A DNA stretch of 64,000 bases from an uncultured Roseovarius sp. (GTDB lineage Bacteria > Pseudomonadota > Alphaproteobacteria > Rhodobacterales > Rhodobacteraceae), in contig CANMOU010000001.1 of NCBI GenBank assembly GCA_947499555.1, forward strand, positions 620,001 to 684,000, read 5' to 3'. Position numbers and translations under genes: made by a program. Under the pieces are notes generated by a model. That model saw only the letters and a program-made list of their open reading frames with translations. It was not told the DNA's origin and searched no databases. Shown piece after piece: positions 1 to 64,000 of the stretch; position 1 is the stretch's first letter; each line of letters begins with the position of its first letter.

Positions 1-190
1 GGCGCTTTCTGATAAGGCTGTGGCCTCTCGCAAGAGACAGCACTGCAAAGATAGAACCGCTGCCCAGACCCAAGACGACAAGTATTTGTCCAACCGGCAG
101 GAACTGCGTCAGTTGTTTGATGAACATGTCTTCAATGGTGAACGCCGCCATGGCCAGAACCACGAAAGCGATGCCGCGCAGGTTGTCCAT
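1..190 (-). CDS. DMT (EamA-type) transporter, N-terminal fragment cut by the window edge
   Basis: Reading the minus strand from the ATG at 190 gives an open frame of about 63 residues that runs off the left edge. It begins MDNLRGIAFVVLAMAAFT and holds two hydrophobic stretches separated by a short polar segment (IEDMFIKQLTQF), the usual opening of a drug/metabolite transporter: first helix, a charged residue pair, then the second helix. A TGGAG sequence lies about 6 bases before the ATG. EamA proteins are inner-membrane exporters of small metabolites; the substrate cannot be told from the fragment. It is on the same strand as fur but downstream of it, so co-transcription is possible. Confidence 0.7.
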   Translation of the reverse strand, partial: MDNLRGIAFVVLAMAAFTIEDMFIKQLTQFLPVGQILVVLGLGSGSIFAVLSLARGHSLIRKR

Positions 191-265
191 GAAAGCTCCA
201 GAAGAAGGATGACATCACCGCCTTAGGCGGCTTTTGCCACGGTCACAAGCGCGAACCAGAAACAG

Positions 266-679
266 TTATTTCTTGGAAATCGGAACGCCGTAAAGCTCTA
301 GCTTGTGACCCTTCAGCTTGTAGCCGAGTTTATTGGCAATCTTTTCCTGCAATTGCTCAATTTCAGGGTCCACAAATTCGATCACCTCACCGGAATTGAT
401 ATCGATCAGGTGATCATGGTGATCCCGCTCGGCATCTTCATACCGCGCTCGGCCGTCGCCGAATTCCAGCTTATCGAGAATACCTGCCTCTTCGAAGAGC
501 TTCACTGTCCGATAGACCGTCGCGATTGAGATATTCGGATCCCGCGCGCTGGCGCGGCCATAAAGTTCCTCAACGTCCGGATGATCCTCCGATTCCTCCA
601 AGACTGCGGCAATGGTGCGACGTTGGTCTGTCATGCGCAGCCCTTTGGCTTCGCACCTGTCAATGATTGTGTCACTCAT
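266..679 (-). CDS. fur: Fur-family metalloregulator (Fur/Mur type)
   Basis: A 137-residue metal-responsive DNA-binding repressor. The N-terminal winged helix holds the typical GLRMTDQRR segment (13-21) and the recognition region SIATVYRTVKLFEEAG (51-66). The dimerisation half holds HHDH (87-90), the metal-site signature. No CxxC zinc motif is present, as in many alphaproteobacterial Fur/Mur proteins, which respond to iron or manganese. I chose the ATG at 679 (MSDTIID); an ATG at 697 would add six residues. The frame stays open upstream to about 901 but has no convincing start. No haem-regulatory Cys-Pro motif is seen, so Irr is less likely than Fur/Mur. Confidence 0.85.
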   Translation of the reverse strand: MSDTIIDRCEAKGLRMTDQRRTIAAVLEESEDHPDVEELYGRASARDPNISIATVYRTVKLFEEAGILDKLEFGDGRARYEDAERDHHDHLIDINSGEVIEFVDPEIEQLQEKIANKLGYKLKGHKLELYGVPISKK

Positions 680-1006
680 CGTTCTTGCAGCGCCCATGGT
701 TCCGACCTGACTCGGGCAGCGGTGTAAGATATTTCCATCTCGAGTTCTAGGGTCAGGGCCCATTAATCCCGCATCCCAAGGCCAGCGCAGATAGCACAGG
801 ACAGCCACGGGTAGGAGACCGGAAAGCACCGATAGCCCGACCAGCACCCAAAAAGCAGGCGCCCAATTCGTGCCGGACAAACCCGCGGCGTTGACGTTCT
901 AAGTGCGAAAACCATGCGATGGTGTAGCGTGATGATCAGGCGTGGCTGTTTGCTCGTTCCATCCGGCGATATATCGAAGATGCAGAGCTCTGGCATGAAG
1001 TATGCC
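680..1006. other. 327-bp gap between fur and selO, no gene called
   Basis: This stretch should hold the fur promoter. It has open frames on the minus strand, one in frame with fur and coding a hydrophobic run, but these lack an ATG or ribosome-binding site in a sensible place. No tRNA, terminator hairpin or long repeat was seen. Confidence 0.5.
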
Positions 1007-2425
1007 TTAGGTCCCACAAAAGGTCTGCTGCACCACTTCAGACGGCTCCGGCGGATATGTCAAATCCTTCGCATGGTCGTTTGCGTCAAATGGCGATGCA
1101 AGGACAGTGACCAACCTCTCAAACGGCCCGTAATCGCCCGCCACAGCGGCCTGGATCATCTGTTCGATCCGGTGGTTTCGCGGGATATAAGCCGGGTTTG
1201 TCGCCTCCATCAAAGCGACAGGATCATCCGCATCCCCAAGCCGCTTGCGCCAGCCGGTTTCCCATATGTCAAAAGTCTTGGGATCCAGGAATTGATCCCT
1301 TGCCTTGCCACCAGCCAAGGCTCGGAATGTGTTGGTGAAATCCGCGCGGCTCTCGGCCATGATCCTGAGAAGTTCGGTGATCAAACCTTCATCCTCGGGT
1401 GATGCGCTGACCAGGCCAATCTTGCGGCCAAACAGGTCTCGCCACTCATTATGTATCATCTCGGGCATGGCGTGGACGGATCCGGTGAAGACTTCCACCG
1501 CCGCATCCTGATCGGGCATCAGCGGCACCAGGGCTGTTGCCAGCTGCGCCATGTTCCACACGATGACATTGGGCTGGTTGGAATAGGCATAGCGCCCATG
1601 CGCATCGATCGAGCTGAAGACTGTATCGGGATGATAGATGTCGAGGAAAGCACAAGGCCCATAGTCAATTGTTTCGCCCGAAAGCGTGGTGTTATCGGTA
1701 TTCATAACCCCATGAATAAAGCCCACTGACATCCATTGCGCGATCAACTTCGCCTGGCGCTTGATCACCGCGTCAAGCAAGGCATCCGGGCTGCTTATGC
1801 CGGGGTAATGCCGCTCCGCCACATAGGCAAAAAGCCTTTCCAGCGCGGGCAGGTCGCGGCGTGCGGCAAAATACTGAAAAGTGCCCACGCGCACATGGCT
1901 AGAGGCCACGCGGGTCAGAACCGCACCGGGCAGGGCGCCCGTTTCGCGGAAAACGGGCTCTCCGGTCAGCGTCGCGGCCAAGGCGCGGCTGGTGGGAATG
2001 CCAAGCGCATGCATCGCCTCACTGACAACATATTCACGCAGCACCGGCCCCAGCCATGCGCGCCCGTCTCCCATCCGCGAATAGGGTGTGGGGCCAGAGC
2101 CTTTGAGTTGAATATCGAACCGCTGGTCGTCCAGCACAGATTCGCCCAACAGGTTGGCGCGCCCGTCTCCCAATTGCGGAGAGAACCCGCCAAACTGATG
2201 GCCTGCATAGACCTGCGCAAGGGGTTCGGCGCCGTCCGGCACGCGATTGCCGGAAAACACCAGCGCCCGCTCCGCCTCTGACCCCGCGCGAATACCAAGC
2301 TGTTTGGCAAGACCGGCGTTGAACGCGATCAGCTCGGGCTCTCGCACCGGCACCGGGTTTTGCCGCGTATAGAACCGCGATGGCAACCGGGCATAGGTAT
2401 TGTCAAAGGGGATATGCAGGCTCAT
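1007..2425 (-). CDS. selO: Protein adenylyltransferase SelO (YdiU/UPF0061)
   Basis: A 472-residue pseudokinase-fold enzyme. SelO proteins transfer AMP from ATP to Ser/Thr/Tyr of target proteins and act in redox stress responses. The family signature YAGHQFGGFSPQLGDGRA is intact near residue 90, with QLKGSGPTPYSRMGDGRA about 40 residues later. The protein ends in TFCGT: the Cys third from the end is the position that is selenocysteine in some homologues, so this is the Cys form. Length is near the bacterial average of about 480. It is on the same strand as the acetyltransferase upstream, 32 bp from that gene's end. Confidence 0.93.
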   Translation of the reverse strand: MSLHIPFDNTYARLPSRFYTRQNPVPVREPELIAFNAGLAKQLGIRAGSEAERALVFSGNRVPDGAEPLAQVYAGHQFGGFSPQLGDGRANLLGESVLDDQRFDIQLKGSGPTPYSRMGDGRAWLGPVLREYVVSEAMHALGIPTSRALAATLTGEPVFRETGALPGAVLTRVASSHVRVGTFQYFAARRDLPALERLFAYVAERHYPGISSPDALLDAVIKRQAKLIAQWMSVGFIHGVMNTDNTTLSGETIDYGPCAFLDIYHPDTVFSSIDAHGRYAYSNQPNVIVWNMAQLATALVPLMPDQDAAVEVFTGSVHAMPEMIHNEWRDLFGRKIGLVSASPEDEGLITELLRIMAESRADFTNTFRALAGGKARDQFLDPKTFDIWETGWRKRLGDADDPVALMEATNPAYIPRNHRIEQMIQAAVAGDYGPFERLVTVLASPFDANDHAKDLTYPPEPSEVVQQTFCGT

Positions 2426-2457
2426 GGCCAGAAACTTAGGTGTTTTTCAATCCGAAG

Positions 2458-2904
2458 CTAGAGCTTACGCGTCATCAGCATGTAATTCTCACGCGGCGCG
2501 AAATGCATCTTCTCATAGACGCTGCGCGCTTTTGTGTTGGTCTTGTCCACCTCAAGATGAATGGCCTTCATGCCAGCGGCAGAGAGCGTCTTGGGCAAGG
2601 CGGTCAGAATTTCCGTGCCGATGCCACGCCCGCGGACACCGGGGCGAATATAGATTTCATCAACAAAGCCATCCATGCCACCAAATTCGACAGACCAGCC
2701 AAAGGTAATGATGACATAGCCGATGGGTGCCCGTGTAGGACCGGCCAGATAGATGCAGCCATGCGGCGATCCTTCCAAAAGAGGTGTCAGCGCATCGCGG
2801 CGGGTTGCCTCATCCTGCTGAACCCCTTCCTCGTCATGAAAGGCCGTCACCAGGGGCAGCACACGGTCAAGATCTTCCAGTTTGGCCAAGGTAAGGCGGG
2901 TCAT
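2458..2904 (-). CDS. GNAT-family N-acetyltransferase
   Basis: A 148-residue single-domain acetyltransferase that would use acetyl-CoA. The acyl-CoA loop is visible as VRGRGIGTEILTALPK, the R/Q-x-x-G-x-G/A motif, at about residues 90-105. The segment after it (IHLEVDKTNTKARSVYEKMHF) fits GNAT motif B with the conserved N..A...Y pattern. The substrate is unknown. Its ATG overlaps the stop of the nucleoside hydrolase upstream by four bases (ATGA), which indicates translational coupling, so the two may act on related small molecules. Confidence 0.85.
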   Translation of the reverse strand: MTRLTLAKLEDLDRVLPLVTAFHDEEGVQQDEATRRDALTPLLEGSPHGCIYLAGPTRAPIGYVIITFGWSVEFGGMDGFVDEIYIRPGVRGRGIGTEILTALPKTLSAAGMKAIHLEVDKTNTKARSVYEKMHFAPRENYMLMTRKL

Positions 2905-3842
2905 AGTCGGGAAAGCCTTTCGGTGAGAAGAGAGAAAAATCCATCCGCGTCCGCAGAGCCCATGAAGGTGGCGTTGGGCGCACGATCACTCACGCCCCAC
3001 CAGTCGGCCACCGTCATACCTAGGGTCAGCTCCGACGTGGTTTCGATTTCCACGTTGACGTATCGACCCGAAAACAGGTCGGGCTGAATGAGATATGCGA
3101 TGGTGCAGGGATCGTGCAAAGGCGCGCCGTCAGAGCCGTATTTCTCACGATCATAACGTTCAAAAAACGCCGTCATCTCGGCCACGGCCTTGGCCACGGG
3201 AGTGCCTATCGCACGAATGGCGCCATTGCGCGGCCCGGTCACCAGGACCTGATGGGTCACGTCCAGCGGCATGACCGTCAGCGGGACACCAGAAGAAAAC
3301 ACGATATCCGCCGCCTGCGGGTCCACATAGATATTGAACTCGGCGGCGGGTGTCACGTTGCCGACCTGAAAATACGCCCCACCCATCAGAACGATTTCCT
3401 GAACCCTTTCAATGACCTCTGGCGCTTTCCTGAACGCGGTTGCGATATTGGTCAGCGGTCCGATCGGCACAAGGGTCACGCTGCGCGCAGGCTCTTGTCG
3501 CAAGGTCTCAACTAGAAACTCCACAGCATGACCGTCCTGCAGGGGCATCTGAGGATCAGGGAGAGTCGGGCCGTCCAGCCCTGTTTTGCCATGCACATGT
3601 TCCGCCGTCACAAGATCGCGGCCCATGGGCCGATCACATCCGGCAAAAACCTTCACATCCGTGCGCCCGGCCAGCTCGCACACCATCCGGGCATTGCGCG
3701 CGGTCAATTCCAGGGGAACGTTGCCGGCGACGCAGGTGATGCTCAGGAGATCAATCTCCTCCGGACTCGCCAGTGCCAGCAGGATCGCCACGGCGTCGTC
3801 CTGTCCGGGATCGGTGTCGATGATGATCTTGCGCGGGCTCAT
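2901..3842 (-). CDS. Inosine/uridine-preferring nucleoside hydrolase
   Basis: A 313-residue enzyme of the IU-NH family, which cleaves the N-glycosidic bond of ribonucleosides to give ribose and a free base for salvage. The calcium-binding signature IIDTDPGQDDA is at the N-terminus, and the later histidine/aspartate site is seen as APLHDPCTIAYL at about residue 235. No signal peptide is present, so it is cytosolic. A GTG at 3851 would add three residues; I prefer the ATG at 3842. It is the first gene of a pair with the acetyltransferase. Substrate preference cannot be read from sequence. Confidence 0.9.
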   Translation of the reverse strand: MSPRKIIIDTDPGQDDAVAILLALASPEEIDLLSITCVAGNVPLELTARNARMVCELAGRTDVKVFAGCDRPMGRDLVTAEHVHGKTGLDGPTLPDPQMPLQDGHAVEFLVETLRQEPARSVTLVPIGPLTNIATAFRKAPEVIERVQEIVLMGGAYFQVGNVTPAAEFNIYVDPQAADIVFSSGVPLTVMPLDVTHQVLVTGPRNGAIRAIGTPVAKAVAEMTAFFERYDREKYGSDGAPLHDPCTIAYLIQPDLFSGRYVNVEIETTSELTLGMTVADWWGVSDRAPNATFMGSADADGFFSLLTERLSRL

Positions 3843-3909
3843 GCGCTTCACGTCTCATGCGGGCCGGGTTTTGTCCACCTCGGAAAGCGCCAGTAGCGGG
3901 GATTTGCCT

Positions 3910-4785
3910 TCACATATCGACCCGCTCAACGCTGTGCGGCAGGTGGTCCACCAGGGCGGTCAATTGCTTATCGCCCAGCCCGTCCTTCACGGCGGCGTTC
4001 ACCTGATCATGCATCAGCGCGTGGAATGCATCGGGCAAGCCCAACCCGCGCACGGTCTTCAAGGCGTCCTGCCAGGCCAGGGCATAGACATTCATCGTCG
4101 CCTCGGCGTTGTCATACTCCCCCGCAGGCACCGTGCGCCGGAAGAGGTGATAGTAGTCATGCACCAGCTTCAGCGAGGCGGGGATCTGGTCGGCATAGAC
4201 CTGCATCGGAATGCCCGCCGCCTTGCAGACGAGACCGCCGTGGATCATGCCGAACATGAAGGCCTGCCGCACGGTGAAGAGGCCTGCAAAAAGCGCGGCC
4301 AGCGCCGACGGTGTTTCGCCCACATGGGCCGAGGACCCGCCCAGCGTTTTGAGGATCGCCTCGTGGGCCGTCCATATTTCGGGCGGTGATACGGTCAGGA
4401 TGGTCGTGTCGGGCTGTCCGACACCGGACGGGTAGGCGTTGATCATGCCCAGCATGTAATCCGCACCACGTTCGGTCAGAAGCGCCACTAATTCCTCCGC
4501 GTCCGCCTGATCGCCGGTGCTGAGATCGCACAGCGTCTTGCCTGCCAGATCGGGTGCGTCTTGCAGAAGCTCCAGCACCTCGCGGTGGCCCTTGATGCAG
4601 GTCAGGATGAGCGGGCTGGCTGCAATAGCATGGGCGGGTGAGGGGGCGACTTGCGCGCCGTCGCCAGCCAGCGGGGTTGCCTTGGCGGCGGTGCGGTTCC
4701 ACACGGTCACGTCGTGACCTGCGCGGATCAGACAGTGGGCCAGCGCCGTGCCCATGGCCCCAAGTCCCAGAACCGAGATTTTCAT
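3910..4785 (-). CDS. NAD(P)-dependent oxidoreductase, beta-hydroxyacid dehydrogenase/imine-reductase-like
   Basis: A 291-residue reductase. Residues 1-20 (MKISVLGLGAMGTALAHCLI) form the Rossmann GxGxMG nucleotide loop, and VWNRTAAKA follows at the end of strand 2, where N-R-T favours NADPH. The C-terminal half is helical and lacks the catalytic Lys in the G-x-x-x-K-x-x-N pattern of true 3-hydroxyisobutyrate dehydrogenases. It instead resembles the C-terminal domain of imine reductases/reductive aminases. The frame is open upstream to 5325 but the Rossmann start sets the ATG at 4785. It is divergent from a LysR gene 103 bp away, a usual regulator-target layout. Confidence 0.8.
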   Translation of the reverse strand: MKISVLGLGAMGTALAHCLIRAGHDVTVWNRTAAKATPLAGDGAQVAPSPAHAIAASPLILTCIKGHREVLELLQDAPDLAGKTLCDLSTGDQADAEELVALLTERGADYMLGMINAYPSGVGQPDTTILTVSPPEIWTAHEAILKTLGGSSAHVGETPSALAALFAGLFTVRQAFMFGMIHGGLVCKAAGIPMQVYADQIPASLKLVHDYYHLFRRTVPAGEYDNAEATMNVYALAWQDALKTVRGLGLPDAFHALMHDQVNAAVKDGLGDKQLTALVDHLPHSVERVDM

Positions 4786-4888
4786 GCTAGCCTTCCTTTT
4801 CATGACGGTGGTATCGCCATCAGGTTGCGCGCTTCGATCCTGCAATTCCAGTTGTAAATTTTCCTTAGGTGTAAGAAATAATAAGACC

Positions 4889-5809
4889 ATGAAATGGCGC
4901 AACCTGCCTCCTCTGACCGCCTTGCGTGCTTTTGCGGCCACGGCCGAGCACCGCAATGTCAGCCATGCAGCGGCGGCGCTCAACGTTACGCATTCGGCCG
5001 TCAGCCAGCAGATTCGGCATCTCGAACAACACCTTGGCGTGCGTCTGATCATCCGCAACCGGCGCGGCATCACCTTGACGCAGCAGGGCGAATACCTGGC
5101 GCAGGGGCTGGCCCCGGCCTTTGCCGCCATGGCCGACCTGACCGAGGCTTTGGGCCAGGCCGAGGCGGCGCGCCCGTTGCTGGTGTCGGTCACGCCAATG
5201 TTCGCCAGTGCCTTTCTGGTTCCGCGACTTGCGGATTTCATGCAGACCCACCCGGAGGTCGAACTGAATCTTGATTCGACGATTGAGGCGGTTGCGCTTG
5301 ATGCGGGCGGCGTGGACATGGCCATCCGTTATGGCACCGGGGACTGGCCGGGGCTTGAGGTCGAGTTGTTGCTGCCGGGGTGCCTGACCGTGGTGGCGGT
5401 GCCCGAACTGGCCAATCGCGTTCCGATCCGAGCGCCTGTCGACCTGCTGCAACTGCCGATCCTGCAGGAACATGCATCGATCGAGTTCGACAGCTGGCTG
5501 CGCAAGGTTGGCGTGCCCGATGACCTGCCACGCAAGGTGGTGCGCCTGCCGGGCAACATGCTGCTGGACGGTGTGCGGCGCGGCGACGGTATCGGCGCCA
5601 CGGCACCGCCCTTCATCGTAGACGACCTGCGCTCGGGCGCGCTTGTGCCGCTGTTCGACGACCCGATTCCGGGGGTCGGCTATTACCTTGTCACCAGGAA
5701 GGGCCCGCAACGCACGGCGTTGAAGACCTTTGTGCACTGGCTCAAACGCTCGGTCAGCGACGAGGAGCGCGGGTTTTTCCGGCACACGGATGTCACCGCG
5801 CCCCGCTAA
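4889..5809 (+). CDS. LysR-family transcriptional regulator, GcvA-like
   Basis: A 306-residue regulator. The N-terminal helix-turn-helix is clear (LTALRAFAATAEHRNVSHAA, then HSAVSQQIRHLEQHLG), and the PPLTALRAF opening is typical of the GcvA subgroup. The rest is a periplasmic-binding-like effector domain ending with the familiar ALKTFVHWL helix. It is transcribed away from the imine-reductase-like gene and probably controls it; the shared 103-bp spacer is AT-rich around TTGTAAATTTTCC and could hold the operator. The start MKWRNLPPL is set by the domain boundary. The effector is unknown. Confidence 0.9.
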   Translation: MKWRNLPPLTALRAFAATAEHRNVSHAAAALNVTHSAVSQQIRHLEQHLGVRLIIRNRRGITLTQQGEYLAQGLAPAFAAMADLTEALGQAEAARPLLVSVTPMFASAFLVPRLADFMQTHPEVELNLDSTIEAVALDAGGVDMAIRYGTGDWPGLEVELLLPGCLTVVAVPELANRVPIRAPVDLLQLPILQEHASIEFDSWLRKVGVPDDLPRKVVRLPGNMLLDGVRRGDGIGATAPPFIVDDLRSGALVPLFDDPIPGVGYYLVTRKGPQRTALKTFVHWLKRSVSDEERGFFRHTDVTAPR

Positions 5810-5812
5810 GGT

Positions 5813-6997
5813 TCACCGCTCCAGCTCTTTCATGCCGCGCTCGATGCCCTGAAGCGTCATGGGCACCATGCGATCCTCAAAAATCTCGCGGATCATGCCG
5901 ATGGAGTGGGTATAGCCCCAATAGGCCTCGGGCACCGGGTTGATCCAAAGATTGTCCGGCCATTGCCGCCGCGCGCGATCAAGCCAGACCTGTCCGGCCT
6001 CGGCATTCCAGTGCTCATTGGCCCCACCGGGATAGGCAATCTCATAGGGTGACATCGAGGCGTCGCCTACGAAAATGCATTTGTAATCAGACCCGTAAGT
6101 GCGCAGCACCTCTTCAGTGGGCGTTTGCTCGTCCCATCGCCTGCGATTGTCACGCCAGACTCCCTCATAGAGGCAATTGTGGAAATAGTAATATTCCAGA
6201 TGCTTGAACTCGGCGCGTGCGGCGGAAAAGAGTTCCTCCACCAGCCGGATATGCGGGTCCATGGACCCGCCCACATCGAGAAACAGGATGACCTTCACCG
6301 CATTGCGCCGCTCAGGCCTGGTTTTCACATCGAGATATCCATGCTCGGCCGTGGCCCGAATGGTGCCATCCAGATCAAGCTCCTCATCCGCGCCGTCCCG
6401 CGCCCAACGGCGCAGACGTTTCAGTGCAACCTTGATGTTGCGTGTGCCAAGCTCGACCGTGTCATCGAGGTTGCGAAACTCGCGCTTGTCCCAGACTTTC
6501 ACGGCACGCTGATGGCGACTTTCCTTCTGCCCGATGCGCACTCCTTCGGGATTGTAGCCATAGGCCCCAAAAGGTGAGGTGCCTGCCGTGCCGATCCATT
6601 TGTTACCACCCTGGTGGCGGCCTTGCTGCTCTTTCAGGCGCTCTTTGAGCGTTTCCATCAGCTTGTCAAACCCGCCCAGCGACTCGATTTCGGCACGCTC
6701 TTCCGGGGTCAGATGTCTTTCGGCAAGTTTCTCCAACCATTCGGCCGGGATTTCCACGGCGTCGATCACGTCTGACGCGCTCAAAGCCTCAAGGCCCTCG
6801 AAACTTGCCGCAAAAGCCCGGTCAAACCGGTCGATCAGGCGTTCATGTTTGACCATGGCGCTGCGCGCCAGGTAGTAAAATCCCTCGATCTCGTAGGTCA
6901 CCAACCCTTCGCCCATCGCTTCGAGGAAGGTCAGGTATTCGCGTAAAGAGACCGGCAACCCGGCCTTGCGCAGATTTTCGAAGAAGGGGAGGAACAT
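5813..6997 (-). CDS. VWA-domain protein, CoxE-like (MoxR partner)
   Basis: A 394-residue von Willebrand factor A protein of the CoxE/YeaD2 group. The N-terminal helical part opens with MFLPFFENLRKAGLPVSLRE. A VWA domain starts at about residue 210, where the metal-site motif reads FLDVGGSMDPH: D-x-G-x-S in place of the canonical D-x-S-x-S. A second acidic loop, FVGDASMSPYE, follows. MoxR ATPases work with such proteins as chaperones for metal-cofactor insertion or envelope-complex assembly. The matching ATPase is 1.9 kb upstream on the same strand. It ends 3 bp from the LysR stop (convergent). Confidence 0.85.
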   Translation of the reverse strand: MFLPFFENLRKAGLPVSLREYLTFLEAMGEGLVTYEIEGFYYLARSAMVKHERLIDRFDRAFAASFEGLEALSASDVIDAVEIPAEWLEKLAERHLTPEERAEIESLGGFDKLMETLKERLKEQQGRHQGGNKWIGTAGTSPFGAYGYNPEGVRIGQKESRHQRAVKVWDKREFRNLDDTVELGTRNIKVALKRLRRWARDGADEELDLDGTIRATAEHGYLDVKTRPERRNAVKVILFLDVGGSMDPHIRLVEELFSAARAEFKHLEYYYFHNCLYEGVWRDNRRRWDEQTPTEEVLRTYGSDYKCIFVGDASMSPYEIAYPGGANEHWNAEAGQVWLDRARRQWPDNLWINPVPEAYWGYTHSIGMIREIFEDRMVPMTLQGIERGMKELER

Positions 6998-7003
6998 GGC
7001 CTG

Positions 7004-7171
7004 TCACACGGACATGCGATGGACGATCAGGGTCGCAAACAGGCCAAGCAGTGTGAAGACCAGGCAATAGACAAAGGCGTATTGCAGGATATCGGCAAGT
7101 TTGCCTTTCCGCCGGTACGCGACGAAAGCGCCAAGCGCCGTGCCAAAAATCGCCCCCAGAATGACAATCAT
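7004..7171 (-). CDS. Small membrane protein, 55 residues
   Basis: A short ORF starting MIVILGAIFGTALGAFVAYRR. It has two predicted helices (about residues 2-19 and 30-51) around a positively charged turn RRKGKLAD, which would place that loop in the cytosol. The ATG is 3 bp after the stop of the lipoprotein gene and the stop is 6 bp before the VWA gene's ATG, so it is embedded in the operon. I do not recognise a family. Its place suggests a membrane anchor or accessory for the MoxR/VWA machinery, which is inference. Confidence 0.7.
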   Translation of the reverse strand: MIVILGAIFGTALGAFVAYRRKGKLADILQYAFVYCLVFTLLGLFATLIVHRMSV

Positions 7172-7174
7172 TTT

Positions 7175-8545
7175 TTACCCGTCGTTGCGACCTCTCGCGG
7201 GGCTGAGCGAGGAGATTTCACGCAGTTTCGCGCGCACCGCCCAGTCCGCGCCAAACCCGTAGCGCGCCCAGCCGATACTGTCCACCCGGATACGGTCGGC
7301 CTCGCCCCTGCGGCCCACCAGATCGAGCGCTTCGGCGCGCAAGAGCATGAGCGTAGACAGCAAAGCGGCGTTCTCGTAGCGCTCGGCAATGCCGAGGTTG
7401 GGACCCAGAATGGCAAGCGCGCGTTGCCCGTTGCCTTGATTGATGGCATGGGCGGCGAGCTGTGAAGCGGTATAGGCGCGGTGCAGGTCCGCACCGGGTG
7501 TGCGACGGTAGAATTGATCGGCCAGTTGGAAATGCTGCAGTGCGATCTCGGGGTCTGTGGTCTGCGTCAGGCGCCCCATTGCGTAGTGCGAAAAGGCGCG
7601 GCGATGATCATCCCAGCCTTCCGATTGCGCAGCCCGCAGGGCCGTGGTTGCAGCCCCCAGTCGTTGCGAATGCCGCGCGCCGGGGCCAAGCGCCGTCTGA
7701 ATGGCGTTGATCCAGACCCTGGGCGTGGATGGTGCAGGATTTGCGCCAATGCGCTCGCCACGTGGATTGTACCGCGCCAGAATGGCAGGCAGGCGGGCCG
7801 CAACCTGTGCTCGCGTCATGCCCGAGCGCAGCTCATCATCATAAAAGGCGCGCAGAATCAGCATGTCGAACCCGGTCAGAACCGTGTGCACATTGTCATC
7901 GTTGAACACGCTATCGGGCAGGCGATAGAGATCGTTCAACGGGCCAAGGGCCTGTGCCAGTTCTTCGTGCAAACAATCGCGCACCTCTTGCGGTGAGGCG
8001 TCGTTCGGCAGGAAAATCGCCAGTTTCTCGCGGGTCCGCAGCAGGCCCCAGTTCGTTGCGCGGCTGTTTCGGGCAGATCGATACTGCGAAAGCCGGTCGA
8101 TATTGGGCACCACAAAGCAAGCCGCCTTAGGCAGGTGACGGCGAATTTCCGCGCGTGAGACCGCTTCGATGGTGATGTTGGAGCTTTCCGAGCGCACCCG
8201 GGCAATATCGATACCCGCTTCATTGCGCAGCCGGTTCACAAGCCGGTTGAGATCGGGAATAAGCGTCGGCGGCGGGGATCCTGTCACCCGGATCGAGATT
8301 GGCCCTTCGAAGCGAGACAGCACCTCCAGCTGACGACCCGATTCAAGCTGAAACGCGAGATCCAGAAAATCGCGGGCGATATCTCGGTTTGACCGGGCAG
8401 GGGCGGTGGGTTGGGCAACCGCGAAGTTTTTCATCGCCGGCAAAGAGGATGTCTCAGGCGTGGCCGCGCGGGACGGGGCCTCTTGAAGCGGCGCTCCGGA
8501 ACAAGCGCCAAGCGCAAGACAAAGTGGCAAAAGAAAACGGCGCAT
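7175..8545 (-). CDS. DUF2927 lipoprotein
   Basis: A 456-residue exported protein. The signal peptide MRRFLLPLCLALGAC ends in a lipobox (LALGAC), so it should be a lipid-anchored periplasmic protein. The central part carries the DUF2927 pattern, with the RDIARDFLDLAFQLESGR start and an FLPNDASPQEVRDCLHEEL segment that resembles a metallopeptidase-like helix but lacks HExxH. The C-terminal third is helical and repeat-like (ALQHFQLADQFYRR, AALLSTLMLLRAEALDLVGR), suggestive of TPR-type repeats. I set the start at 8545 from the signal peptide. Function is unknown; it is co-directional with the MoxR and VWA genes. Confidence 0.8.
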   Translation of the reverse strand: MRRFLLPLCLALGACSGAPLQEAPSRAATPETSSLPAMKNFAVAQPTAPARSNRDIARDFLDLAFQLESGRQLEVLSRFEGPISIRVTGSPPPTLIPDLNRLVNRLRNEAGIDIARVRSESSNITIEAVSRAEIRRHLPKAACFVVPNIDRLSQYRSARNSRATNWGLLRTREKLAIFLPNDASPQEVRDCLHEELAQALGPLNDLYRLPDSVFNDDNVHTVLTGFDMLILRAFYDDELRSGMTRAQVAARLPAILARYNPRGERIGANPAPSTPRVWINAIQTALGPGARHSQRLGAATTALRAAQSEGWDDHRRAFSHYAMGRLTQTTDPEIALQHFQLADQFYRRTPGADLHRAYTASQLAAHAINQGNGQRALAILGPNLGIAERYENAALLSTLMLLRAEALDLVGRRGEADRIRVDSIGWARYGFGADWAVRAKLREISSLSPARGRNDG

Positions 8546-8552
8546 CACACCC

Positions 8553-8765
8553 TCACTGCTTCTGGTTCTGGGTGATCGGGGCATCGAAAAGACCCACCTC
8601 CCAGAGAATCACTTGGCGCGCTTTTACAAACGCGCCGCTTAGACGATCAGACCAGACTGCAAAGCGTTTCCGCCCGTTCTTGGGAGCAATGAAGGTATAA
8701 ATGTGGTTCCACATCCTGGGCCAAACGCCAAATGTGGCGCGAACGCACATCTTCCTACACGTCAT
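8553..8765 (-). CDS. Possible small protein, 70 residues
   Basis: This weak candidate lies in the 353-bp gap between moxR and the lipoprotein gene. It begins MTCRKMCVRATF with a GGAG about 5 bases before the ATG and ends 7 bases before the lipoprotein ATG, whose ribosome-binding site (GAGGGTG) overlaps its stop. The sequence is basic and aromatic (WNHIYTFIAPKNGRKRF) with no recognised domain. A shorter start at an internal Met (MWNHIYTF) is possible. If it is not real, the gap from 8546 to 8898 holds only leader sequence. Confidence 0.3.
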   Translation of the reverse strand: MTCRKMCVRATFGVWPRMWNHIYTFIAPKNGRKRFAVWSDRLSGAFVKARQVILWEVGLFDAPITQNQKQ

Positions 8766-8898
8766 GGTGTCTCCCGGTTTGGAGCGTCGTCAGGTCTCAT
8801 ACGATGTCCGCAGCCGAGAGCAGCATGCCACAGAACCCCATCATGTTAGCGAAGAGGCCCTTTCTGTCCAGACTGTTCTAGAAATAACAACAGTTTGT

Positions 8899-9741
8899 TT
8901 ACCGTTGTTGACGTCGTGCCATGAAGGCGAGCCGCTCAAAAAGATGAACATCCTGCTCGTTTTTCAGAAGCGCGCCATGCAGTTTGGGCAGAGCATCCGC
9001 ACCATCCCGCTTGAGGTCTTCTGCCGTCAAATCCTCGGCCAGAATGAGCTTGAGCCAGTCAAGCACTTCCGATGTTGATGGCTTTTTCTTGAGCCCTGAT
9101 TGTTCTCGGATCTCATAGAATTGTGTCAGTGCCTCGGTAAGCAGTTTGTCCTTGATGCCCGGATGATGCACCTCGACGATCCGTTTCATCGTCTCGGCAT
9201 CGGGAAAGCGGATATAGTGGAAGAAACACCGCCGCAAAAACGCGTCCGGCAGTTCCTTTTCGTTGTTTGAAGTGATGATCACGATGGGCCGCTGTTTTGC
9301 CGCAATCGTCTCTCCCGTCTCGTAGACATGGAACTCCATCCGGTCGAGTTCCTGCAATAAATCATTGGGAAATTCGATATCGGCCTTGTCGATCTCATCA
9401 ATCAGAAGCACGACTTTTTTGTCTGTTTCAAACGCCTGCCAGAGCTTGCCTTTCTTGATGTAGTTTTTCACCTCGTGCACGCGCTCTTCGCCCAACTGGC
9501 TGTCACGCAGACGAGAGACCGCATCGTATTCGTAAAGCCCCTGTTGTGCTTTGGTCGTGGATTTGATGTTCCATTCCAGCATGCGCAGGCCAAGCGCTTC
9601 GGCCACCTGTCGCGCCAGCTCGGTCTTGCCAGTGCCCGGCTCGCCCTTGACCAGCAAGGGGCGCTCCAATGTAACAGCGGCATTCACCGCAACGGTAAGA
9701 TCATCGGTGGCGATATACGCGTCCGTACCGGTAAATTTCAT
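8899..9741 (-). CDS. MoxR-family AAA+ ATPase
   Basis: A 280-residue AAA+ ATPase. Walker A is GEPGTGKTELA (about residues 32-42), Walker B is VVLLIDEIDKAD, sensor 1 is IVIITSNNEKELPDAFLRRC, where the arginine-finger region follows the N. MoxR proteins form hexamers that remodel or insert cofactors into target complexes together with VWA partners such as the CoxE-like protein at 5813. I placed the start at MKFTGTDAYIATDD; a longer start at 9771 lacks support. Divergent from dksA with a 189-bp spacer between the start codons. Confidence 0.93.
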   Translation of the reverse strand: MKFTGTDAYIATDDLTVAVNAAVTLERPLLVKGEPGTGKTELARQVAEALGLRMLEWNIKSTTKAQQGLYEYDAVSRLRDSQLGEERVHEVKNYIKKGKLWQAFETDKKVVLLIDEIDKADIEFPNDLLQELDRMEFHVYETGETIAAKQRPIVIITSNNEKELPDAFLRRCFFHYIRFPDAETMKRIVEVHHPGIKDKLLTEALTQFYEIREQSGLKKKPSTSEVLDWLKLILAEDLTAEDLKRDGADALPKLHGALLKNEQDVHLFERLAFMARRQQR

Positions 9742-9930
9742 TGCGCTGTCAAACCTTTTTCTGGGGCACATGCTTCACATTTGCGCGCAACTTATTATTT
9801 CAACTCCGACACATCAATGCAGGTTGATTGTGTAGTGACATTCCCTTGCGTCGGGTATATCCGGTGCGCACGGGAGCCATGGGCGACGGAGAAAGATATG
9901 CCAGACCCAGGCATTGATGAGGGAGCAAAC

Positions 9931-10353
9931 ATGAAAGCTGAAGTCTTTCTCGCGGAAGACTATACGCCGGCTGAAGACGAACCGTTCATGAACGATCGTC
10001 AGCTGGAATACTTCCGCCGTAAATTGATTACCTGGAGAACCGAATTGCTGGAAGGCAGCCGCGACACCATTGAAGGTCTGCAAGACAGCACGCGCGCCAT
10101 TCCTGATGTTGCAGATCGCGCGAGCGAAGAAACAGACAGGGCGCTGGAACTGCGCACCCGGGATCGCCAGCGTAAGCTGGTGGCGAAGATTGACGCCGCA
10201 CTGCGCCGGATTGATGAAGGCGAGTACGGCTACTGCGAAGTGACGGGTGAGCCAATCAGCCTCAAGCGGCTGAATGCGCGTCCCATCGCGACGATGAGCC
10301 TTGAAGCGCAGGAACGCCATGAGCGCCGCGAAAAGGTGCACCGCGACGACTAA
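9931..10353 (+). CDS. dksA: RNA polymerase-binding factor DksA
   Basis: A 140-residue secondary-channel factor that works with ppGpp to reset rRNA and amino-acid promoters. The coiled-coil tip D-x-x-D-x-A is visible (D59, D62, A64 in DVADRASEE). The usual four zinc cysteines are reduced to one: C102, then T105, S123 and A126 in YCEVTGEPISL and IATMSLEAQ. This zinc-independent C/T/S/A form is known from Rhodobacter and resembles Pseudomonas DksA2. Start MKAEVFLAED follows GGGAG by 6 bases; an ATG at 9898 would add 11 residues. Confidence 0.93.
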   Translation: MKAEVFLAEDYTPAEDEPFMNDRQLEYFRRKLITWRTELLEGSRDTIEGLQDSTRAIPDVADRASEETDRALELRTRDRQRKLVAKIDAALRRIDEGEYGYCEVTGEPISLKRLNARPIATMSLEAQERHERREKVHRDD

Positions 10354-10378
10354 GCGGCACGGGCAGATTAGAAAACAG

Positions 10379-10407
10379 AACGCCGGGGCTTTTGCTCCGG
10401 CGTTTTT
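10379..10407 (+). terminator. Rho-independent terminator of dksA
   Basis: Inverted repeat AACGCCGGGGC / GCTCCGGCGTT with one G-U pair and a TTTT loop, followed by a T run (GTTTTTGG). It begins 25 bp after the dksA stop and ends 16 bp before the next ATG. Confidence 0.88.
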
Positions 10408-10423
10408 GGTCGCACAAGGGGGC

Positions 10424-11605
10424 ATGACACTCGACAGGCTCAATATTCTTGTGATTGGCGCGGGCATTGGTGGCCTCGCTGCCGCGATCGCGCTTCGGAG
10501 GTGCGGGGCCTTCGTCCGGGTGGTCGAGCAGGCGCAGGAGATTTCCGAAGTTGGCGCAGGTTTGCAGATCAGCCCGAACGGCTTTGCTGTTTTGAACGCA
10601 ATGGGGCTTGCGGATGCCCTGCGGGATGTCTCGGTCCAAGGAAAAGAAATCAAGCTCAAAGACTATTCCGACCGGGCGGTGACAACGCTTGACCTGAGCC
10701 TGTCGGGCCACAGCGAGTATCATTTTCTGCACCGCGCGGATCTTCAGGGTCTACTGCTCAAAGCCGCAAAGGGATGCGGTGTCGAGATTGCGACGGGGTT
10801 CAAAATTTCCGAGGTCATCCCGGGCAGTTCACCCACGGTCAAGGATATCGAAGGCGGCACGCATTCGGCGGACCTTATCGTCGGGGCTGACGGGTTGCAT
10901 TCAGTGGCGCGCGCCGCGCTCAATGGCACGCTGGCCCCGTTTTTCACGCAGCAGGCGGCTTGGCGCGCGGTTGTCCCTGATGTCTCGGCGGCGCCGCGCG
11001 TTGATCTTTACATGGGCCCGCGCCGTCATATCGTGACCTATCCTTTGCGCGGCGGAAAATGGCGCAATATCGTGGCCATCGAAGAGCGGCCCCAATGGGT
11101 TGCCGAAAGCTGGAGCCAAGAGGATGACGCGGATAGCTTGCGCAAGGTCTTCTCTGACTTCGGAGCGGAGGTACAGTTGCTCCTGTCGAAGGTTGAAAGG
11201 GTCAGCTCCTGGGGCCTTTTCCGGCACCCTGTCGCACCGGTCTGGCACCGCGAGAATGTGACGCTTCTGGGTGATGCCGCTCATCCAACACTGCCATTTC
11301 TGGCACAAGGGGCGAATATGGCGCTAGAAGATGCCTGGGTTCTGGCAGATGCGCTGGCCGGTGCAGACAATCCCGGCGCTGGCCTGGCGCTCTATCAGAA
11401 AAAGCGCGAAACACGCGTGAAACGCGTGATTGACGCCGCAAGCGGCAATGCCTGGAAATACCACCTGTCGTTCAAACCGTTTCGCTGGGCCGCCCATACC
11501 GGACTGCGCGTCGCCGGCAAGCTGGCACCCGGACGAATGATTGGCCAGTTTGACTGGCTTTACGGGCATGATGTGACACAAGCGTCAGCAAGGCGCGGTA
11601 GCTAG
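10424..11605 (+). CDS. FAD-dependent monooxygenase, salicylate-hydroxylase/UbiH-like
   Basis: A 393-residue flavoprotein of the aromatic hydroxylase superfamily (PF01494). The dinucleotide motif GAGIGGLAAAIAL is at about residues 11-23, with ADLIVGADGLHSVAR (the DG motif) near residue 155 and GDAAHPTLPFLAQGANMALED (the second FAD motif, GD) near residue 285. These are the three expected motifs in order. The enzyme would use NAD(P)H and O2 to hydroxylate an aromatic or similar ring; the substrate is not evident. AAGGGGG precedes the ATG. It stands alone between the dksA terminator and the convergent xthA. Confidence 0.88.
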   Translation: MTLDRLNILVIGAGIGGLAAAIALRRCGAFVRVVEQAQEISEVGAGLQISPNGFAVLNAMGLADALRDVSVQGKEIKLKDYSDRAVTTLDLSLSGHSEYHFLHRADLQGLLLKAAKGCGVEIATGFKISEVIPGSSPTVKDIEGGTHSADLIVGADGLHSVARAALNGTLAPFFTQQAAWRAVVPDVSAAPRVDLYMGPRRHIVTYPLRGGKWRNIVAIEERPQWVAESWSQEDDADSLRKVFSDFGAEVQLLLSKVERVSSWGLFRHPVAPVWHRENVTLLGDAAHPTLPFLAQGANMALEDAWVLADALAGADNPGAGLALYQKKRETRVKRVIDAASGNAWKYHLSFKPFRWAAHTGLRVAGKLAPGRMIGQFDWLYGHDVTQASARRGS

Positions 11606-11621
11606 GCCTGTGGCTTAGCCT

Positions 11622-12404
11622 TTACAAATCAAATTCAACCCAGATGGGAACATGATCGGACGGCTTCTCGCGGCCCCGTATCTCTTTGTCGATCCCACAA
11701 TCCTGCATCAGGTCCGCAGCTTGTGGGCTGAGAAGAAAATGATCAATCCGGATGCCATCATCGCGGTTCCAAGCCCCGGCCTGGTAGTCCCAGAACGTAT
11801 AATGCCCTGGGGCGGTGTTGCGGGTTCGGAAGGCTTCGGTAAAGCCGAGATTGAGAAGCTCTCGGAAAGCGGCGCGGCTCTGGGGCAGGGCAAGCGCGTC
11901 TTTGGACCAGGCTTCGGGGCGTTTGGCATCCTCATCTTGAGGAATGACGTTGTAATCCCCCGCCATCAGGAACGGTTCTTCCAGCGCTAGCAACTCCTCA
12001 GCACGCGCCTTCTGTCGAGCCATCCACGCCAGCTTGTAGTCGTATTTGGGTCCAGGTACGGGATTGCCATTCGGCAGGTAAAGTCCGCAAATGCGCAGCG
12101 CCTTTGTGTCGCCCACGACTGTCGCCTCAATCCATCTGGCCTGTTCATCACTATCATCGCCAGGCAAACCGCGCTCGACATCCTCCAGTGGCAGCCTGGA
12201 CAATAACGCCACGCCATTGAAGCTCTTTTGTCCATGGGTTTCAACGTGATAGCCGAGCGCCTCAAATTCCTCACCTGGGAAACCCTCATCAACCGACTTG
12301 ATCTCCTGCAGAATCGCAACATCAGGCTCCGCCTCTTTCAGCCAATCCAGAAGGGCAGGCAGGCGCGCCTTGATGCCATTGATGTTGAAGCTTGCAACCT
12401 TCAT
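11622..12404 (-). CDS. xthA: Exodeoxyribonuclease III
   Basis: A 260-residue Mg-dependent AP endonuclease/3'-5' exonuclease of base excision repair. The motifs are in order: MKVASFNINGIKARL (Asn site), AILQEIKS (catalytic Glu, near residue 36), GLYLPNG (Tyr near 105), GDYNVIP (D/N pair, near 150), WDYQAGA and the terminal SDHVPIW (catalytic D-H pair). Length matches E. coli XthA (268). It is convergent with the monooxygenase gene, and its promoter faces the DnaA-box cluster. Confidence 0.95.
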   Translation of the reverse strand: MKVASFNINGIKARLPALLDWLKEAEPDVAILQEIKSVDEGFPGEEFEALGYHVETHGQKSFNGVALLSRLPLEDVERGLPGDDSDEQARWIEATVVGDTKALRICGLYLPNGNPVPGPKYDYKLAWMARQKARAEELLALEEPFLMAGDYNVIPQDEDAKRPEAWSKDALALPQSRAAFRELLNLGFTEAFRTRNTAPGHYTFWDYQAGAWNRDDGIRIDHFLLSPQAADLMQDCGIDKEIRGREKPSDHVPIWVEFDL

Positions 12405-12564
12405 GTCAGTCTCCGATCTACCCTTTGTCTATCACCCAGCTACGCGAGACTGGCAAGAGCCAGCCAAAAGAGAACGCTGCAGACAGATTCGACCATAGGT
12501 TGATTCGGGATGGATTATGCGATGCGAACCCGATAGGGCCTTCTCTAATGCGCCAAAATGGGGG

Positions 12565-12664
12565 TGTGGACAAAAAAAACTTTTCCACAGAATTAGGCTC
12601 GCCAAGTAACTGATCGTTAAACTCACTGTGTCGTCATCCACAGGCAGAACCATATTGTGGAAAA
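12565..12664. promoter_or_regulatory. Cluster of four DnaA-box-like 9-mers
   Basis: Four sites, each one base from TTATCCACA, lie within 100 bp of the 352-bp divergent spacer: TTGTCCACA on minus at 12565-12573, TTTTCCACA on plus at 12581-12589, TCATCCACA on plus at 12634-12642, and TTTTCCACA on minus at 12656-12664. The outer and inner pairs face each other. The rest of the spacer shows no gene. Such clusters bind the initiator DnaA at origins, titration sites or DnaA-controlled promoters. Confidence 0.55.
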
Positions 12665-12686
12665 CAATCCTCGGTCTAATTTCGTG

Positions 12687-12714
12687 TTGTCGAGTCGCCT
12701 TTAACGAGTATCTT
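12687..12714 (+). promoter_or_regulatory. Candidate promoter of the repeat-peptide gene
   Basis: TTGTCG (12687-12692) and TATCTT (12709-12714) with a 16-bp spacer, 43 bp before the ATG and just after the last DnaA box. Both hexamers match the housekeeping consensus at four of six bases only, so this is a weak call. Confidence 0.3.
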
Positions 12715-12756
12715 TCGAAGACACACACCACCAAAACCGATCAAAGGAGAAAATTG

Positions 12757-13110
12757 ATGGTTGCACTTCGCAAACAAGAAATTTCACACGGCCCGACCAT
12801 TGAGACTGACGTTGACATGTTTGACGGCAGCGCAGTTGAGGCTTTCACCTCATCGCTGGGTCCCGTCGCGTCCTCAGAAGCCGTGACAGGAGAAGCCGTG
12901 GAAGCGTTCACCTCTTCGCTGGCACCTGTGACAACGTCCGACATGGACGGCGATGCGGTCGAGCTTTTTACCTCAAGCCTCGGCCCTGTTCGTACGGCAG
13001 ACATCAAAGAAGGCGATGCAGTTGAAATGTTCACCTCCAGCCTCGGCCCCGTCCACTCCGCCGAGACCACGGAAGGTGATGCTGTTCACGCCTTCACATC
13101 GAGCCTCTAA
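12757..13110 (+). CDS. FTSSL-repeat peptide, 117 residues (candidate multi-core precursor)
   Basis: A small acidic protein preceded by AAAGGAGAA. Residues 1-23 (MVALRKQEISHGPT...) form a leader-like segment. The rest is five tandem units of 20-21 residues with the pattern G-[SED]-A-V-[EH]-x-[F]-T-S-S-L-[GA]-P-V and a variable linker. FTSSL occurs at 30-34, 51-55, 71-75, 92-96 and 113-117, the last being the exact C-terminus. There is no Cys, Trp or Tyr, no signal peptide and no membrane segment. The frame is open upstream to 12628, but only the ATG at 12757 has a ribosome-binding site. I recognise no function. The layout resembles multi-core RiPP precursors; an alternative is a scaffold with five docking motifs. 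Confidence 0.85.
   Translation: MVALRKQEISHGPTIETDVDMFDGSAVEAFTSSLGPVASSEAVTGEAVEAFTSSLAPVTTSDMDGDAVELFTSSLGPVRTADIKEGDAVEMFTSSLGPVHSAETTEGDAVHAFTSSL
12826..13107 (+). repeat. Five in-frame 60-63-bp units coding the FTSSL repeat
   Basis: Tandem coding repeat within the gene at 12757; the fifth copy is cut after FTSSL by the stop. The T-S-S codons differ between copies (ACC TCA TCG, ACC TCT TCG, ACC TCA AGC, ACC TCC AGC, ACA TCG AGC), so the DNA has drifted while the peptide stayed fixed. Confidence 0.9.
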
Positions 13111-13153
13111 AGGCTCAGCGGAACGGAGAGTTGTAGGAAAGGAAGTTTCACTC

Positions 13154-14224
13154 ATGGGATCTGTCGTTCACTTCAATTTTCCGTTCCGCCAATCAACTGC
13201 GCAGATGCGACAGGCCGCGCTATTGGAGCGTTTTGCCGCGCATCGCAGGCCGGAACAGGATGTGTTCTGGCTCAAGGAAAATGCCGAGCTGCTGAACATT
13301 TTCCAAAGCTGCCAATTCGTCCAGCCCCAAGCGGCTTTGGCGCCGTTCGAAGCATTCTACCAATCGATCGAAAAACGTCTGAGCTTTTTCCCCCAATATT
13401 ATCGTTTCCTGCTGTCCATGTGCCTTGATCTTGAGGATCTGGGCCTGCCCGGTCAGCGATCAGAGGCCGCCGTGGACTGGGCTTTGTCCCAAGGTCTGGC
13501 AGCGGCGGAACTTTCCGATCTGCAGCGCGCCGAAGCCCGGCGTCTGTGTTTGCGTCGCGGTCGAGATCCCTTGGCAGATGATGCCGGACTGGATGATCGT
13601 TTGCGCCTTTTTACAACCCGCAAAGAGACCTTTGCGATCCCAAACAAAAAGGCCGCCTACGAGTTGACGCATATTGTTTTCTACCTGTCTGACTACGGAT
13701 CAAGAGACCCCAAGGTCGACAAAGACACGCTTGAAAGCCTGAGCTTCGCCGGCACATTGGCCTATCTCGAACTCAATATCGATCTGCTTGCCGAAATCTG
13801 CATTGCCCTTCGCTTTTGCGGCCACACGCCCCCGGCCACCTGGGAGAATTGGCTCAAGGAACAGATCCGTTACTTTGCCATTCGCGAAGACGCCACTGGC
13901 TGGCGCGCGGATGCCTATCATCCCTATTTCATGTTGAACTGGCATTTGTCTCTGACCGATCAGGGAGGGTTCGGTGCACAAATCCCTGAAGGCGGCATCA
14001 GCTTTGCGGCCCCTCGCCACGAAGTTGCACCTTTGCGAGAATTGTCAAAGCAAATGTACACGTTGGGGACTTCCCGCAGTGCAAATTGGACAGCGATGCG
14101 GCCTGCTTTGGAAGAGTCGCTGTCGGATACCGCCCGTGAAGTGGTGGCGAATGCCGAAGGTGCCGTCGATTTTGAGGCTTTCTTCGAAGGCTTTGCCCGT
14201 GCAAGTGCTCCGGGACATCTGTGA
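13154..14224 (+). CDS. Unrecognised 356-residue protein beside the repeat peptide
   Basis: A mostly helical cytosolic protein without signal or membrane segments. It starts MGSVVHFNFPFR after AGGAAAGGAAG, 43 bp after the repeat-peptide stop. A striking segment, ELTHIVFYLSDYG (170-182), offers Glu, His and Asp. It is followed by LNIDLLAEICIALRFCGH (207-224), and AYHPYFMLNWH (254-264) adds two His; together these could build a metal or catalytic site in a helical barrel. I cannot assign a family with confidence. The frame is open upstream into the repeat gene, but that start has no ribosome-binding site. Position suggests it acts on, or is regulated by, the repeat peptide. That is inference. 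Confidence 0.85.
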   Translation: MGSVVHFNFPFRQSTAQMRQAALLERFAAHRRPEQDVFWLKENAELLNIFQSCQFVQPQAALAPFEAFYQSIEKRLSFFPQYYRFLLSMCLDLEDLGLPGQRSEAAVDWALSQGLAAAELSDLQRAEARRLCLRRGRDPLADDAGLDDRLRLFTTRKETFAIPNKKAAYELTHIVFYLSDYGSRDPKVDKDTLESLSFAGTLAYLELNIDLLAEICIALRFCGHTPPATWENWLKEQIRYFAIREDATGWRADAYHPYFMLNWHLSLTDQGGFGAQIPEGGISFAAPRHEVAPLRELSKQMYTLGTSRSANWTAMRPALEESLSDTAREVVANAEGAVDFEAFFEGFARASAPGHL

Positions 14225-15129
14225 TGGTACGACACGGTGCATCGGCAGTCCTGTTCGGCGTCGGCCTTACGGCGCTCTACACGTTTTTCATTACCGGAGC
14301 GGATGCGATCACCAAGTCTTTTGCGTCAACCTTTGCCGCACCCCAGCTTTTTGCCATTTCGGGCGGACTGGTCGCCGCCTTCAGCGTGCTTGCCAACCGG
14401 GACGCGCACGGAAAACACCGCAATATGAAAACGCGCTGCCCGCGCGCTATGGCGATCCGAGTTGTAGCCACAGTCGCAGGGACGGTCGCCTTTTTCTATG
14501 CCTTCAAACTGCTTCCCTTTGCCGATGTCTTTTTGTTCATCGCCCTCATCCCCCTGATCACCGCAGCCCTTTCGGGCCCTGTTTTGTCAGAGCCCGTCAG
14601 GAAACAGACCTGGGTTGCGCTGGCACTCGGCGCGATTGGCGTTGCATGCCTTTTCCCCACGGGTCACGAGGATATCGGCCTTGGCCACATCGTCGCACTT
14701 TTGGCCGTGTTGCTGGGGTCCGTCTCGATGGTCGCGTCCCGCTATATCGGACAGCGTGACGACAATCTTCTGAGCCAGGTCTTTTACCCCAATCTCGCGC
14801 TCATGGCAGTGATGTGTTGCGCCTTGCCCTTCGTCTTTGCCCCGATGACAGGGTTTGACCTGATTTTGGCCATCTCTTACGCGGCCCTGCTTTTCGCCGC
14901 GCGGTGGGTCTTGGTGGCCGCGCTCAGACTGATGCCAGCTTATGTCGTGACGCCGTTGATAAACTTGCAATTCATCTGGATGGTGCTCATCGGTTACGTG
15001 GTCTTTGCAGAGACGCCCGCACTGAACACCTATGCCGGTGCCGCGATCATCATCTTGGCAGGAGGCTGGCTTGTGGTGGAAAGACTTCGCCCGTTTCACC
15101 GCCCCAAAGTTGTCATTCCAGCAGAATAA
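14224..15129 (+). CDS. DMT (EamA-type) exporter coupled to the 356-residue protein
   Basis: A 301-residue inner-membrane protein with about ten hydrophobic helices in two five-helix halves, the drug/metabolite transporter fold. The first half ends near RNM...RAM; the second opens with KQTWVALALGAIGVACLF. The start ATG overlaps the previous stop by one base (TGATG), so translation is coupled; a GTG one codon earlier is also possible. EamA proteins move amino acids, nucleobases or other small metabolites rather than whole proteins, so if it belongs to a peptide system it would export a small processed product. It ends 66 bp from the convergent erpA stop. Confidence 0.85.
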   Translation: MVRHGASAVLFGVGLTALYTFFITGADAITKSFASTFAAPQLFAISGGLVAAFSVLANRDAHGKHRNMKTRCPRAMAIRVVATVAGTVAFFYAFKLLPFADVFLFIALIPLITAALSGPVLSEPVRKQTWVALALGAIGVACLFPTGHEDIGLGHIVALLAVLLGSVSMVASRYIGQRDDNLLSQVFYPNLALMAVMCCALPFVFAPMTGFDLILAISYAALLFAARWVLVAALRLMPAYVVTPLINLQFIWMVLIGYVVFAETPALNTYAGAAIIILAGGWLVVERLRPFHRPKVVIPAE

Positions 15130-15194
15130 AGGAGTATCGCGGCGCAGCTTGATGGGGCAAGTCTATTGTCCTGCGGCGCCATTCTGCGCGCGGC

Positions 15195-15518
15195 TTACAT
15201 CGAGAAAGACGTCCCGCATCCACAGGCGCTGGTCGCATTGGGGTTATCGATGGTGAATCGCGCGCCGATCAGCTCTTCCGTGAAATCGATCGTCGCCCCA
15301 GCCAGAAACGGAAGGGAAATCGCGTCAACCACAACCTTTTCCCCGTTGCCCTCAAGCACGAGATCATCGTCTGCGGGCTGATCCAGCTTGATGTCATACT
15401 GAAAACCGGAACATCCACCGCCTTCAACGGCCACGCGCAACACCTGGCCCTGATCGCTCGCTCCGATCTCGGCAAGGCGTTCAAAGGCGCGTTCGGTCAC
15501 TTTCGGTGGCAATTGCAT
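15195..15518 (-). CDS. erpA: Iron-sulfur cluster insertion protein ErpA (A-type carrier)
   Basis: A 107-residue A-type carrier that hands Fe-S clusters to apoproteins. The three cluster-binding cysteines are present: GGGCSGFQY near residue 36, and the C-terminal ACGCGTSF pair at about 99-101. Length is typical. It is divergent from dgt across an 88-bp spacer. In this window it is remote from the iscR-suf operon at 59.8 kb. Confidence 0.92.
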   Translation of the reverse strand: MQLPPKVTERAFERLAEIGASDQGQVLRVAVEGGGCSGFQYDIKLDQPADDDLVLEGNGEKVVVDAISLPFLAGATIDFTEELIGARFTIDNPNATSACGCGTSFSM

Positions 15519-15606
15519 TAGCGTGGTCTTGTGGTTCGTTGCGTGTCATGTTGCAATATATGAGGCGTGGGACAGCGCCACAAGACAGGGCAGTAAGGAA
15601 AGCCAA

Positions 15607-16776
15607 ATGACGAAGCCCTACGCGTCGGATCCGGGCCGCGCCCGTCCACGGCTTGTGGCCGAGGATGAAAGCGCCTTTCGATCCTGTTTTCAAAGGGATC
15701 GGGACCGGATCATCCATTCCAGCGCCTTCCGACGCCTGAAGCATAAAACGCAGGTCTTCGTTGAACATGAGGGTGACTATTTCCGCACACGTCTCACGCA
15801 CTCAATCGAAGTGGCGCAGGTGGCCCGTACCATTTCCGGTGCCCTGGGTCTCAATGTCGAACTGACCGAGGCGGTTGCATTGGCCCATGATCTTGGACAC
15901 ACCCCCTTTGGCCATACAGGCGAGGATGCTTTGAATGCGCTGATGGCACCCTATGGCGGGTTTGATCACAACGCGCAGGCCATTCGGATTGTCACCTCGC
16001 TCGAACGCCACTACGCCGAGTTTGATGGGCTCAACCTGACCTGGGACACGCTGGAGGGTATCGCCAAGCATAACGGACCAGTCAAGGGCGATCTGCCATA
16101 CGCGCTGGCGGAATATAACGCACAGCACGATCTTGAGCTTGGCAGCTATGCCAGTGCCGAAGCGCAGGTGGCCGCCTTGGCCGACGATATTGCCTATAAC
16201 AATCATGACCTGCATGACGGGCTGCGTGCAAAACTCTTCACAGAAGATGACATGCGCGACCTTCCGGTCGTGGGGCCGTGTTATGACCGCGTGGACAAGG
16301 CCTATCCTGATCTTGACCCTTATCGACGCAGGCATGAAGCCCTGCGCAGGGTGTTCGGAGATATGGTGGCGGATCTGATCGAAACATCCCGCATCAATAT
16401 CGCGCAAAGCGGCGTTCAGACAGCGGATGACATTCGCGCTTTCGGAGCGCCGCTCATCGCCTTCTCCAGTCAGATGGCAGAGGACATGAAGACGATTAAA
16501 TCATTTCTCTTCAAAAGGATGTACCGCGCACCGAAAGTAATAAAGATGCGCGAAAAAGTCACGAAAGTGGTCGAAGAGCTGTTTCCGTTCTACATGTCGA
16601 AGCCCGAATTCTTACCTGCCCGTTGGCAAAACGATGTGGCTAAGGCGAACTCGGAGATGGACCTTGCGCGGCTTGTCAGCGATTACATCGCCGGGATGAC
16701 AGACCGGTATGCTTTGGAAAGCCATGCCAGGCTCTTGGGTGGCCCGGAAAGCAACCAGGCACGAGAGGGAGTGTAA
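15607..16776 (+). CDS. dgt: dGTP triphosphohydrolase-like HD-domain protein
   Basis: A 389-residue HD hydrolase. The family opening RDRDRIIHSSAFRRLKHKTQ and QVFVEHEGDYFRTRLTHS are present, then the HD doublet in ALAHDLGHTPFGHTGED, with the last Asp of the site in ALADDIAYNNHD. These enzymes cleave dNTPs to nucleosides and triphosphate and tune dNTP pools. Length fits the type 2 dGTPase-like group (about 380-400) rather than E. coli Dgt (505). TAAGGAAAG precedes the ATG. It ends 2 bp before the antiporter gene, so the two share an operon. Confidence 0.9.
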   Translation: MTKPYASDPGRARPRLVAEDESAFRSCFQRDRDRIIHSSAFRRLKHKTQVFVEHEGDYFRTRLTHSIEVAQVARTISGALGLNVELTEAVALAHDLGHTPFGHTGEDALNALMAPYGGFDHNAQAIRIVTSLERHYAEFDGLNLTWDTLEGIAKHNGPVKGDLPYALAEYNAQHDLELGSYASAEAQVAALADDIAYNNHDLHDGLRAKLFTEDDMRDLPVVGPCYDRVDKAYPDLDPYRRRHEALRRVFGDMVADLIETSRINIAQSGVQTADDIRAFGAPLIAFSSQMAEDMKTIKSFLFKRMYRAPKVIKMREKVTKVVEELFPFYMSKPEFLPARWQNDVAKANSEMDLARLVSDYIAGMTDRYALESHARLLGGPESNQAREGV

Positions 16777-16778
16777 AG

Positions 16779-18596
16779 ATGGCAGCACCGTCCGCAGGAA
16801 CCGGTCTGGATCCGGTCATGGCATTTGCGCTCGTGGGTGCATTGGGCGTCGGCGCGCAATGGTTGGCCTGGCGTTTGCGGCTTCCGGCCATTGTTTTGAT
16901 GCTTGTCGCCGGACTTCTTGCTGGACCGGTCTTTGGGATCCTGAACCCGTCCGAGGATATCGGGGCGCTCATGGGGCCAATGATTTCCATTGCTGTGGCG
17001 ATTATTCTCTTCGAAGGCGGGCTGACACTTGATTTTCACAACCTTCGCGGGGCCGAACAGGGGGTGAAACGCCTTGTCGTGGTCGGTGCGCCTTTGGGCT
17101 GGATCGGCTCGGCGGCCGCCCTGCATTATGTGGGGGGGTTAAGCTGGCCGTCGGCGGCGGTGTTTGGCGGCATCATGATTGTGACCGGACCAACCGTGAT
17201 TGCGCCCTTGCTGCGGCAAGCGCGACTAAAGCGCCGTCCCGCACAGCTTTTGCAGTGGGAAGCGATCGTAAATGACCCGATCGGCGCGCTGGCCGCGGTT
17301 CTGGCATTCGAAGTGGTCATCGTCTTTGCCGCCGCCGGAAGCATGGGCCACGCCGCATGGGAAATCATTCGGGGCATCACGCTCGCAGGTGTCATCGGTT
17401 ATGGCGCAGGCTGGCTTTTGTCTGAAGCCTTCCGCCGGGCATATGTCCCTGAATACATGAAGGTGCCCGTTCTTTTTGCCGTGCTTCTCGGCGCTTTTGC
17501 GGTCACGGATTACATGCTGCATGAAAGCGGACTTTTGGCGGTGACGGTCATGGGCGTTGTCATGGCAAATGCTAATCTCCCAAGCTACACCGAGCTGCGC
17601 CGCTTCAAGGAACATGCCACCGTTCTGCTTGTTTCAGGGGTTTTCATATTGCTTGCGGCAAATATGGATTTCGAAACGCTGTCCTTGCTGAACTGGCAGG
17701 CCGCTGCGCTTGTCGCCGTCGTTATTCTGCTGGTCCGGCCCGCGACTGTTCTGCTGTCCTTGCTGGGAACCAACATTCCGTTCAAGGAACGTCTGTTGGT
17801 CGGGCTGGCCGGGCCGCGCGGCGTTGTCCTTGTTGCGGTCGCCGGCCTTTTCGGCGAGCGTCTTGTGGCAAATGGCGTTGAAGATGCGGTTTTCCTCACG
17901 CCTTTCGCATTTGCTCTTGTTGCGGTCACGGTCGTGCTCAACGGCTTTTTCCTTGCGCCACTGGGCCGGAGCCTTGGCCTCGCCGGGGCTGGTCCTCCGG
18001 GTGTGATCGTCGCGGGGGGATCGCAGTTTGCCACCTCTCTGGCGGATGCGCTTAATGGCCTCGACGTGCCTGTGCTGATCACCGACACAAACCGGGCACG
18101 GCTGCGAAGTGCGCGTGACGCAGGGTTACCAGTCTTCTTCGGTGATGTTCTGTCCGAAGCAGCCGAACACGGCGTTGAATTCATGAACTACGGCCGCATT
18201 CTCGCAGTAAGTGACAATGACGCCTACAACACGCTTGTGACCACCGACCTTGGCCCCGAATTCGGCCGGGAAAGCGTTTTTCAACTGGGTCGCGCCAAGC
18301 AAAACAGCAAACGTCATACGCTGCCCGCAACACTTGGCGGTCAGATTTTTGCAGGCGGTCAGACCTATCGTGAGATCTCAAGTAAGATGCTGCAGGGTTG
18401 GGAAGTGCGCGTCACTTTGCTGACCGAAGATTTTGGCAAAGCAGACTGGGCCGAGCAGAACCCGGATGGCGTACCCTTGGGACTTTTCAAAGAAGGAGAG
18501 GGGCTCACACTTCTGGCAGCCGAGGCTGATTGGTCTCCAAATCCGGACACACAACTTATCTGGTTTGGTCCTCCGCGCGAAGACAAACAGCCCTAA
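16779..18596 (+). CDS. Cation:proton antiporter (CPA1/NhaP type) with C-terminal nucleotide-binding domain
   Basis: A 605-residue protein. Residues 10-400 hold about twelve membrane segments of the Na+/H+ exchanger fold, with AVAIILFEGGLTLDF near residue 75 and a conserved NDPIGALAAVLAFEV (the ion-binding N-D pair) near residue 165. From about 408 a Rossmann-like TrkA-N domain begins (VIVAGGSQFATSLADALN, then LITDTNRARLRSARDAGLPV), which could gate the channel by NAD(H) or ATP binding. It would exchange Na+ or K+ for protons across the inner membrane. Coupled to dgt and followed by argS after 74 bp. Confidence 0.88.
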   Translation: MAAPSAGTGLDPVMAFALVGALGVGAQWLAWRLRLPAIVLMLVAGLLAGPVFGILNPSEDIGALMGPMISIAVAIILFEGGLTLDFHNLRGAEQGVKRLVVVGAPLGWIGSAAALHYVGGLSWPSAAVFGGIMIVTGPTVIAPLLRQARLKRRPAQLLQWEAIVNDPIGALAAVLAFEVVIVFAAAGSMGHAAWEIIRGITLAGVIGYGAGWLLSEAFRRAYVPEYMKVPVLFAVLLGAFAVTDYMLHESGLLAVTVMGVVMANANLPSYTELRRFKEHATVLLVSGVFILLAANMDFETLSLLNWQAAALVAVVILLVRPATVLLSLLGTNIPFKERLLVGLAGPRGVVLVAVAGLFGERLVANGVEDAVFLTPFAFALVAVTVVLNGFFLAPLGRSLGLAGAGPPGVIVAGGSQFATSLADALNGLDVPVLITDTNRARLRSARDAGLPVFFGDVLSEAAEHGVEFMNYGRILAVSDNDAYNTLVTTDLGPEFGRESVFQLGRAKQNSKRHTLPATLGGQIFAGGQTYREISSKMLQGWEVRVTLLTEDFGKADWAEQNPDGVPLGLFKEGEGLTLLAAEADWSPNPDTQLIWFGPPREDKQP

Positions 18597-18670
18597 GCCC
18601 GCCCGCATCATGATTGACGCCCGCCGTGGTGCTGATAAACCGGCGCGAAGCCTAGTAAAGGATTGCCGGA

Positions 18671-20416
18671 ATGAACGTGTTCACCGAAATTCGCAACGCG
18701 GTCTTGACCGCGCTCGAGACCATGCAGGGGGCAGGGGAGCTGCCTGCCGATCTCGATATGACGAATGTTACGGTCGAGCCGCCACGCGACGCCGCACATG
18801 GCGATATGGCAACGAACGCCGCTATGGTGCTGGCCAAGCCCGCCGGGTTGAAGCCCCGTGATATTGCAGACGCGCTGGCCGCACATCTTGGGACACATGC
18901 CCAGATCGAGAGTGCCGAAGTGGCCGGTCCCGGCTTTCTTAACCTGCGTCTGGCACCCGCGGTTTGGCACGGCGTAGTGTCCACCACGCTGACGCAAGGC
19001 AATCATTTTGGCCGCTCAGAGATGGGGTCGGGCCAGAAGGTGAATGTCGAATATGTCTCGGCCAACCCCACCGGGCCTTTGCATGTAGGCCACACACGGG
19101 GCGCTGTCTTTGGTGATGCACTGGCGAGCCTTCTGGATTTCGTGGGCTATGACGTGACCCGCGAATATTACATCAACGATGGCGGCGCGCAGGTCGATGT
19201 TCTGGCGCGCTCGGTCTACCTGCGCTACCTCGAAGCACATGGTCAGGACGTGGCTTTTGAAGACGGCACCTATCCTGGCGATTATCTGATCCCCGTTGGC
19301 GCAGCACTGAAAGACAAGGTTGGCGACGCCTATGTGAGGCAACCCGAAGACATCTGGCTTGCCGAGGTGCGTGAATTCGCCACCGAGGCGATGATGGACC
19401 TTATCCGCGAAGATCTGGACGCGCTTGGCGTCAAAATGGATGTGTTCTTCAGCGAGAAATCTCTCTACGGCACGGGCCGGATTGAACAGGCGCTTGAGGC
19501 GCTGCAGTCCAAGGGCCTGATCTATGAAGGAGTGCTTGAACCGCCCAAGGGTAAGAAGCCGGAAGATTGGGAACCACGCGAGCAAACGCTTTTCAAATCG
19601 ACCGAACACGGCGACGATGTGGACCGCCCAGTGAAGAAGTCTGATGGCAGCTGGACTTATTTTGCGCCGGATATCGCTTATCACTTCGACAAGGTCAGCC
19701 GGGGCTTTGACGCGCTGATTGATGTCTTCGGTGCCGACCACGGCGGCTATGTCAAACGAATGAAGGCCGCGGTCAGTGCGCTCAGCGATGGCAAGGTGCC
19801 GCTCGACATCAAGCTCACGCAACTGGTGAAGCTTTATAAAGACGGCGAGCCATTCAAAATGTCGAAAAGGGCAGGGACATTCGTAACCCTGCGCGATGTG
19901 GTGGATCAGGTGGGGACAGATGTCACCCGCTTTGTAATGCTCACACGCAAGAACGACGCGCCGTTGGATTTCGATTTCGACAAGGTGCTGGAACAGACAC
20001 GTGAAAACCCGGTATTCTATGTGCAATATGCCCATGCCCGGGTGAAGTCGGTGCTGCGCAAGGCGGTTGAGGCAGGCATTGCCGTTGAAGACGCGGACCT
20101 GCGCGCAGCAGACCTGTCTGCGTTGACGGATGAAGCGCAGCTTTCGGTCGCAAAGAAGATCGCCGAATGGCCCCGTCTTGTGGAAATCGCAGGCCGCACG
20201 AATGAGCCACATCGCGTGGCCTTTTACCTCTACGATCTGGCCAGCGAATTGCATGCGCTCTGGAACCGGGGCAATGACAAGCCGGAGCTGCGGTTCCTGG
20301 ACATCGATGATGTGGCCGCATCACAGGCAAAAATCGCCCTCGCGCGTGCCGTAACCGTTGTTATTTCTGCAGGTCTTGGTATTCTGGGCGTAACTCCGGC
20401 AGAAGAGATGCGCTGA
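18671..20416 (+). CDS. argS: Arginyl-tRNA synthetase
   Basis: A 581-residue class I synthetase. The N-terminal Add-1 domain begins [16 protein letters not shown]. The HIGH motif appears as [15 protein letters not shown] near residue 130, and a KMSK motif is present in [12 protein letters not shown] near residue 395. The C-terminal anticodon-binding helical domain ends [11 protein letters not shown]. Length is standard. It charges tRNA-Arg in the cytosol. GGATTGCCGGA precedes the ATG. It leads a run with the SPOR, nagZ and scpAB genes. Confidence 0.96.
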
Positions 20417-20489
20417 CATCACCAATAATCGCCGGGGAGAGCAGTGTATAACCGGCGGCCAAGTATCGCCGGAGAAAAAAGAGGCGAAC

Positions 20490-21482
20490 ATGGCACAGAT
20501 GACAGTGCAGCCGGGGGCTGTGTCTGAGCGACGGGTGAATTTACAAACCATAGCCAACATGGCCGGGGCCGCGATATCGCTGGCGCTTGTGGTTGGTATC
20601 GGCATTTGGGGATACAAGCTTCTGGTGCGCGACGTGAGCGGCATTCCAGTGGTCAAGGCCGCCGAAGGCCCCTTAAAGGTGCAGCCCCAAGATCCGGGTG
20701 GTGCGGAGATCCAGCATCAGGGCCTTGCCGTTAACGATGTGGCTGCCGAAGGTGCCGCGGCACGGCCAGCCGATCGTCTGGTTCTGGCACCTGAACCTTT
20801 GGAACTTAGTTTGGAAGACACGCCGCAACAGATCGCCGCGCGTTCTGACACCGAAGCGCCTTCCGCCACGATAGCGGAAACTGTGACAGATACAGAGACC
20901 CCAGAAGTAAGCGAACCATTAACAGAACTCACGGCAGCGGATATTGCCGATCAACTGGCAGAAGGGGTTGAACCTTTGGCACCCCTTCAAGCGGCACCCG
21001 AGGTTGAAACGCTTCCTTCGACAGAAAACACAGCGCAATCCGATGCTGCGACCGAAGAGACCCCACAAGAGACGGTGGTCACCGAGGGGCTTGGTCGGTC
21101 CCTTCGTCCACAACTGCGCCCGACCCGCGTATCGGCTGACGCAAATGCGGTGGCAGAAGCAGTGGCGGCCAGCGTCGCAACGGCCTCTGCTACGAATACA
21201 GCCTCTCTGGTGGACCCCGCTGCCATCCCGGCCGGCACACGCATGGCTCAACTGGGCGCTTATGAAAGTGCTGAGATTGCGGCGCAGGAATGGACCCGTC
21301 TTTCCGGCCAGTTTTCGGAATATCTTGGGGATAAACAACAGGTTATCCAGCGTGCCCAAAGCGGTGGCCGCACATTCTACCGGTTGCGCGCGATGGGGTT
21401 CGACGATCTGAGCGATGCGAGGCGCTTCTGCTCGGCCCTCGTGGCCGAAAACGCCGAATGCATTCCGGTGGTAACCCGGTGA
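20490..21482 (+). CDS. SPOR-domain membrane protein
   Basis: A 330-residue single-pass inner-membrane protein. Residues 1-30 are cytosolic, followed by a membrane segment ISLALVVGIGIWGYKLLV (34-51). A long Glu/Ala/Thr-rich linker spans about 60-240. The C-terminal SPOR domain runs from MAQLGAYESAEIAAQEW to the end and binds denuded glycan strands at division sites. The linker is low complexity and acidic, as in other septal SPOR proteins. Its stop overlaps the nagZ start (GTGA), linking it to peptidoglycan turnover. Confidence 0.88.
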   Translation: MAQMTVQPGAVSERRVNLQTIANMAGAAISLALVVGIGIWGYKLLVRDVSGIPVVKAAEGPLKVQPQDPGGAEIQHQGLAVNDVAAEGAAARPADRLVLAPEPLELSLEDTPQQIAARSDTEAPSATIAETVTDTETPEVSEPLTELTAADIADQLAEGVEPLAPLQAAPEVETLPSTENTAQSDAATEETPQETVVTEGLGRSLRPQLRPTRVSADANAVAEAVAASVATASATNTASLVDPAAIPAGTRMAQLGAYESAEIAAQEWTRLSGQFSEYLGDKQQVIQRAQSGGRTFYRLRAMGFDDLSDARRFCSALVAENAECIPVVTR

Positions 21483-22474
21483 GCCAGTACAGCGCCTGTA
21501 TCTTCGGAACCGGCGCCACGACACTCAGCGACGAGGAGCGTGATTTTTTCCGTGATGTGCGGCCCTTCGGCTTTATCCTCTTTGCCCGGAACGTGGACAC
21601 GCCAGATCAGCTCCGAAGGCTCACGGATGACTTGCGCGACGCAGCAGGCCACAATGCCCCGATCCTGATCGATCAGGAGGGTGGGCGCGTGCAACGCCTC
21701 AAAGGTCCCGTCTGGCGAGAGTGGTTGCCCCCCTTGGATCAGGTCAAGGCGGCGGGGAGCAAGGCCAGCGAGGCGATGTATGCGCGATACCGGATCATTG
21801 CCCACGAACTGCATGCGCTTGGTATCGATTCAAATTGCGCGCCGCTTGTCGATGTTGCCAGCGCTAAGACGCACCTATTCCTAAAGAACAGATGTTACGG
21901 GGAAAATCCCGAAGCGGTTGCGAAGCTCGGCCATTCGGTAGCGCAGGGTTTGCTAGACGGTGGCGTATTGCCAGTGGTCAAACACATTCCTGGACATGGC
22001 CGTGCCATGTGCGATTCACATCTCGAATTGCCTCGTGTCGATGCAGCTCTGGAAGAATTGCGGGACATTGATTTCGCCCCGTTTCGCGTGCTCAATCACC
22101 TGCCGATGGGCATGACCGCTCATATCGCCTTTTCGGCCATTGATACCTCACCGGCCACACTCTCAAAGCCGGTGATGGACGTCATTCGGAACGATATTGG
22201 CTTTGACGGGCTGATCATGACGGATGATATCTCGATGCAGGCGCTTGAGGGCGATCTTGCCGGGTTGAGTCGCCGCGCGCTTGAAGCAGGTTGCGATGTG
22301 ATCTTGCATTGCAATGGCAAGCTTGAAGAAGCTAAGTCGATCGCGGATGAGGTTGGCTTTCTCTCTGAGGCAGGACATCAACGCGCCGAACGCGCCCTGG
22401 CGGCGCGGCAAACGCCCAATGAGGTTGACATTCCTGCGCTGGAAGCAAAGCTGGCCCAACTGCTGAACGGCTAG
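21479..22474 (+). CDS. nagZ: Beta-N-acetylhexosaminidase NagZ
   Basis: A 331-residue glycoside hydrolase of family 3 that removes GlcNAc from anhydro-muropeptides in the cytosol during peptidoglycan recycling. The signature KHIPGHGRAMCDSHLELP (near residue 170) holds the K-H and the D-S-H loop dyad; the nucleophile Asp lies in GLIMTDDISMQAL. IDQEGGRVQRLKGP is also family-typical. I take the GTG at 21479 (VSQYSACIFG), which overlaps the SPOR stop by four bases; an ATG at 21458 would overlap more. No signal peptide. Confidence 0.93.
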   Translation: MSQYSACIFGTGATTLSDEERDFFRDVRPFGFILFARNVDTPDQLRRLTDDLRDAAGHNAPILIDQEGGRVQRLKGPVWREWLPPLDQVKAAGSKASEAMYARYRIIAHELHALGIDSNCAPLVDVASAKTHLFLKNRCYGENPEAVAKLGHSVAQGLLDGGVLPVVKHIPGHGRAMCDSHLELPRVDAALEELRDIDFAPFRVLNHLPMGMTAHIAFSAIDTSPATLSKPVMDVIRNDIGFDGLIMTDDISMQALEGDLAGLSRRALEAGCDVILHCNGKLEEAKSIADEVGFLSEAGHQRAERALAARQTPNEVDIPALEAKLAQLLNG

Positions 22475-22480
22475 GGCAAG

Positions 22481-23275
22481 ATGTCAGAGACAGACGACGA
22501 TTTTGACGATTTTGGGCGCCCCGAGAGCGTTGCCGACCGCATGGTCGCCGAAGCGCTGATCGTGGATGTCGATGGTTATGAAGGACCGCTTGATCTGCTT
22601 CTCACGCTTGGCCGCACCCAGAAGGTCGATCTGCGGAAAATCTCGATCCTGCAACTGGCGCAGCAATACCTCGCCTTTGTCGAACGCGCCAAGGCGTTGC
22701 GGCTGGAACTGGCGGCGGACTATCTGGTGATGGCGGCATGGCTGGCGTTTCTCAAATCCCGCCTGTTATTGCCACCCGATCCAACAGATGAAGGACCCTC
22801 CGGCGAAGAGCTTGCGGCACATCTGGCGTTTCAATTGGAAAGACTGCAGGCCATGCGGGACGTGGCGGCCAGGCTGATGGCGCGGGACCGGTTGGGGCGT
22901 GAATTTTTTGCCCGTGGTATTCCCGAAACCGTGACACGCGTGCGCAAGGTGCAATACACCGCAACGCTGCTTGACCTGATGCAGGGCTATGCCCGCATCC
23001 GCACCAAGGATGAATTCCGACCTTACGCCTTTGACCGCGATGCCGTTTTTACCCTCGAACAGGCCCTGGACCGGATGCGCGGCTTGATTGGCTTTGCCGG
23101 CACCTGGACGGATATCGCCAGCTACCTGCCTGAAGGCTTTGTCACCGATCCAGGCCGACGCCGCTCTGCCACCGCGTCGACCTTTGCGGCAGCCCTTGAG
23201 CTTGCTAAAGAGGGCAAGGTTGAATTGCGGCAAGCCGAGGTCTATGCACCGCTAGAGCTGCGGCGAAGGGATTAG
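22481..23275 (+). CDS. scpA: Segregation and condensation protein ScpA
   Basis: A 264-residue kleisin subunit that bridges SMC heads with ScpB in chromosome condensation. The N-terminal segment VDVDGYEGPLDLLLTLGRTQ and VDLRKISILQLAQQYLAFVE are classic ScpA, and AADYLVMAAWLAFLKSRLLL follows. The C-terminal winged helix ends with ALELAKEGKVELRQ. An acidic stretch DDDFDDF lies near the start. It begins 6 bp after nagZ and ends 4 bp before scpB. Confidence 0.94.
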   Translation: MSETDDDFDDFGRPESVADRMVAEALIVDVDGYEGPLDLLLTLGRTQKVDLRKISILQLAQQYLAFVERAKALRLELAADYLVMAAWLAFLKSRLLLPPDPTDEGPSGEELAAHLAFQLERLQAMRDVAARLMARDRLGREFFARGIPETVTRVRKVQYTATLLDLMQGYARIRTKDEFRPYAFDRDAVFTLEQALDRMRGLIGFAGTWTDIASYLPEGFVTDPGRRRSATASTFAAALELAKEGKVELRQAEVYAPLELRRRD

Positions 23276-23279
23276 GGAA

Positions 23280-23945
23280 ATGGCGGAAGACATTGAAAGG
23301 CAGGAAGAAAGCCTGTTCGAAGCGCCGCCCATGGCCGAGCAAGAACGCATGTGCGAAGCCATCCTTTTTGCCTCTGCGGAGCCTGTGAGCGTGCGGGAGC
23401 TGGAATCACGCATGCCCCATGGATGTGACGCCGCCGAGGCTCTGGCGCATCTGCGCAAGCGCTACGAGGGGCGGGGCGTACATCTGGTCCGGGTCGGCGA
23501 TGCCTGGGCATTGCGCACAGCCGCCGATCTGGCATTTTTGATGCAGAAAGAAACGGTTGAGACCCGCAAGCTGAGCCGTGCAGCGGTCGAGACACTGGCC
23601 ATCATTGCCTATCATCAGCCCGTCACCCGGGCCGAGATAGAGGAAATTCGCGGCGTCAGCATCAGCCGGGGCACAATCGACCAACTTCTTGAAATGGAAT
23701 GGATTCGCTTTGGTCGACGCAAAATGACGCCGGGTAGGCCGGTGACCTTTGTGGTCACGCAAGGCTTTCTCGATCATTTCGGCCTTGAAAGTGCCCGCGA
23801 TCTTCCCGGCCTGAAAGAGCTGCGCGCCGCGGGGCTTCTGGAAAACCGCCTGCCGCCAAACGCTCTTCCTCAGGTAGGCGAAGGAGATGTCGATCTCGAA
23901 GAAGAGACCCAGGAAGGTCAAAGCGAGCTTTTCGAAGACGATTGA
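23280..23945 (+). CDS. scpB: Segregation and condensation protein ScpB
   Basis: A 221-residue partner of ScpA in the SMC complex. Two winged-helix domains are visible: the first around MCEAILFASAEPVSVRELES (residues 23-42), the second around ETLAIIAYHQPVTRAEIEEI and RGTIDQLLEMEWIRFGRRK. The tail from about 200 is acidic (VDLEEETQEGQSELFEDD). It closes the argS-to-scpB run. In many Rhodobacterales tatABC follows; here the next gene is a 57-residue ORF. Confidence 0.94.
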   Translation: MAEDIERQEESLFEAPPMAEQERMCEAILFASAEPVSVRELESRMPHGCDAAEALAHLRKRYEGRGVHLVRVGDAWALRTAADLAFLMQKETVETRKLSRAAVETLAIIAYHQPVTRAEIEEIRGVSISRGTIDQLLEMEWIRFGRRKMTPGRPVTFVVTQGFLDHFGLESARDLPGLKELRAAGLLENRLPPNALPQVGEGDVDLEEETQEGQSELFEDD

Positions 23946-24033
23946 CACACTCCGTTCAATTTATTCCCGATCACCCTCAAAAAAGCCAAATTCCATGTTA
24001 TATGCATCACTTGAGGCAGAGAAGGAGGGCGCG

Positions 24034-24207
24034 ATGAACGCCAACCAGATCATAAATATGGTCATTCGCATGGTCATCCGGCGAGTCCTGAACGGTGGGG
24101 TGAACGCAGGTATGAACGCCATGGGCAAGCGTATGGGCAAAGGCAAGCCCAACGTGCCACAAATGGACACGCCCGATCCTTCAGACCCGACCAATCGCTC
24201 TAAGTGA
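24034..24207 (+). CDS. Small basic protein, 57 residues
   Basis: Starts MNANQIINMVIRMVIRRVLN after a good AAGGAGGG site. The first 30 residues are an amphipathic/hydrophobic helix with regularly placed Arg. The rest is Gly/Lys-rich with a Pro/Asp tail (TPDPSDPTNRSK). A similar small ORF after scpB is, as I recall, common in Rhodobacterales, but no function is known to me. It lies 88 bp after scpB and ends 32 bp from the convergent dcd gene. Confidence 0.65.
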   Translation: MNANQIINMVIRMVIRRVLNGGVNAGMNAMGKRMGKGKPNVPQMDTPDPSDPTNRSK

Positions 24208-24239
24208 GCGGTGTCGCTCGAACGGCGCCCATCTCGACC

Positions 24240-25316
24240 CTAGCTCTTGAAATGCTTGGAAAGCTTCAGGCCCTGACCCTGGTAATTTGACGAAATGCCA
24301 GCGCCATAAAGCTTTTCTGGCGTCTCTGACATATGCTCATAAACCAGGCGGCCCACAACCTGTCCATGCTCCAGCACGAAGGGCGCTTCATGACAGCGAA
24401 CCTCTAGAACCCCGCGTGATCCGGCACCGCCTGCGGCATCAAAGCCAAAGCCGGGATCGAAAAACCCGGCATAATGCACTCGAAATTCGCCCACCATGGC
24501 CAGATAAGGGGCCATTTCAGCCGCGTAATCGGGTGGAATTGCAATGGCTTCGCGGCTGACCAGAATATAGAACGCACCCGGATCAAGGATAATATGACCA
24601 TGATCGGCATGCACTTCTTCCCAGTAATCGCCAGGATTGTAATGGCCAAGTTTTGACAGATCGAGAACACCGGTATGTCGCTTGGCGCGGTAGCCAACGA
24701 GATTACCGGTGGCCGGTTCCAGATCGACGGAAAAGCCCAACCCATCCGAGATCACGGCGTCGCCCGAAACGATCGGGGTCTCGATGTGCAAGGTCCGCAA
24801 TTCCTCATCACTCAGAAGCGTTTTGCCCTGACGAAAGATCACCTGCGTCAAAAGCTGCCCTGGCTGTACAACAACCGAAAAACTCTGCGGGCAAAGCTCT
24901 GCATAAAGCGGGCCGTCATAGCCATCCTGCACACGATCAAATTCGATCCCCTGATCGGTGATGATCCGGGTCATAAGATCAATCCGGCCAATCGAGCTTT
25001 TGGCGCTTGCCGCCGCCGTCATACCCGCAGGCAGCGACAGTCGCTCCATCAACGGCACAACGTAGACGCAGCCTTTCTCGAGCACAGCGCCGCCGGTAAG
25101 GGGAATATCGTGCATTGTCAGGTGCTTAAGACGCTCTGCGACAGTCGCTGTCTTGCCGGGAAGGAATGATGCCCGCACCCGATGCGCGATTGTTCCAAGG
25201 CGCAGATCAAGAGAGGCAGGCTGGATCTGTTCGTTCAGGATTGGCGCCGCCGCTGAAATCGCGCCCGAGGCGATCATCTCGCGGATCTGACGGTCTGACA
25301 AAACCCCGCTTTTCAT
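24240..25316 (-). CDS. dcd: 2'-deoxycytidine 5'-triphosphate deaminase, long form
   Basis: A 358-residue protein of the dCTP deaminase/dUTPase superfamily that converts dCTP to dUTP for thymidylate synthesis. It is about twice the length of E. coli Dcd (193) and contains two related halves. IQPASLDLRLG near residue 30 and SAKSSIGRIDLMTRII near residue 120 are in the first, and HIILDPGAFYILVSREAI and HYAGFFDPGFGFD in the second. This long form is usual in alphaproteobacteria. The start MKSGVLSDRQI was chosen by homology; the frame is open 11 codons further. It follows the tRNA-Pro terminator on the same strand. Confidence 0.88.
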   Translation of the reverse strand: MKSGVLSDRQIREMIASGAISAAAPILNEQIQPASLDLRLGTIAHRVRASFLPGKTATVAERLKHLTMHDIPLTGGAVLEKGCVYVVPLMERLSLPAGMTAAASAKSSIGRIDLMTRIITDQGIEFDRVQDGYDGPLYAELCPQSFSVVVQPGQLLTQVIFRQGKTLLSDEELRTLHIETPIVSGDAVISDGLGFSVDLEPATGNLVGYRAKRHTGVLDLSKLGHYNPGDYWEEVHADHGHIILDPGAFYILVSREAIAIPPDYAAEMAPYLAMVGEFRVHYAGFFDPGFGFDAAGGAGSRGVLEVRCHEAPFVLEHGQVVGRLVYEHMSETPEKLYGAGISSNYQGQGLKLSKHFKS

Positions 25317-25333
25317 CGCCGCCTTCCTATCAC

Positions 25334-25361
25334 GAAAACACCCGCCCAAGGCTCGGGCGGG
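25334..25361 (-). terminator. Rho-independent terminator after tRNA-Pro
   Basis: On the minus strand CCCGCCC, loop GAGCCTT, GGGCGGG, then TGTTTTCG. The stem is seven perfect G-C pairs. It ends 12 bp after the tRNA and precedes the dcd start by 18 bp. Confidence 0.8.
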
Positions 25362-25373
25362 CGGTTTTGAGAA

Positions 25374-25450
25374 TGGTCGGGCTAGCAGGACTCGAACCTG
25401 CGACCTTCCGTCCCCCAGACGGACGCGCTACCAGGCTGCGCCATAGCCCG
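25374..25450 (-). tRNA. tRNA-Pro (GGG)
   Basis: A 77-nt cloverleaf on the minus strand. The acceptor stem pairs CGGGCTA with TAGCCCG, discriminator A, and CCA is encoded. The D arm is GCGCAGCCTGGTAGCGC, the anticodon stem TCCGT/ACGGA encloses loop CTGGGGG (anticodon GGG, codons CCC and CCU), and the T arm holds GGTTCGAGTCC. It lies between merR and its terminator. Confidence 0.95.
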
Positions 25451-25511
25451 ACGATTGGGCTTACATACCCGTTTTGACGCCGATCACAAGAGGGAATCCC
25501 CAATTCTGGCC

Positions 25512-26321
25512 CTAGCTTCCTTGGCGCGCCGAGGCGGTCTCGCGCAGTTTTTCCAGAAGCGGTTTGAGCTTCTTCGCCGTGGTCGCCGAGACGGGGCGCG
25601 AAAGGGCCGAGAGCTTGTTCAAGACACCATCCGGAGCGGCCTCATGGTCACTGGGGTCCTCCGGCACATCCACTTGCAAAGGTTTTGCCGGGGCAATGGC
25701 ATCATCTTGCGTCGGTATGGTCTCAGTCATGGGCGCTTCGGGCGCTTCTGCAGTCTCGTTTGCTTGCGCGCGCAGATGATAAAAACTCGGCAGCTCAGCT
25801 GTGGTTTCTTCCTCCGGCGCCGCCGGTTCTTCTTCTGCCGCCGTGTCACTTTCGTCCGTGCTGCGACGCGCGAAAGTCAGTGATGGCTCTGCCGCGGGCG
25901 TCTCCTCTGCAGACGTGCCCGGCGCCCGTTGGGGATCCTTGGCAGGTGCCGGTTCTGGGGCTTCTGCCGAAGTGGCCGATGCCGTGTCCCGGTCATCCAG
26001 CGCGTCTGATACACTTACCTCGATCGGCTCGTCATCGGCCGCATCGCCCAAGGGCTGCGAGAGGACTGCTACATGACCAACCCCTTGTTCGCGCAGCAAT
26101 TTCTGGACACCTTTGATGGTCATGCCATCGTCATGCAAAAGCTTCTTGATCCCGCCCAACAGCTTCATATCCGCCGGTCTGTAATACCGACGGCCACCTG
26201 CGCGTTTTACAGGTTTGACCTGGCTGAACTTGCTTTCCCAGAACCGCAGCACATGAGCCGGGGTTTCCAACCACTCAGCCACTTCGCTGATGGTTCGGAA
26301 CGCGTCGGCGGATTTTGCCAT
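25512..26321 (-). CDS. MerR-family transcriptional regulator with acidic tail
   Basis: A 269-residue protein. The N-terminal winged helix is MerR-like: [20 protein letters not shown], then [20 protein letters not shown] and [17 protein letters not shown]. From about residue 85 to 235 it is low-complexity, rich in Glu, Ala, Pro and Asp, with no metal-binding cysteines. The C-terminus is basic ([16 protein letters not shown]). Start MAKSADAF (a second Met precedes it). It is downstream of ihfA by 12 bp, the standard position for this gene in alphaproteobacteria. Target and ligand are unknown. Confidence 0.85.
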
Positions 26322-26333
26322 CACCGCTTTGTC

Positions 26334-26636
26334 CTAGCTTTTGTTGCCTGCCGCGACCCGGTCTTTCATAAGATGCGACGGACGGAACGTCAGCACACGT
26401 CGCGGGTTGATCGGCACTTCTTCACCGGTTTTCGGGTTGCGACCAATCCGTGCTGATTTATCCCGCACCGAAAAGGTGCCAAAAGACGAAATCTTGACTT
26501 GTTCGCCGCGCACAAGTGCGTCGGACATATGGTCCAGCACACTCTCTACCAAGTCCGCAGATTCATTGCGAGACAAGCCAACCTCCCGAAAGACGGCCTC
26601 GCTCAGATCCATGCGTGTCAATGTCTTGTCGCCCAT
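26334..26636 (-). CDS. ihfA: Integration host factor alpha subunit
   Basis: A 100-residue HU/IHF-type DNA-bending protein. The helical part begins [20 protein letters not shown], and the arm is [20 protein letters not shown], which contains the conserved Pro that intercalates DNA. It pairs with IhfB (not in the window). The A subunit is indicated by its place after plsX-fabH and before merR. A promoter can be seen upstream, so it may be transcribed apart from fabH. Confidence 0.93.
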
Positions 26637-26662
26637 CACTTCCCCTCTGTTTTATGCACCGA

Positions 26663-26691
26663 CTTTAGGGGCGAAGGATTTTCCGAGTCAA
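26663..26691 (-). promoter_or_regulatory. Candidate ihfA promoter
   Basis: On the minus strand TTGACT (26691-26686), 17-bp spacer, CTAAAG (26668-26663), with a second TTGACA just upstream (26697-26692). It sits in the 120-bp gap between fabH and ihfA. The -35 is good; the -10 is weak. Confidence 0.4.
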
Positions 26692-26756
26692 TGTCAATGA
26701 CTTGGGCGATTGTGTTTAAGCGGAAATTACCGCCCCGTGGCGCGCCAAAAACCGGG

Positions 26757-27731
26757 TTACCAGCGCAAAAGAACTGATCCCCAGGCCAAACCGCCGCCGA
26801 TTGCCTCGGAAACGATGAGTTGGCCGGGTTTGATTTTGCCTTCCTCCACGCCAACCGACATGGCAAGCGGAATCGATGCGGCAGAGGTATTGCCATGATC
26901 CTGCACGGTAACGATGACACGCTCCATCGGGATGCCCATCTTCTTGGCGGTTCCTTGAATGATGCGGATATTGGCCTGATGCGGAACGATCCAGTCCAGA
27001 TCATCATCCTTGAGGCCCACTTTTTTTAGGGCCGCTTCGGCGGTCCAGGTCAGTTTCTCGACCGCCTGCCGGAATAGCGGATTGCCCTGCATACGCAGCT
27101 TGCCCGATGTGCCGGTCGTGGACACGCCGCCATCAACGTAAAGCATCTCGCGATAGCGCCCATCCGAATTGAGGTCGCAGGCCAGAATACCCCGGTCATC
27201 CGTTGAACCGCTACCGTCTTCGGCCGACAAAACGAGCGCCCCCGCACCGTCGCCAAAAAGCACACAGGTTGAGCGATCCGTCCAATCCATGATCCGGCTA
27301 AAGGTTTCCGCACCGATCACAAGCAGCGTCTTGGCTTGCCCCGAAACGATAAGCGCGTTGGCATTTGCCAGCGCATAGATGAACCCGGCACAGACCGCCT
27401 GGACGTCAAAGCCAAAGCCCCGGGTCATGCCCAACTCTTTCTGAACCATCGTGGCAACCGACGGAAAGGTCAGATCGGGTGTCGACGTGGCCACCAAAAG
27501 ACCGTCAATGTCATCAGCCGATATCCCGGCATTTTCAAGCGCCTTCCGCGCGGCGCGGGCCGCAAGATCAGAGGTCGTTTGCCCGTCGGCGGCGAAATGA
27601 CGTCGCTCAATCCCGGACCGCGTCCGAATCCACTCGTCACTCGTATCCAGGGATTTCTCAAATTCTGAGTTTTCAACAACTCTGTCGGGAAGATAGTGTC
27701 CAACGCCTTTCACAACGGCACGCAATGTCAT
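26757..27731 (-). CDS. fabH: Beta-ketoacyl-ACP synthase III
   Basis: A 324-residue condensing enzyme that starts fatty-acid synthesis by joining acetyl-CoA to malonyl-ACP. The catalytic triad is visible: C114 in DVQAVCAGFIYA, H251 in WIVPHQANIRI and N281 in DHGNTSAASIP. The opening MTLRAVVKGVGHYLPDRVV is typical. Its ATG overlaps the plsX stop by four bases, coupling it to phospholipid synthesis. Length is standard. Confidence 0.96.
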   Translation of the reverse strand: MTLRAVVKGVGHYLPDRVVENSEFEKSLDTSDEWIRTRSGIERRHFAADGQTTSDLAARAARKALENAGISADDIDGLLVATSTPDLTFPSVATMVQKELGMTRGFGFDVQAVCAGFIYALANANALIVSGQAKTLLVIGAETFSRIMDWTDRSTCVLFGDGAGALVLSAEDGSGSTDDRGILACDLNSDGRYREMLYVDGGVSTTGTSGKLRMQGNPLFRQAVEKLTWTAEAALKKVGLKDDDLDWIVPHQANIRIIQGTAKKMGIPMERVIVTVQDHGNTSAASIPLAMSVGVEEGKIKPGQLIVSEAIGGGLAWGSVLLRW

Positions 27732-28834
27732 TCAGGATCACCGTTGTCTGAGTCGTCGCTGTCGTCATCCTGTTCAGTCAAGGCGGCGGATGCAACCCGC
27801 GCCGCCAACTTTTCGCTGAAACCTTTCTGCGCAAGATCAAAGGCCAGCTTGACCGCCGCGGAAACGCCTGTGGCATCGGCGGCTCCGTGTGACTTCACGA
27901 CCGTGCCGTTCAGACCCAGAAAAACACCTCCATTGGCGCGGCGGGGATCGATCCGCTTGCGCAATCGGCGCAGCGACGTAAGTGCCAAGAGCGATGCAAG
28001 GCGTGACAATGGCGTGTAGGCGAAGGCGTCACGCAGAAGCTCGCTGATCATCTTTGCCGTGCCTTCGCCGGTTTTGAGCGCGACGTTGCCTGTAAATCCA
28101 TCGGTGACAATCACGTCACAGACCGTCCCGGGAAGATCACGTCCCTCGACAAAGCCGATAAAGTCGAAATCGCCGATCTTGGCATTGCTCGCAATCAGGT
28201 CATGCGCTTCCTTGAGTTCCGCACGCCCCTTGTGTTCTTCGGTGCCGACATTGAGCAGCCCGACACGTGGCTTTTCCAGTCCAAATCCGTTGCGCGCATA
28301 AGACGTGCCCATCAGCGCATATTGCATCAGGTCCTTGGCATCGGCGCGAATATCGGCGCCGCCATCGAGCATGATGTTAAAACCTTGCGGATTGGCCGAG
28401 GGCCAGAGCACCGCGATGGCCGGGCGATAGATACCCGGCAATTTGCGCAGCCTGACGACAGACATCAGTAAAAGCGCCCCGGTATTCCCACAAGAGACGC
28501 AAACAGACGCCTCGTCATTGCGAACGGATTCGATGGCTGACCACATCGAGCTGTTCTTGCCATTGCGAATGGCTTGGCTTGGCTTGTCTTCCATTTCGAT
28601 GACGTCTTTGGCGTCCCGAATCTCGCAACGGCCCTCCAGAGGCCGGCGTTTGGCGACAAGCGGTCCAAGCTGCTCTGCATCGCCATGCAGAATGAAGCCG
28701 ATATCGGGATTGATCTTGGCAGAGTAAGAAATTCCGGCGACTACAGCCGCCGGTCCAAGATCACCACCCATGGCGTCAACGGATATCAGAACGCGAGTGT
28801 CCTGAGGTGTGGAAGGGTCCGTGGATGCACTCAT
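27728..28834 (-). CDS. plsX: Phosphate acyltransferase PlsX
   Basis: A 368-residue enzyme that turns acyl-ACP into acyl-phosphate for glycerolipid synthesis. The N-terminal signature is ISVDAMGGDLGPAAVVAG. Family segments ASVCVSCGNTGALL, GLLNVGTEEHKG and DVIVTDGFTGNVALKTGEG are all present in order. The last 15 residues are highly acidic (EQDDDSDDSDNGDPE). It is peripheral to the inner membrane. It lies 22 bp after rpmF and overlaps fabH. Confidence 0.96.
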   Translation of the reverse strand: MSASTDPSTPQDTRVLISVDAMGGDLGPAAVVAGISYSAKINPDIGFILHGDAEQLGPLVAKRRPLEGRCEIRDAKDVIEMEDKPSQAIRNGKNSSMWSAIESVRNDEASVCVSCGNTGALLLMSVVRLRKLPGIYRPAIAVLWPSANPQGFNIMLDGGADIRADAKDLMQYALMGTSYARNGFGLEKPRVGLLNVGTEEHKGRAELKEAHDLIASNAKIGDFDFIGFVEGRDLPGTVCDVIVTDGFTGNVALKTGEGTAKMISELLRDAFAYTPLSRLASLLALTSLRRLRKRIDPRRANGGVFLGLNGTVVKSHGAADATGVSAAVKLAFDLAQKGFSEKLAARVASAALTEQDDDSDDSDNGDPE

Positions 28835-28856
28835 CGGACGCGCCTCCTAAGCCGCG

Positions 28857-29063
28857 TCAGGCCGCGTCGTCTTCCAGATCGACCTCGTCAACCATCGAAA
28901 CGATTTCACGGTCGGCGTAATGGCCGCAGGCCGCACAAACGTGATGTGGGCGCTTGAGTTCGCCACAGTTGGGGCACTCATTGGGATTGGCCGCGACCAG
29001 TGCGTCATGCGCACGGCGATTGTTGCGGCGCGATTTCGATACTTTGTTCTGTTGGACAGCCAT
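28857..29063 (-). CDS. rpmF: Ribosomal protein bL32
   Basis: A 68-residue 50S subunit protein. [20 protein letters not shown] is the standard opening, and [20 protein letters not shown] carries both CxxC pairs, so this is the zinc-binding (C+) form. The acidic tail VDLEDDAA is typical of alphaproteobacteria. It sits between yceD and plsX, as in most bacteria. Confidence 0.97.
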
Positions 29064-29171
29064 GTCACAACCTCAAATCTGTCGGGCATCAAGCCCGGTG
29101 TTACATAGGATTGAAGCGGCTGATAATCCGTGTGGTGCCGCAGGTTCAACCCCTAATCCGGTGAAGGCGCG

Positions 29172-29199
29172 AAAATACAGCGAATTGTGATCGTGGCAA
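29172..29199 (-). promoter_or_regulatory. Candidate rpmF promoter
   Basis: On the minus strand TTGCCA (29199-29194), 16-bp spacer, TATTTT (29177-29172), within the 151-bp gap between yceD and rpmF. It would start a transcript for rpmF-plsX-fabH with a leader of about 100 nt. Confidence 0.45.
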
Positions 29200-29214
29200 G
29201 CTCTTTTTAATCCT

Positions 29215-29781
29215 TCAGTCATTGTCCGTCGCATCGCCTTCCAGCCGCTTCTTCAGGGCTGCCAGCCCCGCAAAAGGTTTGACGTCTTCGTCGCGTATCG
29301 GTGCCACTCCGGGCGGCGCGGCGCGAGCTGTGTCAGACGGGGCCTCTGCGGTTCGAGGATAGGCCGGGACAAAGAGCGCCAGAGCCTCTTCCATCATGGC
29401 CCAAAGATCGATTTCATCTTCCAGCGGCTGACGCGTTTCATCTTCCGGCATTTCAATGTCATCCGCATCTGGCGCCTCGCTCTGCCAGTCGCGCACGAGG
29501 GACCACGCAACATCTTCGTCAATCCGTGTTGTCACCGGATCAAGCGTTGCGACGCAGGGCTGAACAACTGTGGCCCCCAAATGGGCCTCGATACGCCAAT
29601 CCGATGCCGCTGCCGGGTGAAGCGCACCAGTGAAACGCAGTTTTCTTAAGGAAAGCAGCTCAAAACGGTCCGCAATCTCTTTCAGGTCATCCGGTCCGGG
29701 CACAATCTCAAAAGGCACCTCTCGGCTGGATTTAAGGTCTGCCACACGCAACGGGCCGCGAAAATCTGTCTTATCTGTCAT
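29215..29781 (-). CDS. yceD: YceD/DUF177 family protein
   Basis: A 188-residue protein placed upstream of rpmF, where this family is nearly always found. It is linked to 23S rRNA maturation/large-subunit supply. The domain is seen as VPFEIVPGPDDLKEIADRF, TGALHPAAASDWRIEAHLGA and VVQPCVATLDPVTTRIDED, ending with the acidic segment DIEMPEDETRQPLEDEIDLW. The C-terminus (PFAGLAALKKRLEG) is the family's closing helix. Divergent from bamE across 97 bp. Confidence 0.88.
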   Translation of the reverse strand: MTDKTDFRGPLRVADLKSSREVPFEIVPGPDDLKEIADRFELLSLRKLRFTGALHPAAASDWRIEAHLGATVVQPCVATLDPVTTRIDEDVAWSLVRDWQSEAPDADDIEMPEDETRQPLEDEIDLWAMMEEALALFVPAYPRTAEAPSDTARAAPPGVAPIRDEDVKPFAGLAALKKRLEGDATDND

Positions 29782-29878
29782 GCTCCGTGATGTATCCTTC
29801 CTTGAACAGCAGCGCTACCTTGTTGTAAGCGGAGTGGGGCTGTTGCCAAAGAGCTTGGGTAGGACGGAAGTGAAGCGA

Positions 29879-30328
29879 ATGAATTTGCGATTTGGCAAAT
29901 GGGTGTTGAGTATTGGTCTGGTCATTGCCCTGGGCGCATGCACGCCGACCTTCCGCAATCATGGCTATGTCCCGCCGGAAGAAGAATTGCAGACCCTAGT
30001 CGTAGGGGTCGACAGCCGCGCGACCGTCGATGACATCATAGGCGCGCCGTCTGCTTCGGGTCTTCTGAGCGGCGGCGATTATTACTATGTCCGCTCCCGG
30101 GTCAAAGAGGTGGGCTTTCGCAGGCCGCAAGTCATCGACCGGCAGGTTCTGGCCATCAGCTTTGACGAGCGCGACACAATCGCGAATATCGAGCGGTTCA
30201 GTCTGGCCGACGGCAACATCGTCCCGCTCACGCGGCGGGTTACAGATTCATCCGTGGTGGGCAAGGGCTTCCTGCGCCAGCTTCTGGGGAACTTCGGCAA
30301 TATCGATCCAAGCCAGATCTTCAACTGA
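29879..30328 (+). CDS. bamE: Outer membrane assembly factor BamE (SmpA/OmlA)
   Basis: A 149-residue lipoprotein. The signal peptide ends in a lipobox, VIALGAC, at about residues 16-22. The SmpA/OmlA domain follows: LVVGVDSRATVDDIIGAPSA, then YYYVRSRVKEVGFRRP and VLAISFDERDTIANIERF. BamE stabilises the BamA-BamD complex that inserts beta-barrels in the outer membrane. The frame is open upstream to 29630 over yceD; the signal peptide sets the ATG at 29879. The olsB gene follows after 81 bp. Confidence 0.9.
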   Translation: MNLRFGKWVLSIGLVIALGACTPTFRNHGYVPPEEELQTLVVGVDSRATVDDIIGAPSASGLLSGGDYYYVRSRVKEVGFRRPQVIDRQVLAISFDERDTIANIERFSLADGNIVPLTRRVTDSSVVGKGFLRQLLGNFGNIDPSQIFN

Positions 30329-30409
30329 TGGTTGGTGGCGGCTGTCACGGCTTGATTGCGCGCCGTCTCATGGCTACGTGAGTGAAAGACAGCACAAGGC
30401 AGACGCGCG

Positions 30410-31144
30410 ATGTTCAGCAAAGGACGCTACCGGGTTCGGGACGCTGAAACACAAAATGACCTGATTGCGGCCCAGCGGCTGCGACACCTGGCCTTTCATG
30501 GCGGAGAGAGCGACGGGTGCGATGCGGATGAGTTTGACGCGATCTGCACGCATGTTCTGGTCGAGGACACGGCCACGGACGAACTGGCCTGTTGCTTCCG
30601 GCTTTTGCCGCTTAGTGACGGGGGCGAGATCGGGCGGAGCTACTCGGCCCAGTTTTACGAGCTTTCCAGCCTCAAAGGTTTTGACGGACCTATCGTTGAG
30701 ATGGGCCGCTTCTGCGTTCATCCCGAGGCGCGCGACCCCGATATCCTGCGCGTCGCCTGGGGGGCAATGACCGAATATGTCGATAACAATAATGTTGAGC
30801 TTCTCTTTGGCTGCTCGTCCTTCAAAGGCACCGATTCTGACGCCTATCTTGATGCCTTCGCGATGCTGAAAGACAAACATCTTGCCCCGCGCCGCTGGCT
30901 ACCCCGAGTCAAGGCACCATCGGTCTTTGAGTTTGCCCAAAAGCTGCGCCGAAAGACCCCTGACGTCAAACAGGCCATGCTGGGCATGCCGCCTTTGCTG
31001 CGGACATATCTCGTGATGGGCGGCTGGGTCAGCGATCATGCGGTGGTCGACAGGCAGATGAATACCCTGCATGTCTTCACTGGGCTTGAAATCAGCGCCA
31101 TTCCACCGGCCCGCAAGCGGCTCTTGCGCGCGGTCGCGGGCTAA
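30410..31144 (+). CDS. olsB: L-ornithine N-alpha-acyltransferase OlsB
   Basis: A 244-residue GNAT-fold acyltransferase that moves a 3-hydroxyacyl chain from ACP to ornithine, making lyso-ornithine lipid. Opening RYRVRDAETQNDLIAAQRLR and the segment PIVEMGRFCVHPEARD near residue 95 are the OlsB/PF13444 pattern, with LLFGCSSFKGTD after it. Ornithine lipids are membrane lipids without phosphate, useful in phosphate-poor sea water. The second enzyme, OlsA, is not in this window. Confidence 0.88.
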   Translation: MFSKGRYRVRDAETQNDLIAAQRLRHLAFHGGESDGCDADEFDAICTHVLVEDTATDELACCFRLLPLSDGGEIGRSYSAQFYELSSLKGFDGPIVEMGRFCVHPEARDPDILRVAWGAMTEYVDNNNVELLFGCSSFKGTDSDAYLDAFAMLKDKHLAPRRWLPRVKAPSVFEFAQKLRRKTPDVKQAMLGMPPLLRTYLVMGGWVSDHAVVDRQMNTLHVFTGLEISAIPPARKRLLRAVAG

Positions 31145-31201
31145 AAGTGCTCATAGCCATGGCCGCTTGACGCAACCTACCAGCCGCGATAGCCCGCGCA
31201 T

Positions 31202-33025
31202 ATGGCACGCGCACCGCTTCTGCAACTTTCGGACATAACCCTTGGCTTTGGTGGAGAACCTCTGTTTTCCGACCTGTCACTTGTGGTTCAGGGGGGTGAT
31301 CGTCTGGCTTTGGTTGGGCGCAACGGGTCGGGCAAATCCACCTTGATGAAGGTGATGGCAGGGTTTGTCGAAACCGATGCGGGCACGCGCGTTTTGCAGC
31401 CCGGCGCGCAGGTTGGGTATATGGAGCAAGACCCCGATATGTCCGGTTTTGCGACCTTGGGCGACTTCGCAATCGAGGGCCTTGAACCGTCAGAGCTCTA
31501 CCGCGTAGAGATGGCCTCTGAAGGTCTGCAATTTGATCCCGCAAGACCGGTTGAGACGGCTTCTGGCGGCGAACGCCGCCGCGCGGCGCTGGCGCGGCTG
31601 ATGGCGCGGGCCCCGGACCTGATGCTGCTTGATGAGCCGACGAACCATCTTGATATTCAGGCCATCGCCTGGCTGGAAGCCGAGCTGAAAGCCACAAGCA
31701 GCAGCTTTATCATCATCAGCCACGACAGGATGTTTTTGCGTGAACTCACGCAGGCAACCCTCTGGATAGACAGGGGAATGACCCGCCGCCTTGAAAAGGG
31801 GTTCGAGCATTTCGAAAGCTGGCGGGATACCGTCTGGGCCGAGGAAGATCTCGCGCGGCATAAACTCAACCGAAAGATCGCCGAAGAGGCTCGCTGGGCC
31901 GTGGAAGGCATTAGCGCTCGACGCAAACGCAATCAGGGTCGCCTGCGCGCCCTGCAGGACATGCGCAAGACACGCGCCGATCAGATCAAACGACAAGGCG
32001 CAGCAGCACTTGCACTTGAGGCCGGCCCACAGACCGGACGCAAGGTGATCGAGGCGCGCGGTCTGACCAAGGCATTCGGCGACACGCCAGTCATTCGAAA
32101 CTTCGATCTGACCATTCAGCGCAAGGACCGCGTTGCCCTTGTGGGACCCAACGGCGTTGGCAAGACCACGCTTCTCAATCTTCTGATGAAAACCGACACA
32201 CCTGATGCAGGCACGGTCAAACACGGCACCAACCTCGTGCCCGCGGTCTTCGATCAATCCCGCACGCAGCTTGATCCGGACATGAGCCTATGGGACAGCC
32301 TGACCGCCGAGCCCGGGATGCGCGTGTCGGGTCAGGCGGATCAGGTGATGGTGCGCGGCTCGCCACGTCACGTGGTCGGATATCTGAAGGATTTCCTCTT
32401 TGACGAACGCCGTGCGCGGGCGCCGGTGCGCTCTTTGTCGGGTGGCGAGAAAGCCCGCCTTCTCCTGGCCAAACTGATGGCGCGCGACAGCAACCTGCTG
32501 GTGCTGGACGAACCCACCAACGATCTTGACATCGAAACACTCGATCTTCTGCAGGAGGTACTTGATGGGTATGACGGCACGGTTCTTTTGGTCAGCCATG
32601 ACCGCGACTTTCTGGACCGTGTGGCCACGACTACGGTTGCGATGGAGGGGCAGGGGCGCGCGACGATCTATGCCGGAGGATGGAGCGATTATCAGGCGCA
32701 GAAACCGGCAGACACATCGACCGCTGATAAGCCGCCTCGGGCCAAGGCAAAACCGGCCCGAAAAGAGCCGCGACAGGCGCCGCGGGCAACAGGCAAACTG
32801 ACCTTCAAAGATCAGCATCGACTCGACACGCTTCCAGATGAAATCGCGCGGCTTGAAGCAGAAATTGGAAAACTCGAAGCGCTTTTGTCCGATCCTGATT
32901 TCTATACACGAGAGCCCGCCAAATTCTCCAAAGCAACAGAGGCGCTCGCCACACGGCAGTCCGCGCTATCAGATGCAGAGGAAGAGTGGCTGGAACTGGC
33001 AGAAAAACAGGAGAGCGCGGGTTAA
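31202..33025 (+). CDS. ABC-F ATPase, Uup-like
   Basis: A 607-residue soluble protein with two ATP-binding cassettes and no membrane segment. The first has Walker A GRNGSGKST, signature ASGGERRRAALARL and Walker B LMLLDEPTNHLD; the second has GPNGVGKTT, LSGGEKARLLLAKL and LLVLDEPTNDLD. A C-terminal coiled coil (from about 525, KLTFKDQHRLDTLPDEIARL) is the DNA/ribosome-binding domain of Uup. Such proteins act on ribosomes. Convergent with the epimerase gene, 7 bp apart. Confidence 0.9.
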   Translation: MARAPLLQLSDITLGFGGEPLFSDLSLVVQGGDRLALVGRNGSGKSTLMKVMAGFVETDAGTRVLQPGAQVGYMEQDPDMSGFATLGDFAIEGLEPSELYRVEMASEGLQFDPARPVETASGGERRRAALARLMARAPDLMLLDEPTNHLDIQAIAWLEAELKATSSSFIIISHDRMFLRELTQATLWIDRGMTRRLEKGFEHFESWRDTVWAEEDLARHKLNRKIAEEARWAVEGISARRKRNQGRLRALQDMRKTRADQIKRQGAAALALEAGPQTGRKVIEARGLTKAFGDTPVIRNFDLTIQRKDRVALVGPNGVGKTTLLNLLMKTDTPDAGTVKHGTNLVPAVFDQSRTQLDPDMSLWDSLTAEPGMRVSGQADQVMVRGSPRHVVGYLKDFLFDERRARAPVRSLSGGEKARLLLAKLMARDSNLLVLDEPTNDLDIETLDLLQEVLDGYDGTVLLVSHDRDFLDRVATTTVAMEGQGRATIYAGGWSDYQAQKPADTSTADKPPRAKAKPARKEPRQAPRATGKLTFKDQHRLDTLPDEIARLEAEIGKLEALLSDPDFYTREPAKFSKATEALATRQSALSDAEEEWLELAEKQESAG

Positions 33026-33032
33026 TCCCGAC

Positions 33033-34928
33033 CTATTCGTTCACCGTTTGCCAGGCTTCACCGATCAGGCCGTTTTGCTTCTCGATCCATTTGCGGAGCG
33101 TTTTCTGCAACAGATCGGGACTGCGCGTGTCGATGGCCTGCCAAAGGGCCTGCAGCGCATTGGCCATTTCAATCTCAGACAGATGCGCCTCTTGCGCGCG
33201 TAGGATCTTTGCATGCGGCGTGGTGAGCATGTCCGAGCCGATCAGCAGCTCTTCATGAAGCTTCTCGCCGGGCCGAAGACCCGTGACCTTGATGGCAATA
33301 TCGCCATCCGGGTGCGCCGCGTCGCGGACGGAATACCCAGCATTCTCGATCATCTTCTCGGCCAATTCACGGATCAGCACCGGCTCACCCATATCAAGCA
33401 CAAAGACATCGCCGCCACGGGCAAAAGAGCCCGCCAGAAGAACAAGACTGACGGCTTCGGGGATGGTCATGAAATATCGTGTGACACCCAGATCGGTCAG
33501 TGTCACCGGCCCGCCGCGCGCAATCTGTTCCTGAAAGAGCGGGATCACCGAGCCGGAAGATCCAAGCACATTACCAAAACGCACCATGGAAAACCGGGTG
33601 GTTGTCGAGCGGGTCGCCAGATCCTGCACCACCATCTCCGCGAAACGCTTTGACGCTCCCATGATCGACGACGGGCGCACCGCCTTGTCGGTAGAGACCA
33701 GAATAAAGCGCTCGACACCTTCCGCGCGCGAGGCTTCGGCCACCGCCTTGGTGCCAAAGACATTGTTGCGGATGCCTTCCAGCGCGTTTTCCTCCACCAG
33801 CGGCACATGCTTGTAGGCCGCCGCGTGCAGGACGATATCCACCTTGTACTTGCGCAACGCGATGCGCACCAATTCACCTTCAACAACGCTTCCCAAAACC
33901 GGCACGATCTGTGTCTGCGTATCAAGCTTTTGCAGCTCTCGGTGAATGTCGTAAAGCGCCAGTTCGCTGTGATCAAAAAGGATGAGCGAGGTGGGCTTCC
34001 ACTTGATTAACTGACGACAAAGCTCTGAGCCGATGGAACCTCCAGCACCTGTCACAAGGATATTGCGCCCCTGATAGGCTTCACTGACCCCCGGCAAATC
34101 CTCATCCACACGGGCTCGACCGAGAAGGTCGTCAATATCCACTGGCTTGACATCAGACGGCGCCACATTGGTCTTGGTGATGAGATCGGCGAAGGACGGA
34201 AGCGCGTGCACCTCCGCGCCGGTTTCGGCAATGCGCATCGTAATGGCGGAACGATCCGCCGGTTTGAGCTGTGGCATTGCCAGCACGACGCGCTTGATCT
34301 CATAGCGTTCAACGAGGTCTTGCAGCCGACTGGCCGGATAAACCCGTAGTCCTCCAATCATCATCCCCTGAAGCCGCGTATCTTCGTCCACAAAGGCAAG
34401 CGGCTCTACCTTTTCATCCACGCTGAGCGCGGCAGCTAGCTGCTGCCCGGTTTGAGCCGCGCCGTAGATGAGGATCGGCATGCGTGACGCGTTCTGGCGG
34501 TAAAGCGCGATCAGGGCACCTCGCATGACAAGCCGCGTGCCCACCGACAAGATCAGGAAAAACATGCCGGTCATGACATAAAGTGCCATTGGCAGGCGCG
34601 TCTCCGGCAAAATCGCGGAAAGAACCAGCCCGGCCATTGTCAGCGCGAAGGCGACAACACTTGTGCCAGCGATCCCTTGCAGATGGTAGGCGTTCAGTTT
34701 CGTCTTATGCAGGCCCAGAAGGAGAATAAACAGCGCGCCAACGGGCAGCATAACCCCAAGAGTGGCCAGTACGCTGCCAGAGGGCATGACAAGCGCGCGC
34801 GTGCCCAGCAGGACCCAGACCGCCAGGTACAGCGACCCGGCAATCAGACCAAGATCAATCGCAAAGCTCAAAAGACGCTTTTGGCCCCGCGATAGCGTCG
34901 TCACGAAATGAAAAAGTCGGCTCGACAT
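33033..34928 (-). CDS. Membrane-bound nucleoside-diphosphate-sugar epimerase/dehydratase (CapD/PglF-like)
   Basis: A 631-residue protein with four N-terminal membrane helices (about 15-125), a CoA-binding-like Rossmann region, then the SDR domain. The SDR loop is ILVTGAGGSIGSELCRQL near residue 280, and the active site is STDKAVRPSSIMGASKRF: Met replaces the usual Tyr and Lys is kept, as in the PglF/WbpM dehydratases. It would make a 4-keto-6-deoxy sugar for surface polysaccharide or protein glycans. The start MSSRLFHFV precedes the first helix; the frame is open to 35000. It is last in the polysaccharide run. Confidence 0.88.
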   Translation of the reverse strand: MSSRLFHFVTTLSRGQKRLLSFAIDLGLIAGSLYLAVWVLLGTRALVMPSGSVLATLGVMLPVGALFILLLGLHKTKLNAYHLQGIAGTSVVAFALTMAGLVLSAILPETRLPMALYVMTGMFFLILSVGTRLVMRGALIALYRQNASRMPILIYGAAQTGQQLAAALSVDEKVEPLAFVDEDTRLQGMMIGGLRVYPASRLQDLVERYEIKRVVLAMPQLKPADRSAITMRIAETGAEVHALPSFADLITKTNVAPSDVKPVDIDDLLGRARVDEDLPGVSEAYQGRNILVTGAGGSIGSELCRQLIKWKPTSLILFDHSELALYDIHRELQKLDTQTQIVPVLGSVVEGELVRIALRKYKVDIVLHAAAYKHVPLVEENALEGIRNNVFGTKAVAEASRAEGVERFILVSTDKAVRPSSIMGASKRFAEMVVQDLATRSTTTRFSMVRFGNVLGSSGSVIPLFQEQIARGGPVTLTDLGVTRYFMTIPEAVSLVLLAGSFARGGDVFVLDMGEPVLIRELAEKMIENAGYSVRDAAHPDGDIAIKVTGLRPGEKLHEELLIGSDMLTTPHAKILRAQEAHLSEIEMANALQALWQAIDTRSPDLLQKTLRKWIEKQNGLIGEAWQTVNE

Positions 34929-35001
34929 GGGTTCACTCAACCTGTTTGACCTTCGCGGCTTATGGGTGGGGCCAAGATGATCTGACCCCGGCGTCGTCAC
35001 G

Positions 35002-35028
35002 CGAAAAATCTCTTTCTAAGCAGAAAGA
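35002..35028 (-). terminator. Weak hairpin terminator or attenuator before the dehydratase gene
   Basis: On the minus strand TCTTTCT, loop GCTT, AGAAAGA (seven perfect pairs), then GATTTTTC. The stem is AT-rich. It lies in the 170-bp gap after the sugar transferase, so it may lower read-through into the dehydratase gene. Confidence 0.45.
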
Positions 35029-35098
35029 TATGTTTCCCGGTGTCTGGTGCACAAGGGTTAACAGCAGTTTGTCCCGAATGCTCACTGAATCCTGACCA

Positions 35099-35740
35099 TC
35101 ATGCCCCTTTTTGGCGCATCTTCACCAGTGCTGGGCTAAAAAACACGTGGCCAATCGTGTGCAAGAGTAAAATAAGGTCAAACCACACGGTCCGATGCCT
35201 CGCCCAGTAAAGATCCAAAGCCGCTTTTGCCGGAATGCACTGGCGCATGTAGACCATGTCGGCCTCTCGCCGGGTTTTGCATTGGCTGAGCAGGCGTTCT
35301 TCGGTACCGTGGTAAAGCAGCGTCGCCAGCCCGGTAAGGCCGGGCCGCGCACGCAAGACCACCTGATAAATTTCCGGGCACAACGCAGCGAAACGCGGCA
35401 GGGGCGGACGCGGACCTACAAAACTCATGTCACCTCGTAGAATGTTGAAAAGCTGAGGAATCTCATCGAACCGCGTGCGCCGCAGAAAACGTCCCAAACC
35501 CGTCACGCGGCTTGATTTATGTCCAGCGGTGATCGAGTTATCCGCGCTGTCGGGCAGCATCGTGCGGAATTTCCACAGCTCAAAACGGTCTTGCGGTGAG
35601 CCCATGCGTTCTGATCGGTAAAGGACTGGCCGGCCATCGAAGATCAGGATCAACAGCGCAATACAGATCGCAGGCAGGATCAGAAGTGTCAGCAAAACCA
35701 ACGCCAGGCTCAGATCCAACGCTCGTTTCGAAAAACTCAT
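35099..35740 (-). CDS. Initiating sugar transferase (bacterial sugar-1-phosphate transferase)
   Basis: A 213-residue phosphoglycosyltransferase of the WbaP/PglC group, which moves a sugar-phosphate from a UDP-sugar to undecaprenyl phosphate. One N-terminal membrane segment (LDLSLALVLLTLLILPAICI) is followed by the conserved core: FELWKFRTM, LGRFLRRTRFDEIPQLFNIL and SFVGPRPPLP, with the D-E catalytic pair in RFDEIPQ. The start overlaps the epimerase stop by four bases. No C-terminal PglB-like domain. Confidence 0.92.
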   Translation of the reverse strand: MSFSKRALDLSLALVLLTLLILPAICIALLILIFDGRPVLYRSERMGSPQDRFELWKFRTMLPDSADNSITAGHKSSRVTGLGRFLRRTRFDEIPQLFNILRGDMSFVGPRPPLPRFAALCPEIYQVVLRARPGLTGLATLLYHGTEERLLSQCKTRREADMVYMRQCIPAKAALDLYWARHRTVWFDLILLLHTIGHVFFSPALVKMRQKGA

Positions 35741-36576
35741 TGCTGCGCCTCAAGCGATGCCCACTCGCCCACCAGCGCCTCGGCAGTCTGCAGCAGTTCA
35801 GCCTCGGGGAACGCCGCCATCAATTTCGAGAGATCAAGTGTAACACTTTGCACGGCGTCGACAGGGGCAGGGAACCACGTGATCTTTTTCCCGGCGGCAA
35901 GGGCAAGCTCTTCCATGCCAATCGCGCTGACCGAGGCCACGTTGAGCACCTTTGGCACTGTGCCTTTGGCAGCCAGCGCCAGATGGCGAAAGATACCAAG
36001 CAGATCGCCCGCCGAAAGGTAACTGCGCTGCGGCCCGCGTCCATCCGCATATCGGTGCAACTCCACCGGCGCATCGCGTCGCAGGGCTGGGGCAAGGCTA
36101 TCGGCGCCCACCACATTGGCCAGGCGCAAGATCGTATCCTCGGTGTGGTCTGATGTGCTTCCTTGCAAAATCGCGCATTCCATCGCAGCTTTGGCACGCC
36201 CATATGGCGTGACCGGGGCACAGATGTCAGTCTCTTTGAGGCATTCTCCCGGACCATAGACCCCAGCTGACGACATATGCACAACGCGTCCGGCGCCACA
36301 GGCCTTCGCCACCTTTCGGCTTAGATCAACAAGTTTCGCGTTTACTGCCAAAGCGGCCTCATCTCCTTCGGTCGCGCCCCAAAGCGCAACAACCATCTCG
36401 CATCGCGGCAATTCATCCACCGGCTGATCAGGTATCCACTGAACATCTGCTGACGCTCCACGGGACTGGAACACGAGCTCCGTACCTGAATGGTCGCTAT
36501 GGCGCGCCGCAATGCGTAAAAGGCGCCCCAGGCGACCACCCGAGCCGGTGACTAGTATTCGCTGTGTTTGAGACAA
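35737..36576 (-). CDS. NAD-dependent sugar-nucleotide epimerase (extended SDR)
   Basis: A 279-residue SDR protein. The nucleotide loop is ILVTGSGGRLGRLLRIA, and the active site is VHMSSAGVYGPGECL with the YGRAK (Y-x-x-x-K) further on in TPYGRAKAAMECAIL. It is shorter than GalE (about 330). The substrate is unknown; position before the sugar transferase implies a UDP-sugar for the same glycan. It is the first clear gene of this polysaccharide run, with 91 bp between it and the small ORF upstream. Confidence 0.85.
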   Translation of the reverse strand: MSQTQRILVTGSGGRLGRLLRIAARHSDHSGTELVFQSRGASADVQWIPDQPVDELPRCEMVVALWGATEGDEAALAVNAKLVDLSRKVAKACGAGRVVHMSSAGVYGPGECLKETDICAPVTPYGRAKAAMECAILQGSTSDHTEDTILRLANVVGADSLAPALRRDAPVELHRYADGRGPQRSYLSAGDLLGIFRHLALAAKGTVPKVLNVASVSAIGMEELALAAGKKITWFPAPVDAVQSVTLDLSKLMAAFPEAELLQTAEALVGEWASLEAQQ

Positions 36577-36667
36577 ATTCGTTTCAATCCGGTTACTCAG
36601 TCAAAGTTTTCCCGGTTTCCCTCTACACGCAACCAGCGGATTTTAAAATTGTCCGGTCGAAACGATG

Positions 36668-36877
36668 CTAGGAGCGTGCGAACCGGATCTCCGGTTCCTT
36701 GCCCGCCGCCGCAGCGTCGTCTGAGACGAGGTCCAAAGCCATGGGCCCTTCGGCAATCTGTGTCGAGCGCCGCGATTCGAATTGCAGAGTCTTGAAATCA
36801 AAAACCTCATCAATCGGGCTGAGGTCTTCAACATCTGCTCCGGGCTGCATCATGTCCGAAGGGGCAGCCATCAGCAT
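36668..36877 (-). CDS. Hypothetical acidic small protein, 69 residues
   Basis: Starts MLMAAPSDMMQPGADVEDL with AGGA seven bases before the ATG, 18 bp after the stop of the membrane protein upstream. The sequence is acidic and contains no membrane segment or known motif (LSPIDEVFDFKTLQFESRR). It may be an accessory of the polysaccharide locus. Confidence is limited because length and composition alone do not prove it. Confidence 0.45.
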   Translation of the reverse strand: MLMAAPSDMMQPGADVEDLSPIDEVFDFKTLQFESRRSTQIAEGPMALDLVSDDAAAAGKEPEIRFARS

Positions 36878-36895
36878 CGGAATATCCTGCGTCGG

Positions 36896-37405
36896 TCACG
36901 CAGTACTTTGCGCGGCTGCATTGATCTTCACGCGTCTTGGCACAATTGTCTGTCCAAGCCGGCGCGGCCCGGAAATACGGTGTCGTCCGACCAATGCGGC
37001 CTTGCGCAATTCCGACCGCCGCAGGCTCGAGTAAGACAGCAAGACCGCGCAAACCAAGGTCAGATCCCGCCAGAAATCGCTGATGGTGCCGCTTTGCAGG
37101 TAAACGAAATTCTGCGCCAGGCTAGAGGCGAGAACGAAAAGCGCCAGTGCCAAGCAACTGAGCCGGAGCTGGTAGCCCGTCATGTACACGACGGTAAGCG
37201 AAAACAACGTCATCGTGCCCGCAAGATCAGCGTAAAGTGGGTCGAGAAATGCAATGAAAAGTGCCATCGGTTCAAAGCCCGATATCAAGCCCATCGATAT
37301 CGCAAGAAAGTAAGACCCGACCACAATGCGGATCAGGTTCAGACCAGTATGGTCGAGCCATGTTTGCGTTCTCGGTGTCACGCCGCGATCAATCCGTTTT
37401 CCCAT
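36896..37405 (-). CDS. Integral membrane protein, DoxX-like size, unknown function
   Basis: A 169-residue protein with four hydrophobic segments (for example IRIVVGSYFLAISMGLISGF, LSCLALALFVLASSLAQNF and FWRDLTLVCAVLLSYSS), followed by a basic C-terminal tail (RHRISGPRRLGQTIVPRR). Size and helix count recall DoxX/SURF4 proteins, but no motif proves it. The start MGKRIDRGVT is a guess; the frame is open to 37486 without an ATG. It lies between gyrA (same strand, 99 bp upstream) and the polysaccharide genes. Confidence 0.6.
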   Translation of the reverse strand: MGKRIDRGVTPRTQTWLDHTGLNLIRIVVGSYFLAISMGLISGFEPMALFIAFLDPLYADLAGTMTLFSLTVVYMTGYQLRLSCLALALFVLASSLAQNFVYLQSGTISDFWRDLTLVCAVLLSYSSLRRSELRKAALVGRHRISGPRRLGQTIVPRRVKINAAAQSTA

Positions 37406-37504
37406 ACCGCAAAAGCGGCAATCATCCCTTCCCGAGTGGACAGATTGCTTAACCAATGCGGCACAAATGGACCAAAACCTTGGCAAATCCGGTTAAATCT
37501 TGCG

Positions 37505-40249
37505 CTATTCTGCGGGTTGATCTTCGGTTTCGTCCTCGTCGCCGGTCTCGGCGATCCATGCTACGCTGACGACGTGCTCGCCTTTGGCGGTATTGAACAC
37601 CTTGACACCACCAGCGCTACGAGAGCGGAAAGAAATCCCGTCAACCGGCACGCGGATGGATTGCCCGCCTGAAGTTGCCAGCATGATCTGATCTTCCATT
37701 TCCACCGGGAAGGACGCCACAAGTGCGCCTCCGCGCATCGCCTTATCCATAGCCTGAACCCCCATGCCGCCCCGGCCTCTGACCGGGTAATCATGGCTGG
37801 AACTCAACTTGCCTGCACCCTGATCGGTAATCGTCAGGATCAGGTTTTCGACGGCCTGCATTTCTTCAAATCGCTCTTGCGTGATCGAGGCATTTTCATC
37901 GCCTTCCTCGTCGCTTACAGCATCTTCTTCAGATGCACCGGCCAGTGCCCGTCGCATCTTCAGATAGGCGGCACGTTCATCCGGCGTCGCTTTGAAATGG
38001 CGAATGATGGACATGGATACCACGTGGTCATCGCCTTGCAGCTTGATCCCGCGCACGCCGGTGGAATCGCGCCCCTTGAAGACACGCACCTCAGTGGTCG
38101 GGAAACGGATCGCGCGGCCCGAGCTGGTCACAAGCATCACGTCATCGTCTTCCGAACAAATGCGCGCATTCACAAGCCGCGTGGCCTCATCAGGCAGCTT
38201 CATAGCAATCTTGCCGTTCGACTTCACATTGGTGAAATCGCTCAGCGCATTGCGCCGCACGTCTCCGGCAGATGTAGCAAAGAAGATCTGCAGGTCGTTC
38301 CAATCCTCTTCTGGCACGTCCACGGGCATGATTGCTGCAATACTGACACCTGGTGGAATAGGCAGAATATTGACAATCGCCTTGCCCTTTGCGGTGCGTC
38401 CCCCCAACGGCAGGCGCCAAGTCTTGAGCTTGTAGACCATCCCATCCGTGGTAAAGAACAGAAGCTGCGTATGCGTGTTTGCCACGAAGAGAGTGGTCAC
38501 TACGTCCTCTTCCTTGGTCTGCATGCCAGACAACCCTTTGCCACCGCGTTTTTGCGCACGGAAATCGGCCAAAGCGGTGCGCTTGATATAGCCGCCGGAT
38601 GTGACCGTCACGACCATGTCTTCGCGCTCAATGAGGTCCTCGTCCTCCATATCTCCAGACCAATCGACTATCTCGGTCCGGCGCGGCACGGCAAACTGTT
38701 CTTTCACCTCTTTCAGCTCGTCCGAGATGATCTCCATGATCCGCTCTCGACTGGCCAGAATCGCAAGGTATTCCTTGATCTTACCGGCAAGCTCTTGCAG
38801 CTCATCGGTGACTTCCTTCACCCCCAGCTGCGTCAGGCGCTGCAGGCGCAGATCCAGAATGGCGCGAGCCTGTGTCTCAGAAAGGTTATACGTGCCATCC
38901 TCATTCGCCGTGTGCGTCGGATCATCGATCAGCGCGATATATTCAAGGATGTCCTGGGCCGGCCACCGACGCGTCATAAGCTTTTCACGCGCCTCCGCCG
39001 CATCCGCCGAACTGCGGATCGTGGCAACCACTTCATCGACATTGCTGACGGCCACGGCCAAACCACACAGAACATGGCTGCGTTCCCGTGCCTTGCGCAG
39101 ATCGAAGGCTGTTCGCCGCGCCACAACCTCCTCGCGGAAGCTGATAAAGGCCGACAGGAAGCCATAAAGCGTCAACTGCTCAGGCCGCCCGCCATTCAGC
39201 GCCAGCATGTTGCAGCCAAACGATGTCTGCATTGGCGTGAAGCGGAACAACTGGTTCAGCACGACCTCTGCGGTCGCATCGCGTTTGAGCTCCACCACCA
39301 CACGCACGCCGCGACGGTCGGATTCGTCCTGTACGTGAGAGATGCCTTCGATCTTTTTCTCGCGCACGGTTTCGGCGATTTTTTCGATCATCGCCGCCTT
39401 GTTCACCTGATAGGAAATCTCATCAATAACAATGGCGTAGCGATCTTTCCTAATCTCTTCAACGCGTGTCTTGGAGCGGATCACAACACTGCCGCGACCT
39501 TCGATATAGGCTTTTCGCGCCCCGGATCGGCCAAGCATGATGCCACCTGTCGGAAAATCCGGCCCCGGGACGTATTCGATCAGTTGTTCCGAGCTCAGAT
39601 CCGGGTTCTCAATCAAGGCCAGCGTGGCATCCACCACCTCACCGAGATTATGAGGCGGTATATTGGTGGCCATGCCCACAGCGATCCCGCCTGCGCCATT
39701 GACCAGCATATTTGGAAACCGGGCGGGAAGAACGGTCGGTTCACGATCCTTACCGTCATAATTGTCTTGAAAATTGACCGTGTCTTTCTCGATATCTGCA
39801 AGCAAGTACGCTGCCGGCTTGTCCATGCGCACTTCGGTATAGCGCATCGCGGCGGGGTTATCGCCGTCCATCGAGCCAAAGTTGCCCTGACCGTCGAGCA
39901 AGGGCAGGGACATCGAAAAATTCTGCGCCATCCGCACCAGGGCATCATAAATCGCAGAATCCCCGTGCGGGTGATATTTACCCATGACATCACCGACAGG
40001 GCGCGCGGATTTGCGATAGGCCTTGTCATGGCTGTTTCCGGTCTCGTGCATTGCATAAAGGATGCGCCGGTGCACCGGTTTCAGACCGTCACGCAAATCA
40101 GGAATGGCCCGACTGACAATGACGGACATGGCATAATCGAGATAAGACGTCTTCATCTCATCAGTGATCGATACAACCGGCCCGTCATAAGGCGGACGCT
40201 CTGGTGGCATTTCTTCTTCGTTTTCAGGCGTTTCCGGCGTGTCGCTCAC
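37505..40249 (-). CDS. gyrA: DNA gyrase subunit A
   Basis: A 914-residue type II topoisomerase subunit. The breakage-reunion domain begins [20 protein letters not shown]. The quinolone region reads [17 protein letters not shown] with S98 and D102 (E. coli S83 and D87), the susceptible-type residues, and the catalytic Tyr is Y137 in AAMRYTE. The C-terminal wheel includes the GyrA-box-like QKRGGKGL. A low-complexity acidic insert ([15 protein letters not shown]) is near residue 805. I use the GTG at 40249 (SDTPETPEN); the ATG at 40276 has no ribosome-binding site. Confidence 0.96.
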
Positions 40250-40446
40250 GTGATGTCCCGTCCTGTCGCACAACATCTATATTTAGTTACAAAAACTATA
40301 TCAGAGGCAGGATATAGGGTGCAATGCCTGTTCTTACCTCGAATTGGCAGCCGAGTGAGGAAGGTGATAACACATTGTTTTTATTGAAAAGTAGTTTTTT
40401 TATGCTTTGATGTTGAGTGGGGGCAAGAAAAAAACAGAGGTTGAGT

Positions 40447-40710
40447 ATGACTGAAACCGAAATGATGCTGAAAGGCTATGGTCTGACGACAGCGGAAATG
40501 TTTTACCACATGCCAGATTTCGCACATGTCCTGAATACCTTCATCTGGCAGGATTATGATATCGCGCCGGACCATCCGAACCTGTTCAAGTTTATCGAAT
40601 TTTGGCAGGATGAAATCGAAGGTCCGCTACATTCCGTGAAGTTCACTCATCGCAAACTGATCAGCCCCGGTGAATGGCGGCATGTCACGGGTGAGCTGAC
40701 GCTTCACTAG
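40447..40710 (+). CDS. Usg family protein
   Basis: An 87-residue protein with the conserved alphaproteobacterial Usg pattern: GYGLTTAEMFYHMPDF, then LNTFIWQDYDIAPDHPNL and WQDEIEGPLHSVKFTHRKLI. It was once linked by name to tryptophan genes, with no proven activity. AGAGG lies before the ATG. It is divergent from gyrA and followed at 18 bp by a strong bidirectional hairpin. Confidence 0.85.
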   Translation: MTETEMMLKGYGLTTAEMFYHMPDFAHVLNTFIWQDYDIAPDHPNLFKFIEFWQDEIEGPLHSVKFTHRKLISPGEWRHVTGELTLH

Positions 40711-40722
40711 TTGCCCAGACAC

Positions 40723-40751
40723 AAAAAGGCGAGGGTGGCCCTCGCCATTTT
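40723..40751. terminator. Bidirectional rho-independent terminator
   Basis: GGCGAGGG, loop TGG, CCCTCGCC (40728-40746): eight perfect pairs, flanked by AAAAA on the left and ATTTTCTG on the right. It serves the usg gene on plus and the lipoprotein gene ending at 40770 on minus. Confidence 0.9.
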
Positions 40752-40769
40752 CTGTTATCTTCCCGTGTC

Positions 40770-41330
40770 TTAGGGGATGATCCTTGTGTATTTTGTGCCC
40801 TCAAGGGAAACACCGACAAGTGCGCCTGCCTGGCCGAAGATCACCGCCACAACAGGGCTTGTGATGGTTGTGGTGTCCGTGCGCAGGTTTTCACCCTTGT
40901 CAGAGAAGACATATTCGATATCCGCACCTGCAACCCAGCCCGACGCGGCCCGGAAGTCAGTGAGCGCGTCTTCTGTCATGAAAAACAGCACATGCGCAAA
41001 TTGCTGCGCGCCAACCTGAAGGCCGACACTGCCCTTTGCGGCGGAATAGTAATCCACCGTCGCCCCGCCAACACGAAGGGCGCCACGGCCAAAGCCGCCG
41101 CCAAAGATAAAGCCACCTTCGGTGATCAGGGGCATCACAAGCTGGCCGACCGATTTCGCGGCAAGATCCTGTGTGTCCGGATAGGTTGTGAAAAGGTAAT
41201 TCAGCGTCGAGTCGACGCGTGCGTCGATTTTCTGCCCGCCGGTGCTGCCGACACCGTTCCCGCAAGCTGCCAGAAGTGGGGAGGACGCCAATGCGCCCAG
41301 CGTGAAGCTGCGCCTTGAAAGTTTGCTCAT
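40770..41330 (-). CDS. YSC84-like lipid-binding protein, predicted Tat lipoprotein
   Basis: A 186-residue exported protein. The signal peptide MSKLSRRSFTLGALASSPLL has the twin arginine in SRRSFTLG, and the lipobox LLAAC follows, so it should be exported folded by Tat and lipidated. The rest is the YSC84 (PF04366) domain: GGFIFGGGFGRGALRVGG, VGLQVGAQQFAHVLFFMTED and SPVVAVIFGQAGALVGVSLEG. In eukaryotes this domain binds phosphoinositides; in bacteria it is common in the envelope with unclear function. Frame open to 41396; the signal peptide sets the start. Confidence 0.85.
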   Translation of the reverse strand: MSKLSRRSFTLGALASSPLLAACGNGVGSTGGQKIDARVDSTLNYLFTTYPDTQDLAAKSVGQLVMPLITEGGFIFGGGFGRGALRVGGATVDYYSAAKGSVGLQVGAQQFAHVLFFMTEDALTDFRAASGWVAGADIEYVFSDKGENLRTDTTTITSPVVAVIFGQAGALVGVSLEGTKYTRIIP

Positions 41331-41468
41331 AGGACTGCCTGTTCGTTGCCTGAGTATGTCATTATCGAATCCGGCCTTTTTCATGCCGTCACACACACTA
41401 TAGAGGTGTCAGCCAAGCCTGTCACCACAGATTGTGGTGCAAAGCAATATATTGCTGGAAAATCGGGC

Positions 41469-42467
41469 CTAGCTTGACAGAAGCTGCGCCACACGGGGTG
41501 CAAAATAACTTAGCACACCGTCGCAACCTGCACGTTTGAACGCCATGAGGCTTTCCATCATGGCTCGATCTTCATCAATCCAGCCATTTTGGGCGGCGGC
41601 CATGATCATCGCGTATTCACCGGACACCTGATAGGCGTAGGTGGGAACGCCAAAAGCATCTTTCACCCGCCGGCAGATATCCAGATAAGGCATGCCGGGC
41701 TTGACCATCGCCATGTCGGCTCCTTCTTGCAGATCACGCGCCACGCAGCGAAGCGCCTCATCCGAGTTTGCAGGATCTATCTGGTATGTTTTCTTGTCGC
41801 CGGTCAGCGCTGCCGACGCCCCCACGGCATCGCGAAAAGGCCCGTAAAAAGCGGAAGCGTATTTTGCCGCGTAGCTCAGAATAAGCGTATTCTGGTGCCC
41901 GCCAGCTTCCAGAGCCTGCCGAATGGCCCCTATGCGGCCATCCATCATGTCAGAAGGCCCAATGATATCCGCCCCGGATTCGGCCTGGGCTACCGCCATT
42001 TTCACCAGTGCTTCAACGCTGCGATCATTCACGATCTCGCCGTTTTCGACAAAGCCGTCATGGCCGTTGATATTGTAGGTATCAAGCGCCACGTCGGTCA
42101 TGACCGCAAGCTCTGGCACGGCCTTTTTCACAGCCCGGATCGCACGGTTGGCATGATTGTCGGGGTCCCACGCGCCTGCGCAATCCTCGGTGCGCTCTTC
42201 AAGTGCTGTATAGGGAAAAATGCAGATGGCCGGGATGCCCAGATCCGCCGCCTCTTTCGCGGCATCCACGATCTTGTCGACGGACCGGCGGATGACACCC
42301 GGCATCGAAGGAACAGGCTCTTCCACGCCTTCGCCCGAGCGCACAAAAATTGGCCAGATCAGGTCTCCGACACTCAAAGTACTCTGAGTAACCAGAGAGC
42401 GGATCGCCGGGTTTTGACGAACACGGCGCAGGCGGGTGATCGGAAATGGTGCCTGGACAGGGCGCAT
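41469..42467 (-). CDS. hemB: Delta-aminolevulinic acid dehydratase (porphobilinogen synthase)
   Basis: A 332-residue enzyme of tetrapyrrole synthesis that joins two 5-aminolevulinates. Opening PITRLRRVRQNPAIRSLV is typical. Active-site segments are SYAAKYASAFYGPFRDA (Lys near residue 202) and ADMAMVKPGMPYLDI (Schiff-base Lys near 255). ADIIGPSDMMDGRIGAIRQA is family-specific. The metal region DVALDTYNINGHDGF lacks the zinc cysteines, so this is the Mg-dependent form. Divergent from the membrane protein at 42587. Confidence 0.96.
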   Translation of the reverse strand: MRPVQAPFPITRLRRVRQNPAIRSLVTQSTLSVGDLIWPIFVRSGEGVEEPVPSMPGVIRRSVDKIVDAAKEAADLGIPAICIFPYTALEERTEDCAGAWDPDNHANRAIRAVKKAVPELAVMTDVALDTYNINGHDGFVENGEIVNDRSVEALVKMAVAQAESGADIIGPSDMMDGRIGAIRQALEAGGHQNTLILSYAAKYASAFYGPFRDAVGASAALTGDKKTYQIDPANSDEALRCVARDLQEGADMAMVKPGMPYLDICRRVKDAFGVPTYAYQVSGEYAMIMAAAQNGWIDEDRAMMESLMAFKRAGCDGVLSYFAPRVAQLLSS

Positions 42468-42586
42468 CGGATTGTCCTTTTTTCACATCACAATCTCAGT
42501 GACATGGAATTTAGCGCATCTCAAGGGTAGGAATTGCCGAACACCGGCGCTATGACGTGGCCCGGTAAGGGAAAAAGGTCTCGGAA

Positions 42587-43114
42587 GTGGACTGGTACGA
42601 GCACGTATTTGAACTGATCGATCTGCGCAGTTTCAGCAACCTCTGGTTCTGGATCGTGCTGGCTTTGATCTGGTCATCGACCAGCCATTGGGTGCTGGGA
42701 ATCCCATGGGATCTGGCACAGCGAGCGCGGCGCAATCAGGATGCCGCTGGCGTGCAGGATTTTCATGACCTGGTGCGCATCAATACCAACCGCATTCTGT
42801 TTATCATGGACGAAACCGGCCTTCTGCTGTCGGGGTTCCTATGCTTCGTGCTGACGGTTCTGGCGCTTTTGGGGTTTGTCTATAACAACGAGTTTTCTCA
42901 GGCGGTTTTCCTGTTGCTCTTTCCATTGAGCCTGATCGGTTTGCTGTCCTTGCGCACAGCACAGAAGATCAAATCGAATGGATTGCAGGGCGAGGCGCTC
43001 TTCAAGGCCTTGACGCGCCATCGGCTTGCGACACAAGTAATCGGGATGATCGCGATTTTCGTCACCGCCATCTGGGGCATGTGGCAGAATATGAACATCG
43101 GCGCGCTTGGCTAA
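42587..43114 (+). CDS. Integral membrane protein upstream of mfd
   Basis: A 175-residue protein with four to five hydrophobic segments: NLWFWIVLALIWSSTSHWVL, LLLSGFLCFVLTVLALLGF, AVFLLLFPLSLIGLLSL and QVIGMIAIFVTAIWGMW. The start is GTG at 42587 (VDWYEHVFEL). I recall homologues beside mfd in other Rhodobacterales, with no function known to me. It ends 22 bp before mfd, so the two are probably co-transcribed. Confidence 0.75.
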   Translation: MDWYEHVFELIDLRSFSNLWFWIVLALIWSSTSHWVLGIPWDLAQRARRNQDAAGVQDFHDLVRINTNRILFIMDETGLLLSGFLCFVLTVLALLGFVYNNEFSQAVFLLLFPLSLIGLLSLRTAQKIKSNGLQGEALFKALTRHRLATQVIGMIAIFVTAIWGMWQNMNIGALG

Positions 43115-43136
43115 CAGGCCGGGCAGGGGCATCAGC

Positions 43137-46100
43137 ATGAGCACTTCTGAGCATATCGGCGTTGGCGGCGCCCCCGAAGGCTTTGATGCCCGGCTTGTGG
43201 CCGAGGAAGTGGCGCGCTCGGATGGGGCGGTCATTCATATTGCCCGCGATGACAAACGCATGGCGGCGATGGAAGCCGCATTGCGGTTCTTTGCACCGGA
43301 CCTTCCCGTACTGCGATTTCCGGGGTGGGATTGTTTGCCATACGACCGGGTGTCACCCAATGCCGATATCTCGGCGGCGCGCATGGCCACACTGGCCGGT
43401 CTGGTCCATGGCGCACCAAGCGCATTTGTTCTCCTTACAACCCTCAATGCAGCCACGCAGCGGGTTCCGGCCCGGGATATTCTGAAAGAAGCGGCTTTTT
43501 CGGCTCATGTTGACTACCAGATCGATGAAGAGGCGCTGAAAGCGTTCTTGGTGCGCATGGGTTTCACCCAATCGCCCACGGTGATGGAAACCGGAGATTA
43601 CGCCATTCGAGGCGGCATCATTGATATTTTCGCACCCGGCGAGTCGGGTCCGGTGCGTCTCGATCTTTTTGGCGACGTGCTGGACGGGCTGCGCCGCTTT
43701 GACCCCGCAACGCAACGCACCACCGAAAAGCTGACCCAGATCGATCTCGCACCGGTGAGCGAAGTGATCCTTGATGAGGCCGCAATCACTCGGTTCCGCC
43801 AGAACTATCGCATCGCCTTTGGTGCTGCAGGCAGTGACGATCCGCTTTACGAGGCGGTCAGCGCCGGGCGAAAACAGGCCGGGATGGAGCATTGGCTGCC
43901 ACTGTTTCACGAGAAACTGGAGACGCTTTTTGACTATCTGCCAGACGCATCCCTGACACTTGATGAACAGTTCGAACCTGCCCGCGGCGCAAGGTGGGAG
44001 GCCATTGCCGATCAATATGAGGCGCGCCAGCATGCGATGGCGCAAAAGGGCCGTAACGACACGGTCTATAAACCCATCGCTCCCGATCTTCTCTATCTCG
44101 ATGACAGCGCCTGGCAAAACGCCATCACCGATCGCCGCATTCTGCAATTTCAGGCGTTGCCACATCCGCCGGGACCGGGGCTGATTGATGCGGGCGGGCG
44201 TCTGGGGCGCAATTTTGCACCAGAGCGACAGCAGGAAAAAATCAACCTGTTCACCGCATTAAAATCCCATATTGAGGCTCGACTTGGCGAAGGTCCGGTT
44301 GTTCTAGCCGCTTATTCCGAAGGGGCACGTGAACGGCTGGAGGGCCTTGTCGAGGACGAGGGCCTTCTGGGTGCCGTGACCGTGCGCAATATCGCGGGCG
44401 TGGGCAAACACGGGCTGCATCTGACGGTCTGGGAACTGGAGCACGGGTTTGAAGCCCCCGGTCTCACGGTGATTGCCGAACAGGACATTCTGGGCGACCG
44501 CCTCATCCGGGCGCCAAAGAAACGCCGCCGGGCCGAAAATTTCCTGACAGAAGCGCAAAGCCTCAGTCCCGGCGATTTGGTCGTGCATGTTGATCACGGC
44601 ATCGGGCGCTATCACGGACTTGAGGTGGTCACCGCCGCCGGGGCGGCGCATGAGTGTCTGCTGCTGGAATATGCTGAAAACGCCAAACTCTACCTGCCGG
44701 TCGAAAATATCGAATTGCTCAGCCGCTATGGCCATGAGGAGGGCATACTTGACCGCTTGGGCGGTGGCGCGTGGCAATCCAAAAAGGCCAAACTCAAAGA
44801 ACGCATCCGCGAGATGGCGGATCGGCTTATCCGCATTGCTGCCGAACGGGCCTTGCGCAAAGCCCCCGTCCTGGAGCCAGAGCATCACGCATGGGAAGCA
44901 TTTTCAGCGCGCTTTCCCTATCAGGAAACCGACGATCAACTGCGTGCCATAGAAGACGTGATGGCCGATCTGGAAAGCGGTACGCCGATGGACAGGCTTA
45001 TCTGCGGCGATGTGGGCTTTGGCAAAACCGAAGTCGCCATGCGAGCGGCCTTTGTGGCCGCCATGTCGGGTCTGCAGGTGGCCGTTATCGCGCCCACCAC
45101 GCTGCTGGCACGCCAGCACTACCAGAGTTTCGCCGAGCGCTTCCGCGGCTTCCCGATCACGGTGCGACCCTTGTCTCGTTTCGTCAGTGCGGGCGAGGCC
45201 AATAATACACGCGCAGGGCTGGCCGATGGGACGGTCGATATTGTTGTGGGCACGCATGCGCTTCTGGCCAAGAACATCCGGTTCAAATCTCTTGGCCTTC
45301 TGGTCATTGACGAAGAACAGCGCTTTGGCGTGGGTCATAAGGAGCGGCTGAAATCTCTGCGTTCTGAGGTGCATGTTCTGACACTTACCGCGACGCCCAT
45401 TCCACGCACCTTGCAGCTGAGCTTGTCTGGCGTGCGAGATTTGAGCATCATTGGCACACCTCCCGTCGACCGGCTGTCGATCCGCACCTATGTGAGCGAG
45501 TTTGACGGGGTGACCATTCGCGAGGCGCTCTTGCGTGAGCATTATCGCGGCGGGCAGAGCTTCTATGTGGTGCCACGGATCAGTGACATCCCCGAAATTG
45601 AGGCTTTCCTGCGCGAACAGGTGCCTGAGGTCAGTGTCGTTGTGGCGCATGGCCAGATGGCAGCCAAAGAGCTCGATGAGCGGATGAATGCGTTTTACGA
45701 TGGCAAGTACGATGTGCTTTTGGCCACAACGATCGTGGAATCGGGTCTCGACATTCCGACAGCCAACACGATGGTCATTCACCGCTCGGATATGTTCGGC
45801 CTTGCGCAGCTTTACCAGATCAGGGGTCGCGTGGGCCGCTCCAAGGCACGTGCCTACGCGTATCTGACCACCAAGCCGCGCCTGCGTCTGACGCCAACAG
45901 CAGAGAAGCGTCTGCGAGTTCTGGGCAGTCTGGATCAGCTTGGCGCCGGGTTTGCGCTGGCCTCTCAAGACCTCGATATTCGCGGGGCAGGCAACCTTCT
46001 AGGTGAAGAACAATCCGGGCAGATGCGTGATGTGGGCTATGAGCTTTACCAGACCATGCTGGAAGAGGCGATTGCCAAGATCAAGGCGGGTGAGCTTGAG

Positions 46101-46592
46101 GGGCTCTCGGAGGCCGATGACCAATGGGCACCGACGATCAATCTCGGCGTGCCTGTTCTCATTCCAGAGGCTTATGTGCCCGACCTTGACGTTCGGCTGG
46201 GATTATACCGCCGTCTCAGCGGCTTGTCGTCCAAAGTTGAACTGGAAGGCTTTGCTGCGGAACTGATTGACCGCTTCGGAAAACTGCCAAGAGAGGTCAA
46301 CACGCTGCTGCTGGTCGTGCGTATCAAGGCGATGTGCAAACGTGCGGGGATTGCAAAGCTTGACGGCGGGCCCAAAGGGGCCACGATCCAGTTTCACAAC
46401 GACAAGTTTGCCAACCCGGCGGGGCTTGTGGAGTTCATCAAGGATCAGCGTGGTCTGGCGAAGATCCGCGACAACAAGATCGTCGTGCGCCGGGACTGGA
46501 AGAAAGACAAGGACAAGATCCAGGGCGCATTTGCGATTGCGAAGGATTTGGCGGTGAAGGCAAAGCAGGCCGAAAATACAAAGGGCAGTTAA
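43137..46592 (+). CDS. mfd: Transcription-repair coupling factor Mfd
   Basis: A 1151-residue SF2 translocase that removes stalled RNA polymerase and recruits UvrA. The UvrB-like N-terminal region ([20 protein letters not shown] near residue 165) is followed by the RNA-polymerase-binding CarD-like domain ([19 protein letters not shown] near 475). The motor has Walker [18 protein letters not shown] near residue 625 and the DEEQ box in [15 protein letters not shown]. Motif VI and the TRG region follow ([19 protein letters not shown]). The D7 domain ends the protein. Length matches E. coli Mfd (1148). Confidence 0.96.
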
Positions 46593-46598
46593 CTGCCC
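46583..46598. repeat. 16-bp palindrome across two convergent stop codons
   Basis: GGGCAGTTAACTGCCC is a perfect palindrome. The mfd stop (46590-46592) and the histidine kinase stop (46591-46589) overlap in its centre, so both proteins end in Gly-Ser. Confidence 0.8.
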
Positions 46599-48061
46599 TG
46601 CGACAAGGGCAGTTCCATGATGAACCTCGCACCCTGGCCCTTGAGTTGCTCCAGACGAATGGTCCCCCGATGGGCCGTTACAATCCGGTGGCAGAAGGCT
46701 AAGCCAACGCCGGTTCCCTTGCCAGCCTGCTTGGTGGTGAAGAGCGGGTCGAAAATGCGCGTTTTGATCTCATCAGGGACGCCCGCCCCGTTGTCAGAGA
46801 CACTCAGGCAAAGAGCATCCTTCGAGATGCTCCATCCGATACTCACAGCGTCTCCAACCCCAGCCTCGGCAATGGCATGGACGCCGTTCGTCAGTAGATT
46901 GATCAGCACCTGCGTCAGCTGAACTTCATCCGCCAGAACATTCGGGCCAGGATCCGCCATTTTCACGATTAAAGACACCCGGGATTTTTCGGCATCCGGC
47001 ATCACGGCATCCACCGCATTGGCGACAAGCTCGGATATCTGAACCGGTTTCAGGTCGAGCGGTTCTTCACGCGCCAAAGACAAGAAAGATCTGACTATTC
47101 GTATACATCTTTGTGCCGCTTGTGAGAGTTTCTCAACCCGCCTTTCCTGAGGCGAGTTTTCAAGCTCTTCGAGCAGAATTTCGGCATTGCCAGCAATAAT
47201 CGAAAGAGGGTTGTTCAACTCATGCGCAATACCAGCCAACAACTCACCCAAGGCCGAAAGTTTTTCCGCCTGGAACAATTGGTCCCGTTGCCGGTCCAGC
47301 TCTGCCTGCACGGCGAGTTCCTTGCTTAAATCCTCGGTATTGCTGACAATGACATCTTCCCCGCGATAGTCGATTAGGCGGGCAGATAAGTCAGCCGGAA
47401 ATAATTCTCCATCTGCCCGAACCCCCGTAACCCGCATGTTGTCCACGCGCGCATCGGGCAAGAGCGCAGTGACGAAATCTGCCCGGTCCTCAGAATGGGC
47501 AAAATGCGAGAAGCTGCTTTTTGCCGTGCCCAAAAGCTCTGTTGCGGCAGGCGAACGGTAGATAACTTGCCCATCGGCAACCCGGGACATGGTCAGGCTT
47601 GTCGGACAGGCCTCGAGCACTTTGCGCAACAAAGCTTCCGCTTCGCGCGCCGCATCAATTTCCTTGCTTTGGTCAATGCGAGGCGCTTGCATAAGGGCAA
47701 ACCCACCATCAAGGGTGGCCACCATACGTAAGACATAAGATTGGCCGCCCGCGGTCGGCATCAGGATTTCATCGGGTGGATGACCGGATTGATCGAGACC
47801 GGTTTCCATTTCGTCGAGGCGTTTTGCGATCGGCACTGGCATGCCCCCACGGTTGAGGGCTTCGCGCAAAAAGATCGACCATGGCAAGCCTGGCTCTAGA
47901 ATATCTGCAAGGCTGGGATGCATCTTGCGAAAGCTGATATTGGCCAGCGTCAGATTTCCCTCGACATCGAAAATCGCAATGCCCTGATCCAGCTGTTCGA
48001 GGATGTCACCAAACCCCTGCTGCGATCCAGCAGAGGAAGCGTTTTGTGCTTCAGTGGCCAT
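46589..48061 (-). CDS. PAS-domain sensor histidine kinase
   Basis: A 490-residue cytosolic kinase with no membrane segment. Domains: PAS at about 20-130 (LDQGIAIFDVEGNLTLANIS), PAS at about 140-250 (VLEACPTSLTMSR, RSPAATELLGTA), a HisKA helix with H280 in [13 protein letters not shown], and an HATPase domain with the N box in LINLLTNGVHAI and a G box in FDPLFTTKQAGKGTGVGLAF. There is no receiver domain and no response regulator in its operon. It follows the cyclase by 12 bp. It is closely similar in order and motifs to the kinase at 53120, so it may share that system's regulator. Confidence 0.9.
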   Translation of the reverse strand: MATEAQNASSAGSQQGFGDILEQLDQGIAIFDVEGNLTLANISFRKMHPSLADILEPGLPWSIFLREALNRGGMPVPIAKRLDEMETGLDQSGHPPDEILMPTAGGQSYVLRMVATLDGGFALMQAPRIDQSKEIDAAREAEALLRKVLEACPTSLTMSRVADGQVIYRSPAATELLGTAKSSFSHFAHSEDRADFVTALLPDARVDNMRVTGVRADGELFPADLSARLIDYRGEDVIVSNTEDLSKELAVQAELDRQRDQLFQAEKLSALGELLAGIAHELNNPLSIIAGNAEILLEELENSPQERRVEKLSQAAQRCIRIVRSFLSLAREEPLDLKPVQISELVANAVDAVMPDAEKSRVSLIVKMADPGPNVLADEVQLTQVLINLLTNGVHAIAEAGVGDAVSIGWSISKDALCLSVSDNGAGVPDEIKTRIFDPLFTTKQAGKGTGVGLAFCHRIVTAHRGTIRLEQLKGQGARFIMELPLSQGS

Positions 48062-48073
48062 TGTGCTTCACCG

Positions 48074-49090
48074 CTACGCGCTTGCGGCCATGTCACGTAT
48101 CAAGACATGACTGCCATCGCTTGATGGCGCGCCATCAAACCGGCCTGCAACAAGATCCGCAAATGCCTGATCCGTGGCCATCGTCATCTTGGCTGCCTGG
48201 TCGCGGTGATGCAAAGCCGCCGCAACGGTCGGGCCAAAGACATCGTAGATGTAGTTCTGGTTGCCGACAACCGAACCGATGACGGGTCCGGTTGCCACGC
48301 CGATCCGGGCCTTCCACTTGATCGGATGAGAGTCGTTGCGCCGCTCGAGATAGCGCAGAAACCGCACCCCGGAGTTTGCAATCGCCGCGGCGTGATCCTC
48401 ATTCGGATCGGGCACACCGGACACCGCGACGTAGCTGTCACCATGGGTGCGAATACGCTGGCACGAAAACTGCGCCCCGATGCGGTCAAACGCGCTGTAG
48501 ATATCACTCAGTTCGCTGACGATCACACCGGCTTCGTGCTGTGTGAATTGGCTGTCGAATTCAATGAAATCCAGTGCAAGCACGGAGACAGGCTCAAACA
48601 GACGCGGCGACACCACGCCGAAGGTCTTGTATTCCTCGTAGGCGGCGCGCGGCATCATATTCAGCAAAAGCTTTTCAACCTGCTCTTTCTCGCGCTTGAT
48701 CTCATGCGTGTTGCGCTCGACCATCATGGAATAGGAATCGATCATCGATTCCAGTTCTTTGATCCTCGTGATGTTCTGACAGACCAGCACCGCAATGTTG
48801 TCCTGCGCATTTTGCGCAAGATTGAACTCGAGTGCCACGGTCATCGTACGACGTCGCAATTTGAATGAGGCTTCGGTCGACATCCGACCGCTGCCGTTCA
48901 TCTCCTGGCGAAGCGTGCCTGTGTCGAGATCTGGAAAAATATCATTCAGGCGTGTCGCGGAACTGGGCTCGCCGAACCATTCATTGAACGTGTCATTCCG
49001 AAACGAGAAAGACAGGTCGTCCAGATCAAGCAGTGCTACACCCACGCCTATCGCGCGCAGCAGTTGTTCGTTAATGGCTTCAATTGTCAT
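48074..49090 (-). CDS. Class III adenylate/guanylate cyclase-like protein with PAS and signalling helix
   Basis: A 338-residue soluble protein. A PAS-like part (residues 8-110) is followed by a coiled signalling helix (115-150, ending KLLLNMMPRAAYEEY as in haem-regulated guanylate cyclases) and the cyclase domain (165-338). Both metal Asp are present: D174 in LALDFIEFD and D218 in THGDSYVAV. The base site has R214, where adenylate cyclases have Lys and guanylate cyclases Glu. D283 fits an adenylate cyclase. In DVFGPTVAAALHH the usual Asn is A290 and the transition-state Arg is H294. Activity is therefore doubtful. Its ATG lies inside the globin gene's last codons. Confidence 0.85.
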   Translation of the reverse strand: MTIEAINEQLLRAIGVGVALLDLDDLSFSFRNDTFNEWFGEPSSATRLNDIFPDLDTGTLRQEMNGSGRMSTEASFKLRRRTMTVALEFNLAQNAQDNIAVLVCQNITRIKELESMIDSYSMMVERNTHEIKREKEQVEKLLLNMMPRAAYEEYKTFGVVSPRLFEPVSVLALDFIEFDSQFTQHEAGVIVSELSDIYSAFDRIGAQFSCQRIRTHGDSYVAVSGVPDPNEDHAAAIANSGVRFLRYLERRNDSHPIKWKARIGVATGPVIGSVVGNQNYIYDVFGPTVAAALHHRDQAAKMTMATDQAFADLVAGRFDGAPSSDGSHVLIRDMAASA

Positions 49091-49451
49091 TCGGGGTCTC
49101 AATCAGCAGAGCACGCCGCGCTTCGAACTCTCCGAGGATGGCTGCAATGTCGGGGTCTTCTACGTCAAAATCGGTCAAGACCTCGGCGACGATTTCCTTC
49201 AGCCTGTCAAATTGATGATCTTCGATCTGCATACCGCGATGCGCGCGCTCGATGTGATCATCGGTAAAGGACGCAGGCCCACCCATCAGAGAAGAAACAA
49301 ATTTGGTCTGGTGATCGATCAGTCTCGGCAAATCAACATCATCGAAAAAAGGTCCGACATCATCGTCTTCGAGCAACCGATCATAAAGTGTGAGGACAAC
49401 TTTGCTGACGGTGGAAAACCCGCCATATTTGTCAAAAAGTGTTTTTTCCAT
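49080..49451 (-). CDS. Truncated haemoglobin (group I-like)
   Basis: A 123-residue 2-on-2 globin. The opening FDKYGGFSTVSKVVLTLYDR carries Y23 at the B10 position, which stabilises bound O2. DHQTKFVSSLMGGPASF is the EF loop pattern, and H71 in ERAHRGMQI is the proximal haem ligand. Such globins bind O2, NO or CO. The last 11 bases overlap the start of the cyclase gene, so the two are translationally coupled, which points to a sensing rather than storage role. The region upstream (49452-49632) has no gene and should hold the promoter. Confidence 0.9.
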   Translation of the reverse strand: MEKTLFDKYGGFSTVSKVVLTLYDRLLEDDDVGPFFDDVDLPRLIDHQTKFVSSLMGGPASFTDDHIERAHRGMQIEDHQFDRLKEIVAEVLTDFDVEDPDIAAILGEFEARRALLIETPNDN

Positions 49452-49632
49452 TGGGTAGCCAAGTCCTATCTGACGAAGTGAATTTAAGGGTCAGACCCCT
49501 CGGGTTTACGCAGGATTGCATGGACCGGTCAATATTTAGCAGCACTTTGATGTTGGGGCCCTTTGCTGACGAATGCGTGAGCTATTGTCTCGCAAAGGGC
49601 TCAAAAAGGTCTGCCATCTAGCTGTCCTTTGC

Positions 49633-49773
49633 TCAGATCATTGCGCAATCATACCGTAGGCGTTGGAACAAGTAGGGTTCAGCCTCGGACATTCTGCGAT
49701 GCCGCTTTTCAGAAGAGTGTGCCTGCACCGTGTTTTCGGCGGCGCGTCGGTTGGAGTTGCGGAAACGGGCCAT
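49633..49773 (-). CDS. Possible small basic protein, 46 residues
   Basis: Starts MARFRNSNRRAAENTVQAH with AAAGGA eight bases before the ATG. It is Arg-rich with no known motif and ends YDCAMI. It begins 23 bp after the stop of the 60-residue ORF upstream on the same strand, so they could form a two-gene unit. Small size makes this uncertain. Confidence 0.4.
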   Translation of the reverse strand: MARFRNSNRRAAENTVQAHSSEKRHRRMSEAEPYLFQRLRYDCAMI

Positions 49774-49796
49774 GTTCGTAGTCCTTTCGCTTGTGT

Positions 49797-49979
49797 TCAG
49801 ACAATCCAGCCATCGCGGCCAGATGGTTGGATTGAGGGCAGGCGCACCATCTTCGAAACGGCGGCGCGCGCCTTCTTGTGTCCGGCTTGCCCGACGCGCT
49901 TGAGGCGGGTGATCATCGAGACGTGATGTTTATCATCCATCGACATCGGGAGTGTGGTGTGTTCAGCGAAGCTGTGCAT
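49797..49979 (-). CDS. Possible small basic protein, 60 residues
   Basis: Starts MHSFAEHTTLPMSMDDKHHV with AAAGGA eight bases before the ATG. The middle is a basic amphipathic stretch (MITRLKRVGQAGHKKARAAV). No domain is recognised. Upstream, 49980-50197 has no gene; on the minus strand it holds a small inverted repeat (TGTCGG...CCGACA) and several TGAAAC repeats, so a promoter there is likely. Confidence 0.4.
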   Translation of the reverse strand: MHSFAEHTTLPMSMDDKHHVSMITRLKRVGQAGHKKARAAVSKMVRLPSIQPSGRDGWIV

Positions 49980-50197
49980 TTCCAGGTCCTTTCATTCGCG
50001 CCCTCTTGTGGCGCCTTGATTTGATCCGGGTCAGGTTTGTCGGACGATGCCGACAGTCCCGTTCCGGGAATGACCTTGTTGTAAACGCTTGATGTTTCAG
50101 CTTTCGGTCGAACTGCCGCCTTTGGTGTTTCAGTTGTTTCAAACGCGCGAAAACTTGGTCACAGAGCGCCTTTTCCAAAAATCATTGTTGCAATGCC

Positions 50198-50234
50198 CCA
50201 AAAGACGAACCCGTCAGGCAGGACCTGACGGGTT
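50198..50234 (-). terminator. Rho-independent terminator of the decarboxylase operon
   Basis: On the minus strand AACCCGTCAGG, loop TCCTG, CCTGACGGGTT (11 perfect pairs), then CGTCTTTTGG. It starts 30 bp after the decarboxylase stop. Confidence 0.85.
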
Positions 50235-50264
50235 GGCAAGCGGCACGCGTGAGTGGTGGCCGCT

Positions 50265-51680
50265 CTAGGCTCTGGCACCACACCAGAGCTTTTCGATCTT
50301 CTCAGCAAGTTCCGAAATATGCTTTGGCCCGGTGCCCGGATTGATGATCGAGATCCGCAACACTTTGCGCCCGTGCCACATCGCCGTGCGAAAGAAATGC
50401 AGTCCGTCGGCATTTAGCGCCTCTTCCATCGACTGTGTGGCGTGATCCGCGGCGGGTTGGCCTTTGCCCGGGTCAAAGACCACAACAAGCTGGTTCAGAA
50501 CCACATCATTCAGAATGCGAACGCCCGGCAGGCGGCGGAGTTTGTGGGCCAAAAGGCTGGCGCAGGCGCAATGGTTGTGCACCATATCTGCAATCCCGTC
50601 GCGTCCCAGTGATTTGAATGTCGCCCAGGCTGCAAACCCACGCGCACGGCGCGATAGTTCCGGGTTGAACTGCGTTGCATTGCGACCATCATCCGGCGCT
50701 TCGCTCAGATAGCTTGCGGTGATGTCCATGGCGCGGCGATGCGCATCCTGATCGCGCACGATGGCAAAACCCGCGTCAAAGGGCATTTGGAGCCATTTGT
50801 GCCCATCTGTGGACCAGCTATCGGCGTTCTCGATCCCATGCGTCATGGATTTTGTCGTGACGCTCGCCCGCGCCCAAAGACCGAAAGCGGCGTCAACATG
50901 CAGCCACGCACCATGTTTCTTCGCCAGTCTTGCAAGGCTTGGAAAGTCGTCATACGCGCCCGAGTTGATATGACCTGCGGTCGCCACGACGATCTTAGGC
51001 GCGCTCGACATCTCCATCTTCTCAGCAAGCGCCGCGACATCCATCCGGCCCTGATCATCGGCTGGTATCTCGATGATGTTGCGGTTTCCGAAACCAAGAA
51101 AGCGCAGCGCAGCTCGGTTCGAAACATGAGTGTCCTCGGACAGGTAAACCTGTACAGGCGGCGCAAACTGAAGGCCTGTTTCAGCGATGTCATAACCCGC
51201 ACGGCGCAGGACTTCGCCTCTGGCCGCAGCCAGTCCGATAAACCCTGCCATGGTCGCGCCTGTCGTCAAACCGACAGAGGCCTTACGCGGCAGATCCAGG
51301 ACATCCAGAAGCCACCCGCACGCGACTTCTTCTGCGGTCGCGGCGGCAGGGGAGGCCTGGTAGATGCCGGCGTTCTGCCCCCAAATAGATGTGAGCCAGT
51401 CTGCCGCGACACCGGTGGTATTCGAGCCGCCCATGACCCAGGCGTGAAATCCCGGCTGGGTGTTGCCGACAAGACCGGGCTCTGCGGCCCCGATGAGTTC
51501 GGCGATCACCTCGTCTCCGGGCTGACCCTTGGCGGGCAGAGGCCCGCCGAAGGCATCCCGCAACGCCTTGGGAGAGGCTGTCGGGTGCAGATTGCATTTG
51601 TTTTCGCGATAGCCGCTGGCATAGGCAGAGACGGTGGCCAGAGGGCCGGAAAAGGTCGGGAAGGCATGAACCTGTTGCAT
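50265..51680 (-). CDS. PLP-dependent group II amino acid decarboxylase
   Basis: A 471-residue enzyme of the glutamate/aromatic/cysteine-sulfinate decarboxylase family. The cofactor Lys is K295 in STDGHKWLQMPFDAG, the PLP-stacking His is H185 in LSEDTHVS, and D263 in LHVDAAFGLWA binds the pyridine N. The N-terminal NLHPTASPKALRDAFGG and TQPGFHAWVMGGSNTTG fit the fold. An ATG at 51749 gives 23 more residues and also has AGGA before it. The substrate is not readable. It follows the cysteine-synthase homologue closely, so a sulfur amino acid is possible. Confidence 0.85.
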   Translation of the reverse strand: MQQVHAFPTFSGPLATVSAYASGYRENKCNLHPTASPKALRDAFGGPLPAKGQPGDEVIAELIGAAEPGLVGNTQPGFHAWVMGGSNTTGVAADWLTSIWGQNAGIYQASPAAATAEEVACGWLLDVLDLPRKASVGLTTGATMAGFIGLAAARGEVLRRAGYDIAETGLQFAPPVQVYLSEDTHVSNRAALRFLGFGNRNIIEIPADDQGRMDVAALAEKMEMSSAPKIVVATAGHINSGAYDDFPSLARLAKKHGAWLHVDAAFGLWARASVTTKSMTHGIENADSWSTDGHKWLQMPFDAGFAIVRDQDAHRRAMDITASYLSEAPDDGRNATQFNPELSRRARGFAAWATFKSLGRDGIADMVHNHCACASLLAHKLRRLPGVRILNDVVLNQLVVVFDPGKGQPAADHATQSMEEALNADGLHFFRTAMWHGRKVLRISIINPGTGPKHISELAEKIEKLWCGARA

Positions 51681-51754
51681 GACTTTGTTCCTACGAAGTT
51701 TTGCGTTGTCTGGTCGTTTGTGGCCAGAGACAGAAATGCCTTCGGCCATGGTTC

Positions 51755-52858
51755 CTATTTGGCAGTCAGGGTAGCGACGAGGGTTGGCGCCGCGACCGGG
51801 TGTGGCAGGGGGACATCAAACCGCACGCCCGGTGTGGATTCCGACAGAGCAAGCTCTTCGTCGGTCATCTCGACCGCGACGTCTTCAAAAAGTGGTGTCG
51901 AGAGGTACCGCTCACCCGTGTCCGGAAGCATCGCCAGGATTTTGGACCCTTTTGGCGCTGTCTCGGCAACCTGTCGGGCCGCCGCAAAGGTTGCGCCGCC
52001 GCTGATGCCACAGAAGATACCTTCCTCGCGCGCCAACTCTTTTGCCGCAGAAATTGCATCCGGTCCGGCAACAGAAGTTGTGTGATCGATGAACCCATTC
52101 TTCATCGATTGATGCGCGATGTCGGAAATAAAGTCCGGTGACCAACCCTGCATCGGATGCGGATTGAAAGCAGGATGGCTTTCCGCAGCACTGCCATCCA
52201 CATTGAAATCCTGTACCTGGCCACTTTGCATCATGGCTGCGGTCTGCGGTTCTGCTACGACAATCCGGGTTGCCGGGCTCTCCTTACGCAGCACGCGCGC
52301 AACGCCTGTCAAAGTGCCACCGGTGCCAAAGCCAGTGACCCAGAAATCAAGCCCGTCCTGTCCGAAATCACGCAAGATTTCGCGCGCCGTCGTCCGACTG
52401 TGAATCTCCACATTGGCTGGATTTTCAAACTGCCGTGACATGAACCAGCCATGCTCTTTGGCCAATTCGCGCGCCTTCGAAACCATCCCGCTGCCTTTTT
52501 GTGCCGCAGGCGTTAGCACCACCTTGGCACCCAGGAACCGCATGAGCTTGCGGCGTTCCACGCTGAAACTGTCGGCCATGGTAACGACAAGCGGATACCC
52601 TTTCTGCGCGCAGACCATCGCAAGACCAATGCCGGTGTTGCCGCTTGTGGCCTCGACAATGGTTTGACCCGGCCGCAAAGACCCATCCCGCTCGGCGGCT
52701 TCTATGACACCCAATGCGAGACGATCCTTGACCGACCCCATTGGATTGAAAGCTTCAAGTTTCACGAAAAGATTCACGCCTTCTGGCGCAAGCTTATTGA
52801 TCTTGACCACTGGCGTGTTGCCGATCGTGTCGAGAATGGAGGATTTGATCTGTGACAT
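51755..52858 (-). CDS. Cysteine synthase-like PLP enzyme (CysK family) with C-terminal extension
   Basis: A 367-residue beta-family PLP enzyme. The cofactor Lys is K44 in NPMGSVKDRLAL; the substrate loop is EATSGNTGIGLA, and the phosphate cup is GFGTGGTLTGVAR. CysK normally ends near 310-320 residues; here about 45 extra residues follow (from FEDVAVEMTDEELALSEST). CysK makes cysteine from O-acetylserine and sulfide; homologues use O-phosphoserine or sulfite. The stop is 5 bp from the first ATG of the decarboxylase, so they form an operon ended by the hairpin at 50.2 kb. Confidence 0.88.
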   Translation of the reverse strand: MSQIKSSILDTIGNTPVVKINKLAPEGVNLFVKLEAFNPMGSVKDRLALGVIEAAERDGSLRPGQTIVEATSGNTGIGLAMVCAQKGYPLVVTMADSFSVERRKLMRFLGAKVVLTPAAQKGSGMVSKARELAKEHGWFMSRQFENPANVEIHSRTTAREILRDFGQDGLDFWVTGFGTGGTLTGVARVLRKESPATRIVVAEPQTAAMMQSGQVQDFNVDGSAAESHPAFNPHPMQGWSPDFISDIAHQSMKNGFIDHTTSVAGPDAISAAKELAREEGIFCGISGGATFAAARQVAETAPKGSKILAMLPDTGERYLSTPLFEDVAVEMTDEELALSESTPGVRFDVPLPHPVAAPTLVATLTAK

Positions 52859-52946
52859 CTATACGTCCTTTCAGAGGTGCTTTGAGTTGATGACACCTGT
52901 TTTGAGGATCGGATGTTGCAGTCGAATGTCCGAGGAAGCGGTTTTG

Positions 52947-52964
52947 TGTTTCAGTCAGGAAACA
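52947..52964. promoter_or_regulatory. Inverted repeat in the cysK-like/kinase spacer
   Basis: TGTTTC, AGTCAG, GAAACA is a perfect 6-6-6 inverted repeat in the 261-bp divergent spacer, 88 bp from the cysK-like start. GAAAC-type half-sites recur nearer the kinase (TTGAAAC at about 53056 and again at about 53090). It could be an operator. Confidence 0.4.
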
Positions 52965-53119
52965 ATTGACGATCAGAAACGGCAAAGAGAATTTTGCCAC
53001 CTAATCAATGCGTAAGAGGGGCCAGGTTTAACATTTCCTGTTCGGCTGCTGTTACAATTGAAACAAAACAGGGGCGAACTGAAAACGAGTTGAAACATTG
53101 GGCTTTTAAGAATTGCCTC

Positions 53120-55360
53120 ATGACAACCAAGATCCACACTGGCACGATTGACCACTCACAAACGTCCGACCTGCTTTGGGATGCGATTCAAGCTTTGTCC
53201 GAAGGAATCGCCGTCTACGACTCGGACGATAAACTGGTGACATTCAATCAGCGCTATTGCGATATGTTCCCTCTGATATCAGACCTTATCGAACCGGGGG
53301 CGCGGTGGCAGGATTTATTGCGCGCCGGGGCGGAGCGCGGACAGTACAGAGAGGCCATTGGCCGGACTGAGGATTGGCTGGCAGAAAGATTGAGCCGTGG
53401 TGTTCCGATCGATTCGACTCTGGAACTCGAACTGGCGGATGGCGCCTTTTACGAAACCCGGTTCAGCGGGACCAAACGTGGCGGCTTTGTCGTGGCCAAC
53501 ACCAATATCACCGAACGCAAACAGGCCGAGGTCGCTGCTCAGGAACAAGCCCATATTCTGCGCATGGTGATGGAGACCAGCCCCGTTGCCGTCATCATGG
53601 CACGGAAATCAGATGGCCGGATCGTATACAGATCAAAACGAGCCATACAGTTTTATGGCGAGATTGAAGACGCCAGAGCGATCTATAGAAATCCAGAAGA
53701 TCGTGACGCGTATCTCGCTGAGCTTTCGAAAACCGGGGCGCTGGACGATTATCGCCTGACAATCCGACTTGCCGATGGAGCCTTAGTGCCCGCAACATGC
53801 TGGGGCCGTATGATCGAGTTCGAAGGCGAAACCTGTGTCGTGAGCGCTGTCGTAGACCTAAGCGAACGCCAGGCACAGGAAGAAATGATCCGCCATGTGC
53901 TCGAAGCCTGTCCCGCCCCGATTCAGATGACCAAGGCTGAAACCGGCGATGTTCTGTTTTCCAGCCCTGAAACCATCGCTTTGTTCGGAACTGACCGCAG
54001 CGCGCGCACCTTTTACGCCAAGACCGAAACACGGGATCGCTATTTGCGAAAACTGAAGCAGGATAGAGCGGTCCGGGATTTCAAGGCGGAATACGTTAAG
54101 GCGGATGGCTCAACGTTTTGGGGCGCCGTTTCTGCTCGGCTTATTCGCTACAATGACGACGATGTTATCGTGTCACATACGCGCGATCTGACGGATCAGC
54201 TTCGGATCGAAGCAGAGCTCGCCCAACAACAAAACCAGCTGTATCAGAACGAAAAAATGTCCGCGATGGGAGAGCTTCTGGCCGGTGTTGCCCATGAGCT
54301 GAACAATCCGCTTTCGGTGGTGGTGGGACATTCGTTGATGCTGCAGGAGGATTGCAACGACCCAGAGATCTGCCGTCAGGTCGACAAAATCAGCCATGCT
54401 GCAGAGCGCTGTGCCAAAATCGTGAAGACTTTCCTCACCATGGCGCGGCAAGAGCCTGTGCGCCAGGCCAGCACGAACATCAATGAGATTGTACAAACGG
54501 CGGTGGACGTCGCACGGTATGGCGACAGCGGTGGCGCGGCAACAATAACCTGTGAACTGGCACAGGATCTGCCTTTGGTTGCGGTCGACCCCGATCAGAT
54601 GACGCAGGTCTTTATCAATCTTATGCTCAATGCCGAACAAGCGATCCGTGATAGCGGGCGCGGCGCCACCATCATGGTCAAAACAGGGCCAGACACCCAA
54701 GGCAAGGGTGTGGAGATTTGCGTGGAAGACGATGGACCAGGCATTACGCTCGACATACGCAACCGTATTTTTGAGCCGTTCTTTACAACCAAGGATGTGG
54801 GGCAGGGGACTGGCATCGGCCTCGCCCTTTGCCACCGGATTGTTCAAACCCATGATGGCGCGATTTCGGTTGACGAAAGACCCGGCGGCGGAACTAGATT
54901 TCGGATATCTCTGCCGCAAGACAAGGTGACATCTGGCGCCGCTGCGCAAGACGCACCAGAGGCCTCTGACCCAACGCAGGTTCGTGTTCTGCTTGTTGAC
55001 GATGAAGAGGATGTGGCAGAGCTCAACGCTGAAATCCTGACGCGATCCGGATATTTTGTCGATATGTTCAACCTCGCGGATGACGCGATTGAGAGTTTGC
55101 AAAACAATGCGTATCAAATCATTCTGAGCGACTTGAACATGCCCGGCACCGATGGCCGTGGCTTCTTTGATGCTATCACACAGGATTTTCCGGATATGGT
55201 GGGCCGGACCGGTTTTGTGACAGGAGACACAATGGGACGGGCGTCACAGACATTTCTTGCAGAAGCGCAAAGGCCCTATATCGAGAAACCGGTCTCGCCC
55301 AAGGAACTACGCGCGTTTGTCTCCGAAATCCTGAACGCGTCAGAACAGGACAGCCCATGA
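53120..55360 (+). CDS. Hybrid PAS histidine kinase with receiver domain
   Basis: A 746-residue cytosolic kinase. Domains: PAS at about 20-135 ([19 protein letters not shown]), PAS at 145-250, PAS at 258-360, HisKA with H392 in [13 protein letters not shown], HATPase ending in [13 protein letters not shown], and a receiver domain from about 630 ([13 protein letters not shown]) with the phospho-Asp in [13 protein letters not shown] near residue 675. The start [10 protein letters not shown] is chosen over 52994, which has no domain support. The stop overlaps the regulator's ATG by four bases. Confidence 0.9.
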
Positions 55361-56064
55361 CGACCACCAAGATCCTTGTATGCGATGACGAACCCGATGT
55401 CCGGGACATGCTACGCGAATACCTGACAAAAAGAGGATTTGACGTTCTGCCGGCGGGCAACAGCGACGAGCTTCGCAACCTGCTTGATACCACGCAGGTA
55501 GATCTTGTTCTGCTGGACATCAACATGCCCGGCGAAGACGGGCTGACAACCCTTCGCAGCCTGCGCATCTCCAATCAGGTGCCCGTTGTCATGCTCACCG
55601 CTGCAGGAGAGGTCATTGACAAAATCGTCGGTCTGGAAATGGGCGCAGATGACTATCTAGCCAAACCGGTGGATCTTCGCGAATTGGAAGCCCGGATCAA
55701 AGCCGTTTTGCGGCGCAAGACTGAACCGACCCCCGAGCCGGATGCCGGCAACGTGCCCAAGACCGCGCCTTTCGGGACGTTTACGCTCGATCTGACAGCG
55801 GCCAAGCTCTTAGATGCGAAAGGGCAAGAGGTGGCTTTGACGGCCATGGAGTTTAACCTGCTCAGCTTGTTTGCCCGTAACCGTGGGCGCGTCTTGAACC
55901 GTGATCAGATACTGGAGCAGGCCCATGACAGGTCCTGGGATCCGTTTGACCGCAGCATTGACATCCGGATATCCCGCCTGCGGCGCAAAATTGAACCCAA
56001 CCCCCAGAAGCCTCAGGTCATCAAGACGGTTCGGGGGATTGGGTATATCTACGACCCTTCTTAG
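55357..56064 (+). CDS. OmpR-family response regulator
   Basis: A 235-residue regulator. The receiver has the acidic pair D10-D11 in VCDDEPDV, phospho-Asp D54 in VLLDINMPGEDG and the Lys in DYLAKPVDL near 104. A winged-helix domain (about 135-235) includes MEFNLLSLFARNRGRVLNRD and the recognition helix RSIDIRISRLRRKIE. It is the output of the hybrid kinase upstream, and perhaps also of the kinase at 46589. The target genes are unknown. Confidence 0.93.
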   Translation: MTTTKILVCDDEPDVRDMLREYLTKRGFDVLPAGNSDELRNLLDTTQVDLVLLDINMPGEDGLTTLRSLRISNQVPVVMLTAAGEVIDKIVGLEMGADDYLAKPVDLRELEARIKAVLRRKTEPTPEPDAGNVPKTAPFGTFTLDLTAAKLLDAKGQEVALTAMEFNLLSLFARNRGRVLNRDQILEQAHDRSWDPFDRSIDIRISRLRRKIEPNPQKPQVIKTVRGIGYIYDPS

Positions 56065-56105
56065 GATCTTTTAGAGGTTAGGCCGGGCACTGGCTCAGGC
56101 AGATT

Positions 56106-57152
56106 TCAGCTAGCCGCTCGAGCGGTGGCAATGGCCGACTTGTCTTGCATTGCTTGAACGCAACCAACCAGACCATCGCCCACTCTTTGCCAAGTGGCTG
56201 AGCGCATGTGACCAACGCAGACGGCCATCACGATCAGCGCGGCACCGGGCAAAAATCCAGCGCCCGGGTTTTCGCCCAGAAGGATCATCGCAAAGACAAT
56301 ACCGGCCAGAGGCGAGATTGCCGTGGCAAGGGACATGTCGCCGGCCCGTGCGTATTTCAGTGCAAAGAACCACGCCAGTTGCCCAATCACGACGACAGGA
56401 ATGGCATACACCCAGATCCAGCTCAGCAACACAGGTGAAAAGAGATCCTGGAATTGCTCCGGTCCTTCCAAGACAGAGATCAGGGAAAAATACATCGCAG
56501 CGCCAAGCGCGGTGCGGTAGATCGAAAAGATGCCCATCGGGATACGCTTCAAGGCACGCCGTGCCACGATGGCCGAGGCGATGTAGGACAGTGTTGCGAA
56601 AGCGGCTGCAATTTCACCGATATCGAAAACGGCTGTCTCGCCTTCACCGCTCAAGCTGATCATCAACACGGCACCGACCAGTGCGATCAGCCCAGCGGCA
56701 AACGCCCGTGGATCGATACGTTCGCGCAAGAACAGCCCGGCGGCCAGCAGGAACAGAGGAGGCTCAATCCGGCTTACCAACACGACGTTCGTGACGTTGG
56801 AATGTGCCAGCGCAAAGAAGAAGAGACCCGGAGTCAGAGCCGAGGACAAAAACGCCGACAAGGTCAGAAAGCCCCAGTCCTTGCGCGTCAGTGCCGCCAG
56901 GTTCGAACGGGTCCAATCGCCGCAAAAGAGCGCGATCATCGGCACAAGCGAAACCAGCGAACCCAGAAACAGCAGGTTGGCAAATGTGATGGCGTTGCGA
57001 CCACCCTCAACCGGATTGGCAGCACCGATATCAACCAGAAGCGTGGCGATAGAGTTCGACGCGGCATAGATCATCACACCAACCCAGGCAAACCCAAGGC
57101 CGATGGTTGCTGCGGGGACAGGTCCCTCGAATGTTGCAAATTTCCGTCGCAT
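56106..57152 (-). CDS. DMT (EamA-type) transporter
   Basis: A 348-residue inner-membrane protein with about ten helices in two EamA halves. The first opens with ATIGLGFAWVGVMIYAASNS; the second includes IAAAFATLSYIASAIVARRA and ISPLAGIVFAMILLGENPGA, the usual end motif with G-E-x-P. The likely role is export of a small metabolite. Start MRRKFATFEG follows GGAGCG; the frame is open to 57239. A GTTCTG/CAGAAC inverted repeat lies 16 bp upstream of the start. Confidence 0.88.
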   Translation of the reverse strand: MRRKFATFEGPVPAATIGLGFAWVGVMIYAASNSIATLLVDIGAANPVEGGRNAITFANLLFLGSLVSLVPMIALFCGDWTRSNLAALTRKDWGFLTLSAFLSSALTPGLFFFALAHSNVTNVVLVSRIEPPLFLLAAGLFLRERIDPRAFAAGLIALVGAVLMISLSGEGETAVFDIGEIAAAFATLSYIASAIVARRALKRIPMGIFSIYRTALGAAMYFSLISVLEGPEQFQDLFSPVLLSWIWVYAIPVVVIGQLAWFFALKYARAGDMSLATAISPLAGIVFAMILLGENPGAGFLPGAALIVMAVCVGHMRSATWQRVGDGLVGCVQAMQDKSAIATARAAS

Positions 57153-57167
57153 TGCCACGCTCCGTTC

Positions 57168-57186
57168 GTTCTGAATTGCGCAGAAC
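57168..57186. promoter_or_regulatory. Inverted repeat upstream of the DMT gene
   Basis: GTTCTG, AATTGCG, CAGAAC: perfect 6-bp arms with a 7-bp spacer, 16 bp before the transporter start on the minus strand. This is operator-like in position. Confidence 0.35.
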
Positions 57187-57341
57187 CTAGGAGCGGCTTG
57201 TTTCTGGCGAATTTCGCCAACCGTTTCATGGGGTAACAAATGTTTCGGTTATGTATCGGCACGCGAATTCAACGCCTTGCCCCCCTCAAGACCTTTGTTT
57301 TTCAAGCGAAAAGACAGAACCTTTCCCAGACCGATGCAGCC

Positions 57342-57356
57342 ATTGGTCTGACCAAT
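57342..57356. promoter_or_regulatory. GntR/FadR-like operator palindrome
   Basis: ATTGGTC, T, GACCAAT is a perfect 15-bp palindrome, 83 bp before the secreted-protein gene. It matches the TGGTCnGACCA pattern known for FadR-subfamily GntR regulators. No GntR gene lies in this window. The rest of the 286-bp spacer shows no gene. Confidence 0.45.
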
Positions 57357-57438
57357 CGATTGACTGGCAAATGCCATATTTGTGCTGCAAATTGTGGGGA
57401 ATATCGGTGACGACCATGGAATTGGAGCTTTTTCGTCG

Positions 57439-58623
57439 ATGACCAGGTATCTGTTTGTTTCTGTTCTTTTATCGTTTCTTTCCGCAAGTGTTGCCCTTTC
57501 CCAAGAGACAGCACCAGCCGCCTTGTCCGAATTGCATGTTGTGGGCGTCTCATCCGGCTCAATCCGGACCGGGGACCGGATCCACGGGCCCGAAGCCAAG
57601 GTCTCTGTTATGCGGCCGGGCAAGGACGTCCATCTCGCGCTTGGCGCGGCCAAGGCGACGCGGTTTCTTGTGACGCTTGAGCCCGAAACGGCCCTTTCGC
57701 GGGTCTATCTTTTTGGGGAAAGCGCGCAGAACTCAGAAGTTTATGTCGATGGCGCCCGTTACGAGGATGTCGTGGTGCTCAACAAGTCTCGTATGGTTTA
57801 TGTGCCACGCGGCATGGAGTTTCGACGCCTCGTGAGAGGCCTTACGGATTTCTCGGATGTGCCGCAGCTTGCCTCGTTTCAGACCAGAACATCCCGAGAA
57901 GAACCTTCCTTCGTGGTCGACGGGCTGGACGAGGCGGATGAACTGCAGGCGGCGTATTTGCCCGCTTTTGTCGATCAAAGCCGCCTGACCGAGACATTGA
58001 AAGCCTATCTCACGGACACACCACCGATGCCGGAGATTGTTATGGAGCACGATGGCTTTCTTCTACGTGACGGAGGGTCAGAGACAAAAATCGACATCAC
58101 GCTTGATGTGCCAGGTATCAGCCACCCGGTCGCCGCTGCTGTTGACCGGGCAAATGGCCGAATGTTCGGTGTGACGCTTGGCGGAGAGGGCTTCCTTTAT
58201 CAATATGACCTGAACGCCGAGCAATGGTCCGTGCTGGCCAGTATGGAAAATGTTGACGCCACAAACATTCTCTACGATCCGGTCAAAGACAGATTGATCC
58301 TTGGACACCGGGGCAGCCACAGTCACGAAGGCCGGCTTCTGCAATGGACCGCGGGGGACGGTCTGCAGGAATTGAACCTTGGCCTGAAAGTGAGCGACAT
58401 GCCGGGTCTGACGGATTTGATGGAACGTGGCAGGACTGACTTGCCTCTCATTATTCCACTTGCGCTGGACGGAAATCTGCTTCTTGTCAGAACATACCGC
58501 CCTGGGATCTCAAGACGGGTCGGGCAGCCGAACGCCCGGTTGTCGCAAAAAGAGATGACGCGAACCTATCTGTTTGACCTTGAAGAGCGATCCGCAACTC
58601 TTGTCGCCTACGCCATCGACTAG
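57439..58623 (+). CDS. Secreted protein of unknown function, 394 residues
   Basis: The signal peptide is MTRYLFVSVLLSFLSASVAL with cleavage near ALSQE. The mature part is rich in beta strands: an N-terminal domain about 30-200 and a second part with repeats such as NGRMFGVTLGGEGFLYQYDL and DRLILGHRGSHSHEGRLLQW, reminiscent of propeller blades. No Cys in the mature protein. I recognise no family. Start 57439 is set by the signal peptide. It stands alone with a palindromic operator-like site upstream. Confidence 0.75.
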   Translation: MTRYLFVSVLLSFLSASVALSQETAPAALSELHVVGVSSGSIRTGDRIHGPEAKVSVMRPGKDVHLALGAAKATRFLVTLEPETALSRVYLFGESAQNSEVYVDGARYEDVVVLNKSRMVYVPRGMEFRRLVRGLTDFSDVPQLASFQTRTSREEPSFVVDGLDEADELQAAYLPAFVDQSRLTETLKAYLTDTPPMPEIVMEHDGFLLRDGGSETKIDITLDVPGISHPVAAAVDRANGRMFGVTLGGEGFLYQYDLNAEQWSVLASMENVDATNILYDPVKDRLILGHRGSHSHEGRLLQWTAGDGLQELNLGLKVSDMPGLTDLMERGRTDLPLIIPLALDGNLLLVRTYRPGISRRVGQPNARLSQKEMTRTYLFDLEERSATLVAYAID

Positions 58624-58742
58624 CTCCGCGATCAAATTGGAAAACGTGGGAAGTCAGCCGTTCGATATTTCAGACCGGCTATCTGCGATATGAACGATCG
58701 CCGGAATAATGGCAGCAAGACTGGACCCCCATTGCCCGGTGC

Positions 58743-59024
58743 TTATCCGGTCTCTGCACTATCCTCGGCGGTTTTCTCTGCTTTCGGCGCGCCGTCATCG
58801 GCTTGCTTCGCCTGATACTTTTTCACCCGCCTCACCAGCAATTCCCGCGCTTTCTGATTGGCGCGGCGAACACGTAGGGCAGTCAGGAAAGCCTCTTCCG
58901 CTGACTGAGACGTCGCGCCCAGCACGTTCACGATATCGGTGATGACCCCGTCATCGCCCGAGGTGTCCACATATTTGATCACCTTAAGCGCCAGATCATC
59001 AGCCAAATCTTCGGTCATGCCCAT
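58743..59024 (-). CDS. Hypothetical small protein, 93 residues
   Basis: A soluble, mostly helical protein. Residues 1-65 (DLADDLALKVIKYVDTSGDD, VNVLGATSQSAEEAFLTALR) form a helical domain; the tail from about 66 is Lys/Glu/Ala-rich and disordered (QAKQADDGAPKAEKTAEDS). The start is 3 bp after the alpha/beta-hydrolase stop, so the genes are co-transcribed. No function is known to me. An ATG two codons later is possible. Confidence 0.7.
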   Translation of the reverse strand: MGMTEDLADDLALKVIKYVDTSGDDGVITDIVNVLGATSQSAEEAFLTALRVRRANQKARELLVRRVKKYQAKQADDGAPKAEKTAEDSAETG

Positions 59025-59027
59025 AAT

Positions 59028-59681
59028 CTACCTCGTATTCTCGGTCAGGCGGCGCTTCACGTAGCCCGTCACCGTGTCCAGCATCGTGTCCATATGCGGC
59101 TCTTCAAAGAAATGCCCGGAGCCTTCGATCTCGGTATGGGTGATGGTGATGCCTTGCTGCTCGTGCAATTTGTTCACAAGCGCATGGGTGTCCACAGGCG
59201 GCGCCACGCGGTCATTTGTGCCGTTGATGATCAATCCCGATGACGGGCAGGGGGCCAGAAAAGAAAAGTCATACATATTCGCAGGCGGCGAGACCGAGAC
59301 AAAACCGGTGATCTCTGGTCGGCGCATCAGAAGCTGCATGCCGATCCAGGCACCAAAGCTGAAACCCGCAACCCAGCAATGCTTGGAATTGTTGTTCATC
59401 GATTGCAGGTAATCCAACGCCGAGGCCGCATCACTAAGCTCACCCACGCCCTGATCATATTCGCCCTGGCTGCGCCCGACACCGCGGAAATTGAACCGAA
59501 GCACGGTAAAGCCCATGTTGTGGAAGGCATAATGCAGGTTATAGACAACCTTGTTGTTCATCGTGCCACCGAATTGCGGGTGCGGATGCAGGATGATGGC
59601 GATTGGTGCATCGCGCTCTTTCTGCGGGTGGTAGCGGCCTTCCAAACGGCCTTCCGGGCCAGGAAAAATGACCTCAGGCAT
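59028..59681 (-). CDS. Alpha/beta hydrolase (dienelactone-hydrolase-like)
   Basis: A 217-residue serine hydrolase. The oxyanion segment is IILHPHPQFGGTMNNKVVYN near residue 30, the nucleophile elbow is VAGFSFGAWIGMQ near residue 110, and the acid and His are in NGTNDRVAPP and GSGHFFEEP. There is no signal peptide. It is divergent from iscR across 158 bp. The HPHPxxGG pattern is found in a group of uncharacterised cytosolic hydrolases. Confidence 0.88.
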   Translation of the reverse strand: MPEVIFPGPEGRLEGRYHPQKERDAPIAIILHPHPQFGGTMNNKVVYNLHYAFHNMGFTVLRFNFRGVGRSQGEYDQGVGELSDAASALDYLQSMNNNSKHCWVAGFSFGAWIGMQLLMRRPEITGFVSVSPPANMYDFSFLAPCPSSGLIINGTNDRVAPPVDTHALVNKLHEQQGITITHTEIEGSGHFFEEPHMDTMLDTVTGYVKRRLTENTR

Positions 59682-59738
59682 GCGTGTCCCCTTGTTGAAA
59701 CCGCGCCCGGCCCATTCTTGACGTGATGGCCCGCGCAC

Positions 59739-59755
59739 TTTAGAACCGTTCTAAC
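59739..59755. promoter_or_regulatory. Irr-type iron control element (ICE) in the iscR-suf promoter region
   Basis: TTTAGAA, CCG, TTCTAAC. The core TTAGAAC-C-GTTCTAA (59740-59754) is a perfect palindrome and fits the ICE consensus described for Irr in alphaproteobacteria. It is 85 bp before iscR and 58 bp before the divergent hydrolase. Confidence 0.65.
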
Positions 59756-59839
59756 TTTGCTCGCGCGCAAAAGTTGCGGCAAAAAGCCAGATAAGGCCTG
59801 ACGGAGTTAAGGTCAACAAACTCACCGGGGGGGACCGCG

Positions 59840-60301
59840 ATGAAACTCAGCACCAAAGGCCGCTATGCAATGGTTGCGCTGACCGATATCGCGCTGCAGG
59901 GCTCAGAGACGCTCGTGACCCTGGGCGATATTGCCAAGCGGCAGGATATCTCTCTGCCTTACCTGGAGCAGCTCTTTGTGAAGCTGCGCCGGGCCAAGCT
60001 TGTGAGTTCGGTGCGCGGCCCGGGCGGCGGTTATCAACTGGCGCGCCCGCCCGCCGAAATCCGCGTTGTCGATATTCTGGCCGCAGTGGATGAAACCATC
60101 GACGCATTACACAAAGGTGCCGGGGCCACCGGTGCAGCAAGCGGCTCGCGCGCCCAATCCATGACCAACCGGTTGTGGGAGGGGTTGAGCGCGCAGGTCT
60201 ATGTGTTCCTGCACCAGACCCGGCTGAGTGACGTGGTGGAAAACTCTCTCGCGCCCTGTCCGGCGGTGCCCTCGCTCTTTTCCATTGTGGATGAGGAGTG
60301 A
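59840..60301 (+). CDS. iscR: Rrf2-family regulator IscR, single-cysteine type
   Basis: A 153-residue regulator of Fe-S assembly genes. The winged helix is typical: MKLSTKGRYAMVALTDIALQ, ISLPYLEQLFVKLRRAKLV and SSVRGPGGGYQLARP. The three cluster cysteines of E. coli IscR (92, 98, 104) are missing: 85-110 contains none, and the only Cys is C140 in SLAPCPAV. This is the form described in Rhodobacter sphaeroides, which still binds a cluster. It probably represses the operon it heads when iron is enough. Confidence 0.92.
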   Translation: MKLSTKGRYAMVALTDIALQGSETLVTLGDIAKRQDISLPYLEQLFVKLRRAKLVSSVRGPGGGYQLARPPAEIRVVDILAAVDETIDALHKGAGATGAASGSRAQSMTNRLWEGLSAQVYVFLHQTRLSDVVENSLAPCPAVPSLFSIVDEE

Positions 60302-60313
60302 GGCCGGCGCACC

Positions 60314-60349
60314 ATGGGTATTTTTGACAAGAAAGAAGCCGGATCGTGA
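60314..60349 (+). CDS. 11-codon leader peptide overlapping iscS
   Basis: ATG GGT ATT... encodes MGIFDKKEAGS, and its TGA overlaps the GTG start of the desulfurase (GTGA). It could couple translation from iscR to iscS or be chance. A weak purine-rich GAGTGAGG lies upstream. Confidence 0.3.
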   Translation: MGIFDKKEAGS

Positions 60350-61425
60350 ACCGGATCTATCTCGATTACAACGCCACCGCACCTTTGCGGGAGGACGCCC
60401 GCACCGCAATGCTGGACGCGATGGACGTGGTGGGCAATCCATCCTCGGTACATGCCGAGGGACGGGCGGCCAAGGGGCTGGTCGAAAAAGCCCGCGCACA
60501 AGTGGCGGCGGCGGTTGGCTGCAAGCCGCAGGAGGTGGTCTTTACCTCCGGAGCAACGGAAGCGGCCCGGGTCATGCAAGCACGCCCCGACGGATGTGAC
60601 GTGATGGTCGAGGCGACGGCGCATGACGCGCTCTGGGCGCATTTTGATATCTCCAATGCACAAGAGCGCCCGCATGGGCCGGGCCACACACTGGCCTTGG
60701 GCCTGGCGAATTCCGAAACCGGCGTGATCAGCGCGGTTCCTGAAAAGGCGGACGGTCAGTTCAGCTATGGTGCTCTGCGTGCGGATTTTCTTTTACTTGA
60801 TATCACCCAGGCCGTGGGACGCATTCCATTTGCCTTTGGCTGGAGTGGCGCGGATCTGGCCATCCTGTCGGCACATAAGATGGGCGGACCAAAGGGGGTT
60901 GGCGCGCTGATTGTGCACGAGGGTCTGGATATCACTGCTCTGGCAGAAGGCGGCGGGCAGGAGATGGGGCGGCGCTCGGGAACCGAAAACGTCATTGGCA
61001 TTGCCGGATTCGGCGCGGCGGCGGAGGGGGCGCAACGGGATTTGGAGGCGGGCGTTTGGGACGACGTCAAAAAACTTAGAAAGATTCTAGAAAAGACTAT
61101 TGAGGATTCCGTATCACAGACTATTTTTGTCGGGAAAGACGCAGAAAGGCTGCCCAACACATCCTGTTTCATCACGCCCGGCTGGAAGGGTGAGACGCAG
61201 GTCATGGCAATGGATCTGGCAGGTTTTGCCATTTCGGCAGGTTCGGCCTGCTCGTCGGGCAAGGTCAAATCAAGTCGCGTGTTGGCGGCGATGGGTTTTA
61301 ACGAGGTCGAGGCGGCCAGTGCCGTCAGAGTCTCATTGGGGCCGCAGACAACAGAAGACGAGGTGCGGGCCTTTGCCGAGGCCTGGATCCGAGCACATGA
61401 AAAGTTTCGCGCCCGCTCGTCCTGA
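60346..61425 (+). CDS. Cysteine desulfurase (IscS/NifS family)
   Basis: A 359-residue PLP enzyme that takes sulfur from cysteine for Fe-S assembly. The opening IYLDYNATAPLREDA is classical. The cofactor Lys lies in AILSAHKMGGPKGVGAL near residue 182, and the sulfur-carrying Cys in ISAGSACSSGKVKSSRVL near residue 304 is in the short SACSSG loop of group I. It is some 40 residues shorter than E. coli IscS (404), mainly in the region after TSGATEAARV. Start GTG at 60346, 44 bp after iscR. Confidence 0.9.
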   Translation: MNRIYLDYNATAPLREDARTAMLDAMDVVGNPSSVHAEGRAAKGLVEKARAQVAAAVGCKPQEVVFTSGATEAARVMQARPDGCDVMVEATAHDALWAHFDISNAQERPHGPGHTLALGLANSETGVISAVPEKADGQFSYGALRADFLLLDITQAVGRIPFAFGWSGADLAILSAHKMGGPKGVGALIVHEGLDITALAEGGGQEMGRRSGTENVIGIAGFGAAAEGAQRDLEAGVWDDVKKLRKILEKTIEDSVSQTIFVGKDAERLPNTSCFITPGWKGETQVMAMDLAGFAISAGSACSSGKVKSSRVLAAMGFNEVEAASAVRVSLGPQTTEDEVRAFAEAWIRAHEKFRARSS

Positions 61426-61459
61426 GCCTGGCCTGAGAAGATAACAAAGGAGAGGCCCA

Positions 61460-62977
61460 ATGGCGGCACTGGATGATGTGGTCAAGGACGGCGTAGACCA
61501 GGAAACGGTCGATGCGGTGAAAGACATCAGCACGTATAAATACGGCTGGAACACCGATATCGAGATGGAGTACGCGCCCAAAGGCCTGACGCCGGACATT
61601 GTGCGACTGATCTCCGAGAAAAACGAAGAGCCGGAATGGATGACAGAGTGGCGTCTTGCGGCTTATGAGCGGTGGCTGAAGTTGGAAGAGCCCGATTGGG
61701 CGATGGTGGATTATCCCGAAATCGATTTTCAGGATCAGTATTACTATGCCCGCCCCAAGAGCATGGAGCAGAAGCCAAAATCACTGAACGAGGTGGATCC
61801 CAAGCTTTTGGAGACCTACGAGAAACTGGGCATCCCGCTGAAGGAACAGATGATCCTGGCCGGAGTTGAGGGCGCAGAGGATGCCCCCGCAGAGGGACGC
61901 AAGGTGGCTGTGGATGCGGTGTTTGATTCCGTCTCCGTGGGCACGACGTTTCAAGCTGAATTGAAAAAAGCAGGCGTGATCTTCTGCTCAATCTCAGAGG
62001 CAATCAAGGAACATCCTGAGCTGGTGAAGAAATACCTCGGCTCGGTTGTGCCGGTCAGTGATAATTTCTATGCGACTCTGAACAGTGCCGTTTTCTCGGA
62101 CGGCTCGTTTGTCTATGTGCCGCCAGGTGTGCGCTGCCCAATGGAACTGAGCACCTATTTCCGCATCAATGCCGAAAACACAGGCCAGTTCGAACGCACG
62201 CTGATCATTGCCGATAAAGGCTCTTACGTGTCCTACCTCGAAGGCTGCACGGCGCCGCAGCGGGACACATCGCAGCTGCACGCCGCGGTCGTGGAGATCG
62301 TCATCGAAGAAGATGCCGAGGTGAAATATTCCACCGTGCAGAACTGGTATCCCGGCGACGAGAACGGCAAGGGCGGCATTTACAACTTCGTGACCAAGCG
62401 CGCCGATTGCCGGGGCGACCGGGCCAAGGTGATGTGGACGCAGGTGGAGACCGGCTCCGCTGTCACGTGGAAATACCCCTCCTGCATCCTGCGCGGCAAT
62501 GACAGCCAGGGTGAATTCTACTCGATTGCCATCACCAACAACTATCAACAAGCCGATACCGGCACGAAGATGGTGCATCTGGGCAAGAACACCAAGTCGC
62601 GCATTGTCTCGAAAGGCATCAGCGCGGGGCACGCACAGAACACCTATCGCGGGCTGGTCAGCATGCATCCTAAAGCCAAGGACAGCCGCAACTACACGCA
62701 ATGCGATAGCCTGCTGATCGGCGACAAATGCGGGGCGCATACGGTGCCTTATATCGAGGTGAAGAACAACTCATCCCGCGTGGAACATGAGGCGACTACA
62801 TCCAAGGTCGATGACGACCAGCTCTTCTATTGCCGCCAGCGCGGCATGGATGAGGAGGAAGCTGTCGCTCTGGTCGTGAACGGATTCTGCAAGGATGTGC
62901 TGCAGGCGTTGCCGATGGAATTTGCCATGGAAGCGCAGCAGCTTGTAGCGATATCGCTTGAAGGGTCGGTGGGTTAA
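61460..62977 (+). CDS. sufB: Fe-S cluster assembly scaffold SufB
   Basis: A 505-residue subunit of the SufBCD scaffold. The N-terminal part ([20 protein letters not shown]) and the beta-helix with [20 protein letters not shown] and [20 protein letters not shown] are diagnostic; the latter contains the C-terminal Cys region used to build the cluster. [16 protein letters not shown] closes the protein. Length is near the usual 490. AAAGGAGAGG precedes the ATG. sufC and sufD should follow beyond the window. Confidence 0.96.
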
Positions 62978-62996
62978 TCCCCGCACGTCGCAATAC

Positions 62997-63275
62997 ATGA
63001 TCACCTCTCCCGCCCCCACCAATGAGCGCAAAATCAAGCGCCCGGTTGTCTCGGAAGAAGACGGCACGCGTGAGGGTGGGCTGGTGTTTCCGATCGTGTT
63101 CATCATCGGATTTGTTTTGGCATCCATGGCGCATCCAGCGGCGCTGGCCTCATTCTGGGTCTGGTTTGTGCTTCTGATGATGTCGATCGCCTTTTCCGTC
63201 AGCACCCAGAGACTCGTCGCGCGGCTCAACGGGTTTGACGCCAAAAACCAAGACGATGCGAAAGGTCCATTATGA
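62997..63275 (+). CDS. Small membrane protein in the suf operon, 92 residues
   Basis: Residues 1-30 are soluble and charged (NERKIKRPVVSEEDGTREGG), followed by two hydrophobic segments (LVFPIVFIIGFVLASMA and LASFWVWFVLLMMSIAFSVS). It begins 19 bp after sufB and has no recognised family. The purine-rich site before the ATG is weak. Position implies a link with Fe-S assembly or its membrane contact, which is inference. Confidence 0.65.
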   Translation: MITSPAPTNERKIKRPVVSEEDGTREGGLVFPIVFIIGFVLASMAHPAALASFWVWFVLLMMSIAFSVSTQRLVARLNGFDAKNQDDAKGPL

Positions 63276-63368
63276 CCGGTCTTTCGCAAAATCCTGTTCA
63301 ATTTATGCCTTATTTGTGCCCAAACCGCTTGGTAGCGAACGCGTTATCGAAGCAGTCGGAGCGCAAAA

Positions 63369-63899
63369 ATGAGCGACGCGCAACAGGAAGCCTTTCAGGC
63401 ACGTCTGGCCCGTATAGGTGGTGGGGCACCAAAGTCCGTCTCACCCGGACCGGTCGAGAATATCGTCCCTCAGGTCGAAAAGCGGACGCGGAATTTTGTG
63501 GTCTCGGAAGACACGCTCAAAGGGCGGCTGGCCTATCCGCTGTCCTTTGTCTGGGCAATGCTTCTTGGCATTCTCTCGGTCTTTATGGCCCGATTTGCAA
63601 CAGCGCATCTCGTCGGCTCTGCCGAGGGGGCGGACGACATGATGCTCTACATGATGGACATCGGCGTCGCGGCGGTTTGCGCATTTGCCATTGGCGTCGC
63701 GATCAGATCGACCGATCCAAAGGTCATGACAACGCGGATGATCGGCGTGTTTCTGGCCGTGTCGACCATGCACAATCTTGTCTGGATCTTCCCCGAAACC
63801 TTCGTGTGGATCTACGGCGAAGAATGGGTCGAGGCGCTTTTGATCCGCTCAGAGCCAAACAGTATCTTCTTCCGTGGGGAATACATCCTAATCGAGTAA
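63369..63899 (+). CDS. Membrane protein in the suf operon, 176 residues
   Basis: The N-terminal 55 residues are soluble (QARLARIGGGAPKSVSPGP). Four hydrophobic segments follow: LAYPLSFVWAMLLGILSVFM, DIGVAAVCAFAIGVAI, MIGVFLAVSTMHNLVWIF and the weaker TFVWIYGEEW. I recognise no family. GGAGCGC lies before the ATG. It is 93 bp after the 92-residue membrane protein and 18 bp before the next gene. Confidence 0.7.
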   Translation: MSDAQQEAFQARLARIGGGAPKSVSPGPVENIVPQVEKRTRNFVVSEDTLKGRLAYPLSFVWAMLLGILSVFMARFATAHLVGSAEGADDMMLYMMDIGVAAVCAFAIGVAIRSTDPKVMTTRMIGVFLAVSTMHNLVWIFPETFVWIYGEEWVEALLIRSEPNSIFFRGEYILIE

Positions 63900-63917
63900 C
63901 TCGAATGGACCTGCGTC

Positions 63918-64000
63918 ATGGGTAACGTGGCGCAGTCCGATATCACCCGTCCGGAACTGACCATGCCGGAGGCCGAAGCGGCTGTGCTTAGCGCCGCCTA
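63918..64000 (+). CDS. N-terminal fragment of a gene cut by the window edge
   Basis: An open frame from ATG 63918, MGNVAQSDITRPELTMPEAE, continues to the end. The TMPEAEAAVLSAAY segment recalls the opening of uncharacterised methyltransferase-like proteins in this group, but 27 residues are too few for a call. Confidence 0.4.
   Translation, partial: MGNVAQSDITRPELTMPEAEAAVLSAA

Follow-up and report, generated by a model that had tools for sequence, protein, structure and literature searches.

Genetic linkage of a multi-core repeat precursor to DUF6902, a putative peptide-modifying enzyme related to DUF6895

A protein carrying the DUF6895 domain is named as a lasso-peptide epimerase in the title of a recent paper (ACS Catal. 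2026, doi 10.1021/acscatal.5c08590). The enzyme named in that title belongs to the same Pfam superfamily as a DUF6902 protein encoded in the window, the stretch of 64,000 nucleotides of an uncultured Roseovarius sp. that we analysed, and an invariant set of His, His, Asp, Glu and Tyr residues is common to DUF6895 proteins generally and the window protein. Compared with the enzyme as that title presents it, the window protein differs in belonging to the DUF6902 branch (PF21843) and in having as its putative substrate a protein type with 2–20 core repeats, which is not a lasso precursor and has no lasso-type gene among the neighbours scanned. A further lasso epimerase, MslH of MS-271, has two His/Asp pairs and targets the COOH-terminal residue of its precursor, according to an excerpt of its description (PMC10406935). 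MslH is unrelated and has a calcineurin-like fold with Ca(II), whereas DUF6902 would be all-alpha and toroid-like; both would act on a ribosomal precursor, and His/acid pairs as well as a COOH-terminal target may also apply to DUF6902.

Several cores in one precursor served by one enzyme have been described for the microviridin (graspetide) pair AMdnA/AMdnC, in which AMdnC is an ATP-grasp ligase that makes macrolactones (excerpt of PMC5934393). The window system differs from what that excerpt describes in that no ATP-grasp protein was found among the neighbours scanned and that its enzyme would be an all-alpha DUF6902 protein. Repeated, near-identical peptide copies within each precursor are likewise a feature of fungal Kex2-processed repeat proteins, including yeast alpha-factor (excerpt of PMC7329392). 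As that excerpt describes them, these proteins are eukaryotic, rely on a signal peptide for secretion and are cleaved by Kex2, whereas the window system is bacterial and shows neither an obvious signal peptide nor a conserved protease at the locus. We found no mention of DUF6902, of the present precursor or of the core strings searched in the open-licence PMC literature.

The initial annotation described a 117-residue protein with a leader-like start followed by five FTSSL units, and translation of the open reading frame (Table 1) agreed with this description. The FTSSL copies begin at residues 30, 51, 71, 92 and 113, with spacings of 21, 20, 21 and 21 residues; GPV or APV follows four of the cores, and the fifth forms the COOH-terminal end of the protein. 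As had also been annotated, Cys is absent from the protein and the Thr-Ser-Ser codon triplets differ in all five copies, FTSSL being encoded by five different 15-mers. No pentapeptide occurred in more than two copies in 20,000 shuffles of the precursor protein, versus the five copies observed, and the FTSSL repeat is thus real and far from chance. The start ATG is preceded by AAAGGAG, and the leader fits the family consensus M-x-A-x-x-K, with A3 and K6 each present in 41 of the 48 precursors (of 53) that have a usable start. Comparison of the precursor with Pfam, NCBIfam and PADLOC yielded nothing above cut-off, and no match was obtained among phages. A single weak match in PHROGs (E 0.0025), to a functionally uncharacterised family, had no stretch that passed alone and was judged to be due to chance. 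No signal peptide was obvious by eye.

Table 1. Features of the precursor–DUF6902 locus in the window.
Feature	Position	Strand	Basis
Precursor gene (leader-like segment and five FTSSL units, 117 aa)	12757..13110	+	ORF translation; homologues
Leader-like segment, residues 1–23, MVALRK...	12757..12825	+	Family consensus M-x-A-x-x-K
Core 1, FTSSL	12844..12858	+	
Core 2, FTSSL	12907..12921	+	
Core 3, FTSSL	12967..12981	+	
Core 4, FTSSL	13030..13044	+	
Core 5, FTSSL, end of protein	13093..13107	+	
DUF6902 protein (356 aa), DUF6895-related, proposed core-modifying enzyme	13154..14224	+	Pfam; conserved residues
EamA-family (DMT) transporter, overlaps DUF6902 stop; accessory, possible exporter	14221..15129	+	

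The DUF6902 gene starts 43 bases 3' of the precursor. Its product matched PF21843 with 483.8 bits (E 3.4e-145; cut-off 27) and also passed the DUF6895 profile PF21836 with 78.1 bits (E 1e-21; cut-off 23.8). Membership of the DUF6895/DUF6902 superfamily is therefore indicated by Pfam scores above the curated cut-offs as well as by the shared H, G, D, E and Y-H residues. Searches with the DUF6902 profile against PDB sequences gave one match, with an E value of 1.8. A Foldseek comparison with the PDB gave none at E <= 0.001, and the DUF6902 protein of the window had no match among plasmids.

The six neighbours that we identified with Pfam were DUF6902, EamA, Exo_endo_phos, FAD-binding, Fe-S biosynthesis and HD proteins. 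The ordinary flanking genes among them encode the Exo_endo_phos protein (on the minus strand), the Fe-S biosynthesis protein and the HD phosphohydrolase, which, judged by sequence and position, we call exoIII, ErpA and Dgt, respectively. The initial annotation had stated that no ATP-grasp or radical-SAM gene lies nearby; this held among the six neighbour proteins scanned, but that annotation overlooked both the EamA transporter gene and the DUF6902 gene, an enzyme candidate in the very next position. Nothing among these six proteins pointed to a graspetide or radical-SAM RiPP, as they include neither enzyme type, and a lasso identity was dropped because neither a leader peptidase nor an Asn-synthetase-like cyclase was present among the neighbours scanned. 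Metallophore and thioether ideas were dropped because the cores show no conservation of Cys. Elsewhere in the window, a tRNA on the minus strand (25377-25450) was the sole Rfam match at gathering thresholds.

DUF6902 was found in 55 of 198 genomes of the window's bacterial family. A search for the precursor matched 51 of the 198, of which two, G057 and G064 (E 0.008 and 0.007, both without DUF6902), proved on reading not to be repeat precursors and were dropped. All of the remaining 49 genomes also carry DUF6902 (Fisher P 3e-40, or 4e-37 with the two spurious matches kept). The spread of homologues without the neighbouring gene, which the initial annotation had named as evidence against its reading, was thus seen in 0 of the 49 genomes with a genuine match. 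We inspected 54 loci, the window included, one from each DUF6902 genome except G139, whose DUF6902 is fragmentary and lies at a contig end and which was left out. A repeat precursor was present on the same strand upstream of DUF6902 in 53 of the 54, the exception being L113. Loci dropped before counts were L113, three that break off at contig ends (L077, L087 and L104) and L081, which contains a stretch of N.

DUF6902 was present in 31 of 60 sampled genomes of the window's genus, and among 30 loci of this genus (the window included) 29 had the precursor and one was cut by a contig end. The precursor was also found in four of four further loci from the genus of G067. Five more DUF6902-type loci of the same family, outside the 54 (L134–L138), yielded four precursors, those of L134 and L135 by profile and those of L136 and L137 by eye; no precursor was resolved in L138, a truncated relative. 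The cores of L136 and L137 (genomes G523 and G557) are of a shifted type, such as FSTSSF and LSTSSF, and escaped the repeat profile. Multi-core precursor genes thus number 89 in total (53, plus 28 from the window's genus, four from the genus of G067 and four from L134–L137). The precursor and DUF6902 are genetically linked, in 53 of 54 loci and 49 of 49 genomes, as is expected of a RiPP precursor and its dedicated enzyme.

The locus occupies one conserved chromosomal place in most genera. Among the 54 DUF6902 loci, exoIII was a neighbour in 50, ErpA in 46, Dgt in 46 and EamA in 40. EamA lies just downstream in these 40 loci and was not found in the other 14, one of which (L109) is cut by a contig end. 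In nine EamA-less loci, including L113, DUF6902 abuts ErpA at a distance of 16–90 bases, so that the precursor and DUF6902 constitute the minimal unit. No protease is conserved at the locus. Among 30 relatives without DUF6902, exoIII was present in 27, and in 19 of these 27 ErpA lies <=1.5 kb upstream of it, the distance being <450 bases in 12 of the 19. The chromosomal site thus persists without the operon.

The initial annotation had proposed to look for variation in repeat number alongside a conserved leader, and this was what we observed: the start of the leader is kept, and precursors contain 2–20 units (median 7), counts by regular expression that are approximate because some cores are missed (two in L080). 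Two false cores, FATAL in L061 and MTTGA in L091, were removed for core identity and the Mantel test described below and were kept in the unit counts and in pS/pN. The best-conserved positions among 364 units in 53 genomes were G at -6 (99%), F at 0 (93%), P at +6 (87%) and S at +2 (80%). Identity of the core pentapeptide was 95.7% within a genome versus 51.8% between genomes (1,378 pairs). Within genes, pS and pN were 0.499 and 0.043 for the core and 0.536 and 0.377 for the linker (+7 to +12), and pS exceeded pN in 49 of 52 loci. The core thus remains unchanged despite wide synonymous differences (pS 0.50, pN 0.04), which bears out the earlier claim that selection acts on the peptide and not on the DNA. 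A leader whose A3 and K6 are each kept in 41 of 48 precursors, together with a core pN of 0.043 against 0.377 for the linker, is what an encoded RiPP precursor would have. Purifying selection acts on the core peptide in every copy.

In the window's genus, 168 cores in 29 genes comprised a mean of 5.24 DNA forms versus 1.14 peptides per gene. Depending on the species, the core is FTSSL, FTSSM, FTSSI or FTTSL; it is uniform in 25 of the 29 genes, with one deviating unit in each of the other four. This pattern, uniformity within a gene in the face of synonymous change, is as expected of a product made in many equal copies. Given that the protein ends exactly at the core in 29 of 29 members of the genus and in 32 of 52 members of the wider, family-level set, the last residue of the core is probably the COOH-terminus of the product. 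In L069 (genome G100), some units contain doubled cores eight residues apart (FTSGLVQMFTSGL). L193 (genome G969) has one in-frame TAG in DUF6902 and one deviating core of five, FTFSM among FTSSM, and its system is possibly starting to decay. As for the multi-core precursor that the initial annotation suggested, its layout is well supported by the varying units, the conserved start of the leader, selection on the core and linkage to one enzyme gene, and processing of the units into small products is putative.

Core distance tracked DUF6902 distance after removal of exoIII distance (partial Mantel r 0.357, P 0.0008; 47 of the 54 loci), whereas exoIII distance did not track core distance after removal of DUF6902 distance (r 0.047, P 0.31). 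The correlation between core and DUF6902 could also come from joint transfer of the linked genes, and the flanking segment at -10..-1 also tracked DUF6902 distance (partial r 0.439, P 0.0005). The locus L113 (genome G039) provides a natural control. It holds the sole DUF6902 copy of the 54 without a findable precursor, has the same neighbour genes, and is alone in having lost Y169, H173, D210, E214, Y255 and H256 together (window numbering). The L113 copy is an open frame, and its alignment to the DUF6902 profile over positions 21–352 (140 bits) shows the same losses. Other departures at these residues were Y169F in L105 and the absence of the COOH-terminal part in L109. These six residues, and E45, are candidate active-site residues of DUF6902 on the basis of sequence conservation.

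We collected Pfam-confirmed DUF6895 proteins from Pseudomonadota (Gilvimarinus, Cupriavidus), Actinomycetota (Kitasatospora, Streptomyces), Bacillota (Pseudalkalibacillus) and Gemmatimonadota (Gemmatirosa); a DUF6895 profile search of genome contigs gave one locus, that of Gilvimarinus agarilyticus JEA5. H173, G182, D210, E214, Y255 and H256 were invariant among four DUF6895 and nine DUF6902 proteins, with Y169 nearly so, and 13 DUF6895 proteins aligned by themselves kept matching E, Y, H, G, D, E and Y-H. When the DUF6902 protein of the window was aligned with 11 DUF6895 proteins, the same set was seen together with E45, and H264 of the window, not H256, fell in the second His column; H256 is present in 52 of the 54 DUF6902 proteins and H264 in 15.

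A small ORF lies directly upstream of DUF6895 on the same strand in 10 of 13 loci (L131, L132, L133, L141, L142, L143, L145, L148, L150 and L151), those of L148 and L150 being the least convincing. In L144 and L146 such an ORF lies two genes upstream, and in L147 none was resolved. Ten stretches from eight of the 13 loci (L144, L146, L147, L148 and L150 were left out of this alignment) share, roughly and with exceptions, a leader-like L-x-x-S-G-(I/L)-(I/L)-(N/D)...(T/S)-L-x-Q-L sequence; aromatic cores, among them GPWFVL, GPWYIY and WDKYVLVV, form their ends. Two units each are present in the precursors of L132, L133 and L151. The pairing of a small precursor with a DUF6902 or DUF6895 protein therefore extends beyond the bacterial family of the window, and the multi-core form is the extreme of that pairing. 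In L150 (genome G593, 571-3282), the DUF6895 domain is part of a protein of 903 residues and is followed, on its COOH-terminal side, by an APH-type phosphotransferase domain; an assignment of this fusion partner as a metallopeptidase was rejected, given that Pfam identified the APH phosphotransferase domain. Two Streptomyces plasmid loci, L144 and L147, have two DUF6895-like genes in tandem, and nearby in L144 are genes for a P450 and a serine hydrolase as well as a small ORF of 62 residues.

We consider it very probable that DUF6902 acts on the precursor, and, with somewhat more confidence than doubt, we favour the view that the precursor and DUF6902, often together with EamA, constitute a multi-core RiPP-like system in which DUF6902 probably acts as an epimerase of the core. 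DUF6902, an alpha/alpha-toroid-like protein in this scheme, would bind the leader or the G-(D/E)-x-x-x-x-F stretch and then act on each core in turn. The likeliest reaction, given that DUF6902 is kin to DUF6895, is Calpha epimerisation (L to D), which would proceed by acid/base chemistry with two His residues and their Asp and Glu partners. Two near-invariant His residues with Asp and Glu, and cores that end the protein, fit an acid/base epimerisation resembling that of MslH on a different fold. We infer that the cores are cleaved, perhaps by unlinked cellular proteases, that EamA, where present, may export the product, and that the product may have a signalling or antagonistic role. A more speculative extension, which we consider unlikely, is that the system is a bacterial counterpart of yeast alpha-factor, in which a D-residue signal peptide with species-specific, multi-copy cores, such as FTSSL throughout one species and FTSSM or FTSSI throughout another, is kept uniform by matching to an unlinked receptor, and which would form the multi-core branch of a cross-phylum alpha/alpha-toroid epimerase system.

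The same precursor–enzyme pair might instead serve another chemistry, with DUF6902 catalysing a mass-changing modification, cyclisation or proteolytic release of the cores, a possible explanation that we do not favour. The linkage and selection evidence fits it equally well, cores rich in Ser, Thr and Cys offer side chains, and two-gene loci contain neither a protease nor a further enzyme between the precursor and ErpA. However, epimerisation is the only function tied to DUF6895 in the literature searched, by the title of the paper concerned, and the cores do not keep Thr, Ser or Cys at each position (YIAGL, FISWS, FPSWS), which makes a reaction at Calpha more likely than one that needs a single side chain. 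Another possibility is an unmodified repeat protein whose FTSSL units serve DUF6902, or a different partner, as docking sites or as a structural scaffold. The co-evolution of repeats and partner, the tracking of DUF6902 distance by the flanking segment and the lack of a conserved protease at the locus speak for such a role. Docking rarely needs identical pentapeptides that end exactly at the COOH-terminus, however, and the range of 2–20 units, the near-invariance of catalytic-looking residues that are jointly lost only where the precursor is missing, and the pairing of DUF6895 relatives with small peptides of other sequence, several of them single-unit, speak against it as well. This explanation accounts for less of the data, and we consider it improbable.

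Were the precursor a cytoplasmic decoy or regulatory peptide, there would be no secreted product and EamA would be a bystander. We give little credence to this reading: EamA is just downstream in 40 of 54 loci, and cores are uniform within a genome and different between species, as for a product that matches a receptor or target, even though EamA was not found in the other 14 loci (with L109 cut by a contig end) and a signal peptide is not obvious by eye. A DNA-level artefact can practically be dismissed, whether a minisatellite or an assembly repeat, in an ORF that is non-coding or due to chance. The tandem units are near-constant in length, and those of a few members (L062, L095) are near-identical, but wide synonymous differences with an unchanged core refute such an origin, and a ribosome site is present and the locus keeps one conserved place in most genera.

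Modification of the cores by DUF6902, most likely epimerisation, would concern an enzyme present in more than one-quarter of the family genera sampled (55 of 198 genomes), mostly at one chromosomal place. The DUF6895/DUF6902 superfamily gains a consistent genetic partner in four phyla, as well as a substrate list of 89 precursor genes and about six candidate catalytic residues, and with these now given the function can be tested by co-expression of two genes. If DUF6902 is an epimerase, multi-copy cores would make D-residue peptides accessible by a simple, genetically encoded route; if the product is a signal, the locus would represent a peptide communication system in these bacteria.
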